64,000 bases of DNA, taken from NCBI RefSeq assembly GCF_011090385.1, contig NZ_SEWW01000004.1, positions 1 to 64,000 of the forward strand, in the 5' to 3' direction. Position 1 is the stretch's first letter, and each line of letters starts with the position of its first letter. Of this stretch, positions 1 through 64,000 are shown piece by piece. The position numbers were made by a program, and so were the translations under genes. The notes beneath the pieces are model-generated. The model worked only from the letters and a program-made list of their open reading frames with translations. It searched no databases and was not told the DNA's origin. The stretch comes from Aquirufa beregesia. GTDB lineage: Bacteria; Bacteroidota; Bacteroidia; Cytophagales; Spirosomataceae.

Positions 1-821
1 ACCCACCTTTAGTTAGTGAGGATTTATTTCATCGTGCCAATGCGGTGTTAGATGGTCGTAGAAAGAACTGGGATTTTGAGAGTGATAAGACTGACTTATA
101 CCCTTTAAAACCATTCATGAAATGTCACATTCATCCACATCGTTCATTAACTGCTGCTCCTTCAAAAGGTCGTAAAGGAAACCTATACCACTACTACTTC
201 TGTACCCTTTGTAAAGGAGCTGAAAGACATCCCGTTGATAAAGTACACCAACAGGTTGAAGACCTTTTAAAATCAATCCAAATCTCCGCAGAAACGGTTA
301 AATTATACCGAAAGGTGTTGGAGAGTATCTTCGATAGAGAAAGTGGTGACAAGGTCAAAGAAATGACGAAAAATCAGGTGGATATTGAGAAGTTAGAACA
401 GAGAAATCAAAACATCCAAAACATGTTGATGGATGGTAAACTTGAACCATCTGAATATCATAGAATGAAGGACATCAATGACCGTGAATTGGCTCAAATC
501 AAACACAAGGTCGAACACCTACAAGAACATGGTAGTACCTACAAGAAATACATCAAAAAAGAGGTCCCATTACTTGAAAACCTTGTTTCTTTCTATCAGA
601 GGTCGAATGGAGAGACGAAAAGAAAGATACTTGGCTGCATCTTTTCAGAAAAGTTCGTACTGGAAAATAAAAAAGTTGCAGCCGTTAAGTACACGACACC
701 AATTCAGGTCCTATTGAACGTAAAGGGGGTTTTGGAGAGTGGTAAAACAAAAAAAGAGGTCGAAAATGACCTCCTTTTTAATCTAGCTCCCTCTCCTGGG
801 CTCGAACCAGGGACCCCATGA
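1..821 (+). CDS. large serine recombinase, C-terminal part (5' end outside window)
   Basis: The reading frame is open from the first bases (in frame from position 3), so the catalytic resolvase domain lies upstream of the window. The visible part begins with a PPLVSEDLFHRANAVL-like stretch typical of the recombinase domain. A zinc-ribbon-like segment follows (single C..H, then CTLC), then a long charged coiled coil (about residues 75-175 of the visible part) and a C-terminal domain. These are features of large serine recombinases that move integrative elements. The last dozen codons read through a hairpin (750-779) and antisense into tRNA-Asn, giving an artificial-looking LAPSPGLEPGTP tail. 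I infer that the natural stop was lost or displaced at the attachment site. The family call is fairly sure; activity cannot be judged from this fragment. Confidence 0.8.
   Translation, partial: PPLVSEDLFHRANAVLDGRRKNWDFESDKTDLYPLKPFMKCHIHPHRSLTAAPSKGRKGNLYHYYFCTLCKGAERHPVDKVHQQVEDLLKSIQISAETVKLYRKVLESIFDRESGDKVKEMTKNQVDIEKLEQRNQNIQNMLMDGKLEPSEYHRMKDINDRELAQIKHKVEHLQEHGSTYKKYIKKEVPLLENLVSFYQRSNGETKRKILGCIFSEKFVLENKKVAAVKYTTPIQVLLNVKGVLESGKTKKEVENDLLFNLAPSPGLEPGTP
750..779. terminator. bidirectional rho-independent terminator
   Basis: A GAGGTC/GACCTC stem (756-761 and 768-773) with loop GAAAAT is flanked by A5 on the left and T5 on the right, so it can terminate on both strands. On the minus strand it lies just past the 3' end of tRNA-Asn. 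On the plus strand it falls inside the recombinase reading frame. Confidence 0.7.
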
Positions 822-860
822 TTAACAGTCATGTGCTCTAACCAACTGAGCTAAGAAGGA
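787..860 (-). tRNA. tRNA-Asn (anticodon GTT)
   Basis: The reverse complement folds as a 74-nt cloverleaf: acceptor TCCTTCT paired with AGAGGGA, D-arm TAGCTCAGTTGGTTAGAGC, anticodon GTT in the loop CTGTTAA, T-arm CCTGGTTCGAGCCCAGG, discriminator G. No CCA is encoded. The recombinase reading frame enters this gene antisense, up to position 821, which suggests the tRNA 3' half is the attachment site. Confidence 0.93.
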
Positions 861-882
861 ATTTGTATCCTTTTGGGACTGC

Positions 883-929
883 AAAAATAGGTGTCATTAT
901 GCATATATGCAATAATGACACCTATTTTT
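883..929. terminator. long near-perfect inverted repeat, probable terminator of the efflux operon
   Basis: The arms AAAAATAGGTGTCATTAT and its complement continue into GCATAT/ATATGC, with one unpaired base. This gives about 23 paired bases per side around a tiny loop, with A5 at one end and T6 at the other. It lies 16 bases past the stop of the adaptor gene on the minus strand and just upstream of tRNA-Asn. It can act on both strands. Confidence 0.6.
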
Positions 930-945
930 TTCTTAAAATCTTACA

Positions 946-2337
946 TTATTTCTTTTCCTCAGCCTTGGCATCCTTCTTTTTCACTAATTCTCCCTCTTTC
1001 AAATTCTTAGCTACCGTAGCATATGGACCTGAAATAATCTCTTGTCCTTCTTTCAATCCAGAAATAATCTCAATATTATCAAAATCAGAAATACCCGTTT
1101 TCACTTCCACCATTTTCGCTTTTCCTTTCTCACTAATAAAGACTACTTCTTTTATCTTCTCCTTGCGCTTCTTGGTCTGCTGAGCAGATTCTTCCTTCGC
1201 TGGCTCTGCATCTCCTCCCGGGGCATCTTTGCCGTCTTTCTGAGCTACTTCTCCTCCTAATTCGCGTGTGGTTACTGCTGATAATGGAACAGTTAAGATA
1301 TTATCCTTGCGGTTCGTCAAAATTTCCACGGAAGCCGTCATCCCTGGCTTTAATGGATAAGATAATTTGCCTTTAATCAAATCTCGATATGACTCTCTCA
1401 ATACACGTATCTTCACCTCAAATTCCGTCACCGCATCCGTCGTCACAGAAGTAGCTGTACCTGATTGATTCGCTGAACTAGCTATTTCATATACCACCCC
1501 TTTAAACTTGCGCTCTGAAGACGTAAAAGCATCCACATCAATGATTACTGTATCTCCTAAACTAACTCGGGTAATGTCATTTTCATTGACATTTACTCGC
1601 ACTTCCATGTTATTCAAATTAGCTATACGCAACATTTCTGTACCTGCCATTTGAGATGTTCCTACCACACGCTCTCCTAATTCTACATTCAACTTGGAAA
1701 TAATACCACTCTGTGGAGCATAAATAGTTGTCTTGGTTAAATTCGTCGTAGCTTCTTTCAATGCCGCTTCCGAACTCTTCACGTTAAAACTCGCTGCCTT
1801 CACATTGGCTTTTGCCGACTCTAGATCTTGTTTAGCTACCATGTAGGCCGATTGGAACTGATCAAAATCAGCATCCGAGATGACCTTGTCGTTGTGTAAT
1901 TTTAAATTACGGTCATAGTCGATCTTCGATTTACTCAAACGGGCTTCACTCTGTGCCAAAACAGCCTTACTCTGTTCCATACTTGCTCTCATGGCATTCA
2001 ACTGGGCCTCTGCACGAGCTAATAAGGATACATAATTATCTGGGCGAATTTTCAATAAAACTTGTCCAGCTACCACAGAATCTCCTTCAGCTATATTTAA
2101 GGCTACAATCTCCCCAGAAACATCCGGAGAAACTTTAACTTCTACTTCGGGCTGAATTTTTCCAGAAGCTGATACTTTTTCCACAATGGATTCCCTTTGG
2201 GCTTTGCCAAATTCTACCACAGTCGGTTCTACTTTACCAATCCATCCTTGCTGTTTAGCAATAAATAAACCTAAAAATATCACGACTACTCCACCTCCGA
2301 TAAACAACCAAGTCCGCTTGCTATTGTTCTTTGCCAT
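946..2337 (-). CDS. efflux transporter periplasmic adaptor (HlyD/MacA-type)
   Basis: 463 residues. An N-terminal membrane anchor (about 10-28) is followed by a first lipoyl half-motif (about 57-95, VSPDVSGEIVALNIAEGD), a long alpha-helical hairpin (about 96-200), the second lipoyl half (YAPQSGIISKLNVELGE) and beta-barrel regions. This is the order seen in MacA/HlyD membrane fusion proteins, which bridge an inner-membrane pump to TolC. A charged Lys/Glu/Asp-rich insert (about 365-395) and a Lys/Glu tail are unusual additions. It lies 20 bases downstream of a TolC-family gene, so the two form an operon. No ABC or RND pump gene is in the operon before the terminator, so the pump must be encoded elsewhere. 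Confidence 0.88.
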   Translation of the reverse strand: MAKNNSKRTWLFIGGGVVVIFLGLFIAKQQGWIGKVEPTVVEFGKAQRESIVEKVSASGKIQPEVEVKVSPDVSGEIVALNIAEGDSVVAGQVLLKIRPDNYVSLLARAEAQLNAMRASMEQSKAVLAQSEARLSKSKIDYDRNLKLHNDKVISDADFDQFQSAYMVAKQDLESAKANVKAASFNVKSSEAALKEATTNLTKTTIYAPQSGIISKLNVELGERVVGTSQMAGTEMLRIANLNNMEVRVNVNENDITRVSLGDTVIIDVDAFTSSERKFKGVVYEIASSANQSGTATSVTTDAVTEFEVKIRVLRESYRDLIKGKLSYPLKPGMTASVEILTNRKDNILTVPLSAVTTRELGGEVAQKDGKDAPGGDAEPAKEESAQQTKKRKEKIKEVVFISEKGKAKMVEVKTGISDFDNIEIISGLKEGQEIISGPYATVAKNLKEGELVKKKDAKAEEKK

Positions 2338-2357
2338 CTCTTTAAAATTATTGAAAA

Positions 2358-3824
2358 TTAAAATGTTAAATTTTTACCTTGATAATAATCCAAAATCTTT
2401 GTTCTAAACACAAAATCATATTTCGATTGTATTAGAGAAAGCTTCGCTTTATCCAAGTTTGTTTTTTGTAAATTATAACTTACGAAATCGATCGTACCTG
2501 CACTAAACTTACTTTCAGAAGCTCTAAAGGACTCTTCTAATGCTGATACTTGAGTAACTCCCGCTTCATATTTCTTCGCTGCATTCAGCATATTAACATA
2601 CGCTTGCTCAATATTTTGACGTAATGTCAAACGTGCTTTATTCGCTTCTATCTCGGCATTTACTTTCTGCAAATTCGCTTGAGAAACACGGGTTCGATTC
2701 TGATATTTAGTAAAAATAGGAATGCTCAAATTCAAGGAAACAACCTTGTTTTGCGTGTTATTTATTTGATCAAAATATCCTACAGTAGAACCTTCCCCGT
2801 ATTTAGGTTGAGTCGTTGTCAGTGGATAATTAACCCCACCCACATTCACATTGCCTAAAGTAACCTCTTGGGTTCCTAAAACCTGTACCGATTTCAAGGC
2901 ATTGGATTGATTCGCCGACCAACTACCGCTTAAACTCAAGGTTGGTAAACGAAAGGCTTTTGCCACATCCACACTTTTAGCAGCTCCCTGAACTCGGAAA
3001 TCTGCTGCACGAACCAACGGTTGCGCCTCCACCGCTTTGGCATAAATATTCGCAATACTTAGCTCATATGCAGATGAATTAGGTACAGGAACTTGAATAC
3101 GCTCCAATTCAAATTGACTAATGGCTGAATCATTCAATAGTTGCAATAAGGTCAATTTATTGATATCCAATGAACTTTGAAAACTCACGACATTGGATTC
3201 CTCATTGGCTAGCTGTGCCTTTAAATCCAGCAAATTAGAAATAGCCACAGAACCAGCATTAACCAATTTTTGTGTTCTTTCAATTTGTAATTTCGTAATT
3301 TCCGTTTGCGTTTTAGCGATGGACAATTGGTCTTCTGCATTTAAAATAGACAAATAGGAAAGCACCACTTGCAAGGATATATTTTCACGTATGGATTGTA
3401 AATCTTCCTGCGTAGCTTTTAAGGTAAATTCCGTTTGTAAAATATTATTCTTAAGTTGTCCCCCATTGAATAACAGTACATTTGCATTCAAACCCAAGTT
3501 ATTATAATTGATATTTCTTGAATCATACCCATTGGTATATGGGTTAATACTACGTCCAAAACTCGCCGACTGATTGATGTTTCCTGATAAAGAAGGCAAT
3601 TGGTTGTATTTCGCTTGTTGAAACAGAAGCTCTGCATTTTGCATACTTATTTGATATGATTTAACATTCAAATTGTGTTGTAATGCAATCTCGACAGCTT
3701 GATTTAACTTAAGCTTCACTAAAGTACCATTTCCTTGAATCGCTGTTTGTCCCTGAGATACAAAAGCAAGGGTAAAAAGCAAGGCAAAAAGGTATACAAT
3801 TGTTGGGAATGATTTCCGATACAT
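2358..3824 (-). CDS. TolC-family outer membrane efflux protein
   Basis: 488 residues with a clear signal peptide (1-27, ending SQGQT). Two repeats of long amphipathic helices and short strands follow, with the recurrent LNQAVEIALQHNLNVK and later KNLTF-type ends of the OEP family. TolC homologues form a trimeric outer-membrane channel with a periplasmic tunnel. The gene is first in an operon with the adaptor downstream. Upstream on the minus strand, TACTTTTC (around 3838-3845) resembles the Bacteroidota -7 element with one mismatch, a weak promoter call. Length and layout are normal for the family. Confidence 0.9.
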   Translation of the reverse strand: MYRKSFPTIVYLFALLFTLAFVSQGQTAIQGNGTLVKLKLNQAVEIALQHNLNVKSYQISMQNAELLFQQAKYNQLPSLSGNINQSASFGRSINPYTNGYDSRNINYNNLGLNANVLLFNGGQLKNNILQTEFTLKATQEDLQSIRENISLQVVLSYLSILNAEDQLSIAKTQTEITKLQIERTQKLVNAGSVAISNLLDLKAQLANEESNVVSFQSSLDINKLTLLQLLNDSAISQFELERIQVPVPNSSAYELSIANIYAKAVEAQPLVRAADFRVQGAAKSVDVAKAFRLPTLSLSGSWSANQSNALKSVQVLGTQEVTLGNVNVGGVNYPLTTTQPKYGEGSTVGYFDQINNTQNKVVSLNLSIPIFTKYQNRTRVSQANLQKVNAEIEANKARLTLRQNIEQAYVNMLNAAKKYEAGVTQVSALEESFRASESKFSAGTIDFVSYNLQKTNLDKAKLSLIQSKYDFVFRTKILDYYQGKNLTF

Positions 3825-3918
3825 AGCTAATGAAAAGTATTTAACACAATGTTACTATTTTTAGATGGGGAGATGGGTACATTTTGGATAAACGGCAAGC
3901 CAAAAGGATAAATCCCAC

Positions 3919-4617
3919 TTATTGAACTACTTGAAATCTTTTCTTTGCTTCTGCACGGGAAAATGCATTGAAATGCCACCATTCATATTCGATCGGAATA
4001 AAACCAGCTTGTTGCATCACTTTTCGAAGTAATAATCGATTCAGGTATACTTCCTTGCTTAGTATTCCTTTTTCTACCAATTCCTTTTCCGCCTTCGGAT
4101 AGGCCTTTTTCCCAAAGTAATCAAATGGTGTTCCCATATCCAATGCCTTACCCTGCTCATCCGCTATGGTTAAATCCACAGCACTTCCATAATTGTGTAT
4201 GGAATGTTCTTGCGGAGAAGCCACATAGTTTCTGCGAATTTGTGGGGGATATTGACTTAAAGCATTCCACAGGTCCCATTGTTTGGATAAGGGTCTTGCT
4301 GCATCATATATCAACAAATGGTAGCCTGGCTTTTCCATTTCTAATAAGGTTTGCGCACGAGCTAGTTTTTTGACAGTTTCTTTTTGCAAGAAGGCCTTAG
4401 TTAAACAACCGTATACATTTTGGTGCATGAAATTATCCACAGTAGCATATTTCAATTGGAGCAATACTTGTTTTATCTCCGATTGCACTTCCACCAATCC
4501 CTGACTTCGCATTTTATCTTCATACAAACAAGGCTTTTGCTGTGCCAAGAGCGAGTGTAGCATCAAACTAAGGATAAATACCGAGGGGAGGGAAAAAGAA
4601 TAGGTCATAAAAATCAA
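3919..4617 (-). CDS. D-Ala-D-Ala dipeptidase, VanX-like (peptidase family M15D)
   Basis: 232 residues with a hydrophobic signal sequence (about 5-26), so it is exported. The VanX zinc signature is present: SIHNYGSAVD (ligands H141 and D148) and EWWH (catalytic E212, ligand H215). The YDAARP segment supplies the conserved arginine (R108). Enzymes of this family hydrolyse D-alanyl-D-alanine. Outside vancomycin clusters they recycle or scavenge peptidoglycan dipeptides, and no vanH/vanA partner is nearby, so cell-wall turnover is the likelier role. Translation may begin at M1 or M4. It is divergent from the gene at 4681 across a 63-base gap. Confidence 0.87.
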   Translation of the reverse strand: MIFMTYSFSLPSVFILSLMLHSLLAQQKPCLYEDKMRSQGLVEVQSEIKQVLLQLKYATVDNFMHQNVYGCLTKAFLQKETVKKLARAQTLLEMEKPGYHLLIYDAARPLSKQWDLWNALSQYPPQIRRNYVASPQEHSIHNYGSAVDLTIADEQGKALDMGTPFDYFGKKAYPKAEKELVEKGILSKEVYLNRLLLRKVMQQAGFIPIEYEWWHFNAFSRAEAKKRFQVVQ

Positions 4618-4680
4618 GAAATTCCCTAAATTTAGCCAAATTTTAATTAGGCAGGGCTCGCTTTCTGCAAACCTTTCTTT

Positions 4681-5916
4681 ATGGCATTAAATTGGATTTG
4701 GTTTCTGTTTTTTGGAGTAGCCTTTGTGGTGGCACTTATTCAATTCTTATTTTTTGGAAATGCCGAAATATTTAAAATACTTGTAGACGGGATGTTTGAT
4801 TCTGCTGAAATGGCTGTCATGAAAATAGCCCTTCCTCTGGCTGGAGTCATGACTTTTTTCATGGGAATTTTACAAATTGGAGAAAAAGCCGGAGCCATTC
4901 AGTTTCTAGCCAAACGAATTCGACCATTTTTTACTCGCTTATTTCCAGAAATACCTGCTGATCATCCCGTTCATGGACAGATGATCATGAATTTTTCCGC
5001 CAATTTGCTAGGCTTAGACAATGCCGCTACGCCATTTGGACTGAAAGCAATGCAGGGTTTACAAGATATCAATCCAACGAAAGAAACCGCATCGAATGCG
5101 CAAATCATGTTTCTGACCCTACATAGCGCCGGACCCGTATTAATTCCACTGAGCATCATGGCACAAAGAGCCATCTACGGAGCCCAAGATGCTTCTGATG
5201 TCTTTATTCCCTGTTTAATGGCCACATATGCTGCCACTTTAGTGGGCCTGATGTTTGTTGCTGTTAAACAAAAAATCAATTTATTAGAGCCCGTTCTATT
5301 CAGTTGGCTTGTGGGACTAACCCTTTTCTTTGGCGGAATTTTGGCCTATTTCAGTTCATTAAATAAAGAACAAATCGAAATTCAATCCAAAATTTTCAGC
5401 AATGGATTATTATTCTCTTTAATCCTCAGTTTTATTGTCGTGGCCTTTTGGAAGAAAATTGACATATTTTCCACTTTTGTGGAAGGAGCCAAAGGCGGAT
5501 TTGAAACATCCGTAAAAATTATACCCTATTTAGTGGGTATGTTAGTGGCTATTAGCTGTTTGCGTAATTCTGGCACCTTGGATTTTATTGTAGAAGGTAT
5601 GAAATGGATGGTAAATCAATCGGGTTTAGATACTCGATTTATTGATGCCATGCCCACAGCCTTATTACACCCGGTAAGTGGCAGTGGTTCTAGAGCCATG
5701 ATGATTGATACGATGAAAACCTTTGGGGCGGATTCATTTGTGGGAAGACTTGCTTGTGTATTCCAAGGTTCTGCCGAAACGATTTTGTATGTGATTGCCC
5801 TATATTTTGGCTCTGTTCAAGTTAAAAATATACGGTACACCCTTTGGGCAGGGCTGACGGCTGATTTAGCCGGAATCATTACCGCGATTTTTGTCAGTTA
5901 TTTATTCTTTGGATAG
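4681..5916 (+). CDS. nucleoside-recognition / spore maturation protein A-B fusion
   Basis: 411 residues, very hydrophobic, with roughly ten membrane segments. The N-terminal half carries the SpmA-type signature (NFSANLLGLDNAATPFGLKAMQ). The C-terminal half resembles SpmB (ALLHPVSGSGSRAMMIDTMKTFGADSFVG). In Bacillus these are separate sporulation proteins; in non-sporulating Bacteroidota a fused protein is common and its substrate is unknown. It is the only plus-strand gene left of the putative origin. Its stop is two bases from the stop of the convergent Wzi-like gene. Confidence 0.85.
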   Translation: MALNWIWFLFFGVAFVVALIQFLFFGNAEIFKILVDGMFDSAEMAVMKIALPLAGVMTFFMGILQIGEKAGAIQFLAKRIRPFFTRLFPEIPADHPVHGQMIMNFSANLLGLDNAATPFGLKAMQGLQDINPTKETASNAQIMFLTLHSAGPVLIPLSIMAQRAIYGAQDASDVFIPCLMATYAATLVGLMFVAVKQKINLLEPVLFSWLVGLTLFFGGILAYFSSLNKEQIEIQSKIFSNGLLFSLILSFIVVAFWKKIDIFSTFVEGAKGGFETSVKIIPYLVGMLVAISCLRNSGTLDFIVEGMKWMVNQSGLDTRFIDAMPTALLHPVSGSGSRAMMIDTMKTFGADSFVGRLACVFQGSAETILYVIALYFGSVQVKNIRYTLWAGLTADLAGIITAIFVSYLFFG

Positions 5917-5918
5917 AA

Positions 5919-7406
5919 TTAATCCAAAGGAAAGCTAATAGCAATATTCCCTCCTAGGGTAGGTTGAGTTAAATTCCCTTTTTCTATTCCTAGATTGGCT
6001 TTTAATAATGCTTCAGAAAATCCAGAAATATGAATAGGCTTATGCCATAAGATACCACCTGAATACTGTTTTTTTACGGGAATATATTCATTCCCAAACC
6101 AGCCAATCGCATTAGATAAACTGGCTCTAATTTGAATTTTATGGTCCCCAAATGCAAATTCCCCTGCAGCATAAAATGCCTCCACACGGTTATTATCGTA
6201 ATGTATTCGATTTGTTGGATTCAAATCTGATTCCGAATCTAATGTCAATAATGGCGATCCTATTCCTTTTCCAAAATACGTCCAACCATTTTGATATACT
6301 CCATTATTCAAATAATCATCAAAGCCCCTAATCTTGCTATTATCGTTGAATATATTTCCTCCTTGTGAAGTTGTATTCAAATATTCTAACACCAATTTTA
6401 TTAACCCTTGATCCGTTTTACGAGTAATGGATAAACCATGTAATCCATCAGTGATATTATTTCCATAATACAAGGACCCATCTTCATAAATACTTTGACG
6501 GTAAAAGAAGACTTTCGCTTGATTTAGCTCCACTTCCATTCCAATATCTACCGTACCTAAATGGTTTCCTGAACGGTTAAAGCCATCATTGTAGCCATAG
6601 GTAGCGGTATCTCCTTTAACGGCATTTGAACGACCAGTTACAACAGAAACATAAGTAGTAAAATCAGATGCTATTACACCATTTTTTGCAGCTACATTAT
6701 AAGGGTCTGCATATTTTAGTTTCCCCCCCCACTGAACTTGATGATTAAAACCTGCATAAAATTTTACTCTCCAATCGGGCTTTCCAAATCGGCCATAAAA
6801 GGATTTTTGGTGCAAATAAAAATCTTTAACATCTTCTCTTGAATTTTCAAACCAGCCATGTGAATAGTTTCCTTTGAAAGCCAAAACTCCTTTCAAAAAC
6901 CCTGGAGACCAGTATTCTTTTACTTGCAATTCTACCTTGGGTATAGGTAAGGCATTCCCTGACCAAATATAAGATCCCGAACTCAGCGTAGAATCAACTA
7001 AACCAAATAATTGCTTTTGTCGGCCAGCTACCAATTCAAAAATCCCCAATTTTCCCTTCACATACATTTCAGGGAAGAAAACATCGGCTTTATTTTCTCC
7101 TAAATTCACTTGTGAAGAAAAACCATAAGCCCAGTCAGCCTGTTTCTTTGAACGATAATCTACACGGTGAGAAATGGCAGCAAAACCATACGATCCAGAA
7201 GCGGGGACAAGGCCATATTGATTAGCTCGTAACCAAAGGGGGTTGTATACTCCACCTAGTGTACCACCCATGCCTAGAGAAAAATCAGAGTTGATTTCTC
7301 GTTGAGCCCAAAGTGCATTTGAACAAACGAATAAACAAATGATCACAATTATTTTCCTTACAATCATTTGTTTTAATTGATTCATATGGCTCATTTGACT
7401 CATCAA
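5919..7406 (-). CDS. capsule assembly Wzi-family outer membrane beta-barrel protein
   Basis: Up to 495 residues. Several Met codons lie at the start. The most convincing is the one before IVRKIIVIICLFVCSNALWAQ (about position 7367), because it begins a clean signal peptide and the promoter element at 7409-7416 places transcription start near 7403. The rest is rich in alternating aromatic/polar strands ending in a final strand typical of outer-membrane barrels, with Wzi-like features (NPLWLRANQYG, GRQKQLFG). Wzi-type proteins help attach or export surface polysaccharide. It follows an UpxY-type antiterminator and gmd, which supports a polysaccharide role. The family call rests on resemblance and context. 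Confidence 0.72.
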   Translation of the reverse strand: MMSQMSHMNQLKQMIVRKIIVIICLFVCSNALWAQREINSDFSLGMGGTLGGVYNPLWLRANQYGLVPASGSYGFAAISHRVDYRSKKQADWAYGFSSQVNLGENKADVFFPEMYVKGKLGIFELVAGRQKQLFGLVDSTLSSGSYIWSGNALPIPKVELQVKEYWSPGFLKGVLAFKGNYSHGWFENSREDVKDFYLHQKSFYGRFGKPDWRVKFYAGFNHQVQWGGKLKYADPYNVAAKNGVIASDFTTYVSVVTGRSNAVKGDTATYGYNDGFNRSGNHLGTVDIGMEVELNQAKVFFYRQSIYEDGSLYYGNNITDGLHGLSITRKTDQGLIKLVLEYLNTTSQGGNIFNDNSKIRGFDDYLNNGVYQNGWTYFGKGIGSPLLTLDSESDLNPTNRIHYDNNRVEAFYAAGEFAFGDHKIQIRASLSNAIGWFGNEYIPVKKQYSGGILWHKPIHISGFSEALLKANLGIEKGNLTQPTLGGNIAISFPLD

Positions 7407-7408
7407 TT

Positions 7409-7416
7409 CAAAGATA
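7409..7416 (-). promoter_or_regulatory. Bacteroidota -7 promoter element for the Wzi-like gene
   Basis: The minus strand reads TATCTTTG, matching TAnnTTTG. It lies in the short gap after the UpxY-type gene, so the barrel gene can be transcribed independently. I see no good -33 TTTG. Confidence 0.45.
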
Positions 7417-7431
7417 GTTGAAAATTTGAAA

Positions 7432-7911
7432 TTACAGGCTTTGATTTATGTAAGCGACAAGCTCAAAACCAAGACTTTCTATTCTAAGGCGAATTTCATG
7501 CTTGTTTTTAAAACCTAGGACCTCGGCTTTTTGACCTGCTAATGCTCCTGAATCTAGCGTGACAAAATCCCCAATATTGACTAAATTTCCCAGGGCTTCC
7601 ACTTCGGAATGTTCTGATAAAAAATGCTGAATAGATACTATTTCTGCATCTTGAATGACGGCAGGTTTATGTAACCAATACACAAAATTAACCACTCCAT
7701 TCACTTGACGTACTTGACTACTTTGTAAGGCTAAATCTATATCGACAAATACATACGATTTAAATAAGGGCTCTTCCACCCATTTTTTCCGATCTGACCA
7801 CTGCTTTCGCTTTTTCGTCAATGGACAATAGCACCTAATGCCTTGTTCTGTAAGTCGCAAAGCTACTTTTTTTTCTACACGTGATTTTGTATACAAAGCA
7901 TACCAAGCCAT
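7432..7911 (-). CDS. UpxY/RfaH-type transcription antiterminator (NusG-like)
   Basis: 159 residues with the specialised NusG paralogue layout: NGN domain (MAWYALYTKSRVEKKVALRL, then FKSYVFVDID) and a C-terminal KOW-like segment (IGDFVTLDSGALAGQKAEVLGF). In Bacteroides, UpxY proteins bind the leader of their own capsule operon and suppress early termination. The neighbours are gmd (upstream, same strand) and a Wzi-like barrel (downstream), consistent with surface polysaccharide control. However, only one gene follows it on the minus strand, so it either acts on an operon elsewhere or is the remnant of a larger locus. It is not the housekeeping nusG, which normally sits with secE and rplK. Confidence 0.82.
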   Translation of the reverse strand: MAWYALYTKSRVEKKVALRLTEQGIRCYCPLTKKRKQWSDRKKWVEEPLFKSYVFVDIDLALQSSQVRQVNGVVNFVYWLHKPAVIQDAEIVSIQHFLSEHSEVEALGNLVNIGDFVTLDSGALAGQKAEVLGFKNKHEIRLRIESLGFELVAYINQSL

Positions 7912-7996
7912 ATTTTTCTACAATACCAAGTCTCCAAATCCAAAATTTAAGCTCTTTTCCGCTTAATACTCTATTTAATATTCCTTCAGTTTCAAG

Positions 7997-9091
7997 CTAT
8001 TTAGAAGAAAATAATTGAATATCCGAACTCATCATATCCTTTACTAAAGCGGGTAAATCATATTTCAATTTCCAGCCTAATTTAGTTTGGGCTTTAGTCG
8101 GATCCCCTATTAATAGCTCCACTTCGGTAGGTCTAAAATACCGAGGATCAACAGCTACCACCTCTTTAGCCATTTCAACTTGGTATAATGGATTATGGCA
8201 AGCTTTTACCAAAGCCACTTCTTCTATACCCGTTCCTTTAAACTCCAATTCAATTCCCACTTCATTAAAAGCCATAATGACAAAATCCCGAACTGTCGTC
8301 GTAATTCCAGTTGCTATCACAAAATCTTCGGGTTGTTCTTGTTGCAAAATCAACCACATGGCTTCTACATAATCTTTGGCATGACCCCAATCTCGTTTGG
8401 CGTCTAAATTTCCTAAATAGATTTTGTCTTGCTGACCTAGGGCTATTTGAGAAACCCCACGTGTAATCTTACGCGTTACAAAAGTTTCACCACGTAAAGG
8501 TGATTCATGGTTAAACAAGATGCCATTCACCGCAAACATTTGATAAGCTTCCCGATAATTCACCGTAATCCAGTAACCGTAAATTTTAGCAACGGCATAA
8601 GGTGAACGAGGATAAAACGGTGTTTTTTCTGATTGTGGAACCTCTTGAACTAAACCGTAAAGTTCAGATGTAGATGCCTGATATATCTTTGTTTTTCGTG
8701 TCAACCCCAATAAGCGAACGGCCTCCAATATGCGCAAAGTTCCAATACCATCTACTTGAGCCGTATATTCAGGTTCATCAAATGAGACCTTAACATGCGA
8801 CATAGCCCCTAAATTATAAATCTCATCTGGCTGTACTTCTTGAATGATTCGAATGATATTAGTTGAATCGCTCAAATCTCCATAATGTAAATGAAAATTA
8901 GAGGAGTCCACATGGGGATCCTGGTAAAGGTGATCTATCCTTTGTGTATTAATCAAGGAGCTTCTACGCTTTATTCCATGAACACGATAACCCTTACCTA
9001 ATAAAAGTTCAGCTAAATATGCGCCATCCTGTCCTGTGATGCCCGTAATTAAAGCCACTTTTTGCGCTTGAGACATAAAATTTTGATTCAA
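7997..9091 (-). CDS. gmd: GDP-mannose 4,6-dehydratase
   Basis: 364 residues. The extended short-chain dehydrogenase fold is visible: nucleotide motif TGITGQDG (16-23), STSELYG (140-146) and catalytic Y165xxxK169. [15 protein letters not shown] and [19 protein letters not shown] are specific to Gmd. The enzyme converts GDP-D-mannose to GDP-4-keto-6-deoxymannose, precursor of GDP-L-fucose and related sugars for surface polysaccharide. The usual partner (fcl/GMER) is not in the window. M1 or M6 could be the start. It lies 85 bases upstream of the UpxY-type gene. Confidence 0.95.
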
Positions 9092-9206
9092 TAATTAAAA
9101 AAGAAAGGACACCCAGTTCCTTTCTAAAAACCTTTAACGCATAAAATTACTAAATTTTCCGAGTGCAGTGGATTATTTATTTATGGGAATCAGTGAAAAA
9201 CCGATT

Positions 9207-10979
9207 CTAATCATAAAGTCCGAGAATCAATTTTTCATATCTAGATACAATCACCTTGCGCTTTAATTTCAAGGTTGGGGTTAATTCTCCATCTGAAATT
9301 GTAAATAATCTTGGTAATAAGACAAATTTCTTAACTTGCTCATAACGTGCCACTGATGCCATGGTCATTAAGACCTCCTCATTTATTTTTTCAATTACTT
9401 TGGGGTGTGCTATCATCTCTTCTGGGGTACTAAGCACAATATCCTGTTGTTTACACCAAACTTGAAGCACATTAAATTCGGGAATAATGAGCGCCGATGG
9501 AAATTTTTGTCCTTCTCCCACCACCATACATTGTTCGATAAATGTTGATTCTTTTAATTTATTTTCAACCAATTGTGGGGCAACATATTTACCTCCTGAG
9601 GTTTTAAAAATCTCTTTTTTGCGATCGGTGATTTTTAAATATTTCCCCTCCACTAATTCTCCTATATCTCCCGTATGAAACCAGCCCTCCGGGTCAATTG
9701 CCTCAGCTGTAGCTATAGGGTTATTATAATATCCCGGCATAACAGAATCTCCTTTTACACATATTTCTCCGTCTTCTGCTATTTTTAATTGGACACAATC
9801 TAATAAAGTTCCCACACAACCTACTTTAAAATCAGGAGGACATATTTTCGATACCGATATCACAGGTGACGTCTCTGTTAAACCATAGCCTTCCGCAATG
9901 GGAATATTGGCCGCCCAAAAAATGCGGGATAAGCGTGGCTGAAGTGCTGCAGACCCAGAAGTAATCGCTCGGATGTTTCCTCCCAATGCTTCCTGCCATT
10001 TACTGAATATCAATTTCCTAAATATGGCCAATTTGATGCTATCCCAAAATCCCAATTTTTCCATGGGATCATATTTCAATCCAAAGTCAATGGCCGCAAA
10101 AAACAACTTCCTCTTAATACCCGTTAACTCATTTCCTTTAGCCAATACTTTATCATATACTTTTTCTAAAAGCCGTGGAACGGTGGCAAACATAGCTGGT
10201 TTGACCTCTTTGATATTTTCGGCTACTGTATCTAAATTTTCAGCATAATAGATGGAAACACCATAAAAAACATATAGATAAATATTGGTCCGCTCATAAA
10301 TATGGCACATAGGTAGAAAACTCAATACCTTATCTCGAGAATTGATTTGAAAAAAATCTCCTCGATCCAAGGCCTTCACATTACTGATAATGTTATGATG
10401 GGTCAACATGACACCCTTAGGTCTACCTGTTGTTCCCGAAGTGTATATTAAGGTAAGCAAGTCATGAGCTTGAACCGATGCTTTGATGGGCTCTAATACG
10501 CTGGCATCTTTACCTTGCCCTAATTCCTTTACTTCCGTCCATAAGTTAGCACCAGCAATAGGCTCAAAGGTATAAATGGATTTAATCCTTGCATTTCCTT
10601 TGACTGCTTCTTTGGTTTTTAAATAGAGCTCTTCATTTTCTGCAAATATAAATTCAACTCCTGAGTCTTCAAAAATGAAAGCATAATCCTCTACCGTAAT
10701 GGTGGGATATAAAGGAACAGTTACGGCTCCAAGCACTTGAACAGCAAAGTCAACGAAATTCCATTCGGGTCTGTTGGTAGAAATGATGGCTATTTTATCC
10801 CCTGGTTTGATACCTAAATTTAGCAAACCTAATGCCAACTGTTCTATCGTTTCTAAGGTATCCGTATTAGAATAATTTTTCCAGTAACCATCTTCTTTCT
10901 TATTAAATAAATCTGACTTATGGAAAGTTTTATATACGTCTAATAAATCAAATACACGTGTTAATGAAGCATGTTTCAT
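9207..10979 (-). CDS. long-chain acyl-CoA synthetase (AMP-binding)
   Basis: 590 residues with the adenylate-forming signatures in order: P-loop-like LIYTSGTTGRPKGVMLTHHN, GYGLTETSP, GWFHTGDIG and DRKKEIFKTSGGKYVAPQ. The length and C-terminal layout match the FadD15-like long-chain group. It activates fatty acids to acyl-CoA through an acyl-adenylate, for lipid synthesis or beta-oxidation. It stands alone, 115 bases from gmd. A TAACTTTG element at 11005-11012 on the minus strand probably drives it. Confidence 0.92.
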   Translation of the reverse strand: MKHASLTRVFDLLDVYKTFHKSDLFNKKEDGYWKNYSNTDTLETIEQLALGLLNLGIKPGDKIAIISTNRPEWNFVDFAVQVLGAVTVPLYPTITVEDYAFIFEDSGVEFIFAENEELYLKTKEAVKGNARIKSIYTFEPIAGANLWTEVKELGQGKDASVLEPIKASVQAHDLLTLIYTSGTTGRPKGVMLTHHNIISNVKALDRGDFFQINSRDKVLSFLPMCHIYERTNIYLYVFYGVSIYYAENLDTVAENIKEVKPAMFATVPRLLEKVYDKVLAKGNELTGIKRKLFFAAIDFGLKYDPMEKLGFWDSIKLAIFRKLIFSKWQEALGGNIRAITSGSAALQPRLSRIFWAANIPIAEGYGLTETSPVISVSKICPPDFKVGCVGTLLDCVQLKIAEDGEICVKGDSVMPGYYNNPIATAEAIDPEGWFHTGDIGELVEGKYLKITDRKKEIFKTSGGKYVAPQLVENKLKESTFIEQCMVVGEGQKFPSALIIPEFNVLQVWCKQQDIVLSTPEEMIAHPKVIEKINEEVLMTMASVARYEQVKKFVLLPRLFTISDGELTPTLKLKRKVIVSRYEKLILGLYD

Positions 10980-11004
10980 ATAAATCGGTCTAGTACAAAC
11001 AAAT

Positions 11005-11012
11005 CAAAGTTA
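11005..11012 (-). promoter_or_regulatory. Bacteroidota -7 promoter element for the acyl-CoA synthetase gene
   Basis: The minus strand reads TAACTTTG 26 bases upstream of the start codon. A TTTG lies 14 bases further upstream, closer than the usual 19 or so. Confidence 0.4.
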
Positions 11013-11071
11013 GCTAAATCTAAAAACAAAATGTGAGAATTGGCTTATTTTTTAGGATTGAATTTATATAG

Positions 11072-12586
11072 CTAGGGAATAGTTAAACTTCTTCTTATTT
11101 CTTGTAAATAAATACTACTCGGATATTTAGTAACGAATTGTAAGCCTAAATCCTTATCCTTATAATCCGTTAATTGCAAATACTGATATAGAGCATCATC
11201 GCCATAAATATCTTGGTCAAAACGATCATAAATATCTTTAAAGAGAACTTTCGCTTGTTCTATCTGCTTTTTTTCTAAAGCCTTTTGTGCCATTAAATAC
11301 AAGATATCATCTTCTAAACTCTGGCCTTTTTGGCTTTTGAACAATTGATCCAATGCCAGATCAGCATCTTGTACTTTCTTTTGTTCATAGAGCCACTGAA
11401 TAGTTGCAAATGATTTTAATGCAGTTTCTAAGGTATCTATTCCTGTATTATCTTCTATAACCCAACTCAAATGCAAGGCATCATTGGCGATTTCCTTTTG
11501 TGTACTTTGTTTCAATACATCAAAATTGGCTTTCGCTAATTCAAAGTCGCCTGTATAATAATAAAGTTTACCTGTCTTTAATTTAGCTTCATAGGCTATC
11601 GGTGAGTCCTTTACCAATTTCTCCACTTGAGCGTATTGAATTAAAGCATCGTATTTTCTACCAGCATACAAATACACATCTCCCAACTCCAATTTCATCT
11701 GTGCTTGTAAGTTGATATTAAACTCTGATAACTCGATCCCTTTCTGATATACTTTTTCGGCTGAATCCAATTGATTTAATTGATACATAAATATCCTGGC
11801 TTCTGATAAATACGTCTCTGCAGTACCAGCATTGTTTCCTCGATCTTTTCTTAATTCACGATAGGATTGAATCAAATTAGAAAACTCCGTTTTCTCAATC
11901 ACCATCTTATTTTGAATGCTTTGCTCTTGAGAAGCTAGTAATAATTGCTTCCAATTTATTCGTTGCGAAGAACGAGGATATGTTTTAATCAAATAATCAA
12001 ATATCTGATTGACCAAAGGCCATTGTTGACGCTGAAAACTGGCTATTCCAAAATCATTCACTTCCTTTCCTCCCGATTTAAATCGAATATCCAATGCCTT
12101 TCTTTGCATCCAAACCTTCTCCCATTGTTGATTCAATGCATACCAATGAATGATGAGTTCGACCGGATTGGCTTGTTCAGGTGTAGCCTGAATCAAAGAA
12201 ACTAGCATTTGCTCTACTTCCCGATTGGCTATTCCCTGGTCTTTTAAACCAATCAACCAATCTTTAGTCACTTCTAAGCCCTGGGTGTTGATTAACTTAT
12301 CCACAATTTGTCCACAATACTTAATCCATAGCGGTGCTAAATTTTCTTTAAGTACTTCATTAAATGAATAAAATGTTAAAAAAGAACCATTATTAATGTT
12401 TTTTATGAATAATTCATCTAACTGCTTAGTCCTTTTTTTCTCTTTTTTAATTTTTACAATTTGATGTAATCTGTCTACAAATAAAGAATCGGGACTTTTA
12501 ATGAAAGCATTAGCCTGAATAGGAAGTCCATAACCTATCAGAAGGAATACGAGAAATAAATAAGATTTAGAAAATGTTTTCCACAT
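11072..12586 (-). CDS. exported tetratricopeptide-repeat protein
   Basis: 504 residues with an N-terminal signal peptide (about 8-27, ending QANA). The body is almost wholly helical, with TPR-like pairs (for example QLDSAEKVYQKGIEL, AGRKYDALIQYAQVEKL, YYYTGDFELAKANFDVL, KKQIEQAKVLFKDIYDRF). TPR proteins act as scaffolds; no catalytic motif is visible and the specific role is unknown. Its start codon overlaps a DnaA-box-like TTTTCCACA, and an exact DnaA box lies inside the gene (12297-12305), so it forms the left flank of the putative replication origin. Confidence 0.75.
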   Translation of the reverse strand: MWKTFSKSYLFLVFLLIGYGLPIQANAFIKSPDSLFVDRLHQIVKIKKEKKRTKQLDELFIKNINNGSFLTFYSFNEVLKENLAPLWIKYCGQIVDKLINTQGLEVTKDWLIGLKDQGIANREVEQMLVSLIQATPEQANPVELIIHWYALNQQWEKVWMQRKALDIRFKSGGKEVNDFGIASFQRQQWPLVNQIFDYLIKTYPRSSQRINWKQLLLASQEQSIQNKMVIEKTEFSNLIQSYRELRKDRGNNAGTAETYLSEARIFMYQLNQLDSAEKVYQKGIELSEFNINLQAQMKLELGDVYLYAGRKYDALIQYAQVEKLVKDSPIAYEAKLKTGKLYYYTGDFELAKANFDVLKQSTQKEIANDALHLSWVIEDNTGIDTLETALKSFATIQWLYEQKKVQDADLALDQLFKSQKGQSLEDDILYLMAQKALEKKQIEQAKVLFKDIYDRFDQDIYGDDALYQYLQLTDYKDKDLGLQFVTKYPSSIYLQEIRRSLTIP

Positions 12587-12881
12587 GACTTATTTAAAAA
12601 AAATAAAATTTATATAAATCTCTTTTTTGTTTCTTATTGTTATTCAATGTGGATAAGTGGATAAGCGTATTTTTGTTTTATAACTATCTGATAATAAATA
12701 GTTTAAATATTTCATAGTTAAGTATTATTTGTAGATAAGTTTCAAATATACTGTGGATAGTTTTGAAAAATTGTCCATATCTTTTCTCCCAAAATATCTT
12801 TCCACAATTTCCACATGGATTGTTCACTCTTTGGAATGCTTATGAACATGTTATCCACATTATTTTTGGGTATTTATCAAC
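12297..12881. other. putative chromosomal replication origin (oriC)
   Basis: The core is the AT-rich gene-free gap 12587-12859. Exact DnaA boxes TTATCCACA lie at 12297-12305 (plus, inside the TPR gene), 12648-12656 (minus) and 12851-12859 (plus). One-mismatch versions are at 12308-12316, 12656-12664, 12730-12738, 12752-12760 and 12873-12881; TTTTCCACA at 12577-12585 fits TTWTNCACA, and two looser copies lie at 12798-12815. Stretches of nearly pure A/T (12597-12647, 12690-12735) could be the unwinding element. Base bias supports a replication switch: by hand I count 33 G and 53 C in 10021-10260 but 59 G and 41 C in 16021-16260, both inside minus-strand genes. Two parS sites lie nearby. No dnaA gene adjoins. 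Confidence 0.8.
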
Positions 12882-14503
12882 AAATCAGAAATTTGAAAAT
12901 TGGCTTTTAATTTGATTTTACCTTCAAAGAAATATACGGGTTCTGACTTTTTCCTCAGTTTAAAATTACCAATATCCCAGTAACCATTATTATTTAGGTC
13001 AGCAATAACGCGTATTTGATACAGCCCAGGTTCCACGTGGATAAATTCAAAGCGTTTGCTTGTTTTAACGGTCATGTAAGGCTCAAATGTATCGGCTTTT
13101 ATCAATTCTACGATAAAGTGATTTGTAGGCCTTTGGCTGGTTATTTGGCCATCTATACTACCATAATTTTCTACGTCTTGCCATTCCATCTTTTGCATGT
13201 ATGCTTGACTAGAATCAGCCTCTACTCCAACAAATGCATTTTTATTGATGCTCAATTCGAATTTAGTTCTGCTGGGTAAATAGGCATTTTTAATGGTTAA
13301 ACTATTTTGGAATTGATTCCATTGAAAAGCTTGATCAGGTAAACTGTGGATTTCTCCTTCTTCTGTTTTAAATAGAATTCCTGTGGATGCCCATTGCTGA
13401 ACGGGTTTTGTAAATTTTATTTGTAGGGAATCAGAAGGAGAAAGTAATTTTCCTGGTCCCGGTCTTACTTCAAAGTTTAGATCTAGCTTTTGAATTTTTT
13501 CTTTTTTAGCTAATTCTCTAAATTTTATTTTAAGGGGTATTTGATACTTTCTATCCAAAGAATCCGTCATGGTAGCTTGAACAAAGATGGTGTCTGTGCT
13601 ATTTTGGTTCAATACATAGAATCGAAGGTTTTTGTTGTCTTCCTGTTGAAAATATAATTGTGCCTTAGGAGTATTTTGTAAAACAAGCGATTTAATTCCC
13701 CTGTTGAATTCATACAAAACTGTTTTGGCAGAAGCTGTTGTTTTACTTAGTTTCAATGAATCTTGATTTTGTAAACTAATAGCAAAATGTTGTTCTTGAT
13801 TTTTACTTAAATCAATATACTTGTCGGAAATAAAATCCACCGATTCTTTATTCGAGTTATAGAGCAAATTATTATTGATGTCGTTAAAAGCCGCCATATA
13901 ATATTTTCCTTTAGCCAAGTTTTCTAATAGGTAGTTTCCTGATGTGTCTGTTTTAACGAAATAGTAGGGTTTCGTTGTATGAATGGACAGGGAATCGTTC
14001 CATGGATATAGGGCGACTAATATATTTTCGGGATGTTTTTGCGTCAGCAATTGCTTTACATTTCCTTTGATTTGAAGGGAGTCAATATCATTGGATGTAC
14101 TAAATACTAATTTGATATTTTTACCTACATTTCTTTCTGATGCATCTTCAATGGCATTCCTAAAATTAAATGTATAGGTTGTATTATCCTTCAGGGTACT
14201 ATCCAATAAAATACTAAGCCCTTGAGGTCTAATTTTTGTTTGATAAGTTCCTACCGATGGAGTAATTAATAGTTCTTGGCTTAAATTTCGGATACCTACA
14301 TATTCGTTGAAAGTAAGTTCTATTTTTTTCCCTTTAAAATTTCGGCTTTTATTTAAGGGAATGGATTCACTGATTTTGGGTGCTAGTGTATCTTTTTTGC
14401 CTCCTGGAGGGTTAGCCATTTGGGCACAACTTTGTAGAATCAGGATGATAAACAATCCAGACAGAAGAGTAAAAAGAGCTACATTTTTAAGCCTACTGAG
14501 CAT
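12860..14503 (-). CDS. Ig-like domain lipoprotein
   Basis: 547 residues. A lipoprotein signal is visible (hydrophobic stretch, then LQSCAQ, lipid on the Cys near residue 27), so it should be anchored in the outer membrane or periplasm. After the NPPGGKKDTLAP start of the mature part comes an Ig-like domain (ISESIPLNKS, ELTFNEYV, TYTFNFRNAIEDASERN). A carboxypeptidase-regulatory-like segment follows (TSGNYLLENLAKGKYYMAAFNDINNN), then further beta-rich repeats and a closing GLYQIRVIADLNNNGYWDIGNF. I recognise this as a conserved Bacteroidota family without assigned function. Its stop codon abuts an exact DnaA box, so it is the right flank of the putative origin. It is transcribed towards the origin. 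Confidence 0.78.
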   Translation of the reverse strand: MLSRLKNVALFTLLSGLFIILILQSCAQMANPPGGKKDTLAPKISESIPLNKSRNFKGKKIELTFNEYVGIRNLSQELLITPSVGTYQTKIRPQGLSILLDSTLKDNTTYTFNFRNAIEDASERNVGKNIKLVFSTSNDIDSLQIKGNVKQLLTQKHPENILVALYPWNDSLSIHTTKPYYFVKTDTSGNYLLENLAKGKYYMAAFNDINNNLLYNSNKESVDFISDKYIDLSKNQEQHFAISLQNQDSLKLSKTTASAKTVLYEFNRGIKSLVLQNTPKAQLYFQQEDNKNLRFYVLNQNSTDTIFVQATMTDSLDRKYQIPLKIKFRELAKKEKIQKLDLNFEVRPGPGKLLSPSDSLQIKFTKPVQQWASTGILFKTEEGEIHSLPDQAFQWNQFQNSLTIKNAYLPSRTKFELSINKNAFVGVEADSSQAYMQKMEWQDVENYGSIDGQITSQRPTNHFIVELIKADTFEPYMTVKTSKRFEFIHVEPGLYQIRVIADLNNNGYWDIGNFKLRKKSEPVYFFEGKIKLKANFQISDLLINTQK

Positions 14504-15380
14504 GTTCGAAGATATATAAATTACTAGAATAATTGCCTTTTCCTAGCCAGGCTTTGATATTAGAAAGCAGACCAATGATAAAGGACAAAATGACTTTTTT
14601 AGAACCACTTTGGTATTCATGACTCATTAGCGAAATGTAAAAGCTATCAAATACCAATCCTTTTTTTTCTTTTAGCGAGAATCCATATTGCTTAGCAATG
14701 GCTTGTATGGTTTCCGGAGTAAAATGATAGATATGCCTTGGGACATCATATGCTGCCCAATATTCTTGAAAGTAGTGAGCATCATAGCTGTTGTTATTGG
14801 GTAAAGCCAATAACAATTTACCCGTAGGTGATAAGTTCTTTTTAAAGAAGGCGAAGTATTCATGTAATTCATATACATGTTCCAATACATGCCAAAGACT
14901 AATGACTTGAAATGTTTCTGACGAGGGAATACTGCTTAGGTGGGGATATATTGTTTTGCCAGTTAATTGGGCGGCCTTTTGAGCTGTATTTGGGTCCAGC
15001 TCCATGCCATGAATATTCCATCCTCTACTTTGACAAGCTTGCAGAAAATGACCTGTTCCACAGCCAATATCTAAGATGTTTTTGGTTCCCTTTTTTTCAG
15101 GCTCTATCCAGTAGGTTTTTTGTCGAAGGGTGATATTTCTTACCCGCTGGTACAGTTTGTTAATGAACCCTTTTTCTGTATTACTATGGGAAATATAATT
15201 TTCGGATTTGTAATAGGGACCCGCTTCATCTGCTTTGGGTCTTGGATTCGTGAAGCGTAAATGGCAGCTTTGACATTCCACAATTTGGAATGTTTGATGC
15301 GATACGGTATAATCTTTGGCACTCAGAATGAGATTAAATGCTTTGTTTGAGCAAGCCGGACATTCTTTTAATTCTTCCAT
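14493..15380 (-). CDS. class I SAM-dependent methyltransferase with N-terminal zinc-ribbon
   Basis: 295 residues. Two CxxC pairs near the start (ECPACSNK, ECQSCHLRF) look like a zinc ribbon. The SAM-binding motif NILDIGCGTGHFL and later ISLWHVLEHV mark a Rossmann methyltransferase. The substrate is unknown; relatives modify sugars, quinones or small molecules. It overlaps the lipoprotein gene by 11 bases and starts 2 bases after the mnmG stop, so mnmG, this gene and the lipoprotein gene are probably co-transcribed. Confidence 0.82.
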   Translation of the reverse strand: MEELKECPACSNKAFNLILSAKDYTVSHQTFQIVECQSCHLRFTNPRPKADEAGPYYKSENYISHSNTEKGFINKLYQRVRNITLRQKTYWIEPEKKGTKNILDIGCGTGHFLQACQSRGWNIHGMELDPNTAQKAAQLTGKTIYPHLSSIPSSETFQVISLWHVLEHVYELHEYFAFFKKNLSPTGKLLLALPNNNSYDAHYFQEYWAAYDVPRHIYHFTPETIQAIAKQYGFSLKEKKGLVFDSFYISLMSHEYQSGSKKVILSFIIGLLSNIKAWLGKGNYSSNLYIFEHAQ

Positions 15381-15382
15381 AA

Positions 15383-17245
15383 TTAGCGACCCATGAATAA
15401 AAGTAGAATGGATACATCGGATGCAGAAACTCCTGATATTCTGCTAGCCTGACCAATGGTTTGTGGTCGGATGGATTTTAGTTTAATTCTAGATTCTGTT
15501 GACAGCGTTTTAATTTTGTCGTAGTCAAATGTTTCTGGAATTTGAAGATCTTCCATCGTTTTCATTTTATCGACCATCAGTCTTTCTTTCTCTATATAGC
15601 TTTCGTACTTAACAATGATTTCTGCTTGTTCAATGACCTCTTGGGAATAGACATCTTGAAGGTGCTGAATCAATGGATGTTTTAATAAAGCGGAGAAACT
15701 TAAGTCGGAACGTTTCAGCAAATTGACAATGGGTGTTCCTTCCCGGAGGCTTGAGCTACCCTGGTTTTCTAGCCAAGCATTCATCTCATCTGGCTTTACT
15801 TTGCTTGTTTTAATATGGTCAAGAAGCTGGGTTACATCACGTTGTTTTTGTTGGAATTTATCCATCCGTTTTTTTGTTGCTAGCCCTAATTCATAACCCT
15901 TAGCTGTTAACCTTTCATCGGCATTATCTTGTCTCAAAAGCGTTCTAAATTCAGCCCTTGAAGTAAACATTCGGTATGGCTCATCTGTCCCTTTATTGAT
16001 TAGGTCATCGATCAATACTCCGATGTAGGCATCTGATCTGGATAGAGTGAAGGGGTCCATTTGTTGTGCTTTTTGGTGGGCATTGATTCCAGCCATGAGA
16101 CCCTGACAAGCGGCTTCTTCATAGCCTGTAGTTCCATTTATTTGACCAGCAAAAAATAGTCCTTGAACTAGCTTTGTTTCTAAGGTTGCTAGTAATTGAG
16201 TTGGAGGAAAGTAATCGTATTCAATGGCATAGCCTGGTCTGAAAAGTTTTGCTTTTTCAAAGCCCGGTATAAGCCGGATGGCCTCAAACTGTATTTCTTC
16301 TGGTAGTGATGTAGAGAATCCATTCACATAAATTTCTACGGTATTCCAGCCTTCTGGTTCTACAAATATTTGATGGCTGTCTTTATCGGCAAAGCGGTTA
16401 ATTTTATCTTCCACGGAAGGGCAATATCTTGGCCCAAGGCCTTTAATTCTACCCGCAAACATGGGGGATTTATCAAAGCCTTTTCTTAGTACTTCGTGTA
16501 CTTTGGTATTGGTATGAGTAATCCAGCAAGATCGTTGTTCTTGTATTGGGCTTTCTGTCAAGTAGGAAAAACTACTAGGATTTTCATCGCCCTTTTGTTC
16601 TTCCATAGCGGAATAATCAAGGCTTCTTCCATCTACTCTTGGGGGGGTACCTGTCTTCATTCTGCCGGATTCAAAGCCTACTTGAACTAATTGTTCGGTT
16701 AGTCCTTGAACCATAGGTTCGGCCATCCTTCCTCCTCCAAAATGCTTCTCTCCAATGTGGATTAAACCATTTAAAAAGGTGCCATTGGTGAGTACTACAG
16801 TGCGGGCTTTGAACTCAATTCCCATGCGAGTTATGACACCGTAGACTTCATTTTTTTTGATGAGTAATTGTTGTACTGAATCTTGCCAAAAATCTACTAG
16901 AGGGTTTTGTTCCAATACCATTCTCCATTCTTCTGCAAATCGCATTCGGTCCGACTGGCACCTTGGGGACCACATGGCTGGACCTTTTGAGCGGTTCAGC
17001 ATGCGAAACTGAATCATTGTTTTGTCTGAAATCAGACCAGACATTCCTCCAAGCGCATCTATTTCTCGTACAATTTGACCTTTGGCCACCCCGCCCATGG
17101 CAGGATTGCAAGACATTTGTGCGATGGTTTGCATATTCATGGTGATGAGCAAAACGCTCGACCCCATTTGAGCTGCAGCATGTGCTGCTTCACAACCGGC
17201 ATGCCCCGCTCCTACTACAATTACATCGTATGCTTGTTGTTGCAT
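15383..17245 (-). CDS. mnmG: tRNA uridine-5-carboxymethylaminomethyl modification enzyme MnmG (GidA)
   Basis: 620 residues, normal length. It shows the FAD-binding dinucleotide motif VVGAGHAGCEAAHAAA at the N-terminus, then CNPAMGGVAKG, TGTPPRVDGRS, and GTTGYEEAACQGLMAG with the conserved cysteine. With MnmE it modifies the wobble uridine of several tRNAs. In many bacteria (for example enterobacteria) this gene lies beside oriC, which fits the putative origin 2.5 kb away. A perfect parS sits 10 bases upstream of its start codon. Confidence 0.97.
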   Translation of the reverse strand: MQQQAYDVIVVGAGHAGCEAAHAAAQMGSSVLLITMNMQTIAQMSCNPAMGGVAKGQIVREIDALGGMSGLISDKTMIQFRMLNRSKGPAMWSPRCQSDRMRFAEEWRMVLEQNPLVDFWQDSVQQLLIKKNEVYGVITRMGIEFKARTVVLTNGTFLNGLIHIGEKHFGGGRMAEPMVQGLTEQLVQVGFESGRMKTGTPPRVDGRSLDYSAMEEQKGDENPSSFSYLTESPIQEQRSCWITHTNTKVHEVLRKGFDKSPMFAGRIKGLGPRYCPSVEDKINRFADKDSHQIFVEPEGWNTVEIYVNGFSTSLPEEIQFEAIRLIPGFEKAKLFRPGYAIEYDYFPPTQLLATLETKLVQGLFFAGQINGTTGYEEAACQGLMAGINAHQKAQQMDPFTLSRSDAYIGVLIDDLINKGTDEPYRMFTSRAEFRTLLRQDNADERLTAKGYELGLATKKRMDKFQQKQRDVTQLLDHIKTSKVKPDEMNAWLENQGSSSLREGTPIVNLLKRSDLSFSALLKHPLIQHLQDVYSQEVIEQAEIIVKYESYIEKERLMVDKMKTMEDLQIPETFDYDKIKTLSTESRIKLKSIRPQTIGQASRISGVSASDVSILLLFMGR

Positions 17246-17254
17246 TTTCTATTT

Positions 17255-17270
17255 TGTTTCACGTGAAACA
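17255..17270. promoter_or_regulatory. parS site (ParB-binding palindrome)
   Basis: The sequence TGTTTCACGTGAAACA is a perfect 16-bp palindrome identical to the widely conserved chromosomal parS consensus. It occupies the 26-base gap between the ybeY stop and the mnmG start. ParB loads here to form the partition complex, typically near oriC. A second identical copy is at 18839-18854. Confidence 0.93.
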
Positions 17271-17271
17271 T

Positions 17272-17694
17272 TTATTGTTCTTTAAAATATTGTGCCAAGT
17301 AATAATCTTCTTTGGCCGTCATTAACTCTTTATCCTCTTTCTTTTTGTCTTTATACCCGGCTAAATGAAGTAAACCATGGACCATTACACGTTCTAATTC
17401 GCTGCTTTCCGTCCCTAGTTTGTTGCCATTTTCTAAGATTCTATCATAAGAAATGAAGATATCTCCTTCTAGTTTTTTGGAATCTTCTGAGTTATCAAAC
17501 GTCACAATATCGGTTAAGGTATCATGGTTTAAATACGTTTTGTTGATATCTAAAAGATAGTCATCAGAACAAAAAATATAACTTATTTCCCCAATGGATT
17601 TTTGTTCTTCTGTGGCTACAGCTTTTAACCAGGCTTTATGCTTGTTTTTATTGGGCAGTGAAAAGACAATCTCTTCTGAGCAAAATTGTATCAT
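17272..17694 (-). CDS. ybeY: endoribonuclease YbeY (rRNA maturation)
   Basis: 140 residues. The family core TDIVTFD (61-67) and metal-binding HGLLHLAGYKD (H106, H110) are present. YbeY takes part in 16S rRNA 3' processing and ribosome quality control. The third histidine of the classic HGxLHLxGYDH motif is not at its usual place (K-D instead of D-H); I believe this is usual in Bacteroidota but cannot check here. It is followed by parS and mnmG and preceded by yraN, 23 bases away. Confidence 0.9.
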   Translation of the reverse strand: MIQFCSEEIVFSLPNKNKHKAWLKAVATEEQKSIGEISYIFCSDDYLLDINKTYLNHDTLTDIVTFDNSEDSKKLEGDIFISYDRILENGNKLGTESSELERVMVHGLLHLAGYKDKKKEDKELMTAKEDYYLAQYFKEQ

Positions 17695-17717
17695 GGTTTT
17701 TCATTCAAAGAGCTAAT

Positions 17718-18071
17718 TTACAAAAAAGCATCCTCGAAATGTTCTAATTTGGTTGCTTGTGGTAAAAAAGTAATGGATATACTATCGAAACGTATTTCTT
17801 TTTCCCAATTTTGTTCCGTTTGATACTGGTTAGCGGCCTGAGAAAGCATGGTGGTTTTGTGTGTATTAATTTGTTCTTCTGGATAGCCAAATCGGGTTCT
17901 TTGAAGGGATTTTACTTCGATGAAGACTAGGGTTTGGTTGTCTAAAGCGATGATATCTACCTCCGCTTTTCCTGTTCGGTAATTTTTATCAAGTATTTGG
18001 TAGTGATTTCGACGTAAATAGTCTACAGCTATTCCTTCTGCTCGTTTGCCAAGCTTTAAATGTTTTGCCAT
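17718..18071 (-). CDS. YraN/UPF0102 family endonuclease-like protein
   Basis: I place the start at the Met of MAKHLKLGKRAEGIAVDYL (18071) rather than 39 bases earlier, because this is the usual family N-terminus. The restriction-endonuclease-like core is visible: GKRAEGIAVDYL, KNYRTGKAEVDIIALD and VFIEVKSL (the D...ExK pattern). The function of the family is not established; a nuclease role linked to DNA processing is suggested by the fold. It is probably in one operon with ybeY and mnmG. Confidence 0.85.
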   Translation of the reverse strand: MAKHLKLGKRAEGIAVDYLRRNHYQILDKNYRTGKAEVDIIALDNQTLVFIEVKSLQRTRFGYPEEQINTHKTTMLSQAANQYQTEQNWEKEIRFDSISITFLPQATKLEHFEDAFL

Positions 18072-18076
18072 TCTCT

Positions 18077-18084
18077 TATCTTTG
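18077..18084 (+). promoter_or_regulatory. possible -7 promoter element for lipB
   Basis: TATCTTTG matches TAnnTTTG on the plus strand, 57 bases before the lipB start and just outside the yraN start. No TTTG is seen at the usual spacing, so the call is tentative. Confidence 0.35.
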
Positions 18085-18140
18085 TGATGCAAGGTATATA
18101 AGGGAAACAATCCTTTTCATTAACTCCTTGATAATCTAAG

Positions 18141-18878
18141 ATGCTGAATAAAGAAGTTCAATTTGTTGATATTGGATTAGCGCCATATCAAGAAACATGG
18201 GATTTGCAGGAAATGCTGTTGAATCATATTGCTCAAATTAAATTGAGCAATCGTAGGGAGGCTAAAGCCGAGGAAACCCCTAATTTTCTGCTTTTCTGTG
18301 AGCATCCCCATGTGTATACTTTGGGTAAGAGCGGGGATGAATCCCATTTGTTGATGCAGGAGCCATTCTTAGCCAGTATTGGGGCTAGCTTTTATCGGAT
18401 TAATCGGGGCGGCGACATTACCTATCATGGCCCAGGTCAACTGGTGGGTTATCCTATTTTGGATTTGGAGAATTTCTATACAGACATCCATTTGTATCTA
18501 AGGATGTTGGAAGAAGCGATCATATTGACTTGTCAAGATTATGGTTTGATTGCTGGCAGAATAGATGGCTTAACAGGTGTTTGGATTAACCCAGAGTCAG
18601 ATAATGCTCGAAAAATATGTGCATTGGGCGTAAAAGCTTCGCGCTGGATTAGTATGCACGGCTTTGCTTTGAATGTAAACACGGATTTAACGTATTTCTC
18701 ACACATTGTTCCTTGTGGCATTGCAACCAGAGGGGTGACCTCTTTACAACAAGAATTGGGCCGAGAAATGGATATAAATGAGGTTAAGTCCAGCGTTTTG
18801 GGACATTTAACTCAGTTATTTGAATGGAAATTAAAACATGTTTCACGTGAAACATTAACCCTAACCCTAAATCCATAA
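18141..18878 (+). CDS. lipB: octanoyl-[acyl-carrier protein] transferase (lipoate biosynthesis)
   Basis: 245 residues. Family signatures: EHPHVYTLGKSG (54-64), RGGDITYHGPGQLVGYPILDL (89-109), catalytic K165 in GVKASRWISMHGFALNV and catalytic C192 in HIVPCGI. LipB moves octanoyl from ACP to lipoyl domains, the first step of lipoate assembly. The final codons (HVSRET) are encoded by a perfect parS, so the C-terminus is partly fixed by the DNA site. The 3-kb minus block ends here: transcription diverges from yraN. Confidence 0.95.
   Translation: MLNKEVQFVDIGLAPYQETWDLQEMLLNHIAQIKLSNRREAKAEETPNFLLFCEHPHVYTLGKSGDESHLLMQEPFLASIGASFYRINRGGDITYHGPGQLVGYPILDLENFYTDIHLYLRMLEEAIILTCQDYGLIAGRIDGLTGVWINPESDNARKICALGVKASRWISMHGFALNVNTDLTYFSHIVPCGIATRGVTSLQQELGREMDINEVKSSVLGHLTQLFEWKLKHVSRETLTLTLNP
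18839..18854. promoter_or_regulatory. parS site inside the lipB coding region
   Basis: TGTTTCACGTGAAACA again, identical to the site at 17255. It lies wholly inside lipB, 24 bases before its end, and reads CAT-GTT-TCA-CGT-GAA-ACA in frame. Two perfect copies within 1.6 kb are far beyond chance expectation for a 16-mer. Confidence 0.92.
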
Positions 18879-18881
18879 ACC

Positions 18882-19616
18882 ATGGAGCCAAAAAAGAATT
18901 TTAAAAATACCTTATTTATTGACATTGAAACAGTGTCAGGAGAATCTGATTTTTCCCTTCTTTCTGAGCGAATGAAACATTTTTGGCTAAAAAAGGCGAA
19001 GAATGTAAGTAATCCACAAAATTTGTCCTGGGAAGATTTGTACGTAGATCGGGCAGCATTGTTTGCTGAATTTGGTAAAATAGTTGTGATTGGAATGGGC
19101 TTTTTATATCAAAATAAAGAGAAAGAACTCAGTTTGAAAGTTAAGACCATTGCCAATAAGGATGAAAAATCTTTGCTTTTGGAATTCATCGAGTTTATCA
19201 ATGTCACGTATAAATCAAGAGAATTAACCTTGGTCGCTCATAATGGTAAGGAGTTTGACTTCCCTTATTTGTGTCGAAGGATGCTGGTAAATGGATTAGA
19301 AATTCCTAAACCTTTGCAATTGCAGGGGAAGAAACCGTGGGAAGTCTTGCACCAAGACACCATGGAATTATGGAAATTTGGTGACCGAAAGGTCTATATC
19401 TCATTGGATTTATTGGCGGAATTGTTGGGAATACCAGGTTCCAAAACGAACTTAACGGGAGATAAAGTTCATGGGGTGTATTACCATGAAAAAGACCTGC
19501 CCAAAATTGCCGCCTATTGCGTAGAAGACGTGGTTACGCTAGCCCAATTATATTTGCGCTATCATTTTTTGCAAATGGTAGAAGAACAGAATATTGATCG
19601 AATTACATCAATTTAG
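18882..19616 (+). CDS. 3'-5' exonuclease, PolB-exonuclease-like (DEDD fold)
   Basis: 244 residues. The three RNase H-like exonuclease motifs are in order: FIDIETV (Exo I), VAHNGKEFDFPYL (Exo II) and YCVEDVVTLAQLY (Exo III, DEDDy-type with tyrosine two turns before). Related proteins are annotated as predicted polysaccharide-biosynthesis or PolB-like exonucleases; the actual substrate is unknown. It begins 3 bases after lipB. Its 3' end overlaps the convergent acyltransferase gene by 14 bases. Confidence 0.82.
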   Translation: MEPKKNFKNTLFIDIETVSGESDFSLLSERMKHFWLKKAKNVSNPQNLSWEDLYVDRAALFAEFGKIVVIGMGFLYQNKEKELSLKVKTIANKDEKSLLLEFIEFINVTYKSRELTLVAHNGKEFDFPYLCRRMLVNGLEIPKPLQLQGKKPWEVLHQDTMELWKFGDRKVYISLDLLAELLGIPGSKTNLTGDKVHGVYYHEKDLPKIAAYCVEDVVTLAQLYLRYHFLQMVEEQNIDRITSI

Positions 19617-20238
19617 CGGGATTTCCGAAGACCCTTTTGGATGCTGGAACGGGCTCGATAACCACACTTCCCGCCCCTACTGTTGCCCCTTTGCCAATTT
19701 TAATGCTACCTACAATGGTACTTTGAATGCCAATAAAGCAATTGGTATCTAATTTACACTCTTTGCCAATGACAGATCCTGCGCCAATTTGAACGTATTC
19801 TTCTATTTGAGCGCCAGTTTCAACAATAACCCCAGCCCCAATCATGCAATGGTCAGCTAATTTTGCTTCTGGCTGAATGATGGCACCAGCACCGATATAG
19901 ACGCCATAGGCTAAGTTTTTAACATCAGCAATGATGGCAGAAGGATGGATGGCATTGACAGGTTTTACCTGACGATCCTCCATAATGGCTTCAATCATCT
20001 TCTTTCTTTCTGTGGGGTTTTCTAATGCCACAAATACCCCACAATTTTTACCAATCAAACCCCAATAAGAGTCATCTTCTGTACCTCCTAACACGGGGAT
20101 TTCGCCAACTTGTGTATCTTTTTTCTTAGGATCATCGTCCAAAAAGCCGTAGATAACCACCTCATTTTTTTGAAAAATAGAGGCAACTTCTAAAGCAAAT
20201 GGATTTACGCCGATGATGATTACAGGTAAAGATGTCAT
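19603..20238 (-). CDS. NeuD-like sugar O-acetyltransferase (left-handed beta-helix)
   Basis: The start is placed at the Met before TSLPVIIIGVNPFALEVASIF (20238), since the longer reading frame overlaps the upstream peptidase gene. The N-terminal part is a Rossmann-like PglD/NeuD nucleotide-binding fold (YGFLDDDPKK, VLGGTEDD). The C-terminal half has hexapeptide repeats (AYGVYIGAGAIIQPEAKLAD, CMIGAGVIVETGAQI, VQIGAGSVIGKEC) and ends VFGNPAKLM. Such enzymes acetylate sugars such as sialic acids or diaminosugars using acetyl-CoA. It starts one base after the stop of the M14 peptidase gene, in the same operon. Confidence 0.85.
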   Translation of the reverse strand: MTSLPVIIIGVNPFALEVASIFQKNEVVIYGFLDDDPKKKDTQVGEIPVLGGTEDDSYWGLIGKNCGVFVALENPTERKKMIEAIMEDRQVKPVNAIHPSAIIADVKNLAYGVYIGAGAIIQPEAKLADHCMIGAGVIVETGAQIEEYVQIGAGSVIGKECKLDTNCFIGIQSTIVGSIKIGKGATVGAGSVVIEPVPASKRVFGNPAKLM

Positions 20239-20239
20239 A

Positions 20240-21439
20240 TTAAGAATTGATTTTTTGAGTGTATGTAATGAGATCAAATGCCACTTGGTCATTTTTCATC
20301 AGTACTAGTTGTTGATATACGCCTTCTTTTTTAAGCATTTTTTCAGCATGCAAATGTAACTCTTCCCCATCGATTTCCGTCAATCCATACCAAGGACTTA
20401 GGTCACCCAGGTCTTCCAATATCCAGGCAAAAAGGATGGAGCCATCTTCCATGGCGGTTTCTTGGATGTTTAAACCAATATCAGCCCGATAAATAGGCTC
20501 ATCTTGGTTTAAGGGAGCATTTTTAATCAATATATCAAAGATCTGCCTTTCGTTTGTTGGTAAATGCTGATATAGATGGGTCTCTTCTGTTCTCCAGGTT
20601 TCTGAGGCTATGGAATGAAAGGCATCTAATAATAAACAAGCATGGTATTTTCTTAAAGCCTGTTTTTCTATGTCCCAGCCTGCTCCTCCCGATTCCAATA
20701 AAACTAAGCCATAACCTTTTCCTTGAGCAAAATCTCCAAATGCGCGCGCCTCAAATTCATCCGACCATTTGGCTATTTTATCTCCTAAAAATGGTTTTAA
20801 TTGTCTTGCCATCCGGTTAGCGATTTTAGCCGCTCTCAGCCTAGATGCAGTCCAAGTACCATGCTCATCTCCTGCCGTGGCGAGTAATGCAATATGTGTT
20901 TGATGCGGAGTTTTGCCGGCAGAATATAAACGGTTTTGATCATGTAGATTAAAAGAAAAAATAGGGGTAATTTCATCTAACCATCGAGCTAAAATTTTGG
21001 CCTCTGGGCTATTTTGAGTTAATGCATCTCGATTCATATCTATCCCTAATGCAGTCTCTCTTGTCCATCTTTTGGCCCCATCTGCATTTAGTTGCGGAAT
21101 AATAAAAATACTGACTTTCTGATGTAATTCTTTCTTAAAATTGGACCACTTTGACTCATTTTGGGATAAAAAAAGAAAAATATCGGCTAAAGCCATAGTG
21201 GCAGTAGCTTCATCTCCATGCATTTGAGACCAGGCGGCAATGTGGATTGGACCCTGTCCAAAACGGACTTCTTGGATGGCTCTTCCTTCAAAAGTTTCAC
21301 CTATTTTTCGAATGCTAATGAGATTATTTTGAGCCCATTCTTCTATCAATTCATTCCAAATATTTTCTGAAAATCTTCTAGTAGAAATGCGCTTTTCTTG
21401 AAAGCTTTCGTAGTGATCTAGTAATAAATTAAACATCAT
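20240..21439 (-). CDS. M14-family zinc carboxypeptidase
   Basis: 399 residues without a signal peptide. Zinc-binding HGDE is in WSQMHGDEATATMAL, followed by NADGAKRWTRETALGIDMNRD and a FNLHDQ third ligand. LLESGGAGWD probably holds the catalytic Glu. M14 enzymes remove C-terminal residues or cleave peptidoglycan-type peptides; the substrate is not evident. It overlaps the ClC gene by ATGA (4 bases), so translation is likely coupled. Confidence 0.8.
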   Translation of the reverse strand: MMFNLLLDHYESFQEKRISTRRFSENIWNELIEEWAQNNLISIRKIGETFEGRAIQEVRFGQGPIHIAAWSQMHGDEATATMALADIFLFLSQNESKWSNFKKELHQKVSIFIIPQLNADGAKRWTRETALGIDMNRDALTQNSPEAKILARWLDEITPIFSFNLHDQNRLYSAGKTPHQTHIALLATAGDEHGTWTASRLRAAKIANRMARQLKPFLGDKIAKWSDEFEARAFGDFAQGKGYGLVLLESGGAGWDIEKQALRKYHACLLLDAFHSIASETWRTEETHLYQHLPTNERQIFDILIKNAPLNQDEPIYRADIGLNIQETAMEDGSILFAWILEDLGDLSPWYGLTEIDGEELHLHAEKMLKKEGVYQQLVLMKNDQVAFDLITYTQKINS

Positions 21440-22653
21440 GAATATAGAGGTTTAGGAACCCAGTTTGCCCAGTCTTGTTTTTTGAAAATACCATTTTTAC
21501 CAGAAATATACATAACAATGAGCGTGCAAATAAAGAAACAGAACCAGGCTTCTAGCCCAAATAATTCTACTCCCATAGCTATGGAAGTCAGCGGTGTTTT
21601 GGCTAGGCCAGTATATAAACAAGTAAAACCCAGAGCGGCCAATAAAGGAATTGGCAATGAAATGATTTCATGCAGCGCACTACTTGCATGTGCCCCTATT
21701 AAAAACAAAGGAGTGGCTTCTCCCCCTTTAAATCCCAAACCTAAGCTTAAGCTGGTGGCTAAGGTTTTGCCGATGGCGAAGTTGGCGGTTTCTCCAGAAT
21801 TAAATGGGCGAAGTAAAAAGGAGGACCCCAATCCTATGCTTTCCTGAAAAAGTGGAAATTGAAAAATAAGAAGTAAAATCAGGCCTGCGAGAATCCCTTT
21901 GAGAATGGTGTGAATAGGTAAATGGGCGAAGGTTTTAGAAATAATCGATTCTAGGCGCGAATAAGCTAGCCCGACTAGCCCTAAAAATAGGCCAATACAG
22001 GCTAATTTGACCCAAAATGGCCAATTAGTTTCAGGCAAAAAAATGACGGGATAAATGGTGTGATTGGTGCCCCACACGTGGAGACTCACGTAATGAGCTC
22101 CAAAAGCCGAAAAAAGACACGGTAAAAAGGCACGAAAAGAAATATGTCCGACTTTGGAGATTTCAAGACCAAAAAGACAACCCGCCCAAGGGGTTCCAAA
22201 GACGGAAGCAAAACCTGCTGCCATACCAGCTTGCAACCAATCTCTTTTTTCCAACTCTTCCAAATCCAGCCATCTTGAAAATTGATGAGCAATGCCCCCG
22301 CCCATTTGGACAGCCGTTCCTTCCCTACCAACCGATGCGCCAAAGAGCTGACTCAACCAAGTGCCGAATAAAATGAAAGGTCCCAAGGTCCAAGAGACGT
22401 CTTCTCTTTTTTGGTTGACTCGATCAATCAAATCATTTGTTCCTAATTTACTCGGAGAATTGGGGACCTGAGATACATATTGAAAAGCTGCACCAAGTAG
22501 AGGCAAACAATAAAGAAGTGCAAGATGTTCTGTTCGAAAAACTTGAATCTTTTCCAACCCCCATAAAAACAAAGACGAAGCGGATCCCACCAGGAAGGAA
22601 GTGGACAATCCCATGCAAATTCTAATAAGCCAAAGTCGGGTTGCTGGTTTCAA
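21436..22653 (-). CDS. ClC-family chloride channel or H+/Cl- antiporter
   Basis: 405 residues with about ten membrane helices. ClC signatures are visible: GREGTAVQMGGG (the GxEGP-type motif with G-T-A here), GTPWAGCLFGLE, and GLGFKGGEATPLFLIGA near the end. It moves chloride, possibly coupled to protons, or fluoride in the CLC-F branch; I cannot tell which. It is first in an operon with the M14 peptidase and NeuD-like genes. A TAACTTTG element precedes it at 22673-22680. Confidence 0.87.
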   Translation of the reverse strand: MKPATRLWLIRICMGLSTSFLVGSASSLFLWGLEKIQVFRTEHLALLYCLPLLGAAFQYVSQVPNSPSKLGTNDLIDRVNQKREDVSWTLGPFILFGTWLSQLFGASVGREGTAVQMGGGIAHQFSRWLDLEELEKRDWLQAGMAAGFASVFGTPWAGCLFGLEISKVGHISFRAFLPCLFSAFGAHYVSLHVWGTNHTIYPVIFLPETNWPFWVKLACIGLFLGLVGLAYSRLESIISKTFAHLPIHTILKGILAGLILLLIFQFPLFQESIGLGSSFLLRPFNSGETANFAIGKTLATSLSLGLGFKGGEATPLFLIGAHASSALHEIISLPIPLLAALGFTCLYTGLAKTPLTSIAMGVELFGLEAWFCFFICTLIVMYISGKNGIFKKQDWANWVPKPLYS

Positions 22654-22672
22654 GCTATTGCAATATTTCGCC

Positions 22673-22680
22673 CAAAGTTA
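22673..22680 (-). promoter_or_regulatory. Bacteroidota -7 promoter element for the ClC operon
   Basis: The minus strand reads TAACTTTG (TAnnTTTG), 20 bases upstream of the ClC start codon. Confidence 0.45.
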
Positions 22681-22762
22681 GGGAAATAATAGAAGGATTG
22701 GAGATGGAATGCTGCCAATAGGCAGCTATTCAGGCATTTCCACTTAATCGGATGAATTTAGC

Positions 22763-22770
22763 TACCTTTG
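22763..22770 (+). promoter_or_regulatory. Bacteroidota -7 promoter element for the DEAD-box helicase gene
   Basis: TACCTTTG matches TAnnTTTG exactly. It lies downstream of the first possible start codon (22752), so it favours the Met at 22791 as the true start. Confidence 0.5.
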
Positions 22771-22790
22771 TATGCATAATTTTCTACGAA

Positions 22791-24164
22791 ATGGTTGATT
22801 TTTTAAGTTTGGGATTGAACCCACAATTACAAAGAGCATGTGATGCCTTGGGTTATCAAGAACCTACACCAATTCAAGAAAAGGCTATCCCTTTGTTATT
22901 GGGAGGGCATGATGTATTGGGAATTGCTCAAACAGGGACAGGAAAAACAGCGGCCTATGTTTTACCCCTCTTAATGCAATGTAAATATGCCCAAGGACAA
23001 AATCCAAGGGCCTTAATTCTTGCGCCAACCCGTGAACTTGTCATGCAGATTTATGAAGTTATGGTGAGCTTGGCGCAGTATACCGACTTGAGATTATTAG
23101 CACTATATGGCGGACTGGGACCTAAGCCGCAGATTCAAGCGATAGAAAAAGGTATTGATATTATTGTTTCTACTCCAGGACGATTCCTTGAATTGTATCG
23201 AAAAGAAGTGATTATAGTTAAGGAATTAAAGCATTTAGTCCTTGATGAAGCAGATAAAATGATGGATATGGGTTTTATGCCTCAGATTCGTCAAATTTTA
23301 GAAGTGATTCCCTATAAGAAACGCCAAAATGGCTTGTTTTCTGCTACATTTCCCGAACGTGTAGAAAACCTGTCGCATGAATTTTTGGAGTTTCCACATA
23401 AAATAGAAATTACACCTCAAGCGACTCCCGCTAGTCAAGTTAGTCAGCATGTGTATGAGGCGCCCAATTTAAAAACGAAAATCAACGCCTTAGCATATTT
23501 TATGCAAAATCCTGATTTTGAAAGAGTTATGATTTTTTGTAGGAGCAAAGAGGTGGCCAATCAAGTAGAAAAGTTTTTAAGTAGAAAGGTTTTGACAGAA
23601 GATCAAGTTCGGGTAATTCACTCGAATAAGGGTCAAAATACGCGTATTAATGCCATGCAGCAATTTAGGGAAGGCTTGGTTCGGGTTTTAGTTACTACTG
23701 ATGTAGCATCAAGGGGTATCGATATCCCTAAAGTTTCCCATGTCATCAATTTTGATGTTCCTCTGATTTATGAAGATTATGTACATCGTATAGGTAGGAC
23801 AGGTAGAGCGGCTGAAATTGGGGAGTCTATCACTTTTGTGACTTTGGCAGAGCGTTACCATTGGGCAAAAATTGAAACAATAATTCAGCAGAAAATAGAG
23901 ATAGAGCACTTACCTTCAGGGATTTATGAAGAGGATACTCCATTTTTAGAACAACAAGATATGTTGCGGGCTGTGGATGATCAGCGTAAAAGAGAAGATC
24001 CTGATTTCAAAGGGGCTTTTCACGAGAAGAAGCACAAACCTAGGGCAAAGGCAGGAATTAAAGGTTCTGCGAAAGGGCCATCCAAAGGAAATAATTCCAA
24101 AGGTAAACCTAAAAGTGCATCAAAATTTCGTTCTAATTCATCCTCCATTAAAAAGAAAAGGTAG
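22791..24164 (+). CDS. DEAD-box ATP-dependent RNA helicase
   Basis: About 457 residues from the Met of MVDFLSLGLNPQLQRA. That start is preferred over 22752 because the Q-motif region begins there and the promoter element lies between the two. All core motifs are present: Q-motif, AQTGTGKT, PTRELVMQ, DEAD, SATF, RGIDIP and HRIGRTGRA. The C-terminal 45 residues are a Lys/Ser/Gly-rich basic tail typical of RhlE-like helicases and likely bind RNA. These proteins remodel RNA in ribosome assembly and cold adaptation. Confidence 0.93.
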   Translation: MVDFLSLGLNPQLQRACDALGYQEPTPIQEKAIPLLLGGHDVLGIAQTGTGKTAAYVLPLLMQCKYAQGQNPRALILAPTRELVMQIYEVMVSLAQYTDLRLLALYGGLGPKPQIQAIEKGIDIIVSTPGRFLELYRKEVIIVKELKHLVLDEADKMMDMGFMPQIRQILEVIPYKKRQNGLFSATFPERVENLSHEFLEFPHKIEITPQATPASQVSQHVYEAPNLKTKINALAYFMQNPDFERVMIFCRSKEVANQVEKFLSRKVLTEDQVRVIHSNKGQNTRINAMQQFREGLVRVLVTTDVASRGIDIPKVSHVINFDVPLIYEDYVHRIGRTGRAAEIGESITFVTLAERYHWAKIETIIQQKIEIEHLPSGIYEEDTPFLEQQDMLRAVDDQRKREDPDFKGAFHEKKHKPRAKAGIKGSAKGPSKGNNSKGKPKSASKFRSNSSSIKKKR

Positions 24165-24173
24165 ATTTGTGAT

Positions 24174-24875
24174 ATGATGCTAAGAAGAAAAACCTATTTA
24201 ATAGGAATATTATTATGTATGTCAATGCCCATGCTAGCGAAATTGTCGGCAGATTCATTGGTGAAAATACCTCGATATCAAGCATTATTTGGGAAAAAAC
24301 CGCTAAATAAGAAGGATCAAGAAGAGGTCAGTCAGATCATAAGCAGCGTTGATCAAAGTTTTCCTAATCGTGCCGAAGGGGTTAAGTTTTTATCAGAAAG
24401 GGCTTGGGAGTATGTTTCTGAAGGCAAATTAGATACCGCTACTTATCGTTTTAATTTGGTTCATGCCTTAGACTCTACTAGTGTAGAAGCATATTGGGGA
24501 CTAGGGGTGGTCGCTTTTCAGCGTTTGGATTTTCCTGGTGCTATTGAGTTATTGGGGAAGGGTTTACAAATTAATCCCAAGTTGAGCATCATGCGTGTGG
24601 ATTATGCGATTGTAAAGCTTAGCTGTTACTTGAAAAATTTGGATTGCGGTAATTTGGAGGAGGTTGATGCCTTGTTAAGTCAAGCATTACAAGAAGATCC
24701 ATCGAACGCCAATGCCTGGATGAAAAAAAGTCAAGTGGCGTTTTTGCAAGAAAAATATGAGTTAGCGTGGAGTTATTTTCATGAATGTCGGGCCTTAGAT
24801 TTGACGCAATTGGATTTAAATTTCTCGCAGCAGCTCATGGAAAAAATGCCAGATCCCAAAGGTATTTTTAAATGA
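24174..24875 (+). CDS. small exported TPR protein
   Basis: 233 residues starting with a double Met. A signal-like stretch (about 6-22) is followed by at least three TPR-like helical pairs (GKLDTATYRFNLVHAL, AYWGLGVVAFQRLDFPGAIELLGKGL, ANAWMKKSQVAFLQEKYELAWSYF). It begins 9 bases after the helicase and 16 bases before the GH3-like gene, so it could be co-transcribed with both. Function unknown. Confidence 0.72.
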   Translation: MMLRRKTYLIGILLCMSMPMLAKLSADSLVKIPRYQALFGKKPLNKKDQEEVSQIISSVDQSFPNRAEGVKFLSERAWEYVSEGKLDTATYRFNLVHALDSTSVEAYWGLGVVAFQRLDFPGAIELLGKGLQINPKLSIMRVDYAIVKLSCYLKNLDCGNLEEVDALLSQALQEDPSNANAWMKKSQVAFLQEKYELAWSYFHECRALDLTQLDLNFSQQLMEKMPDPKGIFK

Positions 24876-24891
24876 TAATTAGAAAAGAGCT

Positions 24892-26394
24892 ATGGGTATT
24901 CGTTCTTTTTTCGCTAAGCCATTTGCCCATTGGGTAGTCAACAAGTATCGGATGACTCGATCCGAGGCCATTGAAAAGCAGCATTTTTGGTTAAACTCAA
25001 ATTTAGAAAAAGCAAAATCAACGCTTTTTGGAAAAGCTTTTGGCTTGGATAAAATCCAAAACTACATGGATTACAAAGCTAAGGTTCCCATTTTTGAGTA
25101 TGAAGATATTAAGCCTTATATCGAGGAAGCTGTAGCGGGCAAAAAGGATATATTATGGCCAGGGAAACCGGCATATTTTGCAAAAACATCTGGAACAACA
25201 TCAGGAGCCAAATACATTCCAATTAGTTCGGAGTCCATGCCCTTTCATATTATAGGAGCAAGAGATGCCTTATTGCATTATGTGCATTATAGTGGAAATT
25301 CGGCTTTTTTGGATCAAAAATTGATTTTTTTGTCGGGCTCTCCAGCATTGGAATCAAAAAATGGAGTACCAACAGGCCGTCTTTCCGGTATTGTAAATCA
25401 CCATGTTCCTTCCTATTTACGAACGAATCAATTGCCTTCTTACGAAACAAATTGCATGGAAGATTGGGAGGAAAAATTAGCTGCGATTGTTCGGGAAACA
25501 ATGGATCACCGCATGGGTTTGATTTCTGGAATTCCGCCTTGGGTACAAATGTACTTTGATCGATTAGAGGCTCAAACAGGAAAAAAGATTGGAGAATTAT
25601 TCCCTGATTTTCAAGTTTTTGTTACTGGTGGTGTCAATTTTGAACCTTACCGGGACAAGTTGATGCAGTCCATTGGTAGAAAAGTGGATGTTATTGAAAC
25701 TTATCCTGCTTCAGAAGGATTTATTGCCTTTCAAGATTCTACAGGAGAAGAGGGTTTACTTTTATTGGTTGATGCAGGAATCTTTTATGAATTTGTTCCT
25801 ATTGATACCTATTTCTCCGCTAGTCCAACCCGACTATGTTTATCGGAAGTAGAGCTAGGAGTCAACTATGCTTTATTGATGACCACGAATGCTGGACTGT
25901 GGTCATATTCCATTGGAGACACCGTAAAATTCGTTTCATTAGATCCTTTCAGAGTGGTAGTAACGGGCAGAATCAAGCATTTTATTTCTGCTTTTGGAGA
26001 ACATGTTATTGCAGAAGAAGTGGAATTGGCTATGAAAGAAGCGATGGAAGCTTGTCCTGAAACCAAAATAGTTGAATTTACCGTAGCTCCTAACATAAAT
26101 CCAAAGCCTGGCCTGATGCCACACCATGAGTGGTTGATGGAATTTGATGTAGCGCCAACGAATATGGAATTATTTCAAAAGACGTTGGATGCCGCTATGC
26201 AACGGCAGAATATATATTATCAAGATCTGATTGTAGGTAATATCCTTCAGCCTTTGCTTATTCAATCTTTAGCGAAGGATTCCTTTATTCAGTACATGAA
26301 ATCGAAAGGGAAATTGGGGGGACAAAATAAGGTTCCACGTTTATCCAATGATCGGATATTAGCCGAGGGATTGCTGGCATTGAAAAAGGATTAA
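24892..26394 (+). CDS. GH3 auxin-responsive-promoter-family protein (acyl-adenylate type)
   Basis: 500 residues. The adenylate-forming motif KTSGTTSGAKYIPIS and later VIETYPASEGFIAFQD and GLWSYSIGDTVKFVS match the GH3/JAR1-like branch of the acyl-adenylating superfamily. In plants these conjugate amino acids to hormones; the bacterial substrate is unknown. The match runs the whole length. Despite the name it has no link to glycoside hydrolase family 3. Confidence 0.87.
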   Translation: MGIRSFFAKPFAHWVVNKYRMTRSEAIEKQHFWLNSNLEKAKSTLFGKAFGLDKIQNYMDYKAKVPIFEYEDIKPYIEEAVAGKKDILWPGKPAYFAKTSGTTSGAKYIPISSESMPFHIIGARDALLHYVHYSGNSAFLDQKLIFLSGSPALESKNGVPTGRLSGIVNHHVPSYLRTNQLPSYETNCMEDWEEKLAAIVRETMDHRMGLISGIPPWVQMYFDRLEAQTGKKIGELFPDFQVFVTGGVNFEPYRDKLMQSIGRKVDVIETYPASEGFIAFQDSTGEEGLLLLVDAGIFYEFVPIDTYFSASPTRLCLSEVELGVNYALLMTTNAGLWSYSIGDTVKFVSLDPFRVVVTGRIKHFISAFGEHVIAEEVELAMKEAMEACPETKIVEFTVAPNINPKPGLMPHHEWLMEFDVAPTNMELFQKTLDAAMQRQNIYYQDLIVGNILQPLLIQSLAKDSFIQYMKSKGKLGGQNKVPRLSNDRILAEGLLALKKD

Positions 26395-26436
26395 CGGATT
26401 TTTCTGTTTTAATTTAGCTCAGAATATACCTTTGAC

Positions 26437-26946
26437 CTACTCAAACCAACTAGCATATTTGACATAATTCATGGCGGTTCGCATGAATACTGCTGCTGCT
26501 TCTTCGCTGACAGGTTTTAAAAATTTGGCTGGATTTCCGGCATAAATACTTCCAGAAGGAATGCGCATTCCTTGAGTAACAACGGCTCCAGCAGCGATAA
26601 TAGATCCAGATTCCACGTAAGCTCCATCCATGATGATGGCACCCATTCCCACCAAAACGTGGTCTTCTATGGTGCAGCCATGTACGATGGCATTGTGAGC
26701 GATGGAGACATAATTTCCAATAATGGTCTCCGTTTTTTGATAGGTACAATGAATCACGGCCCCGTCTTGGACATTGCTATAATCACCGATTTGAATGCGA
26801 TTGACATCTCCTCTGATGACGGCATTAAACCAAACGGTACCATGTTTTCCCATGGAAACATTTCCGACAACCGTAGCGTTGGGAGCTAACCAAACGTGTT
26901 CGCCGAATTGGGGTAAGTGACCTTCAACTGCTAATATTGTTGCCAT
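26437..26946 (-). CDS. gamma-carbonic-anhydrase-like hexapeptide protein
   Basis: 169 residues of left-handed beta-helix: NATVVGNVSMGKHGTVWFNAVIRGDVNRIQIGDYSNVQDGAVIHC, with H-based metal ligands near SIAHNAIVHGCTIEDHVLVGMGA. It ends IYAGNPAKFLKPVS, the standard gamma-CA/PaaY pattern. Whether it has carbonic anhydrase activity cannot be told from sequence. It lies 6 bases after the KdsC-like gene stop, as an operon pair. Confidence 0.88.
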   Translation of the reverse strand: MATILAVEGHLPQFGEHVWLAPNATVVGNVSMGKHGTVWFNAVIRGDVNRIQIGDYSNVQDGAVIHCTYQKTETIIGNYVSIAHNAIVHGCTIEDHVLVGMGAIIMDGAYVESGSIIAAGAVVTQGMRIPSGSIYAGNPAKFLKPVSEEAAAVFMRTAMNYVKYASWFE

Positions 26947-26952
26947 AGGATA

Positions 26953-27465
26953 TTAATTAGGCCATTTTCCTTGTAGTTTCATCACTTTTTCAATGACATC
27001 TCGAACAGCACCTTGTCCACCTTTAAAGGGGGAAATATACTTAACTACCTGGTGAATTTCTGGAATAGCGTCGAAAGGACAAGTACTTAGAATATTAGGT
27101 CTAGAAAGTATTTCTAAATCAGGTACATCATCTCCCATGTATAATATCTCTTCTTCAGCAAGACCAACTTCTAGTAACCATTTTTCAAAAGTTGCCGTTT
27201 TATTGGTGCCGCCTAAGCTGCTATAAATGTGTTGAAATTTAAGGTTTTCTAATCTTTTTTGAACGCCAGGATGACTGCCGCCTGTAATGACGCACATTTG
27301 ATAATTAGCTTGTCTGGCTTTTTCAATGGCATATCCATCACGAATATAAAAACTCCTGAAGTGCTCGCCTGTTTCTAGTACATGTACTTGGCCATCTGTC
27401 ATGACTCCATCGACATCAAAAACAAAGGCTTTTATACGATTAAACAGAGAAAGGACGTTTTGCAT
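26953..27465 (-). CDS. kdsC: KdsC-like HAD phosphatase (KDO-8-phosphate phosphatase family)
   Basis: 170 residues, the short cap-less HAD-IIIA type. Catalytic FVFDVDGVMTDGQVHV (two aspartates), VITGG motif II, and MGDDVPDLEIL motif IV match KdsC/YrbI. It removes phosphate from KDO-8-P, a step toward lipid A core sugar. The other kds genes are not here. Related proteins may act on sialic-acid-like 9-phosphates, so the substrate is probable, not certain. Confidence 0.8.
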   Translation of the reverse strand: MQNVLSLFNRIKAFVFDVDGVMTDGQVHVLETGEHFRSFYIRDGYAIEKARQANYQMCVITGGSHPGVQKRLENLKFQHIYSSLGGTNKTATFEKWLLEVGLAEEEILYMGDDVPDLEILSRPNILSTCPFDAIPEIHQVVKYISPFKGGQGAVRDVIEKVMKLQGKWPN

Positions 27466-27537
27466 ATTGGGCTTATTTACCGCAAATATCTTAAAATTTT
27501 GCTTATTTTTACTTGCTTTTCCCTAGGTTAGCTGAAT

Positions 27538-30500
27538 ATGTTTCGAACCCTACTTTTCTTTGTTTTTGTTTGGTTGGGGGTGAGTTTATCCACTCAGGCA
27601 CAAAAATTCTCTAATTCGAAAGGCGACTTTTCCACCGAGGTAAAAAACTGGATGCTTCTTAGTAGGAACAAAGAGGCTCCTGCTGTAGCGGATTTGTGGA
27701 TGGCTAAATGGCCTTATTCCAATCTGAATGCTGCGGAACAAAATCAGTTTGAAAAACTGGTGAAAACGATGCCCTCCATGGGCTTTAAATCCCCTCAATT
27801 AGCCTACTTGTTTATTCGTTGCACGGTTCAATTTAGCGATGATGCCGAAGCATTAAAAAGCCTTATTCAGGTTTGGGAGAAATTAGTAGAAAAGAAGGAT
27901 TTTCGGACGGCATTGACTTTGGCAGAGACTGTTGAAAATTGGCAGTATAACCAGCAGATTCCAGGTTTGGCTTCCATGTCCATTCAAGTAAAAGGGAGAT
28001 TATTGGTTACTTGGCCAAGCGATGTATTACCCGCTGATTCCTTAGGGCAGAAACTCTCGGATAATGATGGTTGGGATACGCCTGGTTCATCGGAAATAGC
28101 AGCTCCTAATGCTTCAGACAAAAACTGGCTGGTAGAGACAAAAACGGGAGGCCCAGTGCTGCTATGGAAATTCCCAGAACTAAACTATAAAACAGGCAGA
28201 GATAGCTTATATTTCTCCCCTAAAACCTTCCAATGGTCCGTAGTCAATAAGATTGGCAAAGGAACAGATACGGAGATTCCTGGAGAATTACTGGGGTATC
28301 TTGATGCCAAATGGAAAATAAAATCGTTCGAAATTTTGCCCAAAAAAGGTCAATTAGTTGGCCTAGAAGGAGATTGGATTCAATTGGAGAAGAACTTAGC
28401 TGGAAAAGGCAAGCTGAGTTTGAAGAGAAAATCAACGTCAAGCCTATTTCCATTTGAATTTCGCTCCATCGATGTCATGGCATCCCCCATTCAAGAGAAG
28501 TCGTGGAGGGCCAATGGGAGATTATGGATTTTGGGAGATAAGCGCGGATTGATTTCTTCTACTAGTCAATCGGCCTATTTTCAAGTGCTTTCTGACAAAC
28601 AGCTAGTAGGACAGATTAAAACAAAATTAATGTGGTTAAGTGCCGAGGGTAATGTAACCATTCCCGAAGGACAATTTGCGGCTTATATAGGCAGTAGAGA
28701 TACTTTACAACATCCCAGTATCCGTGCGAACTGGTACCCACTTCAAGAATTATTGCATATTCGAAAAATTGATGGGGGCCCTATGGAACGCCTACTTTTT
28801 GAAGATTCTTACCATCAAGTTCGGATTTCAGCCGATTTAGCGATTCTACATCCTCAGACAAAAAAAGTAGACTTTTTCCGATTATCAGGAAAAAACCAAG
28901 TTCCTGCTTGGGTAGAATCCTTTGATTACTTTGAAGAAAGCCGATTGACAGCATTGCAGGGGATATTAAATTATAACCCTTTGCGCATATTGTATAACCA
29001 AATCATAGAAACAAAAAGTACACAGGTTTACCTTAGGGACATAGCTCTCAAGTATAAACGTGATTATGCCTCTTTGAAGTCAGGGTTTATGATGTACCGA
29101 GATGCTGGTTATATCCAGTATCAGGACGATACGGATCAAGTTTCTTTTACCAAAATGGGCCGTCATTATGCCTTAGTTCAATTTGAAAAAAAGGATTTTG
29201 ATCGTTTTTATGTGGCATCTTTTGCTGATATGATTGAGAAAGACTCTGCCAATATTAGCTTGGAACTATCCAGGCAAAGATTGATTGTTCGGGGAATTGA
29301 CGAAATACGAGTTTCAGATTCTTTGAAGGCAAATTTTGTTCCTCAGAATAAACAAATTGTGTTTACCAAAGGACGAGATTTTGATTTTCAGGGAGAGATT
29401 AAAGTGGGGAATTATCGATTTAGGGGTCCGAATTTTCAATTTAATTTTGCCGAGTTTACCGTCAATTTTCCTAAAATAGATTCCATAACCTTTTTACCTA
29501 GGTTGAAAGATGGGTCTTTGGGAACACGAGAATTGGGCGGGCATTTTAAGTATGAGTCTGGGATGTTGCAATTAAGTCCTCCGAACAATAAATCAGGACG
29601 TTTAGGAGTGGCGGCTTATCCTAAATTAGTTATACCCAAGGGAGTTACGACCTATTTTGATGAACCCTGGCGAGCGCAAGGCTTGTATGGAAAAAAATAC
29701 TATTTCAAGGTACCTCGAATCGAATTGGACAGTTTATTGTTGAAAGACATCACCTTTGATGGGAGCTTTTTTTCCGATGGATTATTGCCGGTGCTAAAAA
29801 CCAAATTGGAATTAATGCCTGATCAATCTTTTGGTTTTAAGTATTCCATCAAAAGCCCATTAGATATTTATAAGAGTCAAGCCAAGTTTACGTTAAATGA
29901 GGCATTAATCATGGACCGAGAGGGATTACACGCATCGGGTAATTTGTCGATTTGGGGCTTAAGCTCCAATACCAAAACATCCACTTTTTATCCAGATTCC
30001 TTGGTGGCGAAAGGGATCGATGGAAAATTAATTAGTATGTATCAAGGTAAAAACACCTTCCCTTCTGCCAGTTTTGGAGTACATCATTTACATTGGTACC
30101 CAACAGTGGACAGCTTATGGATTTATCCACAGAAAAACAGAATTAGCTTGTATGCTAATCAAATCCAATTGGCAGGGAGTTTAGGTTTCCATCAGAAAAA
30201 GGTATTTGGTCAAGGACAAGTTTTCTATGGTGATGGGGTATTTAGTTCTCAGAATTTTGTCTTTAGTACAAATGTTTGGCAAAGTGACCTAAGTGATGTG
30301 AAGATTGGTCGTCAGATGAATTTGTTTAAACCCTCCGTTTATGCTCAGTCCATTTCGGTGGAAGCGGTTATGGGTACACAAAAAGTGTCCATGCGGGCGA
30401 AGAAATCCAAGGCATTATCGGATGAAAATAGCACCTTGTTATTTCCATTCATTGGTTATCAAAGCACCATCTCAGAAGCCATTTGGGATTTGGCTGCTCA

Positions 30501-32199
30501 GCGTTTTAAGTTGTCAGGAAAGTCAGGGTTTGAACTAAGTCAGTGGTCGGCAGATTCCACCATGTTTAGTCAAGATTCTACTACATTACAAAAGAAAATA
30601 GCGCATTCTGATAAGGGGCTTATTCGAGCTAGTACAGCTGATTATGATTTGAAAGCGCAGTTATTACAATTGGGAGGAGTTAAACAAATGGAAATTGGAC
30701 CCGCTCTGGTATACCCAGCTAAAGGATTATTGTCCATTCAGAAAGATGGTCAGTTTAAGCCATTTATGGGCGCTAGAGCCATGCTAGATCCAGATAATAA
30801 GCGACATGTAGTAAGCGAATTGCAGGTTAGCGAAGCAAATGCTGATGGCTGGAAAGGAGAGGCAATTTATTTATTGCCTCGTGCTTCGGGGGATAGTACA
30901 AAAATTAAAATGCGGAATTTCAGCTTTGTCGAGGAAGCTGCTACAGCTAAAAAAGCAGCCGAAAAATACATTCAAGCGGAGGCAGTTTTGAGCGAAAAAG
31001 TGCCTTTGGCTTTATCGGCCCACCAACAATTTAAAGGAGAAATTTTCTTTAAGTCCAATCAAGAGTTTTTGAATTTCAAGGGATTTATACGGCCAGTCAT
31101 TGGGCTATCTAATTTTAAAGCGGCATGGATTCCATTCGAAAACCAAGGAGGAGAATCGCCTAATTTAAAGTTGAGTCCGAGTTTACGTGATGAAGCAGGC
31201 AGACCTGTGACGGCAGGGATATTTATCAATGCCGACAATAAATTGTATCCTACTTTTTTAGGGCCACAGTCGGATGATCTAGATCCAGTATTGTATAGTG
31301 CCGAAGGGGAAGTATTGGAAGAGAAAGAGTATTATCAAGTGAAGGGAAAGCAAAGTGACATGAAACTATATGTGAAAGAAAGGCGATTAGAGGCAGAGGG
31401 GGCTGTTCAGTTGTTTACGGGCAATAAGCTTCTTACTTCCTTTGGTAAAATTTCTATGTCTACTGATACGCTGATTCCTCGCTTAGAAACGTGGACAAGT
31501 TTACAATTCCCATTTGCCCCTTCGATTTTAAAAATCATGGGGGATCGCATTGTGAAATATAATTTGGAAGAAGGTTTAAGTACGGCATCGGCAGATGAAC
31601 CAGAAATGCGGGATGATTATTTGAAAAGAGCCGAGCAGGTATTGGGGAAAGCGATTCCTGAAGCTATAAAATCGAAGATGGATCAAAACCATTTGGCGCT
31701 GGATAAGGTTTCCTTAGAGTTCACGAAGTCAATCAATTTTTCTGCAGTAAAATGGGCATGGTCACCTAATTTGAGTGCTTTTTATTCCTTGGGAGGAATA
31801 CCATTAGTCAATGTAGGGCCAGTGGATGTGAATAGTACGTTGAAAGGGTACATGGAAGTAATCAAGAAACCGAGTAAAGAGGAGTTTTATGGGTATTGGG
31901 AACTATCCGAAGATCTTTGGTATTATTTTGCGTATTTTAACGGCGAATTAGGGGTTTATTCCTCCGATAATCAGTTTTTAGCAGCCGTGAGAGAGGCGGT
32001 TAAAAATGAAAAGAAAGATAAAAAAGAGGGAGAAATTCGAGTGGTGGAAGCGGCTAGTGATGAGAAGGCGGCATTTGTTAAGAAGTTTTTAACCTTGTAT
32101 AGGCAAGAGCCCCCGATTAAAAAACAAGCACCAAAATCAAAAGGGGCACCTAAAACAACTCCTGCGACGAAACCGAAAACGAAGTCAGGAGGATTTTAA
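27538..32199 (+). CDS. very large exported protein of unknown function
   Basis: 1553 residues with a signal peptide (1-21, ending TQAQ). I do not recognise a named domain. The body is beta-rich with long stretches of alternating hydrophobic/polar residues, many aromatic residues and no cysteine-rich or enzyme motif. Short blocks such as GKGKLSLKRKSTSS, HASGNLSIWGLSS and VSELQVSEANADGWKGEAIY recall the long beta-sheet stacks of AsmA/TamB or LptD-like periplasmic proteins, but this is only a resemblance. The C-terminal 35 residues are Lys/Pro/Thr-rich. It is the first gene of a tight plus-strand operon: the PlsC-like gene starts one base after its stop, then recO and an M61 peptidase. A role in envelope building is a guess from that context. 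Confidence 0.6.
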   Translation: MFRTLLFFVFVWLGVSLSTQAQKFSNSKGDFSTEVKNWMLLSRNKEAPAVADLWMAKWPYSNLNAAEQNQFEKLVKTMPSMGFKSPQLAYLFIRCTVQFSDDAEALKSLIQVWEKLVEKKDFRTALTLAETVENWQYNQQIPGLASMSIQVKGRLLVTWPSDVLPADSLGQKLSDNDGWDTPGSSEIAAPNASDKNWLVETKTGGPVLLWKFPELNYKTGRDSLYFSPKTFQWSVVNKIGKGTDTEIPGELLGYLDAKWKIKSFEILPKKGQLVGLEGDWIQLEKNLAGKGKLSLKRKSTSSLFPFEFRSIDVMASPIQEKSWRANGRLWILGDKRGLISSTSQSAYFQVLSDKQLVGQIKTKLMWLSAEGNVTIPEGQFAAYIGSRDTLQHPSIRANWYPLQELLHIRKIDGGPMERLLFEDSYHQVRISADLAILHPQTKKVDFFRLSGKNQVPAWVESFDYFEESRLTALQGILNYNPLRILYNQIIETKSTQVYLRDIALKYKRDYASLKSGFMMYRDAGYIQYQDDTDQVSFTKMGRHYALVQFEKKDFDRFYVASFADMIEKDSANISLELSRQRLIVRGIDEIRVSDSLKANFVPQNKQIVFTKGRDFDFQGEIKVGNYRFRGPNFQFNFAEFTVNFPKIDSITFLPRLKDGSLGTRELGGHFKYESGMLQLSPPNNKSGRLGVAAYPKLVIPKGVTTYFDEPWRAQGLYGKKYYFKVPRIELDSLLLKDITFDGSFFSDGLLPVLKTKLELMPDQSFGFKYSIKSPLDIYKSQAKFTLNEALIMDREGLHASGNLSIWGLSSNTKTSTFYPDSLVAKGIDGKLISMYQGKNTFPSASFGVHHLHWYPTVDSLWIYPQKNRISLYANQIQLAGSLGFHQKKVFGQGQVFYGDGVFSSQNFVFSTNVWQSDLSDVKIGRQMNLFKPSVYAQSISVEAVMGTQKVSMRAKKSKALSDENSTLLFPFIGYQSTISEAIWDLAAQRFKLSGKSGFELSQWSADSTMFSQDSTTLQKKIAHSDKGLIRASTADYDLKAQLLQLGGVKQMEIGPALVYPAKGLLSIQKDGQFKPFMGARAMLDPDNKRHVVSELQVSEANADGWKGEAIYLLPRASGDSTKIKMRNFSFVEEAATAKKAAEKYIQAEAVLSEKVPLALSAHQQFKGEIFFKSNQEFLNFKGFIRPVIGLSNFKAAWIPFENQGGESPNLKLSPSLRDEAGRPVTAGIFINADNKLYPTFLGPQSDDLDPVLYSAEGEVLEEKEYYQVKGKQSDMKLYVKERRLEAEGAVQLFTGNKLLTSFGKISMSTDTLIPRLETWTSLQFPFAPSILKIMGDRIVKYNLEEGLSTASADEPEMRDDYLKRAEQVLGKAIPEAIKSKMDQNHLALDKVSLEFTKSINFSAVKWAWSPNLSAFYSLGGIPLVNVGPVDVNSTLKGYMEVIKKPSKEEFYGYWELSEDLWYYFAYFNGELGVYSSDNQFLAAVREAVKNEKKDKKEGEIRVVEAASDEKAAFVKKFLTLYRQEPPIKKQAPKSKGAPKTTPATKPKTKSGGF

Positions 32200-32200
32200 T

Positions 32201-32992
32201 ATGGCATCAAAATTAACGCGCTTATTTCAATTTATGGATACGCTAGGTCTTGGAGAAAGAGACCCATTTGGCAACCCCATTGTGTTTAAGCGTATCATTA
32301 TGGTGGTTCTAGGTTTTTTGACCTATAGTCGATTGGTCATGTACAATAAGACTAAAATTAAAGGGACAGAGCATTTGGATGATTTACCCGAGAGAGGGGT
32401 TTTGTTTTTATCGAATCATCAGACTTATTTTATGGATGTGATTTGTTTGTATCATATCTTTTTTTCGGTCAAATGGGGCTTTAGAAATTCGGTTAATTAT
32501 CCCATTTATTTGTTGGCACCTCGTTCCAATTTATTTTACGTAGCCGCAGCAGAAACGATGAAGGATGACGGTATTTTGCCTAAGGTTTTTGCCCAGGCCG
32601 GAGCCATTTTGGTGAATCGATCTTGGAGAGCGAAGGGAGAAAATGTCAAGCGCGAAGTCGATTTAGAGGCGGTTGAAAAAATCAAGAAAGGTTTAGGTTT
32701 TGGTTGGGTGATTAGCTTCCCGCAGGGAACCACGAGGGCCTTTGCTCCCTTGCGAAAAGGTACGGCACATTTAATCAAAAGTACCAATCCCATTGTGGTT
32801 CCAGTACGGATCAATGGATTTAGGCGGGCATTTGACAAAAAGGGATTGTTGTTAAAAATGCGCAATACTCAATTGGAAGTGGAGTTTCGCCAACCCATAC
32901 AATTTCAAGAACACGATACCGTGGAGGCCATTTTAGACAAAATTGCTTCGGAAGTAGGCTTAACATTAGAGGAAGAAAATAAGATTGATTAG
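32201..32992 (+). CDS. 1-acyl-glycerol-3-phosphate acyltransferase-like (PlsC family)
   Basis: 263 residues. Acyltransferase motif I is NHQTYFMD (HX4D) and motif III is FPQGTTRA. It transfers an acyl group to lysophosphatidate or a related lipid at the inner membrane. The start follows the giant gene stop after one base, with recO 3 bases downstream. Confidence 0.87.
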   Translation: MASKLTRLFQFMDTLGLGERDPFGNPIVFKRIIMVVLGFLTYSRLVMYNKTKIKGTEHLDDLPERGVLFLSNHQTYFMDVICLYHIFFSVKWGFRNSVNYPIYLLAPRSNLFYVAAAETMKDDGILPKVFAQAGAILVNRSWRAKGENVKREVDLEAVEKIKKGLGFGWVISFPQGTTRAFAPLRKGTAHLIKSTNPIVVPVRINGFRRAFDKKGLLLKMRNTQLEVEFRQPIQFQEHDTVEAILDKIASEVGLTLEEENKID

Positions 32993-32995
32993 GAG

Positions 32996-33685
32996 ATGCA
33001 ACGGAAAACGAGGGGTTTGGTCATTAACAACATGCGGTATCGTGAGACATCCTTATTGATTACCATTTACACAGCAGAATTTGGCATAGCGTCCTACATA
33101 GAAAATGGCGTTCGATCGGCCAAAGCCAAACATAAAATGGCCCTTTTCCAGCCCATGACATTGCTGGATTTGGAAGTATATCATAAACCGGGAAAAGGCC
33201 TTCATCGGATTTCAGAGGCTAAATGTTATTATCCTTATCAACAAATTCCTTTTGATATCATTAAGTCCAGTATTGCGCTATTTTTAAGTGAGGTTTTAGG
33301 AAAGGTGTTGAAAGAAGAAGAGGAGAACATTCCTTTATTTGATTTTCTAGAGGAATCTTTCCAATACTTGGATAAGTCAAAAGCTCATGTAGAGAATTTT
33401 CATATTCAATTTTTGTGGGAATTGAGTGCCTATTTGGGCTTTGGTTCTAGCAATTCTGGGGAATTTTTTAGTCAAATGAGTCCATGGATTGGTTCAGAAA
33501 AAGTAGCTAGCTTATCTCCTATTTTAGAGGAATTAATTGGTTCAGGCTATGGGAAAACCGCTTCTATGACTAAATTACAGCGCAAGGAATTGGTGGCGAT
33601 TATGTTGCAATATTATCAAATTCATATGGAATCCATCGGTGAGATTCGTTCGTGGCAGGTTTTACAAGAAGTGATGGCATCATGA
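32996..33685 (+). CDS. recO: DNA repair protein RecO
   Basis: 229 residues. The N-terminal OB fold opens with TRGLVINNMRYRETSLLITIYTAEFG, then RSAKAKHKMALFQPMTLLDLEVYHK, and the helical C-terminal half matches RecO. It helps load RecA on SSB-coated DNA with RecR. No zinc cysteines are visible, as in several Bacteroidota RecO proteins. Its stop overlaps the M61 start (ATGA). Confidence 0.92.
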   Translation: MQRKTRGLVINNMRYRETSLLITIYTAEFGIASYIENGVRSAKAKHKMALFQPMTLLDLEVYHKPGKGLHRISEAKCYYPYQQIPFDIIKSSIALFLSEVLGKVLKEEEENIPLFDFLEESFQYLDKSKAHVENFHIQFLWELSAYLGFGSSNSGEFFSQMSPWIGSEKVASLSPILEELIGSGYGKTASMTKLQRKELVAIMLQYYQIHMESIGEIRSWQVLQEVMAS

Positions 33686-35124
33686 AGCATGTATCTTTTT
33701 ATCACGTGAGCCCTTCTGAAACCGAGGAGTATTTTTTGAACATTGTTTTTCGATTTCAAGTGAGTAGAACTGGCATGACCAGTTTACAATTGCCTATTTG
33801 GCGACCGGGGAGATATCAGGCTCAACATTTTTCTAAGAATATCCCACAAGTAAGAGCTTTTGATCCATCTGGAGAGGAAATCACGCTCAACAAAAAGGGA
33901 ACTTCTGCGTGGGAATTTCACGGAGAGAAAAATCAAAGCGTGGAAGTGCGATATACCTACTATGCCCAGCAAGCAGATGCTGGGGGAAGCGTATCGAATC
34001 AGGAGATGCTTTATGTGAATTTCATTACCTGTTTATTGTTTATCCAAGGTCAAGAAGAGTGTGCGTGTGAAGTTAAGGTAGATATACCGGAAGCCTGGAA
34101 GGTGGCGACTTCTTTGAAAGAGAGTAAAAAGGGGCTTTGGGCAGCAGCGAGTTATCGGGATTTGGTGGATTCGACTTTCTTGGCTAGTCGAGAACTAATC
34201 CAACACCATTGGAAACAGGGGAATTGTCATTTTTGGGTAGAGGGAATTGGACCAGCTAGTATTTTTCAAGGCAAGTTGTTAGAGTCCTATCGACAAATCG
34301 CGGCCTATCAATTGGAATGGATGGGGCATTTTCCTGTGAAGGAATATCGTTTTTTACATTGGATTAAAGAGGAGGCCTTTTATCATGGAGTGGAACACCG
34401 TAGTTCAACCATGATGGTGTTGGGTCCGCCAGATCGAGATTTATATGATGATTTGATAGGATTGGCTTCACATGAATTGTTTCATGTGTGGAATATAGCA
34501 ACGATTCGTCCCAAGGAATTATGGCCCTATAATTATGTGGAGGAAGTGTATTTCCCTACGGCTTGGTTTGTGGAGGGGGTGACAACCTATTTGGGAGATT
34601 GGTTTTTAGTGGCATCTGGGGTATATCAAACGGAAGAATATCTAGCCTCTCTTTTGGGCAATTTGAAATTGCATTTTGAACGAGATGGAGCTTCCAAACA
34701 ATCGCTGATTGAGAGCTCCATAGATTTATGGTTGGATGGCTATGGAAAGGCTACTCCTGGGAAAAGGGTTTCTATTTATTACAAAGGGGCGATTGTCGCT
34801 TTAGCATTGGATTTATTGATTCGAAAGAAATTTGTGCATCGTAAATCGATACGGGACGTCATGGTTCTGATGAATGAAAGGTACGGAATGAAGCAGCAAG
34901 GTTATGAATTAGCCGATGTGTATCGGGTTGTGGAAGAAGTATATGAGGAGATATTGCCGGATTTTTGGAAGGTTTGGGTGGAAGGAAATGAACCATTGGA
35001 AGGACCTTTGAATGAGCTATTTGATTTTGTGGGATTGAAATTGGAGAGTTCTGATCGAGGATTGTTGTTGAATCAGTTTGGGGAAGAATTGAACACAGAT
35101 TGTCAGCAATGGCTTATCAAGTAA
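33682..35124 (+). CDS. M61-family glycyl aminopeptidase, without C-terminal PDZ domain
   Basis: About 480 residues from the Met of MKHVSFYHVSPSETEEYF; the earlier start at 33652 would overlap recO by 34 bases. The N-terminal beta-sandwich contains RPGRYQAQHFSKNI. The catalytic part has SHELFHVWN (HExxH) and WFVEGVTTYLGD (third ligand Glu). Typical M61 proteins are near 590-620 residues with a PDZ domain after the catalytic part; this one ends about 100 residues early. No signal peptide is visible. Confidence 0.83.
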   Translation: MKHVSFYHVSPSETEEYFLNIVFRFQVSRTGMTSLQLPIWRPGRYQAQHFSKNIPQVRAFDPSGEEITLNKKGTSAWEFHGEKNQSVEVRYTYYAQQADAGGSVSNQEMLYVNFITCLLFIQGQEECACEVKVDIPEAWKVATSLKESKKGLWAAASYRDLVDSTFLASRELIQHHWKQGNCHFWVEGIGPASIFQGKLLESYRQIAAYQLEWMGHFPVKEYRFLHWIKEEAFYHGVEHRSSTMMVLGPPDRDLYDDLIGLASHELFHVWNIATIRPKELWPYNYVEEVYFPTAWFVEGVTTYLGDWFLVASGVYQTEEYLASLLGNLKLHFERDGASKQSLIESSIDLWLDGYGKATPGKRVSIYYKGAIVALALDLLIRKKFVHRKSIRDVMVLMNERYGMKQQGYELADVYRVVEEVYEEILPDFWKVWVEGNEPLEGPLNELFDFVGLKLESSDRGLLLNQFGEELNTDCQQWLIK

Positions 35125-35141
35125 TTGATAAAAGACAAAAT

Positions 35142-35170
35142 TTGTCGCAAAACGATTGCAAATGTCGCAT
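35142..35170. promoter_or_regulatory. direct repeats upstream of the XRE gene, possible operator
   Basis: TGTCGCA occurs at 35143-35149 and 35163-35169, 20 bases apart (about two helical turns). A TTTG at 35188-35191 is followed after 21 bases by TTCTTTTG (35213-35220), a one-mismatch -7 element. The repeats would sit just upstream of that promoter, as an autoregulatory site might. Confidence 0.3.
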
Positions 35171-35233
35171 AGGTTTATTTTATGTCATTTGACGCACACA
35201 GCAATCCTCTAATTCTTTTGGAATTTTACTGCG

Positions 35234-35584
35234 ATGAAAGACTTCGCAAAAAGCATTCGAAAAATTAGATCAGATAAAGGATATAGCCAAGACTATGTGG
35301 CGATGAAATTAAATATTTCAACGTCCTCTTATTCTAAAATTGAGCGAGGGCAAACAGATCCCTCTTTATCTCGAATGAAGCAAATTGCGGAGGTATTGGA
35401 GTTTGATTTAGGAGAAATTTTATTGGAAAAACTTGCTTTAACCATAGGTAATACGAATGATTTAAACCCGAGTGAGGGATATAGTTTTGTCATGCGTAAG
35501 GAATTTGATGAATCCTTGCGACTGATTCTGGAATTACAAAGAAAAATAGCCGAGTTGAGTGCTAAATTGGAGCAACGGGGTTAA
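35234..35584 (+). CDS. XRE-family helix-turn-helix regulator
   Basis: 116 residues. A classic HTH_3 fold at the N-terminus (IRKIRSDKGYSQDYVAMKLNISTSSYSKIERGQTDPSLSRMKQIAEVL, about 8-56) is followed by a linker and a short coiled-coil end (LRLILELQRKIAELSAKLEQ) that probably dimerises. It stands alone between the M61 gene and hemB. The target is unknown; autoregulation is plausible from the repeats upstream. Confidence 0.85.
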   Translation: MKDFAKSIRKIRSDKGYSQDYVAMKLNISTSSYSKIERGQTDPSLSRMKQIAEVLEFDLGEILLEKLALTIGNTNDLNPSEGYSFVMRKEFDESLRLILELQRKIAELSAKLEQRG

Positions 35585-35595
35585 TATTTATTCTG

Positions 35596-35603
35596 TAACT
35601 TTG
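35596..35603 (+). promoter_or_regulatory. Bacteroidota -7 promoter element for hemB
   Basis: TAACTTTG matches TAnnTTTG, 19 bases before the hemB start. The leader would be very short (about 14 bases). Confidence 0.45.
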
Positions 35604-35622
35604 CAACTTAATTGGATCAATC

Positions 35623-36594
35623 ATGTTGCAAAGACCTCGTAGAAATCGTCAAAGTGCTGTTATCCGTTCCATGGTGGAAGAAAATAGATTATCTGTTAAG
35701 GATATGATATTTCCGCTATTTGTCATGGAGGGTCAAAATACTCAAACGGAGATCTCTTCCATGCCGGGAATTTACCGGTTTACCTTAGACTTATTGTTAG
35801 CGGAGATTGAATCCTGTGTCAAACTGGGTATTCAGTCCTTTGCTTTATTTCCTCAAATCCCAGAATCTAAAAAGGATTCCATGGCAACGGAGAGTTATAA
35901 AAAGGGGAATATTTACATCGAATCCATTTATGAAATCAGTAAGCGATTCCCAGAAATCAGCTTATTGACGGATGTGGCGATGGATCCATATAGTTCAGAT
36001 GGACATGATGGAATCGTTAAAGACGGTCAGATTTTAAATGATGAAACCTTACCGGTTTTGGCCAAGATGGCGATTGCACAAGCGCAGGCTGGAAGCAAGT
36101 TGATTGGCCCATCGGATATGATGGACGGACGAGTAGGTTATTTGCGTCAAGCTTTGGATGAGGCGGGATATTCTCAAGTGGGCATCATGGCATATACGGC
36201 TAAATATGCCTCGGCATTTTACGGGCCATTCCGTGATGCATTGGAATCTGCTCCTAAGTTTGGAGATAAGAAAACCTATCAAATGAATCCAGCGAATCGT
36301 CGGGAGGCATTGATAGAAGCAGAATTGGATGAAATGGAGGGGGCTGATTTTTTAATGGTGAAGCCCGCTTTAGCCTATTTGGATATTATAGCCTTGTTGA
36401 AAGAAAACAGTCATTTACCCATTGCAGCCTACAATGTTTCAGGGGAATATGCCATGGTAAAAGCAGCGGCCCAAAATGGCTGGATAGATGGAGAAAAGGC
36501 CATGTTGGAGAGTTTGTTGTCCATTAAGCGCGCAGGAGCGCAGGTAATTTTGACCTATTTTGCCAAAGAGTTTGCACAATTAAAATTAGCGTAA
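35623..36594 (+). CDS. hemB: porphobilinogen synthase (delta-aminolevulinate dehydratase)
   Basis: 323 residues. Catalytic lysines are in QAGSKLIGPSDMMDGRVG and FLMVKPALAYLDI. The metal-site segment reads DVAMDPYSSDGHDG, with Asp where zinc-dependent forms have Cys, so this is the magnesium/potassium-type enzyme. It joins two aminolevulinate molecules in haem synthesis. purM begins 3 bases later. Confidence 0.96.
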   Translation: MLQRPRRNRQSAVIRSMVEENRLSVKDMIFPLFVMEGQNTQTEISSMPGIYRFTLDLLLAEIESCVKLGIQSFALFPQIPESKKDSMATESYKKGNIYIESIYEISKRFPEISLLTDVAMDPYSSDGHDGIVKDGQILNDETLPVLAKMAIAQAQAGSKLIGPSDMMDGRVGYLRQALDEAGYSQVGIMAYTAKYASAFYGPFRDALESAPKFGDKKTYQMNPANRREALIEAELDEMEGADFLMVKPALAYLDIIALLKENSHLPIAAYNVSGEYAMVKAAAQNGWIDGEKAMLESLLSIKRAGAQVILTYFAKEFAQLKLA

Positions 36595-36597
36595 TAT

Positions 36598-37764
36598 ATG
36601 TCCTCAGATCGTTATTTACAAAGAGGGGTTTCTGCATCAAAAGATGATGTACACAAGGCGATATCGACCTTAGATAAAGGATTATTCCCAAGAGCATTTT
36701 GCAAAATTTCTCCCGATATGTTGGGAGGAGACGAGGCATATTGCAACATCATGCATGCGGATGGTGCTGGTACAAAATCCTCTTTGGCATACCTCTATTG
36801 GAAGGAAACAGGTGATATTTCTGTTTGGAGAGGCATTGCGCAAGATGCGGTTGTCATGAATACGGACGACTTAATTTGTGTGGGAGCAACGGATCATATG
36901 TTGTTATCTAGCACGATTGGTCGAAATAAAAATTTGATTCCAGGGGAAGTTATTGCTGAGATTATTCAAGGAACGGAAGAGGTGCTACAGATGCTTCGAG
37001 ATAATGGAATTGGCATTTATAGTACTGGGGGAGAAACGGCAGATGTGGGAGATTTGGTACGCACCATTATTGTCGATAGCACGGTTGTTGCCCGTTTAAA
37101 GCGTTCGGATGTGGTTTCTAATGAGCATATTCAAGCAGGGGATGTCATTATAGGTTTAGCATCGGATGGTCAGGCCCATTATGAAAAAACGTATAATGGA
37201 GGAATGGGAAGCAATGGTTTGACTTCCGCCCGCCATGATGTGTTGGGACACTATTTAGCGGGTCAATATCCAGAAAGTTTTGATCCTCAAGTTCCCCGTG
37301 ATCTGGTCTATTCTGGTTCAAGAAGGTTAGAAGAACCGGTTGCTGGTACACCCATGAATGTGGGCCAATTGATTTTATCTCCTACTAGAACCTATGCTCC
37401 AGTAATCAAGGCGATTTTAGAAGAGTTGCGCCCGCATTTACATGGCATGGTTCATTGTTCGGGTGGTGCACAAACCAAAGTGATGCATTTTGTGGATCAA
37501 GTGCATATCATTAAGGATCAGTTGTTTCCTGTGCCTGCTTTGTTTGAGATGATTCAACAAGAGAGCGGTACGAGTTATCAAGAAATGTATCAGGTCTTTA
37601 ATATGGGTCATCGGATGGAAATCTATGTTAATCCAAAATACGCTGATCAGATTATACAGATTTCGCAAAGCTTTGGTATACCTGCTCAGGTGATAGGTCG
37701 AGTAGAACCTTCCCCAAGCAAGAAGCTGAGTATTCGAAGTGAATTTGGGGAGTTTGTGTATTAA
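36598..37764 (+). CDS. purM: phosphoribosylformylglycinamidine cyclo-ligase (AIR synthase) family
   Basis: 388 residues of the PurM/PurL-type ATP-binding fold: HADGAGTKSSLAYLY, GIAQDAVVMNTDDLICVGA, STGGETADVGDLVR, GLASDGQAHYEKTYNGGMGSNG (ATP loop region) and MVHCSGGAQTKV. It makes aminoimidazole ribotide in purine synthesis. The protein is somewhat longer than the 345 residues of the E. coli enzyme, as I expect for Bacteroidota. It is co-transcribed with hemB, an unrelated pathway. Confidence 0.78.
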   Translation: MSSDRYLQRGVSASKDDVHKAISTLDKGLFPRAFCKISPDMLGGDEAYCNIMHADGAGTKSSLAYLYWKETGDISVWRGIAQDAVVMNTDDLICVGATDHMLLSSTIGRNKNLIPGEVIAEIIQGTEEVLQMLRDNGIGIYSTGGETADVGDLVRTIIVDSTVVARLKRSDVVSNEHIQAGDVIIGLASDGQAHYEKTYNGGMGSNGLTSARHDVLGHYLAGQYPESFDPQVPRDLVYSGSRRLEEPVAGTPMNVGQLILSPTRTYAPVIKAILEELRPHLHGMVHCSGGAQTKVMHFVDQVHIIKDQLFPVPALFEMIQQESGTSYQEMYQVFNMGHRMEIYVNPKYADQIIQISQSFGIPAQVIGRVEPSPSKKLSIRSEFGEFVY

Positions 37765-37787
37765 TCACAATTAAATCAAGGGCTTAC

Positions 37788-37818
37788 TTGTAAGTTTGCT
37801 AATAACTTTTTATATTTG
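37788..37818 (+). promoter_or_regulatory. promoter of the rplU-rpmA operon (TTG, 20-base spacer, TATATTTG)
   Basis: A -33 TTG at 37788-37790 and a -7 TATATTTG at 37811-37818 fit the Bacteroidota sigma-A consensus. A leader of about 65 bases follows, with a weak AGGCT/AGCCT pairing (37833-37837 with 37854-37858). I see no clear r-protein regulatory fold. Confidence 0.6.
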
Positions 37819-37890
37819 CACCCCCATTTAAAAGGCTTTTGAAAGGTATTCCTAGCCTCGTGGGATTGTTTCACTTAAATACATAAAAGA

Positions 37891-38205
37891 ATGTACGCAA
37901 TCGTAGAAATTGCCGGGCAGCAATTTAAAGTAGAAAAAGACCGTTCCGTTTATACCCACCGTTTGGCGGGCGAGGAAGGCGCTGCACTGGTTTTCGACAA
38001 GGTTTTACTTGTTGACAAAGACGGAGATGTGACCGTTGGAGCCCCTACTGTAGAGGGAGCTAAAATCACAGGAAAAATTGTAGCTCACGTTCGTGGCGAG
38101 AAAGTCTTGGTTTTCAAGAAGAAGCGCAGAAAGAGTTACCAAAAAATGAATGGTCACCGTCAAGATTTGACGAAGGTTTTGATCGAGTCAATTTCTTTAA
38201 AATAA
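37891..38205 (+). CDS. rplU: 50S ribosomal protein L21
   Basis: 104 residues, full length: [18 protein letters not shown] at the start, [36 protein letters not shown] at the end, diagnostic of L21. It binds 23S rRNA near the exit side. rpmA follows 39 bases later, the usual pair. Confidence 0.97.
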
Positions 38206-38244
38206 TTGTTTAATCAACGTTTTATACGTTTAACATAATAAAAC

Positions 38245-38658
38245 ATGGCACATAAAAAAGGGGCCGGATCATCCAAAAACGGTCGCGAATCGCATAGTAA
38301 ACGACTTGGCGTTAAGTTATTTGGAGGCCAAGCAGTTATCGCAGGTAACATTATTGTTCGTCAAAGAGGAACAGCTCACAATCCAGGATTGAATGTAGGC
38401 TTAGGAAAAGATCATACTTTATTCGCTTTATCTGATGGTGTTGTAACCTTCAAAAAAGGATTTAAAGGTCGTTCTTTCGTTCACGTTTTGCCTATCGCTG
38501 CTAGTGCAGTAGCTGCTGATAAACCAGCGGTTGCAAAAGCACCAGCGAAGAAAGCAGCCCCAGCTCCGAAAGCTGAGGTAGCAGTGGAAGCCGCTGTAGA
38601 GGCAGCTCCAAAAGCAAAGAAAGCACCAGCAAAGAAAGCAGCTCCAGCAGCTGAGTAA
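38245..38658 (+). CDS. rpmA: 50S ribosomal protein L27 with a long Ala/Lys-rich C-terminal tail
   Basis: 137 residues. The first 86 or so are a normal L27 ([55 protein letters not shown]). The remaining 50 are low-complexity Ala, Lys, Pro and Glu. L27 contacts the peptidyl transferase centre through its N-terminus; a tail of this size is unusual and should project from the ribosome surface. A terminator follows. Confidence 0.96.
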
Positions 38659-38680
38659 TTTGTCTGATTGATATCAAAAG

Positions 38681-38709
38681 AACCTGGTGTTTTTACATCA
38701 GGTTTTTTT
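38681..38709 (+). terminator. rho-independent terminator after rpmA
   Basis: AACCTGGTG (38681-38689) pairs with CATCAGGTT (38696-38704, one G-T pair), loop of 6, followed by five T. Confidence 0.8.
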
Positions 38710-38733
38710 GTGCGTTTGAAACCAAAAAGCACC

Positions 38734-38741
38734 TACCTTTG
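38734..38741 (+). promoter_or_regulatory. Bacteroidota -7 promoter element for the Nfu-type gene
   Basis: TACCTTTG matches TAnnTTTG. TTTG at 38715-38718 lies 15 bases upstream, a little close. The start codon is 20 bases downstream. Confidence 0.5.
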
Positions 38742-38761
38742 TTGGGTTAAATAAAAATTCT

Positions 38762-39352
38762 ATGCTGCAATCTCAGATACATATATACACCGAGTCAACG
38801 CCCAATCCACAGTCCATGAAATTTGTTTTCAATGTGGAATTATTGCCCGATGGCATGTCGTTTGACTATACTCAACCTGCTGATGGATTAACCAAGGAGA
38901 AAAACTCACCTTTGGCCGTGGCCTTATTTGGCTTTGATTTTGTGAAGCGCGTGTTTATCACGAGTAATTTTGTCACCTTAACGAAAGCAGAACATGTGCT
39001 TTGGGAGGATGAACTTTTTGGAATCAAGCAATATTTGAAAAAGTATTTTGAAGAGAAAAGGCCTATTTTCAGTTTACCTGAAAGTGCTATTTCTGAATCG
39101 GATGCAGAAGAGTCTGAAGTGATTGCCAAAATCAAAGAAGTATTGGAGCAATATGTGAAGCCAGCCGTTGAATCTGACGGAGGAGCGATTTCATTTTATT
39201 CCTTTGATGAGGAGTCGGGCCAAGTGAAAGTATTATTGCAAGGATCTTGCTCGGGTTGTCCATCATCTACCATGACCTTAAAGGCCGGTATTGAGGCCTT
39301 AATGACACGCATGGTGCCTCAGGTGAAGGAAGTAGTCGCCGAAGGAGTTTAA
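38762..39352 (+). CDS. Nfu-type iron-sulfur cluster scaffold/carrier protein
   Basis: 196 residues with two domains. The N-terminal Nfu_N part has TESTPNPQSMKFVFN and FGFDFVKRVFITSNFVTLTK. The C-terminal NifU-like part has KPAVESDGGAISFYSF and the cluster-binding GSCSGCPSSTMTLKAGIE (CxxC). It assembles or delivers Fe-S clusters to target enzymes. It has its own promoter and faces a converging pseudogene across a palindromic repeat. Confidence 0.92.
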   Translation: MLQSQIHIYTESTPNPQSMKFVFNVELLPDGMSFDYTQPADGLTKEKNSPLAVALFGFDFVKRVFITSNFVTLTKAEHVLWEDELFGIKQYLKKYFEEKRPIFSLPESAISESDAEESEVIAKIKEVLEQYVKPAVESDGGAISFYSFDEESGQVKVLLQGSCSGCPSSTMTLKAGIEALMTRMVPQVKEVVAEGV

Positions 39353-39360
39353 TCAGTTTT

Positions 39361-39422
39361 TTGGACAAGAAATAAGTAAAGCTGTCGTTAACGTTGACAG
39401 CGTTTCAAACGCTGGCAACGTT
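39361..39422. repeat. palindromic intergenic repeat, family A copy 1
   Basis: The block starts TTGGACAAGAAATAAG and ends in a palindrome at 39390-39422: arms AACGTTGACAGCGTTT and AAACGCTGGCAACGTT around one C, with one mismatch. A second copy lies 0.7 kb away (40098-40160), same orientation. It sits at the convergent end of two genes and may also terminate transcription. Confidence 0.7.
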
Positions 39423-40085
39423 TAGAGAAAATCCAAAATTTCAAGCATTTCATTCACTTCTCGGAAGTTCTCATGAATGATTTGGTGAGAAATTTGTTCA
39501 TGTGCCCAGGTGGTATGAAAAGGGACATGAATACCATGTCCACCAATAGCCAAAACGGGCAAAATATCCGATTTTAAGGAATTACCAATCATGAGGAATT
39601 CGTTCGTTTGAATATCTAGATGATGGATTAATTTTAAATAATCATGTTCTTTTTTGTTGGACATGATTTCAATATGGTGGAAGTATTTTTCTAAGCCAGA
39701 TTTGGCTAATTTCCTTTCTTGATCCAGTTGCCACGACTAAGCGATACTTTAGAGATAAAGCTCCTAATACCTCTTCAACTCCCGGTAAAATTTCAATGGG
39801 TTTATGGATTAAATCCTTTCCAATATCCAGAATGCGTTCAATTCCATCCAGGCCAATGGTCCCTTTAGAAATTCGAGTGGCGGTTTCAATCATGGACAAC
39901 ATAAATCCTTTTACCCCATATCCATAGGTCTCCAAATTGTCCATTTCTGTTTTGAAAAGTTCCTGAGAAGTACTGTGAATGGGTAGAAAATCCTCCATCA
40001 TTTGGCAGAAGTGTTGTTCTGCCTCACTGAAATAGGGCTCATTTACCCACAATGTATCATCCGCATCAAAGGCGATAACTTTCAT
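39422..40085 (-). pseudogene. HAD-family hydrolase broken by a frameshifting deletion
   Basis: The 5' part (40085 to about 39735) encodes a HAD start MKVIAFDADDTLWVNEPYF, a helical cap and LKYRLVVAT. It then runs out of frame and stops at 39669. The next frame restores LDQERKLAKSGLEKYFHHIEIMSNKKEHDY and continues to 39422 with the motif IV region (FLMIGNSLKSDILPVLAIGGHG). In intact relatives I recall VATKGDLLDQE here, so about 14 bases coding T-K-G-D-L are missing, including the motif-II lysine. Neither half alone can be active. Phosphatase of unknown substrate before the break. Confidence 0.8.
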
Positions 40086-40097
40086 ATATCAGTTTGT

Positions 40098-40160
40098 TGG
40101 ACAAGAAAATAAGAGGATTATTGTTAACCTTGCCAGCGTTCCAAACGCTGGCAAGGTTAA
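40098..40160. repeat. palindromic intergenic repeat, family A copy 2
   Basis: Begins TTGGACAAGAAAATAAG like copy 1. It ends in a perfect palindrome with 17-base arms TTAACCTTGCCAGCGTT (40124-40140) and its complement (40144-40160) around a 3-base loop. It lies between tpiA and the HAD pseudogene. Confidence 0.72.
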
Positions 40161-40180
40161 GAAATTTAGACAGATTTTTT

Positions 40181-40942
40181 TTAGAATGATTTCGCAATTG
40201 TAATGAAATCACCCGCTTTCAAAGAAGCACCACCGATAAGGCCACCATCTACATCTGAACAAGCAAATAATTCAGCGGCATTCTGTGCATTGCAACTACC
40301 TCCATAAAGGATTGAACAAGCATCAGCTACCGCTTGACCATATTTACCAGCAATATGTTGACGTAAATAAGCATGCATTTCTTGAGCTTGAGCTGAAGAA
40401 GCTGTTAAGCCAGTACCAATTGCCCAGATAGGCTCATAGGCAATCACCACTTGACCAAATGCCTCAGCACTTAAATGGAATAAACTTTCCGTTACTTGTT
40501 GGGCAACAAGGGCTAAAAATTCACCACCTTCACGCAACTCTAGGCTCTCTCCACAACAAAAAATAGGAGTTAATTTATTTTCTAAAGCAGCATCTACTTT
40601 AGCTGCCAATTGAGCATTACTTTCTTGGAAATATTGTCTACGTTCCGAGTGACCTAAAATAACATAAGGAACACCAGCAGAAGCCAACATAGGTGCAGAA
40701 ATTTCACCTGTATAGGCACCTGAGGCCTTTTCATGGCAATTTTGGGCTGATACGGATAAATTAGCAATTCCTTCAGTCGCTTTATTTACTTCAGAAATAA
40801 ATAGCGATGGAGGTGCCATAATTACCTGTACGTTGGATGGGACATCCGATTTTACTAATGCTGCTACTTCAGCAGCTAATGCCACAGCTTCTGCAGCTGT
40901 TTTATTCATTTTCCAGTTTCCTGCAACAATCTTTTTTCTCAT
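40181..40942 (-). CDS. tpiA: triosephosphate isomerase
   Basis: 253 residues from the Met of MRKKIVAGNWKMNK. This start is preferred to the one 24 bases upstream, because the -7 element at 40964-40971 overlaps that earlier start. Signatures: GNWKMNK, ILGHSERRQYF (catalytic His), VIAYEPIWAIGTG (catalytic Glu) and LYGGSCNAQNAAEL. It interconverts dihydroxyacetone phosphate and glyceraldehyde-3-phosphate. Confidence 0.97.
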   Translation of the reverse strand: MRKKIVAGNWKMNKTAAEAVALAAEVAALVKSDVPSNVQVIMAPPSLFISEVNKATEGIANLSVSAQNCHEKASGAYTGEISAPMLASAGVPYVILGHSERRQYFQESNAQLAAKVDAALENKLTPIFCCGESLELREGGEFLALVAQQVTESLFHLSAEAFGQVVIAYEPIWAIGTGLTASSAQAQEMHAYLRQHIAGKYGQAVADACSILYGGSCNAQNAAELFACSDVDGGLIGGASLKAGDFITIAKSF

Positions 40943-40963
40943 ACGTTCATCTTTTTTGGTGTG

Positions 40964-40971
40964 CAAAATTA
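40964..40971 (-). promoter_or_regulatory. Bacteroidota -7 promoter element for tpiA
   Basis: The minus strand reads TAATTTTG (TAnnTTTG), 21 bases upstream of the chosen start codon. It decides against the longer reading frame. Confidence 0.5.
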
Positions 40972-41083
40972 CAATTCCTTTCTGGCTTAAGAAAAATTAC
41001 TACGAAAAATCAATCCCAAAGCCCCAAAGATTCAGGCTTTTGCCGTATTTTCACAACTTGGTATTTTCAAATTCGACCGTTCC

Positions 41084-44000
41084 ATGAAACTTCAAATCAA
41101 AGCCTTTAGTGCAAGTCTGCTTCTCTTATTTTTAGTTAGTATCGCTAATCTTACCCTGGCGCAATCTAGTCTATTTCCCCACGCCAAACAGAAATGGGTG
41201 GATTCGGTATATGCAACGCTTAGCCTAGACCAAAAAATTGGTCAAGTATTAATGCCACGTGGTAATACTGGACCCATTTATGATACAGCCCGACTGAATT
41301 CCATCGTGAGGGATTATCATGTAGGGGGCTTTGTGTTCTTTGCAGGCTATCCTACTAACCAAGCTAGACTAGTCAATAAATTACAATCCATGTCCAAAGT
41401 CCCTCTTTTCATTGGTATGGACTTGGAATGGGGCTTAAATATGCGTTTGGATTCAACTGTTCGCTATCCCTATCAAATGACGCTTGGAGCTATGCAAGGG
41501 AATGATGCTTTGATCGAGAAGATGGGTTTTCAAATAGCCCAGCAATGCAAGCGCATGGGCGTACATATCAACTATGCACCTGTGGTGGATGTGAATAATA
41601 ATCCCAATAATCCTGTCATTAATTTTCGCTCCTTTGGGGAGGACCGAGATTTAGTTACCCAAAAAGCTCTCGCTTACATGCGAGGACTTCAAAAAGGAGG
41701 AGTTATTACTTCTGCGAAACACTTTCCTGGACATGGTGACACAGGAACGGACTCCCATTATGACCTTCCTATATTAAGCCATAGTCGCAGTCGATTAGAC
41801 AGTTTGGAATTATTCCCTTATCGTGAGTTAATTCAAAAGGGTTTGCAAGGAATCATGGTGGGGCATTTAAATATTCCATCTTTAGACACGACAGCCAGTT
41901 TGGCTTCAACGCTTTCTAAGCCCATTGTGAAAGGCTTATTGCGCGATGAATTGAAATTTGAGGGTTTGGTATTTACCGATGCCATGGACATGAAAGGGGC
42001 CACTAAAATGTTTCCAGAAGGAACAGCCAATGTCAAGGCTATTTTAGCAGGGAATGATATTTTAGAGACTTTTGTGGATGTTCCTTCTGCCTTCAATGCC
42101 ATCAAGAAAGCCCTTAGTACGGGAGAACTATCTGAAGAAGATTTGAACTTTCGGGTTAAAAAAATATTGAATGCCAAAGCTTGGGCTGGTTTAGATCAAT
42201 ACCAACCGATAGCCATTGAAAACCTGATTGAGGAGTTAAACCCTATCCATTCAGAAGTGCTTAATAAGCAGTTAGCCGAGAAAACGGCTACTGTTATGAA
42301 GAATACTGACAACCTGATTCCACTTCGAAATCTACAGCAATTAAAGGTGGCCACTTTGGCCATTGGTAAGGCCAATTATGGAAGTACTTTCCCTACAGAA
42401 TTTCAAAAAATGGCCCAAAACTACATGGAAATGGATCATTTTTATGTAGATGAAACCAGTGCAGATACGACCATTACAAATACCCAAGCGAAATTAAATG
42501 CATATGATGTCGTGCTTTTGGGAATTCATGGAACCTCCATTCGTCCAGCGAATAATTACAGTATCAAGCCTCCTATCAAAACCTTGGTGGATCGTTTTGT
42601 TAGCCCAAAGACGGTGGTCGTGCATTTAGGAAACGCCTTTACATTGACTAAATTTGATTCTTTGCAAAAGGCCGCTGCCTTGATTACGATGTATCAGGAT
42701 GGGATAGCCCAACAAGAAGTGGCTGCTCAGTTGATTTTTGGCGGTTTGGCCGCTTCAGGAAAGTTTCCTGTCACTTTAAATAATAAATATGCTCGTGGTA
42801 TGGGTATTTCTACTCCTACTTTGGCTCGTTTGCAGTACAATGTTTTACCGGAGGCAGTGGGGCTACAAGGTACTTACCTAAACAAACAAGTTGATTCATT
42901 AGCCAAATTAGCCATTCAAGTCAAAGGAGCCCCAGGAGTCGTGGTTTTAATTGCCAAAGAAGGCAAAGTGATTTACCATAAAGCCTTTGGAAATCAAACC
43001 TATGAATCTAGTATTCCATTACGCAAATCAGATATTTTCGATTTAGCGTCTATTACCAAAATATCCACCTCCATTCCTGCATTGATGAAATGGGAAGACG
43101 AGGGTAAATTTTCACTTCGAGAGGGAATGGGAGCCTTAATTCCTGATTTAAAAGCCTCTAATAAAGCAAATTTGAAATATATCGATGTACTAACTCATCA
43201 GGCAAGATTAAGAGCTTGGATTCCGTTTTGGCAAGAATATGTTGATAGTACTGACATGATTTTTCATAGCAAGAAATTCAATGAGCGATTTGCTAAGAAA
43301 GATTTGAAAACCACAGTTGTAGAGAAGTTTATAACCAAAACGCAAGGCGAGGACCGTGTGAAAGCATTGATTAAACAACAATACAAAATGCTTTGGGATA
43401 GTTGCGTTGATATAAAATCTGAAGTAACTCGTTGGAAACCTAAAACCATCTCCTATCAATATTCGGAAGAATATCCGATCAAGATTACGGATAATTTGTG
43501 GGGACATAGCAGCTTATCTACCCAATTGTTTGCTGCAATTAAAAACTCACCTTTGAGAGAGAAGAAAGAATATGTGTATTCCGATCTTTCTTACTATTAT
43601 TTACCACGAGTTTCTCCACAAATGTCAGGTAAAGAATGGACCGAATTTTTATCTGATAATTTTTATAAACCCTTGGGAGCGAGCACTTTGGTATATCAAG
43701 CAGATAAACATTTCCCTATGGACAGAATTGTACCAACGGAATATGATTCTTTATTTAGAAAGACCTTAATTCATGGAAAAGTACATGATGAGGGAGCAGC
43801 GCTTTTGGATGGAATAAGTGGACATGCCGGCCTATTTGGGAATGCGAATGACCTAGCTAAATTGATGCAAATGTATTTGCAAAGAGGCTATTATGGAGGT
43901 CAACAATTTATTAAGGAGGAAACCATGCGCACCTGGACTTCCTATCCATTTTCTATCGATGAAAACTCAAGGAGGGGAATTGGATTTGATAAACCCGATC

Positions 44001-44224
44001 GTAAGAAGCCTGGAATTTCTGCAGCGGCATCAGCTAGTGCTGAAAGTTTTGGACATTCAGGGTTTACGGGGACCTACACCTGGATAGATCCTGCACATGA
44101 TTTAGTCTATGTCTTTTTATCCAATCGTGTTTATCCTACCCGAAATAATAGTAAAATAAGTGATTTGAATATTCGAACTGGAATCAATGAAGTGATCTAC
44201 CAAGCTATCAAGAAAGGAAACTAA
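41084..44224 (+). CDS. beta-N-acetylglucosaminidase (GH family 3) fused to a class C beta-lactamase-like domain
   Basis: 1046 residues with a signal peptide (1-26). The N-terminal half is glycoside hydrolase family 3: IGMDLEWGLNMRLD, GVHINYAPVVDVN, SAKHFPGHGDTGTDSHYDLP (the NagZ His/Asp loop) and FTDAMDMKGATKMF. After a GH3 C-terminal sandwich comes a serine beta-lactamase-like domain: DIFDLASITKIST (SxxK), YSDLSYYYLPRV and GHSGFTGTYTWIDP. Such fusions are known in Bacteroidota and are thought to process peptidoglycan fragments: the first half removes GlcNAc, the second acts as peptidase or esterase. First of a four-gene plus-strand run. Confidence 0.9.
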   Translation: MKLQIKAFSASLLLLFLVSIANLTLAQSSLFPHAKQKWVDSVYATLSLDQKIGQVLMPRGNTGPIYDTARLNSIVRDYHVGGFVFFAGYPTNQARLVNKLQSMSKVPLFIGMDLEWGLNMRLDSTVRYPYQMTLGAMQGNDALIEKMGFQIAQQCKRMGVHINYAPVVDVNNNPNNPVINFRSFGEDRDLVTQKALAYMRGLQKGGVITSAKHFPGHGDTGTDSHYDLPILSHSRSRLDSLELFPYRELIQKGLQGIMVGHLNIPSLDTTASLASTLSKPIVKGLLRDELKFEGLVFTDAMDMKGATKMFPEGTANVKAILAGNDILETFVDVPSAFNAIKKALSTGELSEEDLNFRVKKILNAKAWAGLDQYQPIAIENLIEELNPIHSEVLNKQLAEKTATVMKNTDNLIPLRNLQQLKVATLAIGKANYGSTFPTEFQKMAQNYMEMDHFYVDETSADTTITNTQAKLNAYDVVLLGIHGTSIRPANNYSIKPPIKTLVDRFVSPKTVVVHLGNAFTLTKFDSLQKAAALITMYQDGIAQQEVAAQLIFGGLAASGKFPVTLNNKYARGMGISTPTLARLQYNVLPEAVGLQGTYLNKQVDSLAKLAIQVKGAPGVVVLIAKEGKVIYHKAFGNQTYESSIPLRKSDIFDLASITKISTSIPALMKWEDEGKFSLREGMGALIPDLKASNKANLKYIDVLTHQARLRAWIPFWQEYVDSTDMIFHSKKFNERFAKKDLKTTVVEKFITKTQGEDRVKALIKQQYKMLWDSCVDIKSEVTRWKPKTISYQYSEEYPIKITDNLWGHSSLSTQLFAAIKNSPLREKKEYVYSDLSYYYLPRVSPQMSGKEWTEFLSDNFYKPLGASTLVYQADKHFPMDRIVPTEYDSLFRKTLIHGKVHDEGAALLDGISGHAGLFGNANDLAKLMQMYLQRGYYGGQQFIKEETMRTWTSYPFSIDENSRRGIGFDKPDRKKPGISAAASASAESFGHSGFTGTYTWIDPAHDLVYVFLSNRVYPTRNNSKISDLNIRTGINEVIYQAIKKGN

Positions 44225-44228
44225 TTCG

Positions 44229-45116
44229 ATGAAAATACTGATCACGGGAGGTACAGGTTTTATAGGGAAAGCGTTGCAAAAGCAATTAAGAGCAAGTGGT
44301 CATGAAGTTATTATTTTATCCAGAAGTGGAGGGGATTTTCATTGGGATCCCTTTAAAGGAGAAATGGATAGACAAGCGCTGGAGGGTGTCGATACCATCA
44401 TTCACTTGGCAGGAGCAGGTATAGCAGAAAAACGCTGGACAAAAGCTAGAAAGGAAGAGTTAATTCAATCCCGCGTGCAAAGTTCACAAACTTTGTTTCA
44501 AACACTAAAACAGCATCCCCATCAGGTTCATACCCTTATTTCAGCTTCTGGTATAGGTTATTATGGAGCAGACACGGGAGAGAAATTATGTGAAGAAAAC
44601 ACAGCGCTTGGTCAGGATTTTATTGCTTCCTGTACGCAAGCTTGGGAAGGTAGCCTGAAAAGTATTGAGGACTTAGGAATACGCGTAGTCAAGTTTCGAA
44701 TAGGTTTGGTCATGGGAAACGGAGGGGGGATTTTCCCCGTTTTACAAAAACCGATTCGTTGGTTTGTAGGGGCCAATATCGGAACAGGTAAACAGTGGCA
44801 GTCGTGGATTCATTTGAAAGATTTAATTGGCATGTTCGAATGGGCATTACAAGAACAATCGATGAAAGGAGTTTATAATGCTGTAGCACCTGAACCGCTT
44901 CGTCAATCCGAATTGAACAAGCAATTAGCCCGTGCGATGCATAGACCTTTATTTTTACCTGCTGTTCCAGCTTTTGCCTTACATTTGGTATTGGGTGAAA
45001 TGGCGGTTTTAGTTACGGGGGGAAATTTAGTTTCTTCACATCACATACAGAAAGAAGCCGGTTTTTCGTTTAGATTTGTACGATTTTCAGAAGCTCTAAA
45101 GGATTTAATCCCTTAA
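44229..45116 (+). CDS. TIGR01777-type NAD(P)-dependent epimerase-like protein (SulA/YfcH)
   Basis: 295 residues. MKILITGGTGFIGKALQKQL (GxxGxxG) starts an extended SDR. SASGIGYYGADTGEKLCEEN and WQSWIHLKDLIGMFEWAL are characteristic of the YfcH group, and the C-terminal DUF1731 follows. The substrate is unknown. It is 4 bases after the NagZ fusion and 1 base before the LOG gene. Confidence 0.9.
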   Translation: MKILITGGTGFIGKALQKQLRASGHEVIILSRSGGDFHWDPFKGEMDRQALEGVDTIIHLAGAGIAEKRWTKARKEELIQSRVQSSQTLFQTLKQHPHQVHTLISASGIGYYGADTGEKLCEENTALGQDFIASCTQAWEGSLKSIEDLGIRVVKFRIGLVMGNGGGIFPVLQKPIRWFVGANIGTGKQWQSWIHLKDLIGMFEWALQEQSMKGVYNAVAPEPLRQSELNKQLARAMHRPLFLPAVPAFALHLVLGEMAVLVTGGNLVSSHHIQKEAGFSFRFVRFSEALKDLIP

Positions 45117-45117
45117 T

Positions 45118-45699
45118 ATGTCAAAAAAAATATTGATTTACTGCGGTTCATCGAAGGGGAATAATCCTGTGTATGAAAAGGAAGTTAAGAAGTTAGCACA
45201 AGAACTGAAGAAGCATGATTGTTCGATCATTTTCGGAGCGGGAAGTGTAGGTTTAATGGGCGTCATGGCCGACGAATATCTGCGTTTAGGAGGAGAAGTA
45301 ATCGGTGTTATTCCCTCTTTTATGGAACCATGGGAAGTGAAGCACTTGGGCATTCAGACTTGCCATGTAACAGAATCCATGCACGAAAGAAAGCAGTTGA
45401 TGGCCGAACTGGCCGATGGGGTTATTGCTATGCCAGGAGGTTTTGGGACTTTTGATGAATTATTTGAAATGTTAACTTGGAAGCAGTTAGATCTACACCA
45501 AATGCCCATCGCTATATTTAATACCGCGGGGTATTATGATCTATTGTTGCAACAGCTACAACACATGATTCATGAAGGCTTTTTGAAAGAGCGTAATTTA
45601 ACAGCTCTTCATGTGGAATCTGATGCGGGAAAACTGGCTGATTGGATGATGGATTATGTGCCAGAGAAGATGGAAAAGAAATGGATCTACCGAGCTTAA
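45118..45699 (+). CDS. LOG-family protein (TIGR00730, nucleotide 5'-monophosphate phosphoribohydrolase-like)
   Basis: 193 residues, normal length. Rossmann start ILIYCGSSKGNNPVYEKE and signature PGGFGTFDELFEMLTWKQL (PGGxGTxxE). Plant and bacterial members release cytokinin bases from nucleotides; the substrate in this organism is unknown. Confidence 0.92.
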   Translation: MSKKILIYCGSSKGNNPVYEKEVKKLAQELKKHDCSIIFGAGSVGLMGVMADEYLRLGGEVIGVIPSFMEPWEVKHLGIQTCHVTESMHERKQLMAELADGVIAMPGGFGTFDELFEMLTWKQLDLHQMPIAIFNTAGYYDLLLQQLQHMIHEGFLKERNLTALHVESDAGKLADWMMDYVPEKMEKKWIYRA

Positions 45700-45712
45700 T
45701 GCCCATTTAAGA

Positions 45713-47353
45713 ATGATGAAATATGTGATTTTTTTCTTGCTGCTATTGGGATTGCTGGACATTCAGGCTCAAAAATTACCTGAAAACTTGGGTTCAGCGA
45801 TTAATTCCGACTATTCTGAATTGAATCCTGTCATGGCACCAGATGGAAAGACCTTATATTTTGGAAGGAAAAATCACCCATCAAATAAGTATGGAACTAC
45901 AGGCTCAGAGACGGTAGCGGGTTCACAGGATATTTGGTATAGTGAGCGAATTGGGGATGTATGGAGTACTGCCAAAAGAATGCCAGATGTTTTAAATCGG
46001 GATCAATACAATACGATTTTATCGATTTCCCCTGATGGACAAACCATCTTATTGAAAGGAGCCTATGTCCAAGGAGTCTATGAAACACGGGGTTTTTCTA
46101 TGTCGAAAAAGACGATGAATTCATGGTCCATTCCGGAGAAATTAGATATTCCGGATTACGAAAAATTGAGTCGAGGAAAGAATGAATATGCTTACTTGAC
46201 TATGGATGGCAAGGCGCTGTTGCTAGCTTTTTCAGAGAAAAAGAATTCTGATCGAGATGATTTATATGTCAGCTTTTTGAATGACGGCAAATGGACCGAA
46301 CCCAAGAATTTAGGGAAAACCATCAATACGGATTATTCTGAAACAACCCCATTTTTGGCAGCTGATGGTAGGACACTTTACTTTTCTTCCGATAGACAGG
46401 GGGGGCAAGGAAGTCAGGATATATACATGTCCAAGCGCTTGGATAATAGCTGGACTAATTGGCGGACACCTATCAATTTAGGTGGCCCAATTAATACGGA
46501 AGAATACGATGCCTATTATAGCTTATCGGCCAAAGGCGATTATGCCTATTTTTTGTCGTCCAAAAGTTCTTTGGGAAAGAAGGATATATTTCGAATTGTG
46601 ATAGAAGCTGAACCAGAGATGCCCACTCCTGCCAAGCCTGCTGAGCCTAAGGTGGAAGAAAAACCCGTATTAGCTCAACAAGATGTGAAAGGTAGCCCGA
46701 GGTCGGTTTCTAGTGAGCAGTCGGAAGCTGTAGTATTGGTTTCTGGCCGAGTTTTGGACCCACAAACGGGTAAGGTGCCTGATGAGACAAATATCAGCTA
46801 TGAGGACTTAAAAACAGGCAAAACCATAGGTATCGCTAAACCTGATCCCAAAACAGGTTTGTATAAGCTAGTTTTACCTTATGGTGTTAATTACGGAATT
46901 ACTGCGAAGGCCAAAGGCTTTTTGCCAAGTTCAATCAACATCGATTTAAGTAAATTAAGAGGACGGTATTTGGAATTGGATGAGCGCGATTTAGTGATGG
47001 CCCCTATTGCCAAAGGATCTAGTATGACCATTAATAACGTATTCTTTGAAACGGGTAAAGCGACTTTAACTGCTGAATCAGACCCAGAGTTGAAGCGCAT
47101 TGTTCAAGTGATGCAAGAAAATGCCACCCTGCAAATTGAAATATCGGGACATACAGATAATACGGGTTCCGATGAGTTAAATAATAAGTTATCCCAAGAT
47201 CGTGCTGACGCGGTTAAAAATTATCTAATGAACCAAGGCGTTAAGTCGGACCGAATAAGAACCAAGGGCTATGGTAAAACGAAGCCTAAGGCGGATAATT
47301 CAACAGAAGAAGGCCGACAATTGAATCGCCGAGTGGAATTTGCCATCTTGTAA
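45713..47353 (+). CDS. outer-membrane PD40/OmpA-family protein
   Basis: About 546 residues. The start is at the MMKYVIFFLLLLGLLDIQAQ signal peptide, because the earlier start at 45656 overlaps the LOG gene. Several WD40-like PD40 strands follow (LNPVMAPDGKTLYFGRK, ILSISPDGQTILLKG, TPFLAADGRTLYFSSDRQGGQGSQDIY). Then come a carboxypeptidase-regulatory-like domain (VSGRVLDPQTGKV) and an OmpA C-terminal domain with peptidoglycan-binding ISGHTDNTGSDELNNKLSQDRADAVK. It ties the outer membrane to the cell wall, and its stop abuts a converging gene. Confidence 0.9.
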   Translation: MMKYVIFFLLLLGLLDIQAQKLPENLGSAINSDYSELNPVMAPDGKTLYFGRKNHPSNKYGTTGSETVAGSQDIWYSERIGDVWSTAKRMPDVLNRDQYNTILSISPDGQTILLKGAYVQGVYETRGFSMSKKTMNSWSIPEKLDIPDYEKLSRGKNEYAYLTMDGKALLLAFSEKKNSDRDDLYVSFLNDGKWTEPKNLGKTINTDYSETTPFLAADGRTLYFSSDRQGGQGSQDIYMSKRLDNSWTNWRTPINLGGPINTEEYDAYYSLSAKGDYAYFLSSKSSLGKKDIFRIVIEAEPEMPTPAKPAEPKVEEKPVLAQQDVKGSPRSVSSEQSEAVVLVSGRVLDPQTGKVPDETNISYEDLKTGKTIGIAKPDPKTGLYKLVLPYGVNYGITAKAKGFLPSSINIDLSKLRGRYLELDERDLVMAPIAKGSSMTINNVFFETGKATLTAESDPELKRIVQVMQENATLQIEISGHTDNTGSDELNNKLSQDRADAVKNYLMNQGVKSDRIRTKGYGKTKPKADNSTEEGRQLNRRVEFAIL

Positions 47354-47647
47354 TTAAGGTTGCTGGCGGATTTCGGGGATTTGCTCTTTCATGATAACTT
47401 TCATCTCATTTTGATGGGCTTTTACAGCTTGGACGGTAGTTGTATATCCTATAGCCGAGAAGCTTATTGTACTCAATACAGAAGCGTTGTTGATGGTAAA
47501 GTGACCTTCGGTATCGCTGAAGGCCTTGCTGTGATTCATTTTAATCCTAACTCCATGAAGAGGATTCCCTCTCTGATCCATGATTTGCCCATGAATAGTT
47601 TGGGGTGCCGTGAATGGAAGTAAAATCAAGTATAAAAAGGCTAACAT
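47354..47647 (-). CDS. small secreted carboxypeptidase-regulatory-like domain protein
   Basis: 97 residues: a signal-like N-terminus (to about residue 14) followed by a single CarboxypepD_reg-like beta-sandwich (IHGQIMDQRGNPLHGVRIKM, SDTEGHFTINN, ISFSAIGYTTT). This domain normally forms the start of SusC-type receptors; here it stands alone with nothing after it. The stop abuts the converging OmpA gene stop. Function unknown; truncation of a larger ancestor is possible. Confidence 0.65.
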   Translation of the reverse strand: MLAFLYLILLPFTAPQTIHGQIMDQRGNPLHGVRIKMNHSKAFSDTEGHFTINNASVLSTISFSAIGYTTTVQAVKAHQNEMKVIMKEQIPEIRQQP

Positions 47648-47746
47648 TTATCGGGTCTTTGGGCATGTTACATGCACAAAGGACAGACAATCATATTACC
47701 TAATTGTTAGGGAATTGCTATGAAATGATTAATTAGCATTTGCTAC

Positions 47747-48748
47747 TTAGATTTGAACTTTATCGATGAAGTTCACCACCTTCTGAAAAGGTAGACTTAG
47801 GTATTTTCTAACGCGTAAAAAACGTTTTCTAGGTTTCAGTTCAGGGGTTTTGATGTAAAAACAGGGAAATTTTTTGTACATCTCATGACCGTTTTTAATT
47901 AAAATTTGGGCGTACTGGTCAAAAATAGTGGCTACATCGGGCTTTTCCTGGAAAGTATACCGATTCTGGTACTTGGAAATTTCTGTTGGGTTTTCAGGAT
48001 GATAACCCGAGAAATGGAAAAAGATGAGGAGCACCGCGTCATTGACAGTGTATGGAATATTTTCCCCAGTCAAGGTTCTTTCATGCAGGTTCCAGTAGGC
48101 CATATTTAGGCCCAAATGTCGACTAATGTATACATCGTCAAAGTAAACCGGGGCAAAATTTACCCACAATTGATCCACAAACATTCCATTGGCTAAATCA
48201 ATGTAGCATTGATCGCGGAGGCGCTCTTTCCACCAACCAAGGAATTCAAGAGTGTTAGGACTACGTTTGGTTCCCAGGAACCCTAAGTTAAAAATACCGG
48301 TGTTTAACAAATCCGTTTCTTGCGGACGAGAGGTATCTGGGTATGGGCTTAGAATGTGTGGAGTTAGAACTAAACTATGGTTTTTTAAAGGTGTTTCAAT
48401 GTCACTAAGTGCTTGAAAAACCAAAATATCCGGATCAAAGTAATGTACCATTTCAGCTTCCGGATAGGTATTGTACACATATTCCATGAAAAATGGCTTC
48501 ACGGCCGTGTTTAATTCGGTGATATTGTATTTATCACAAAGCTCATCCAGATCCTCGATTCCAATGCTATGTAATTCAATCAAAGGATAGTTAGGCAATT
48601 GGGATTTATCAATGCTGGATTGATCCAAACGGTCCACCAAACCTATTAAAAAGGTATAGTCCGGATTATGCTGTAAAAGAGAGTCTCCCAATGATTTAGC
48701 TTGCGCTAAATAATTAATGGAGCAAATGGTAAGGACAATTTTTTGCAT
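47747..48748 (-). CDS. glycosyltransferase-like protein (GT-A fold)
   Basis: 333 residues. MQKIVLTICSINYLAQAKSLGDSL begins like a GT8-type protein. The YFDPDILVF segment is a probable DxD metal/nucleotide-sugar motif, followed by GIFNLGFLG and later aromatic-rich strands. The donor and acceptor are unknown. It stands alone; the upstream gap holds the 33-bp palindrome. Confidence 0.65.
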   Translation of the reverse strand: MQKIVLTICSINYLAQAKSLGDSLLQHNPDYTFLIGLVDRLDQSSIDKSQLPNYPLIELHSIGIEDLDELCDKYNITELNTAVKPFFMEYVYNTYPEAEMVHYFDPDILVFQALSDIETPLKNHSLVLTPHILSPYPDTSRPQETDLLNTGIFNLGFLGTKRSPNTLEFLGWWKERLRDQCYIDLANGMFVDQLWVNFAPVYFDDVYISRHLGLNMAYWNLHERTLTGENIPYTVNDAVLLIFFHFSGYHPENPTEISKYQNRYTFQEKPDVATIFDQYAQILIKNGHEMYKKFPCFYIKTPELKPRKRFLRVRKYLSLPFQKVVNFIDKVQI

Positions 48749-48760
48749 GGTATAAATCCA

Positions 48761-48793
48761 AGATTTGTCAACTTTTTAAAAGTTGACAAATCT
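48761..48793. repeat. 33-bp perfect palindrome, family B copy 1
   Basis: Arms AGATTTGTCAACTTTT and AAAAGTTGACAAATCT surround a single T. The copy at 61549-61581 is identical over all 33 bases. Further GACAAAT/GACAATT pieces follow to about 48839. It fills the gap between two minus-strand genes. Confidence 0.88.
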
Positions 48794-48839
48794 AAGTTGA
48801 CAAATCAAATCTACGGCGACAATTCGAGCTTGACAAATC

Positions 48840-50105
48840 TTAACGCAGCAAACTGCTATAAATGATGTTTTCTACTTTTCTGCTATAATCCCCATGTGAG
48901 TTAGGGCTATGCTGGGTCATAATTAAACAGATCATATTTTCTTTGGGATCAGCCCAATAAGTGGTTCCATAATAACCACCCCAGTTAAATGAGCCTTTAT
49001 TTCTGCCATGTAAATGACTGGATCTTTCTGATGTAATGGAAAAGCCCAGACCAAAATTATCGGCTCCTTCTTTGATAAAGTCTAATTGTGGACTAGTCAT
49101 GAGTTCCACAGTTCTCCTTCCTAAAATCTGTTTTCCATTGTATTTCCCTCCATTGAGTAGCATTTGTAAGAATATGGCATAGTCGAATGCCGTAGAGGAA
49201 AGCCCTGCCCCCCCAGAGAAATAAGATTTTTTATCTAGGGGATAATTGGGGTTGATATTCCGAAAAGTAGGAGCCCAGGCAATGATGTTTTTCTGTGCAT
49301 CTTCAGTATAAACACCAGGAAGTCTACTGGCTTTTTCAGCCGGGACATTGAAATAGGTATCCTTCATTCCCAGCGGATCGAAGATGTTTTTTTGAAGGTA
49401 TTCTTCTAGATTTTGTCCACTGATTACTTCAATCAGGCAACCTAATAAATCGGTATTTAGGCCATAGGTAAATTTTTCCCCAGGCTGATGTTCCAAAGGC
49501 AATTTGCCTAAGATTTTCATTTTTTCGAGCAAATTGGCTTGAAAGGTTCCAAGGCCTGATGGAACACCTGCTTTGGCATAAATAGCTTTCATGCGATCAG
49601 AACCGATATCAGCATAACCGAGACCTGAGCTGTGAGTTAGTAAATCACGAAAGGTAATTTCTCTTTTGGCATTTATGAAGGTGAAGCTAGTATCGGCAGG
49701 ATTATAATCTTGGATGACTTTTGGTTTCTTGAATTCTGGGATAAAATCTCCGATGGATTGGTCTAGGCTGAATTTCCCTTTTTCGTACAGTTGCATGATG
49801 CCTGCGCTAGTGATGCCTTTGGTTTGACTCATGATGCGGAAAATGGCATCGGCGGGCATGGGCTTTTTAGAGGCCAAGTCGGCATAACCGTGACCTTTAT
49901 AATGAATGACTTGGTTATCTTTGATCACGATGGTAACAGCACCTGTTAACCAATTTTTATCTACATACTGTTTCAATACGGTGTCCACATAGGCCAATCG
50001 TTGATTGTCAATACTTGGATGAGGCTTACTGATGGGAGAAAGAACTTGGCCGTAGTGGCTAAAACTGATACAAAATAGCAGCAGGAAGAGGAAACTTTTT
50101 TTCAT
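48840..50105 (-). CDS. exported serine hydrolase (beta-lactamase/transpeptidase-like)
   Basis: 421 residues with a signal peptide (1-20). SxxK motif: IFRIMSQTKGITSAG. A tyrosine motif FTYGLNTDLLG and a closing GGYYGTTYWADP match the class C serine hydrolase fold. It may be an esterase, D-amino peptidase or transpeptidase; true beta-lactamase action is uncertain. Three TTGTCATT direct repeats lie 90-140 bases upstream. Confidence 0.87.
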   Translation of the reverse strand: MKKSFLFLLLFCISFSHYGQVLSPISKPHPSIDNQRLAYVDTVLKQYVDKNWLTGAVTIVIKDNQVIHYKGHGYADLASKKPMPADAIFRIMSQTKGITSAGIMQLYEKGKFSLDQSIGDFIPEFKKPKVIQDYNPADTSFTFINAKREITFRDLLTHSSGLGYADIGSDRMKAIYAKAGVPSGLGTFQANLLEKMKILGKLPLEHQPGEKFTYGLNTDLLGCLIEVISGQNLEEYLQKNIFDPLGMKDTYFNVPAEKASRLPGVYTEDAQKNIIAWAPTFRNINPNYPLDKKSYFSGGAGLSSTAFDYAIFLQMLLNGGKYNGKQILGRRTVELMTSPQLDFIKEGADNFGLGFSITSERSSHLHGRNKGSFNWGGYYGTTYWADPKENMICLIMTQHSPNSHGDYSRKVENIIYSSLLR

Positions 50106-50193
50106 GGGGTAATTGGTTCTTTGAATTTAACCCAAGATAAAAGGAATTCTGGAAGAAAAATAATGGATTGAATTTGTGAGGGAAATGAGTGTT

Positions 50194-50245
50194 TTGTCAT
50201 TAGAAGAGGGTGGATTTTGTCATTTCTGCTAAAAACCTTGTCATT
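50194..50245. promoter_or_regulatory. three TTGTCATT direct repeats upstream of the serine hydrolase gene
   Basis: TTGTCATT occurs at 50194-50201, 50217-50224 and 50238-50245, 23 and 21 bases apart, about two helical turns each. Spaced direct repeats suit a dimeric or LytTR-like regulator. The gene on the minus strand starts at 50105. Confidence 0.35.
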
Positions 50246-50269
50246 ACCTCTAATTTCGACTCATTAAAA

Positions 50270-50304
50270 AGCCGTAACTCGCATTGTTTCAGCAAGTTAC
50301 GGCT
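50270..50304 (-). terminator. terminator of the tRNA operon
   Basis: AGCCGTAACT (50270-50279) pairs with AGTTACGGCT (50295-50304). The plus-strand A-run before it is a T-run on the minus strand, the direction of the tRNAs. Confidence 0.75.
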
Positions 50305-50306
50305 AG

Positions 50307-50392
50307 TACCTGGGATGGGAATCGAACCCACACGAGCGTTACGGCTCACAGGATTTTAAGTCCTGCGTGTCTACCAGTTCCACCACCCAGGC
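50307..50392 (-). tRNA. tRNA-Leu (anticodon TAA)
   Basis: 86-nt class II tRNA on the minus strand: acceptor GCCTGGG with CCCAGGT, D-arm, anticodon TAA in ACTTAAAAT, long variable arm, T-arm with TTCGATTC. No encoded CCA. The terminator follows directly. Confidence 0.95.
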
Positions 50393-50408
50393 GGCCCTGT
50401 AAAACTCA

Positions 50409-50427
50409 AAAGCACCGTGGGGTGCTT
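50409..50427 (-). terminator. hairpin between the two tRNA genes
   Basis: AAGCACC and GGTGCTT pair around a short loop; on the minus strand a T-run follows. It may attenuate transcription or mark a processing site between tRNA-Gly and tRNA-Leu. Confidence 0.4.
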
Positions 50428-50435
50428 CCAAGTGG

Positions 50436-50508
50436 AGCGAAAGACGGGGTTCGAACCCGCGACCTCGACCTTGGCAAGGTCGCGCTCTACCAGCTGAGCT
50501 ACTTTCGC
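50436..50508 (-). tRNA. tRNA-Gly (anticodon GCC)
   Basis: 73-nt cloverleaf on the minus strand: acceptor GCGAAAG with CTTTCGC, anticodon GCC in the loop TTGCCAA closed by a CGACC/GGTCG stem, T-arm GCGGGTTCGAACCCCGT region, discriminator T. No encoded CCA. Confidence 0.96.
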
Positions 50509-50520
50509 ATTTTCGTGGGG

Positions 50521-50551
50521 CAAAATTAAGAACCTTTGCTTATTTATGCAA
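50521..50551 (-). promoter_or_regulatory. promoter of the tRNA-Gly/tRNA-Leu operon
   Basis: The minus strand has TTG (50551-50549), a 20-base spacer, then TAATTTTG (50528-50521), ending 12 bases before the tRNA-Gly 5' end. Confidence 0.6.
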
Positions 50552-50582
50552 GAGGAAACGTAAATTTCCCTTAAATATTCTA

Positions 50583-50590
50583 TAATTTTG
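50583..50590 (+). promoter_or_regulatory. Bacteroidota -7 promoter element for the Lrp/AsnC gene
   Basis: TAATTTTG matches TAnnTTTG, 16 bases before the start codon; no TTG at the usual distance. Confidence 0.4.
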
Positions 50591-50606
50591 TTTTTTCTAA
50601 CATTCC

Positions 50607-51077
50607 ATGAACATCACAAAACTAGATCAAACCGATCACAAACTGCTGGAAATTTTGCAACAAAATGCCAAAATTACCAACGCCCAATTGTCGAAGGAAA
50701 TAGGCCTTTCTCCTGCTCCCACCTTGGAACGTGTCAAGAAATTAGAGAGTCTTGGAATCATCCAAAGTTACCATGCTCAAGTAGACCGTGATAAAGTAGG
50801 TTTAGGTGTAACTACTTTTGTTACAGTGACTTTAACGGGGCATAAGAAGCAAGTGACGGAGTCATTTGTTCATCAAATCAATCAAATACCTGAGGTGATT
50901 GAATGCCATCACGTGACGGGTGCAGGCGATTTTATGTTGAAGATTATCTCCAAAGATATCTCCACCTATCAGAAATTGATGTTGGAAAAAATCAACGAAA
51001 TCGAAGAGGTATCAGCCACTTCTACCATGGTGATTTTATCGACTTTCAAAGAATCAAAAGTTTTACCAATTCCTTGA
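50607..51077 (+). CDS. Lrp/AsnC-family transcriptional regulator
   Basis: 156 residues. N-terminal HTH: LDQTDHKLLEILQQNAKITNAQLSKEIGLSPAPTLERVKKLESLGII. C-terminal RAM ligand domain: TFVTVTLTGHKKQ, IPEVIECHHVTGAGDFMLKI. It senses amino acids or related metabolites; the target is unknown. It ends one base before the convergent tgt gene ends. Confidence 0.93.
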   Translation: MNITKLDQTDHKLLEILQQNAKITNAQLSKEIGLSPAPTLERVKKLESLGIIQSYHAQVDRDKVGLGVTTFVTVTLTGHKKQVTESFVHQINQIPEVIECHHVTGAGDFMLKIISKDISTYQKLMLEKINEIEEVSATSTMVILSTFKESKVLPIP

Positions 51078-52211
51078 TTATAGCCGCTGCATCAGCTGCG
51101 GAATCATGCGATTCTTCCAAGAAGTGAAACTTCCTTGAACGATTTCTTTGCGAGCTTCACCTACTAACCAGAGGTAAAAGCGCAGATTACAAACGCTGGC
51201 GATCATGGCACCTAGCATCTCTTCACAGCGAATCAAATGCCGAACGTAGGCTTTGCTGTATTGGCCATGGACCGTGTCAGCAAAAGCTGGATCTATCACA
51301 GAAAAGTCGGACTTCCACTTTTCATTTTTGATGTTGATGATGCCTTGTGTCGTAAAAATCATACCGTTTCTGGCATTACGAGTAGGCATTACACAGTCAA
51401 ACATATCAATTCCTAAGGCGATTCCTTCTAAAATATTAGCTGGCGTCCCCACTCCCATCAAATAGCGGGGCTTGTCTTTGGGTAGAATATCGGTTACCTC
51501 ATCCGCCATTTCATACATATCTTCCACTGGTTCACCTACGGATAGGCCACCAATGGCGTTTCCAAATGCACCCTTCTCCGCAATGTATTCAGCAGAAATT
51601 TTACGTAAATCTTTATATACACTGCCCTGAACGATAGGAAACAAGGCCTGATTGTGCCCATATTTTGGTTCTGTGGCCTCGAATCTGTTGATACAGCGAT
51701 CTAGCCAGCGGTGGGTCATTTCCATGGATTTGCGGGCATATTCGTAGGTACATGGATATGGAGTACATTCGTCAAAGGCCATCATGATGTCGGCTCCAAT
51801 GGTTCTTTGAATGTCCATGACGGATTCCGGACTAAAAAAATGCGTACTGCCGTCGATGTGCGACTTAAATTTGACTCCTTCCTCTACGATTTTTCTTCCT
51901 GTACCTGCCAAAGAATAAACTTGATATCCCCCTGAATCTGTTAAGATAGGGCCATTCCAAGAATTAAATTTGTGTAATCCTCCTGCGGCTTCTATCACGT
52001 CTAAGCCCGGTCTTAGGTAAAGATGATAGGTATTGCCTAAGATTATTTGTGCTTTTATTGGGTCTGTTAATTCGGAAATATGAACACCTTTTACGGTACC
52101 CGCTGTGCCAACAGGCATGAAAATGGGGGTTTGAATAGTACCGTGGTCGGTACTTAAACTACCGGCTCTAGCCTTGGAATGGGCATCTGTGGATTGAATC
52201 TCAAATTTCAT
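51078..52211 (-). CDS. tgt: queuine tRNA-ribosyltransferase (tRNA-guanine transglycosylase)
   Basis: About 377 residues from the Met of MKFEIQSTDAHSKARAG. A longer frame to 52337 is rejected because a -7 element and a terminator lie inside it. Signatures: LILTDSGGYQVYSLAG-like LTDSGGYQ, FPIVQGSVYKDLR, GGLSVGEPVEDMYE. It swaps guanine 34 for a queuosine precursor in tRNA. The usual zinc ligands (CxCxxC and His) are not visible near the C-terminus: the segment reads DPAFADTVHGQYSKAYVRH, then SVCNLRFYL. Confidence 0.92.
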   Translation of the reverse strand: MKFEIQSTDAHSKARAGSLSTDHGTIQTPIFMPVGTAGTVKGVHISELTDPIKAQIILGNTYHLYLRPGLDVIEAAGGLHKFNSWNGPILTDSGGYQVYSLAGTGRKIVEEGVKFKSHIDGSTHFFSPESVMDIQRTIGADIMMAFDECTPYPCTYEYARKSMEMTHRWLDRCINRFEATEPKYGHNQALFPIVQGSVYKDLRKISAEYIAEKGAFGNAIGGLSVGEPVEDMYEMADEVTDILPKDKPRYLMGVGTPANILEGIALGIDMFDCVMPTRNARNGMIFTTQGIINIKNEKWKSDFSVIDPAFADTVHGQYSKAYVRHLIRCEEMLGAMIASVCNLRFYLWLVGEARKEIVQGSFTSWKNRMIPQLMQRL

Positions 52212-52215
52212 GCCA

Positions 52216-52223
52216 CAAAGGTA
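52216..52223 (-). promoter_or_regulatory. Bacteroidota -7 promoter element for tgt
   Basis: The minus strand reads TACCTTTG, only 4 bases before the ATG. Transcription would begin at or next to the start codon, so the message may be leaderless. It decides the start choice. Confidence 0.55.
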
Positions 52224-52234
52224 GGGAAAAAATA

Positions 52235-52264
52235 AAGCGGTACATGAGTTCACATGCACCGCTT
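52235..52264 (-). terminator. terminator after the ThuA/PVC-type gene
   Basis: AAGCGGT-CATG pairs with CATG-ACCGCTT around a 6-base loop, with one A-C mismatch. On the minus strand a run TTTATTTTTT follows. It separates this gene from tgt. Confidence 0.75.
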
Positions 52265-52282
52265 CTTTTATTTGATTTTGTA

Positions 52283-55200
52283 TTATTCTACTTTCATGAC
52301 CCCATTCATGATTCTCCAGTGACCTGGGAATGTACATAAATAAGGGTAATTGCCTTTGGTATTTGGTGCTTTGAAAACCAATTTAGCTCTTCCATCTGGA
52401 TCTACTAAAGCGGTATAAGCAATAATTTCAGGAATATTCGGAATATAATTCTTTTGAGCTCCATCGGCTGCGGTAATCATCTTGTCGGCCGCTAAACCTA
52501 TTTTCTCTTGACTTCCCATTTGGCCAATCACAAAATTGTGCTGCATGGCGTCAATGTTTTCAAAGATGATTTCCACATTGGCACCTGCTGGCACACTAAA
52601 TTCACGAATGTCAAATTGCATCGCTTCTTTCACCGTTTTGATGACTTTTCTAACCACATTGGCTGAGCCGGTGTTGGTAGCCACTTCTATTTTCCAAGTA
52701 GTAGCTAAACGTTCGTAGTAATCAAAATCGCTTGGACGAATAGAAGCTCCTATTTTTTTGAAATAAGCCAAATTGTCGGCAGATAATTTCGGCTCTTTAC
52801 GGGCATTCCATGTAGCAGAAGCGCCTTTCAAAGCTGCACCAAAAGCAGGTGATTCAATAATCTCGATACTCTTTAACGCATTCACTAATTCATCTCCTGA
52901 CCAAGTAGATGCGCCTCCACGGAAAACTTTTTCCATCATGTAGACATTCAATGAGCTTGGTCCACTGACTTCCAGTGCCTTGCGGTAGGTATTGTTGTTA
53001 CGAACGCTTTCTGGCAATGCTCCCGTTTTGTCAATTTGAATTTCCATGCTGTAAGAGCCTGCCATATCGGCACTCCAACCAAAATTACCTGTCCAAGGAC
53101 CATTGGTGTTTTTAGTAACAGAAACCGTTTCTCCAGGAGCTACTCCATCCGTAAAGGTGAATGATTCCATATCGATCCGGCGCCCCATCCCTTCAATCTT
53201 CAAAAATACAGGTAAAACCTTTCCTTTTTCTAAAGCCAGATCTCCCTTGTTTTTGATACGGATAACAAAAGAACTGTTCTCTCTTAACTTGAATTGGCCT
53301 CCTTTGATTTGGACCTCAGCAACCACTAAATCTAGTCCTTTGCTTGTTCCATCTATATTCGGATTATTCAACTCCTTCCCAACCTTCTCTGCGGTTGCTA
53401 CGGGTTTTCTTTTACCTTCTGTCACAATAAAATCCTTCATTCTTTGTCCTCCTTTAGCCATCGTCCAAGCTGAATAGGCTTCCGGTAACCAACGGTCACG
53501 ATTGTTTTGTTCTTTCGCAATTTTCGCATCCATGGCTTTATTCAATTCTGCGCTTTCTGGCATTTCTATGCTGGCTAATACCGCATGTAAGGCCACCAAA
53601 GTATCCTTGTCGTTCAGTACATTTTTTTGAACTAATACTTTAGACCAAGCTTGTGTTCTTGGTAAAACCTGAACCGCATTTTTACGAACAGCGGCACTTG
53701 GGTGAATAAGTGCTTGGCTTAGCGCTGCTTTTACGCTAGGTAGTTCCAATGCCTGTAAACCTTCCAATGTTCTTAGGGCATGAATGGCACCTACATTTAA
53801 TCCCAGTTCGTCTACTTTTTTGTTGGCAATTAAGGTAAGTAAAGCAGGAACGATGTCTTTTTTACCTCGTTCTACTAACAATCTTTGAGCATGTAAACGC
53901 CAGAATAAATTGGAATTAGATAAGGCTTTTATGCAAGCGGATGGATCGTTGGTTGACAAGCTAATAGGCTGGTATGAAGGGGCTTGATTCCAACCTACAC
54001 GGTAGATCCGTCCGTGGGTATAATCGCGTAAATCTGTTTGATAGGCATTTCCAGTTCCATTCGCAAAGCCTTTGGGAACAGGATTATGTTGAATGATGAA
54101 ACTATACCAGTCAGCAATCCAAACGGCACCATCGGGTCCTACTTGAGCAAAAACAGGAGAAACCCATTCATCGGCTCCTGCCAATAAATTAAATGCTTCT
54201 TCATCATTAAAATCACTACCTGATTTCACCATGTTGTTTTGGTGAACCACGTGTCCTGTCGGTTCCGAAACGAAAGCGATTTTATTCCAATATTTTTTTG
54301 GAAAGGATCTTGCTGAATAGAAATTGTGACCTGCTGCAGCAGTAAACCCACCAAAAACGTCTACTTGACGTACTTTTTGGGTGATTGGTTTCATGTCTTT
54401 GTGCGTATCCGTGCTTTTACTTCCATTAAATGAATATGGTGCTTGCCAGATATTTTTGTGAGGGATAGGGATGTACCAACCATGTGAGTTATTGGCAGTA
54501 GATCCAAAGGCGTCTCCCGCTTCGTTGAAATCAAATCCCCAAGTATTGTTGGAGGTATTAGTCACATGTTCCATTTTAGAACCATCTGGTTTAAAGCGGA
54601 AAAAGGCATTTCCAAAATTCAGGGAATCGCTGCCTACTTTTCCTTTAAAGCCAGAGTAACCCACTGAGCCCCAAATCCAGTTATCAAAACCATAATGTAG
54701 GTTAGAAGGTCCCGCATGTGTATCACCTGTTCCAAAACCTGTGATTAATTCTTGCTTCACATCCGCTTTATCATCACCGTCCGTATCTTTTAAAAACAAG
54801 ATATGGGGTGCTTGTGAAACGATTAGACCACCATTGGCAAATACCATGCCGGTAGGGATGCTTAGACCTTCGGCAAATCGGGTAAATTTATCTGCCTTGC
54901 CGTCTTTGTTGGTGTCTTCACACATTAAAATATAATCACTACCACCTGAAGCTTTACGTTCATTCGGATAGTCTTTTGTAATCAAAACATATAAACGACC
55001 TTTCTCATCCCAGGCCATGGCAATGGGGTGCATGACATCTGGTTCTGCGGCAAAAACGGTTAAGTTAAAATCAACCGGAATTTGAATGTATTTAACGGAT
55101 TCTTCGGGGCTCAAAGGCAATTGCTGCAACTGTGGTCCTTGTCTTTTTTCGTAATTGGGTAAATTGGCTTCGCGATAAGACAATGGGGCCAATTTCAAGT

Positions 55201-55933
55201 TTTCTAACAACGTGGCTTTGTCTTTACCCACCGCATACAAAATCCCTTGTTCTACCAAGGTTTGAAAGCCCGTTGTTTCCCAAGTTCTTTCATCATGGCC
55301 ATAAGCGGTATAGAAAACATTTCCTTTTCCATAGCTACGTACCCAAGTATAAGGCTCTGTGGCTTGTCCAGGTTTGTCTTTGGCCTGTTCTGGCCCAATG
55401 ATCCGTGATTGAATCACGTAATTATCAGCTTGCAATTGGCTGTGTAAATAGGTTTCATCCACGGTTTTGATACCAGGAAAACCTTTTAAAACGGGATGTT
55501 GAGGTTGAACATTCTGAATACGGATGGAATCCATTTTGTGACGCCAGAATTGTCCACCGACCATTTTCACATATTCTGGAGAGTTTCGAAAACAGAAAGA
55601 AGCACAGTGTAGGGCTACAAGTCCATGACCTGAACCGATGTAATCCAACAATGCTTTTTCTTGTGGTTTTGGAATGGAATCGTGATTGGCAAAAATGATC
55701 AAACCATCAAACTTGTTTAGATAGCTTGGATTTAGGTCTTTCAGGGACTCGGTATAGGTCAAATTAATGCCTTTAACCCCCAGAGCCGATTGTAAAGAAG
55801 GAAAACGGTCAAGTGGTTTATGATGACCACGATCTCCTAAAAAAAGCATTTCTAATCTTCTGGGCTTTTGGTTTTGCGCCAATAGCTGAAAGGAAGCAGC
55901 CAATAATAAGAGGAAACAAGTAAATTTTTTCAT
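52283..55933 (-). CDS. ThuA + PVC-type beta-propeller + HEAT + CARDB + azurin fusion protein
   Basis: 1216 residues with a signal peptide (1-20, ending LLAQN). In order: a ThuA-like domain (about 26-245, FDGLIIFANHD, GLVALHCASFCF); a PVC-type membrane-bound dehydrogenase propeller (about 285-680, MHPIAMAWDEKGRLYVL, AGPSNLHYGFDNWIWGSVGY); helical HEAT-like repeats (about 690-850); a CARDB-like sandwich (about 895-1005); and a C-terminal cupredoxin (about 1100-1216) with the copper ligands NFV-His region, CTFPGHWRIMNGVM. I see no CxxCH haem site, which PVC proteins often have. I infer a periplasmic redox or sugar-processing role with copper as electron carrier. It is followed by tgt and preceded by an oxidoreductase gene, 25 bases away. 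Confidence 0.82.
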   Translation of the reverse strand: MKKFTCFLLLLAASFQLLAQNQKPRRLEMLFLGDRGHHKPLDRFPSLQSALGVKGINLTYTESLKDLNPSYLNKFDGLIIFANHDSIPKPQEKALLDYIGSGHGLVALHCASFCFRNSPEYVKMVGGQFWRHKMDSIRIQNVQPQHPVLKGFPGIKTVDETYLHSQLQADNYVIQSRIIGPEQAKDKPGQATEPYTWVRSYGKGNVFYTAYGHDERTWETTGFQTLVEQGILYAVGKDKATLLENLKLAPLSYREANLPNYEKRQGPQLQQLPLSPEESVKYIQIPVDFNLTVFAAEPDVMHPIAMAWDEKGRLYVLITKDYPNERKASGGSDYILMCEDTNKDGKADKFTRFAEGLSIPTGMVFANGGLIVSQAPHILFLKDTDGDDKADVKQELITGFGTGDTHAGPSNLHYGFDNWIWGSVGYSGFKGKVGSDSLNFGNAFFRFKPDGSKMEHVTNTSNNTWGFDFNEAGDAFGSTANNSHGWYIPIPHKNIWQAPYSFNGSKSTDTHKDMKPITQKVRQVDVFGGFTAAAGHNFYSARSFPKKYWNKIAFVSEPTGHVVHQNNMVKSGSDFNDEEAFNLLAGADEWVSPVFAQVGPDGAVWIADWYSFIIQHNPVPKGFANGTGNAYQTDLRDYTHGRIYRVGWNQAPSYQPISLSTNDPSACIKALSNSNLFWRLHAQRLLVERGKKDIVPALLTLIANKKVDELGLNVGAIHALRTLEGLQALELPSVKAALSQALIHPSAAVRKNAVQVLPRTQAWSKVLVQKNVLNDKDTLVALHAVLASIEMPESAELNKAMDAKIAKEQNNRDRWLPEAYSAWTMAKGGQRMKDFIVTEGKRKPVATAEKVGKELNNPNIDGTSKGLDLVVAEVQIKGGQFKLRENSSFVIRIKNKGDLALEKGKVLPVFLKIEGMGRRIDMESFTFTDGVAPGETVSVTKNTNGPWTGNFGWSADMAGSYSMEIQIDKTGALPESVRNNNTYRKALEVSGPSSLNVYMMEKVFRGGASTWSGDELVNALKSIEIIESPAFGAALKGASATWNARKEPKLSADNLAYFKKIGASIRPSDFDYYERLATTWKIEVATNTGSANVVRKVIKTVKEAMQFDIREFSVPAGANVEIIFENIDAMQHNFVIGQMGSQEKIGLAADKMITAADGAQKNYIPNIPEIIAYTALVDPDGRAKLVFKAPNTKGNYPYLCTFPGHWRIMNGVMKVE

Positions 55934-55958
55934 GTGTTGTTTTGCCTACGGAAAAGGA

Positions 55959-57071
55959 TTAAAATTCAGGAATTTCGATGATTTTACCACCTTGAAGAGC
56001 AGATTCATGGGCTAAAATGCCTACAGAAGTCCAGTTGGCTGACTGAGGGGCATTAGGGAATGGATCACGATCTTGTGCTAGTGCTTGTAAAAATTCATTG
56101 ACTAAATGCGGGTGAGAACCTCCATGGCCCCCTCCTTGAGTAAAGGAAAGGTGGGTATTTTCGTTTTCGTCGTAAACCCCTTTGGTGGTAAATCGTTGAA
56201 TTTCTTCAGGTAAATAATGTGCGAAATCGGGTGTAGCTACTTTTTCAGGAATTTCAGGCTCTGGTTTTTTGGCCGTATGTACGACTAATTCTTCCCCTTC
56301 AATCAGAGGCCATTCCACGCTTTTTTTAGAACCGTATACTTCAAAACTTTCGCGGTACTGACGCGCTACATCAAACAATGAGCGGTAAACTACGGCACTA
56401 AGGTCTGAATTACGGAATTTGATATGCGCTGATTCTACAGCAAATGGAGAGTTATAATGTTGGATTAACTCTTCACGGATTGTACCTGAACCGAAACAAG
56501 AGACATATTCTGCTTCTAAACGAAGTAAGCCAGCTACAGGTCCTACGCAGTGCGTTGCATAGTGCATAGGAGGTAAACCTGGCCAATAATCTGGCCAGCC
56601 GTCCATGTCTTGTTGGTGTGAGCCTTTCAAGAATTGAATCTTTCCTAATTCGCCTTTTTCGTATAATTCTTTGATGTAAAGAAACTCACGGGAGTAAACC
56701 ACCGTTTCCATCATCATGTATTTTTTGCCCATTTTACGACTAGCCTCTACAATCGCTTTACATTCTTCTACGGTAGTAGCCATAGGTACGGTACAAGCTA
56801 CATGTTTACCTGCTAATAGGGCTTGAAGCGTTTGCTGTGCATGTAAATGGATTGGGGAATTGATATGCACTACATCTACTTGGGGATCTTGAAGTAGTTT
56901 TTCGAAGTCGGTATATCGCGTTTCAATACCATATGCATCGCCAATCGAATTCAGTTTTTCTTCGTTTCTTTGGCAGATGGCATACATATTCGCCAAAGGA
57001 TGCTTTAAATAAATGGGAATAAATTCGGCGCCAAAACCAAGGCCAACAATGGCAATGTTAAACTTTTTCAT
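55959..57071 (-). CDS. Gfo/Idh/MocA-family oxidoreductase
   Basis: About 370 residues from the Met of MKKFNIAIVGLGFGAEF; the frame to 57116 adds an unlikely N-terminus. The Rossmann motif GLGFGAEF and the GKHVACTVPMATTVEECKAIVEA segment identify the family, followed by the C-terminal alpha/beta substrate domain. It oxidises or reduces sugars with NAD(P). It lies 25 bases upstream of the ThuA/PVC gene on the same strand, a combination frequently seen together in Bacteroidota, so they probably form one sugar-related operon. Confidence 0.88.
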   Translation of the reverse strand: MKKFNIAIVGLGFGAEFIPIYLKHPLANMYAICQRNEEKLNSIGDAYGIETRYTDFEKLLQDPQVDVVHINSPIHLHAQQTLQALLAGKHVACTVPMATTVEECKAIVEASRKMGKKYMMMETVVYSREFLYIKELYEKGELGKIQFLKGSHQQDMDGWPDYWPGLPPMHYATHCVGPVAGLLRLEAEYVSCFGSGTIREELIQHYNSPFAVESAHIKFRNSDLSAVVYRSLFDVARQYRESFEVYGSKKSVEWPLIEGEELVVHTAKKPEPEIPEKVATPDFAHYLPEEIQRFTTKGVYDENENTHLSFTQGGGHGGSHPHLVNEFLQALAQDRDPFPNAPQSANWTSVGILAHESALQGGKIIEIPEF

Positions 57072-57148
57072 AGTAGATAGTAAAATGAATAAATAGGATG
57101 AAGTCTCCAGCTTCACACGTTTGATTAAAAGGCAATATCCGAATTTTT

Positions 57149-58033
57149 TTACTCTTTTTTACCTGATTTTATTAAGAAGGGGTGAATCATGACGGTCATG
57201 ACCAAAAGAGCTGTTCCCCAATAAAAACCGGAATGCATAATTTCTTTGCTTCCAAAGATAAAAACGGCCAATAAAATTCCATATACTGGTTCTAGAGTGA
57301 TGACGAGGTTGATGGAGAAAACAGAGAATACGCGGTAAAGGCGGATGGTTTCTGTATAAGCATAAACCGTACAGACAATGGCCAATATACTGATCCAAAG
57401 CCAATCTAGACCCAGAGGCATATAATGCTCCATATTACTTGAAAATCCATAGATCCAGACTAGTCCAGTGATGATTCCTGCTGTAATCATTTCATAAACA
57501 GTAATAAGTCGAGGGTCATATTGGTGAGTATATTTCCCATTAATGACGGAAAAAAGGGCGCCAAAGAAGCCTGAAGCGATGCCCATGATGAGTCCTAGAG
57601 CTTGGGCTTGTTCCACCGAAAAAATGATGATGAGCGCTATGATGACTAGAACGCCCAAAAAGACTTCGGCCCGTTTGATTTTTTCTTTTTTGGTCCAAGG
57701 CTCCAATAAGCTAGTCCAAAATGTTTGGGTGGATAATCCTGCCAAACACATGGCCACGGTGGATACTTTGGCAGCTCCAAAAAACAAGAGCCAATGCAAG
57801 GCGATGAAAAGCCCATTTAATATCCATTGGTATAGGATTTTCTTGGGGACTTGAAAACTGACTTGTTGAAATCGAAGGATAGCGAGTAAAAAGAGGGAGC
57901 TAATTACGCAACGAAAAAATACAATACTAAGCGCATTGGCTTGGGTAGCATTGCCGAGTATAGCCGTAAAGGCATATAAGACCACAATGAAGTGAATCTT
58001 CAAATAGTCAATAAATCGAGGAGCCTGTCTCAT
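57149..58033 (-). CDS. EamA/DMT-family membrane transporter
   Basis: 294 residues, ten predicted membrane helices in two EamA halves (for example ILGNATQANALSIVFFRCVISSLF and AYTETIRLYRVFSVFSINLVITLEPVYGILLA). The substrate is unknown; relatives export metabolites. The start overlaps the LptF/G stop by one base (TAATG), so translation is coupled. Confidence 0.87.
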   Translation of the reverse strand: MRQAPRFIDYLKIHFIVVLYAFTAILGNATQANALSIVFFRCVISSLFLLAILRFQQVSFQVPKKILYQWILNGLFIALHWLLFFGAAKVSTVAMCLAGLSTQTFWTSLLEPWTKKEKIKRAEVFLGVLVIIALIIIFSVEQAQALGLIMGIASGFFGALFSVINGKYTHQYDPRLITVYEMITAGIITGLVWIYGFSSNMEHYMPLGLDWLWISILAIVCTVYAYTETIRLYRVFSVFSINLVITLEPVYGILLAVFIFGSKEIMHSGFYWGTALLVMTVMIHPFLIKSGKKE

Positions 58034-59109
58034 TATCTAGGAAGGGTATAATAGAGACCAACACCAATACCACCAAAAATGATGTTTGGCAGCCAAACAG
58101 CCAAAAGTGGAGGCATGCCACCGCCTTCGGCTATTCCTTTACTCATCATGAAGAAGAGGATGTAGACAAATGCCAAGGAGAAGCCTAGGGCAATTTGAAA
58201 ACCGACTCCACCTCGGGATTTTCGGGCAGAAACCAAAAAGCCAATGATGGTCAGAATGATTACCGAAAACGGATTTGCGAAGCGAAGGTATTTTTCTATC
58301 AGGAAAATTTCGATTCCATCCGCACCTCGTGAACGAACGAGTTGAATATGTCTTTCCAATTCAGGAAGCGTAAAAGTTTCGTGTAAGAGGTGCTTGTTCT
58401 GAAAATCTTTAGGAAATAAGTTAAGGGTTGTATCGATTTTTGAACCAAAAACAATTCCTGTTTTTTTCCCTACCAATGTTCTGATTCTATACTCATGAAT
58501 CGTCCATTTCTTGCGAACAGAATCCCAGGTGATGTGGTCAGACATCAATTTTTCTTTGATTTCATTGTTGGAAATTCTTTCTAAACTGAATCGGTAGCCG
58601 GTATTAGTACTATTATCATAGCTTTCAATGTAGGCATAGATTTCGGGCGCAATTTTGATGTGGACATCCCGCTTATCAAAGAAATAGGTATTGTTGATGT
58701 ATTTATGCTCAAAAGGGACCCTTATTTTATTGGCATTGGGGACTATCCAGCCAATCATAATGAAGGTTCCAACGGCCACAATCCCTGAGCCAATTAAATA
58801 AGGTCTCATCAGTCGGGTGAAACTAACACCTGAACTTAAGATGGCAATGATTTCCGTTTTTGCAGCTAGGTTGGCTGTGAAGAAAACGGTGGCAATAAAA
58901 ACCATCAATGGACTAATGTAATTGGCCCAGTAAGGAATAAAATTTAAGTAATAGTCGAAAAGGATCTCATTCAAGGGTGCTTGTTTACGGATAAAATCAT
59001 CGATTTTTTCTGTGTAGTCAATCACCATGACAATCAATACAATTAAAAAAACAGCGAAAACGTATGTTTTCAGAAATTTTTTCAGAATGTAGAGATCCAG
59101 TATTTTCAT
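58033..59109 (-). CDS. LptF/LptG-family permease
   Basis: 358 residues: an N-terminal membrane pair, a periplasmic beta-rich middle (about 95-260) and C-terminal helices, as in YjgP/YjgQ. MKILDLYILKKFLKTYVFAVFLIV at the start is typical. It forms the LPS export permease with LptB in the inner membrane. Second in a run of DUF983, LptF/G and EamA genes on the minus strand, with overlapping ends. Confidence 0.92.
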   Translation of the reverse strand: MKILDLYILKKFLKTYVFAVFLIVLIVMVIDYTEKIDDFIRKQAPLNEILFDYYLNFIPYWANYISPLMVFIATVFFTANLAAKTEIIAILSSGVSFTRLMRPYLIGSGIVAVGTFIMIGWIVPNANKIRVPFEHKYINNTYFFDKRDVHIKIAPEIYAYIESYDNSTNTGYRFSLERISNNEIKEKLMSDHITWDSVRKKWTIHEYRIRTLVGKKTGIVFGSKIDTTLNLFPKDFQNKHLLHETFTLPELERHIQLVRSRGADGIEIFLIEKYLRFANPFSVIILTIIGFLVSARKSRGGVGFQIALGFSLAFVYILFFMMSKGIAEGGGMPPLLAVWLPNIIFGGIGVGLYYTLPR

Positions 59110-59507
59110 TATTTAGTATGAGCAGTACCTGCAGCGTCACTTTTATATTTAATCATGGAAAATAGGTGAATGAAAATGACACGCGCCATTCGGAAATTGA
59201 ATGGAACCATGAGTAATGAAACTAAGGTGATCGGTATGATATAACCTTCAGCAGAAGGGTCGCCAAAGAAATTGTAAATGATGATGCCTCCTACGATCAT
59301 GATGCCTACAGTAAAGGCATAAGAAATATACATGGCACCAAAGAAGAATCCTGGCTCTACTTCATAGCGTAAACCACAAGATGGACAATGCTCGTGCATT
59401 TCACTAAACTTCAATAAATTCCACCACTTATGAGTAAAAATTCGGCCTTCATGGCATTGAGGACAACGCGCCTTGACAACGGCGGCTAATTTGGATGGAT
59501 CTGACAT
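59109..59507 (-). CDS. DUF983 membrane protein
   Basis: 132 residues. Two CxxC pairs (RCPQCHEG and HCPSCGLRYEVEPGFFFGAMYISY) precede two membrane helices, as in DUF983. Function unknown. Its stop overlaps the LptF/G start by one base. A TACCTTTG element lies at 59527-59534. Confidence 0.9.
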   Translation of the reverse strand: MSDPSKLAAVVKARCPQCHEGRIFTHKWWNLLKFSEMHEHCPSCGLRYEVEPGFFFGAMYISYAFTVGIMIVGGIIIYNFFGDPSAEGYIIPITLVSLLMVPFNFRMARVIFIHLFSMIKYKSDAAGTAHTK

Positions 59508-59526
59508 ATATTCTAGTTTAAAGGCA

Positions 59527-59534
59527 CAAAGGTA
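59527..59534 (-). promoter_or_regulatory. Bacteroidota -7 promoter element for the DUF983-LptF/G operon
   Basis: The minus strand reads TACCTTTG, 20 bases before the DUF983 start. Confidence 0.5.
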
Positions 59535-59586
59535 AAGAAAATTAAAGGATTAATTTGAAAGCGGTCGGGCATCTTAGGGGAATTTG

Positions 59587-59594
59587 TATCTTTG
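59587..59594 (+). promoter_or_regulatory. Bacteroidota -7 promoter element for the 59618 gene
   Basis: TATCTTTG matches TAnnTTTG, 24 bases before the start. It is divergent from the element at 59527, with 52 bases between. Confidence 0.5.
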
Positions 59595-59617
59595 TAAATA
59601 ACTAAAACTACCACATT

Positions 59618-60055
59618 ATGTATGCTATTTTATTGAATGTACACTCGTATTTACGCTGGCTTGTTCTTATCCTAGGAATCTTAGCCATTTACCGAGGATT
59701 TAAAGGGGCACAATCAGGAGCACCATTTACTGAATCTGACAGAAAATCAGGCTTATTTTTCTTGATTTCTGTACATACACAATTATTGATTGGCTTGTTA
59801 TTGTATTTTGTTTTTAGTCCGGTTACACAAGCTGCATTTGCTGATTTTGGGGCTGCTATGAAAGATCCTGCAATTAGATTAATTGCAGTGGAACATATTA
59901 CTGTCAATATTTTGGCGGCTATTTTGGTTACGGTTGCGTATTCAAAAAACAAGAAAGCCATTGCTGATGCTCAAAAGCATAAGAATGCATGGTTGTTATT
60001 TGGTATAGCTTTGCTTTTGATTTTAAGTCGTATTCCTTGGAGTCGTTTAGCTTAA
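59618..60055 (+). CDS. small four-helix membrane protein, cytochrome-b-like annotation group
   Basis: 145 residues with four membrane helices (YLRWLVLILGILAIYRGF, FLISVHTQLLIGLLLYFVF, ITVNILAAILVTVAY, WLLFGIALLLILSRIPW). Histidines in the helices (NVHSYLRW, VHTQLL, VEHITVN) are at positions that could bind haem. Related proteins are often labelled cytochrome B, without proof I know of. The gmhB-like gene begins one base later. Confidence 0.7.
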   Translation: MYAILLNVHSYLRWLVLILGILAIYRGFKGAQSGAPFTESDRKSGLFFLISVHTQLLIGLLLYFVFSPVTQAAFADFGAAMKDPAIRLIAVEHITVNILAAILVTVAYSKNKKAIADAQKHKNAWLLFGIALLLILSRIPWSRLA

Positions 60056-60056
60056 T

Positions 60057-60569
60057 ATGAGTAATAAATGTGTTTTTTTGGATCGGGATGGGGTGCTGAA
60101 TGTAGACCGTGTTGATTACGTATACCATCTAGGTCATTTTATTATTCCTGAAGGGGTTGTGGAGGCTTTGAAAGCATTAAAAGAAGCAGGCTATTTGTTG
60201 ATTGTTATTACGAATCAAAGTGGTATTGCCAAAGGGATATATGAAAGGAAAGATGTACAGATTATTCACGATGCCATTCAAGCGGCATGTGGAGGTGCAT
60301 TGGACGATTTGTATTTTTGCCCATATCATGAATTACATGATAGCGCTTCATTAACTAGGAAACCAGGTTCTTTATTAATTGAGAAAGCTGCGGCTAAGTA
60401 TGATGTCGACATGTCCCTGTCCTATATGGTGGGAGATCATGAAAGGGATATTTTAGCTGGGACCAGAGCTGGACTTCGGACCATTCGAATTGCTGAGGAA
60501 GGAACACCCTCCCAGGCAACATTTTTAGTGAAAGATTTATTAGCAGCATCAAACATTATATTATCATAG
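60057..60569 (+). CDS. HAD-IIIA phosphatase, GmhB/HisB-N-like
   Basis: 170 residues. Catalytic FLDRDGVLNVDRVDYVY, ITNQSGIAKGIYERKD and GDHERDILAGTRAGLRTIRI are the GmhB pattern (heptose-1,7-bisphosphate phosphatase). The zinc loop has FCPYHELHD, but the second cysteine pair of the E. coli enzyme (near CDCRKP) reads SASLTRKP here, so zinc binding may be lost. Other heptose genes are not in the window. Followed 4 bases later by an aldo/keto reductase. Confidence 0.83.
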   Translation: MSNKCVFLDRDGVLNVDRVDYVYHLGHFIIPEGVVEALKALKEAGYLLIVITNQSGIAKGIYERKDVQIIHDAIQAACGGALDDLYFCPYHELHDSASLTRKPGSLLIEKAAAKYDVDMSLSYMVGDHERDILAGTRAGLRTIRIAEEGTPSQATFLVKDLLAASNIILS

Positions 60570-60573
60570 GAAT

Positions 60574-61479
60574 ATGGAAAAGATTTATTTGAGTGACGCC
60601 GGCCCTAAAGTGTCTCCAGCTATATACGGTTTTTGGAGATGGGAGAAGGAAAGTGCCAACAGTTTAAAAGACATGGACCAAATCGTTCATTTGTGTTTGG
60701 AACTAGGCATTAACACTTTTGACCATGCGGATCGTTATGGAAAATATAGCTGTGAAAGTCTTTTCGGAAAAGTGCTTGCCAATAAATCGTTTAAACGAAG
60801 CGATGTCGTTTTGTTTTCAAAATGTGGTGTCAATATTCCAGATTCCTCGAAGCCAGAAATTAGAGTGAGTCATGTGGATAGTTCGGCTAAGCATATTACT
60901 ACAAGTGTCGAAAACTCGCTAAAAAATCTGCAAACAGATTATTTAGATGTTTTTTTATTAGATCAACTAGACCCTTTGTCGGATTTAGAAAGTACGGTTT
61001 TAGCTTTAGAAAAGTTAAAAAGCTCAGGCAAGGTAAAAAACATTGGAGTGTCTAATTTCTCTGTTTATCAACACCAATTATTGGAGTCTTTCTTATCTAT
61101 CCCAGTGGTTTCTAATCACATTGATTTGAATTTATTAAACACTTCTGCGCTAGATAATGGTGCCTTGGATTATGTCAAACAAAAATACATGCGTCCTTTG
61201 GCGGTGTCTCCATTGGCGGGAGGTCGCATAGAACACGGTACGGATGAGTTGGCTTTGAAAGTGCGCAAGAAATTGGTTGAAATGGCGGAGAAGTACGAAA
61301 GCAATATTGAATCCATTGCTGTAGCCTGGATAGTTAAATTGGGGGCTTTGCCTTTGATTGGGACTTTGGAAGAAAAACGTATTCGCAATATTGTTAATTC
61401 ATTTAGCGTCAAGTTAGACCACCAAGATTGGTATGAATTATACCATACGACGCGTCCTTCGCCTATGGTGCACGATTAA
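60574..61479 (+). CDS. aldo/keto reductase
   Basis: 301 residues. Barrel motifs FDHADRYGKYSCESLFGKVL (catalytic D and Y), LFSKCGVN (lysine), LKNLQTDYLDVFLLDQLDPL, VKNIGVSNFSVYQ and AVSPLAGGRI match the YdhF-like group. NADPH-dependent; the substrate is unknown. Third in the run from 59618. Confidence 0.9.
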   Translation: MEKIYLSDAGPKVSPAIYGFWRWEKESANSLKDMDQIVHLCLELGINTFDHADRYGKYSCESLFGKVLANKSFKRSDVVLFSKCGVNIPDSSKPEIRVSHVDSSAKHITTSVENSLKNLQTDYLDVFLLDQLDPLSDLESTVLALEKLKSSGKVKNIGVSNFSVYQHQLLESFLSIPVVSNHIDLNLLNTSALDNGALDYVKQKYMRPLAVSPLAGGRIEHGTDELALKVRKKLVEMAEKYESNIESIAVAWIVKLGALPLIGTLEEKRIRNIVNSFSVKLDHQDWYELYHTTRPSPMVHD

Positions 61480-61514
61480 ATTATCAATTTGTTGGAGTTG
61501 GAAGTATCCTTTTT

Positions 61515-61534
61515 CTGCTTAGCTTAGTAAGCAG
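61515..61534. terminator. hairpin after the aldo/keto reductase gene
   Basis: CTGCTTA and TAAGCAG pair around GCTTAG. It lies 36 bases after the stop and just before the 33-bp palindrome; no clean T-run follows, so termination is uncertain. Confidence 0.35.
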
Positions 61535-61548
61535 CTTGTTTGCTGAAT

Positions 61549-61581
61549 AGATTTGTCAACTTTTTAAAAGTTGACAAATCT
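61549..61581. repeat. 33-bp perfect palindrome, family B copy 2
   Basis: Identical to 48761-48793. Two more small pairs follow (ACAATT/AATTGT and GACGACT/AGCCGTC, the latter imperfect), extending the structured block to about 61630. It lies between convergent genes. Confidence 0.88.
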
Positions 61582-61652
61582 AAATGCCATGACAATTCAA
61601 AATTGTTGACGACTCAAAGCCGTCACAAATCACTGGACAGCTATCTGAAGAA

Positions 61653-63914
61653 TTACCTTCTTTTCCGGCCAATATTATTTCTGCGGTCTTTTCCTCTAGG
61701 AATCACGTTAGCAGGACGACCTTCTCTACGTCGAATTCGGTTATTACCAAAACGGTCTCCCCCTGATTTCATTCCAATTAACTCTAAGTCAATCGTTCTT
61801 TTAGCCAAATTTGTATCTCGAACTTTCACTTTAACGGCATCTCCAAAAGAGAAAACGCGGCCATTGGATTTACCCACAATACGGTAATTTTCTTTATCTA
61901 AATCGTAGTAGTCGTCATTTAAGTCGACCATCCTCACTAACCCTTCGCAAGAAGTTTCCCCAATCTCCACAAAGATTCCAAATTCTGTAACACCTGTGAT
62001 GATACCATCAAAAATTTGAGGTTCATGTAAGGACATGTATTCCACTTGTTTGTACTTCACAGAAGCTCTTTCGGCATCAGCGGCTAACTTTTCTCTATCC
62101 GAACAATGTTTACATTGAATTTCCAATGGCCCTCTTTCTGGTGAAGCACCTTTGTCCAAATAAAGTTGTAATAAGCGATGCGTCATGACATCTGGGTAGC
62201 GACGAATAGGACTGGTAAAGTGCGAGTAAAAAGGAAAAGCTAAACCAAAGTGGCCTACAGCATCGGTACTGTAGCGAGCTTTCGACATGGTCCTTACGGC
62301 CAAACTTTGTAAAACATGCTCTTCCGCTTTACCTTCCACATTTTCCATCAGGGCATTAAACGATTGGGAAACTTGCTTAGGCTCAGTAGAGACTTGGTAG
62401 CCAAATTTCTTGGCAAAAGCCGAAAATACGCGCAATTTTTCGGGATCTGGAGCCTCGTGAACGCGGTAAACCATGGTATTGCGAGGTTCCGTTTTTTTCA
62501 ATTCATGTACGTATTCAGCCACTTTTTTATTGGCCATCAACATAAATTCTTCGATTAATTTATGCGCATCTTTTCTTTCTCTTGGAAAAACCGCCAATGG
62601 AGTGCCATTTTCATCCAGTTCAAATTTTACTTCAACGGTTTCAAAGTTGACCGAACCATGCTTAAATCTATAATCGCGTAGTTTTTTAGCAATACGATTT
62701 AAATCTTTAATGACAGGTTCATAGGCATCAATTTCTTCTCCTTGGTTTTCAATCAATACCTGAGCTTCTTCATAGGCAAATCTGCGATCAGAATGGATGA
62801 GGGTTCTACCGAACCACTCTTTGACAATCAAGCCATTAGGGTCAAACTCCAATAGCGTAGAGAAGGTCAATTTATCTTCATGGGGCCTTAAAGAACATAA
62901 TCCGTTGGATAGTTTTTCAGGTAACATGGGAACCACACGGTCTACTAAATAAACGGAAGTAGCCCGACGAAAAGCCTCTTGATCCAAAATACTTCCTGGT
63001 TTTACATAATGGGATACGTCGGCAATATGAACACCGATTTCCGTATTTCCATTGGCCAATTTTTGATAACTAATAGCATCATCAAAGTCTTTGGCATCCT
63101 TCGGGTCAATCGTAAAACTGAGGATCTTACGGAGGTCCTTTCTCTTTTTGATTTCTTCTTTGGTAATTTCAGTGGAAATAGCTTCAGCGGCCAATTCAAC
63201 CATTTCTGGGAACTCATAAGGCAAGCCAAATTCGGCTAAAATGGAGTGCATTTCTGTCTCATTTTCTCCGGCTTTACCTAATATTTTAATAACTCTACCT
63301 TCTGCTTTTTTGCCAGGTGTTCCCCAGCGCGTTACCTCTACAATGACTTTATCCAAGTGGTTTGCTTGTAAGGTCTCTGTTTTTGGAATGTAAATGTCCT
63401 CATAGATTTTTTTGGAATCAGGAATGAGGAAAGAATAATGGGGTGTTACTTGAATTACACCTACAATTTCAGATGATTTTCTTTCTAGAATTTCTACAAC
63501 CTCACCCTCTGGGCGGTCGTTTTTCTTTTTTTCCGAAGGTCTTCTAGCTTGAACGCGAACACGATCCCCGTCTTTGGCATTCATCAAATCCGCCGTAGCG
63601 ACCCATACGTCTTTGCTTCCATCATCAGGAATGACAAAGGCAAAACGAGTGTTGACATGATCGACGCGGCCTTCAATTTGAAATGATTCATTGTCGAAAC
63701 GGTAATTACCATCTGATTGACGAATCAAACGGTTTTCTATGACAAGTTTTTGAACCAAATCGGCATAAAGCTCTTTGGTTTTACGGTCACGAATGGCAAA
63801 AGCCTTATGAATTTGGTTTATTGAATAAGAACGATAGTCGTTCAATTCAAAAAACTCTAGGATGTCTTTTTGTAAACTAGCCAAAAAACGTTGTTCCTTA
63901 GGGGAAGTTGGCAT
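61653..63914 (-). CDS. rnr: ribonuclease R
   Basis: 753 residues. In order: an N-terminal winged-helix/OB part (QIEGRVDHVNTRFAFVIPDD), second cold-shock-like domain, catalytic RNB (FTIDPKDAKDFDDAISY with its aspartates, GVHIADVSHYVKPGS, LVDRVVPMLPEKLSNGLCSL), S1 domain (GIITGVTEFGIFVEIGETSCEGLVRM) and a Lys/Arg-rich tail. It degrades structured RNA 3' to 5'. The upstream 86 bases to the window end hold a weak TACCTTCG (one mismatch from the -7 element). Confidence 0.96.
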   Translation of the reverse strand: MPTSPKEQRFLASLQKDILEFFELNDYRSYSINQIHKAFAIRDRKTKELYADLVQKLVIENRLIRQSDGNYRFDNESFQIEGRVDHVNTRFAFVIPDDGSKDVWVATADLMNAKDGDRVRVQARRPSEKKKNDRPEGEVVEILERKSSEIVGVIQVTPHYSFLIPDSKKIYEDIYIPKTETLQANHLDKVIVEVTRWGTPGKKAEGRVIKILGKAGENETEMHSILAEFGLPYEFPEMVELAAEAISTEITKEEIKKRKDLRKILSFTIDPKDAKDFDDAISYQKLANGNTEIGVHIADVSHYVKPGSILDQEAFRRATSVYLVDRVVPMLPEKLSNGLCSLRPHEDKLTFSTLLEFDPNGLIVKEWFGRTLIHSDRRFAYEEAQVLIENQGEEIDAYEPVIKDLNRIAKKLRDYRFKHGSVNFETVEVKFELDENGTPLAVFPRERKDAHKLIEEFMLMANKKVAEYVHELKKTEPRNTMVYRVHEAPDPEKLRVFSAFAKKFGYQVSTEPKQVSQSFNALMENVEGKAEEHVLQSLAVRTMSKARYSTDAVGHFGLAFPFYSHFTSPIRRYPDVMTHRLLQLYLDKGASPERGPLEIQCKHCSDREKLAADAERASVKYKQVEYMSLHEPQIFDGIITGVTEFGIFVEIGETSCEGLVRMVDLNDDYYDLDKENYRIVGKSNGRVFSFGDAVKVKVRDTNLAKRTIDLELIGMKSGGDRFGNNRIRRREGRPANVIPRGKDRRNNIGRKRR

Positions 63915-64000
63915 ATAAATGAAATTTAAAACTTACCCGAAGGTACGGGTTTTTACCTATAGAATGATTATCAGCTGTTTATTTCCTTAGTAGTGCTAGG

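Follow-up and report, generated by a model that had tools for sequence, protein, structure and literature searches.

The window, the 64,000-nucleotide stretch of Aquirufa beregesia DNA analysed here, occupies the left end of contig C25, which is 327,821 bp long, in a draft assembly of 3,231,072 bp and 72 unordered contigs. The window's own genome is G000; other G handles denote related genomes and L handles extracted loci. Four minus-strand genes surround a short intergenic gap: mnmG (gidA), a methyltransferase gene and a gene encoding a Big_5 (Ig-like) domain protein lie on one side, and a gene for a 504-residue protein, provisionally labelled TPR, on the other. The Big_5 protein is 80-90% identical to its counterparts in A. 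aurantiipilula, A. ecclesiirivi and A. rosea, which places this freshwater bacterium in or very near Aquirufa (Bacteroidota, Cytophagales). Beyond mnmG are two exact parS sites, TGTTTCACGTGAAACA, one of them within an open reading frame (18141-18878) having an LplA-B_cat domain (lipB-like). These predicted ParB sites lie 4.4 and 6.0 kb from a cluster of DnaA boxes that spans the gap, and the search, which allowed up to two mismatches, found the parS sequence nowhere else in the 3.23 Mb assembly. An earlier note on this DNA had placed two parS sites 4-6 kb away and mnmG close by, and both statements hold.

At the extreme left of C25, the open reading frame 45-821 appears to encode a C-terminal serine recombinase fragment; its only Pfam match is below threshold and is to another family. 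A mobile element at this frame may account for the break of C25 12 kb from the cluster.

Table 1. Features of the candidate origin region and of the related loci on contig C10. Positions are those of the window unless a contig is named.
Feature	Position	Strand	Remarks
504-aa protein gene	11072..12586	-	no Pfam match; first part holds three boxes
Candidate oriC	12297..12882	.	9 DnaA boxes (3 exact, 6 one-mismatch)
Intergenic AT-rich core	12587..12859	.	273 bases, 75.8% A+T
DnaA-trio-like NAN triplets	12631..12645	-	five; candidate unwinding start, 2 bases 3' of tandem boxes on the box strand
Tandem DnaA boxes TTATCCACTTATCCACA	12648..12664	-	two overlapping boxes, 17-mer
Big_5 (Ig-like) domain protein gene	12860..14503	-	conserved neighbour across gap
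Methyltransferase gene	14493..15380	-	
mnmG (gidA)	15383..17245	-	
parS	17255..17270	.	exact
parS	18839..18854	.	exact; within lipB-like frame
recA	C10:171,948-173,009		named from its sequence
dnaA	C10:173,081-174,451		one DnaA above TIGR00362 cut-off in genome
parA	C10:182,139-182,918		named from its sequence
parB	C10:182,932-183,852		TIGR00180; two other genome matches below cut-off
Second box cluster	C10:598205-598390 (L028:10205-10390)		five boxes, three exact

DnaA boxes and the AT-rich gap

The earlier note had reported three exact and at least five one-mismatch DnaA boxes around a 273-base AT-rich gap. Exact TTATCCACA boxes were found at 12297(+), 12648(-) and 12851(+), and six one-mismatch boxes lie at 12308, 12577, 12656, 12730, 12752 and 12874, giving nine in all; the gap has the length reported. 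Its A+T content compares with 60.6% for the window, in which only 0.36% of 273-base stretches are as AT-rich or more so. By composition this sequence beside the boxes is the predicted unwinding region of an oriC.

The box density is above chance, as expected of an origin. At the density of the sampled own sequence (282 boxes in 712 kb) only 0.23 boxes would be expected in 12297-12882, and 1000 dinucleotide shuffles gave a mean of 0.22 and a maximum of four, none attaining nine. Among 36 own stretches (712 kb) the cluster has the top density, nine boxes per 600 bp, the runner-up having five. A chance accumulation in AT-rich DNA might be argued from the composition of the gap and from the one in 500 permuted 9-mers that attained nine matches in the cluster stretch. 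However, the shuffles and the box positions and strands, mostly conserved over 30 loci as described below, contradict this explanation, to which we give practically no weight.

The exact 17-mer TTATCCACTTATCCACA, a tandem pair of overlapping boxes, is present as a single copy per genome, always in the gap, in all six genomes compared (the window's and five relatives). On the strand of these boxes two bases are followed by GAATAACAATAAGAA, which reads as five NAN triplets, and this block is conserved in the six-genome alignment. The published basal unwinding rule calls for a DnaA box, a spacer of 0-16 bp and at least three NAN triplets (PMC8287927). The window satisfies this search rule with its tandem boxes, 2-base spacer and five triplets. 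It differs in that its triplets are all NAA, whereas the most frequent trio in that source is 3'-GAT-5', and in that the likeness here is one of sequence alone. A stricter pattern of tandem boxes plus at least four triplets was found in 27 of 51 loci, these being 23 of the 30 genus loci, L206, L207, L166 and one Dyadobacter match outside the gap. The pattern was absent from the other seven genus loci and from the gap in 12/12 Dyadobacter loci. Because AT-rich DNA readily yields NAN runs, the triplets support, rather than prove, a putative unwinding element at this place.

Conservation of the cluster and its neighbours

The Big_5 gene was found in 35 genus genomes, the window's included, from which 30 loci were extracted. 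In all 30 the 1.5 kb on the cluster side of the gene contains 8-14 boxes. Summed over the loci this is 334 boxes per 45 kb versus 17 per 45 kb on the other side, the side windows having been cut from the locus ends and overlapping the gene in four short loci (L054, L060, L063 and L074). The spacing and strand of the boxes are mostly preserved among loci whose proteins are only about 60% identical. We also analysed 36 of 41 database loci, some of which duplicate G genomes (L209, for example, is G033), leaving out L216, L235, L239, L240 and L243, which were partial matches or had short flanks. All 24 Aquirufa-clade and Dyadobacter loci had 9-14 boxes, the 12 Dyadobacter loci each having 9-13 per 1.5 kb. 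In 12/12 loci from other, more distant Bacteroidota the cluster was lacking after the Big_5 gene (0-2 boxes).

The three boxes at the start of the 504-residue protein gene suggest another explanation, that the cluster is a DnaA-controlled promoter or a titration or reactivation locus of the datA or DARS type, the true origin being elsewhere. Of the 12 Aquirufa-clade loci, however, eight showed no 504-residue protein gene, a ligase gene following directly, yet the cluster is retained. The cluster is therefore not merely the promoter of that gene.

Among eight genomes of other families, G040, G044 and G050 have the order ybeY, mnmG, methyltransferase, Big_5 gene, gap and 504-residue protein gene. 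G045 and G058 have the same order without the methyltransferase, only the Big_5 and 504-residue protein genes were seen in G041, and the order was not seen in G038 and G056. The best box counts per 600 bp in these genomes were 13 in G040 and G044, four in G038, three in G041 and G050, two in G045 and G058 and one in G056. Sites resembling parS with up to one mismatch were present in 43 of 59 genomes, that of the window included. In 35 of the 43 such a site shares a contig with the Big_5 gene, and by hand count 33 of these 35 have their closest site at a distance of 1.9-8.3 kb from it. That distance is 22.6 kb in G047 and 5 Mb in G040, although G040 has a two-mismatch parS palindrome adjoining mnmG.

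Strand asymmetry and a second box cluster

The earlier note had called for a minimum of cumulative GC skew near 12.6 kb. Over positions 1-320000 of C25 the minimum is at 13257, as expected if oriC is here, and the curve then rises to +7275 at 308.7 kb. The hand counts of that note were reproduced exactly, with 33 G and 53 C in 10021-10260 and 59 G and 41 C in 16021-16260, both in minus-strand frames. Note that the left arm on this contig is merely 12.3 kb, and the minus side is thus short. Since gene orientation alone can move GC skew, a corrected measure was also used, the skew at third codon positions taken as the mean of the two gene orientations. It covered 66 own stretches from nine large contigs, some 1.3 Mb of the 3.23 Mb assembly. 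At the cluster, at the left end of C25, this measure changes sign from minus to plus; on C10 near 360 kb it changes the other way, in the sense of a terminus. Every stretch sampled was positive on C11, C22 and C30 and negative on C41, C63 and C72. Exceptions are C10:680001 and the last C25 stretch, which are opposite to their neighbours, and C52, two of whose three stretches are near zero. A search for dif with the E. coli sequence, in the 66 own and 20 G007 stretches, gave a best own match of 17/20 arm positions at about C10:73.7 kb, away from the skew switch.

In five of six relatives sampled the skew also changes around the gap, weakly in G020 and G013. Within 20-kb stretches the minimum and the cluster are 453-574 bp apart in G033, G021 and G016 (sampling further out was on the minus side only in G021 and G016). 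The weak skew of G020 and G013 has its minimum about 4.8-4.9 kb away on the mnmG side, and the minus side of G020 is near zero. The exception is G007, the sole single-contig genome of the genus in the set. On either side of its cluster the two closest stretches sampled have positive skew, and the minimum of its 20-kb stretch is 4.8 kb from the cluster, although the box cluster, parS and the neighbouring genes are all present. An inversion, a misassembly or decayed skew are possible causes. As a separate observation, sampled GC skew is positive over most of the G007 contig (C1, 2,505,188 bp), both sides of the origin cluster included; a clean whole-chromosome V, which had been expected from its 20 stretches, was not obtained.

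That box clusters occur outside oriC is shown by a second one on C10, which is a point for a datA- or DARS-like role of the cluster in the window. It sits between an HTH-domain gene and an operon of a PRA-PH-domain (MazG-like) protein, a response regulator and what we take to be a kinase. In the homologous region upstream, 3-5 boxes are present in 9/9 further genus genomes (G007 and eight others, of 33 having the gene) and none in the three other-family genomes looked at (of six having the gene). This putative regulatory cluster may titrate DnaA or place the operon under DnaA control. However, in none of the 10 genus genomes inspected does it exceed five boxes, and its 20-kb stretch and the sampled flanking stretches keep one skew sign. 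A datA or DARS locus would be a box cluster distant from the skew minimum, whereas the cluster in the window coincides with the skew minimum, with the tandem-box unit and with the sole parS sites found in the genome. We therefore regard a titration locus or regulated promoter with the origin elsewhere as very unlikely.

Position of dnaA, recA and parAB

The genome has a dnaA gene, on C10, where dnaA, parB and the genes that we take, from their sequences, to be recA and parA all lie within 12 kb (C10:165001-185000, L029). The four are also together in G033. The stretch of G018 stops inside parB and that of G021 inside parA, so that of these four stretches two include parB in full; in G007 dnaA and recA were seen, the parAB side being beyond the contig start.

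In bacteria dnaA usually adjoins oriC, according to Ori-Finder 2022 (PMC10225481), which would put the origin on C10 and make the cluster in the window a relic or secondary site. However, the 20 kb around dnaA holds a single one-mismatch box, and the skew sign is constant through the dnaA region, the terminus-sense switch being some 80-220 kb off in 4/4 Aquirufa genomes sampled. This alternative seems to us extremely improbable, more so than a titration locus. The reading of the earlier note, an oriC with dnaA elsewhere, is thus upheld by the box cluster, the skew minimum, the proximity of parS, conservation and the place of dnaA on C10. We conclude with confidence that 12297-12882 is the chromosomal oriC of an Aquirufa species, its sequence anatomy, conservation and strand composition being observed.

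Binding, unwinding and initiation at this oriC would then proceed as follows. DnaA made from the distant gene would bind the box cluster, and a DnaA filament would extend from the tandem pair onto the DnaA-trio-like triplets and the adjacent AT-rich stretch. The duplex would open there and two forks would depart in opposite directions, and ParB bound to the two parS sites would separate the new origins.

The design of this origin is ordinary. In Y. pestis, as in E. coli, oriC is flanked by gidA and mioC (Ori-Finder 2022, PMC10225481), and the Aquirufa origin shares with these the E. coli-consensus DnaA boxes, an AT-rich stretch and a nearby mnmG. It differs in being flanked by the Big_5 and 504-residue protein genes, mnmG being 2.5 kb off with two genes between. 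Remoteness from dnaA is also known elsewhere, as in Synechococcus lividus PCC 6715 (DoriC 10.0, PMC6323995). There, too, the box cluster is distant from dnaA, whereas in Aquirufa dnaA, recA and parAB are grouped on the terminus side. The literature matches listed, whose ranking followed general terms, included no publication about oriC in Aquirufa, Dyadobacter or Spirosoma, although such a publication or a DoriC entry may exist. The separation of sites and genes is moderately interesting and worth following.

The distance from dnaA to the terminus-sense switch is about 185 kb in the window's genome. G021 and G018 give 180-220 and 160-200 kb, respectively, and G033, with weak skew past the switch, gives 80-140 kb. 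On the 2,505,188-bp contig of G007, 1.24 Mb separate the cluster from dnaA, 99% of the maximum possible. Therefore, and unexpectedly, oriC and parS lie towards one pole in Aquirufa and dnaA, recA and parAB towards the other. Records of Bacteroidota genomes have been made to start at dnaA, as with Lutibacter profundi (PMC5219744). The G007 assembly starts at dnaA, and thus its record begins at the pole far from the origin cluster.

We had considered that dnaA might always be terminus-proximal across the order. This was dropped, as the distance from the Big_5 gene to dnaA, divided by half the genome, scatters from 0.23 to 0.99 in the 11 single-contig genomes of those searched: G007 0.99, G071 0.99, G063 0.97, G040 0.62, G045 0.46, G077 0.46, G113 0.42, G124 0.40, G120 0.38, G098 0.28 and G092 0.23. 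These fractions were worked by hand, with sizes rounded for eight genomes, and the Big_5 gene has been shown to mark the origin in only some of them. Given this scatter, the opposite-pole layout may be a single inherited accident rather than the result of selection. Separately, DnaA open frames of 640-699 residues were seen in genus g34 (G067, G080, G090, G099, G105, G111, G116, G121 and G140) and in G056. The profile match to these is split between N-terminal and later parts, which suggests a long linker insert.

For Aquirufa and Dyadobacter the series mnmG, methyltransferase, Big_5 gene and oriC provides a landmark by which assemblies can be oriented and growth rates taken from coverage. With sites and genes at opposite poles, late doubling of dnaA and parAB together with a titrating second cluster could make a new initiation depend on the last round having been completed, a reading that we consider doubtful. 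If it is true, dnaA and parAB would be doubled only late in the replication round, and the supply of initiator and partition proteins could act as a dosage brake. The separation of dnaA-recA-parAB from oriC-parS offers a natural test of whether the position of the initiator gene affects replication timing.
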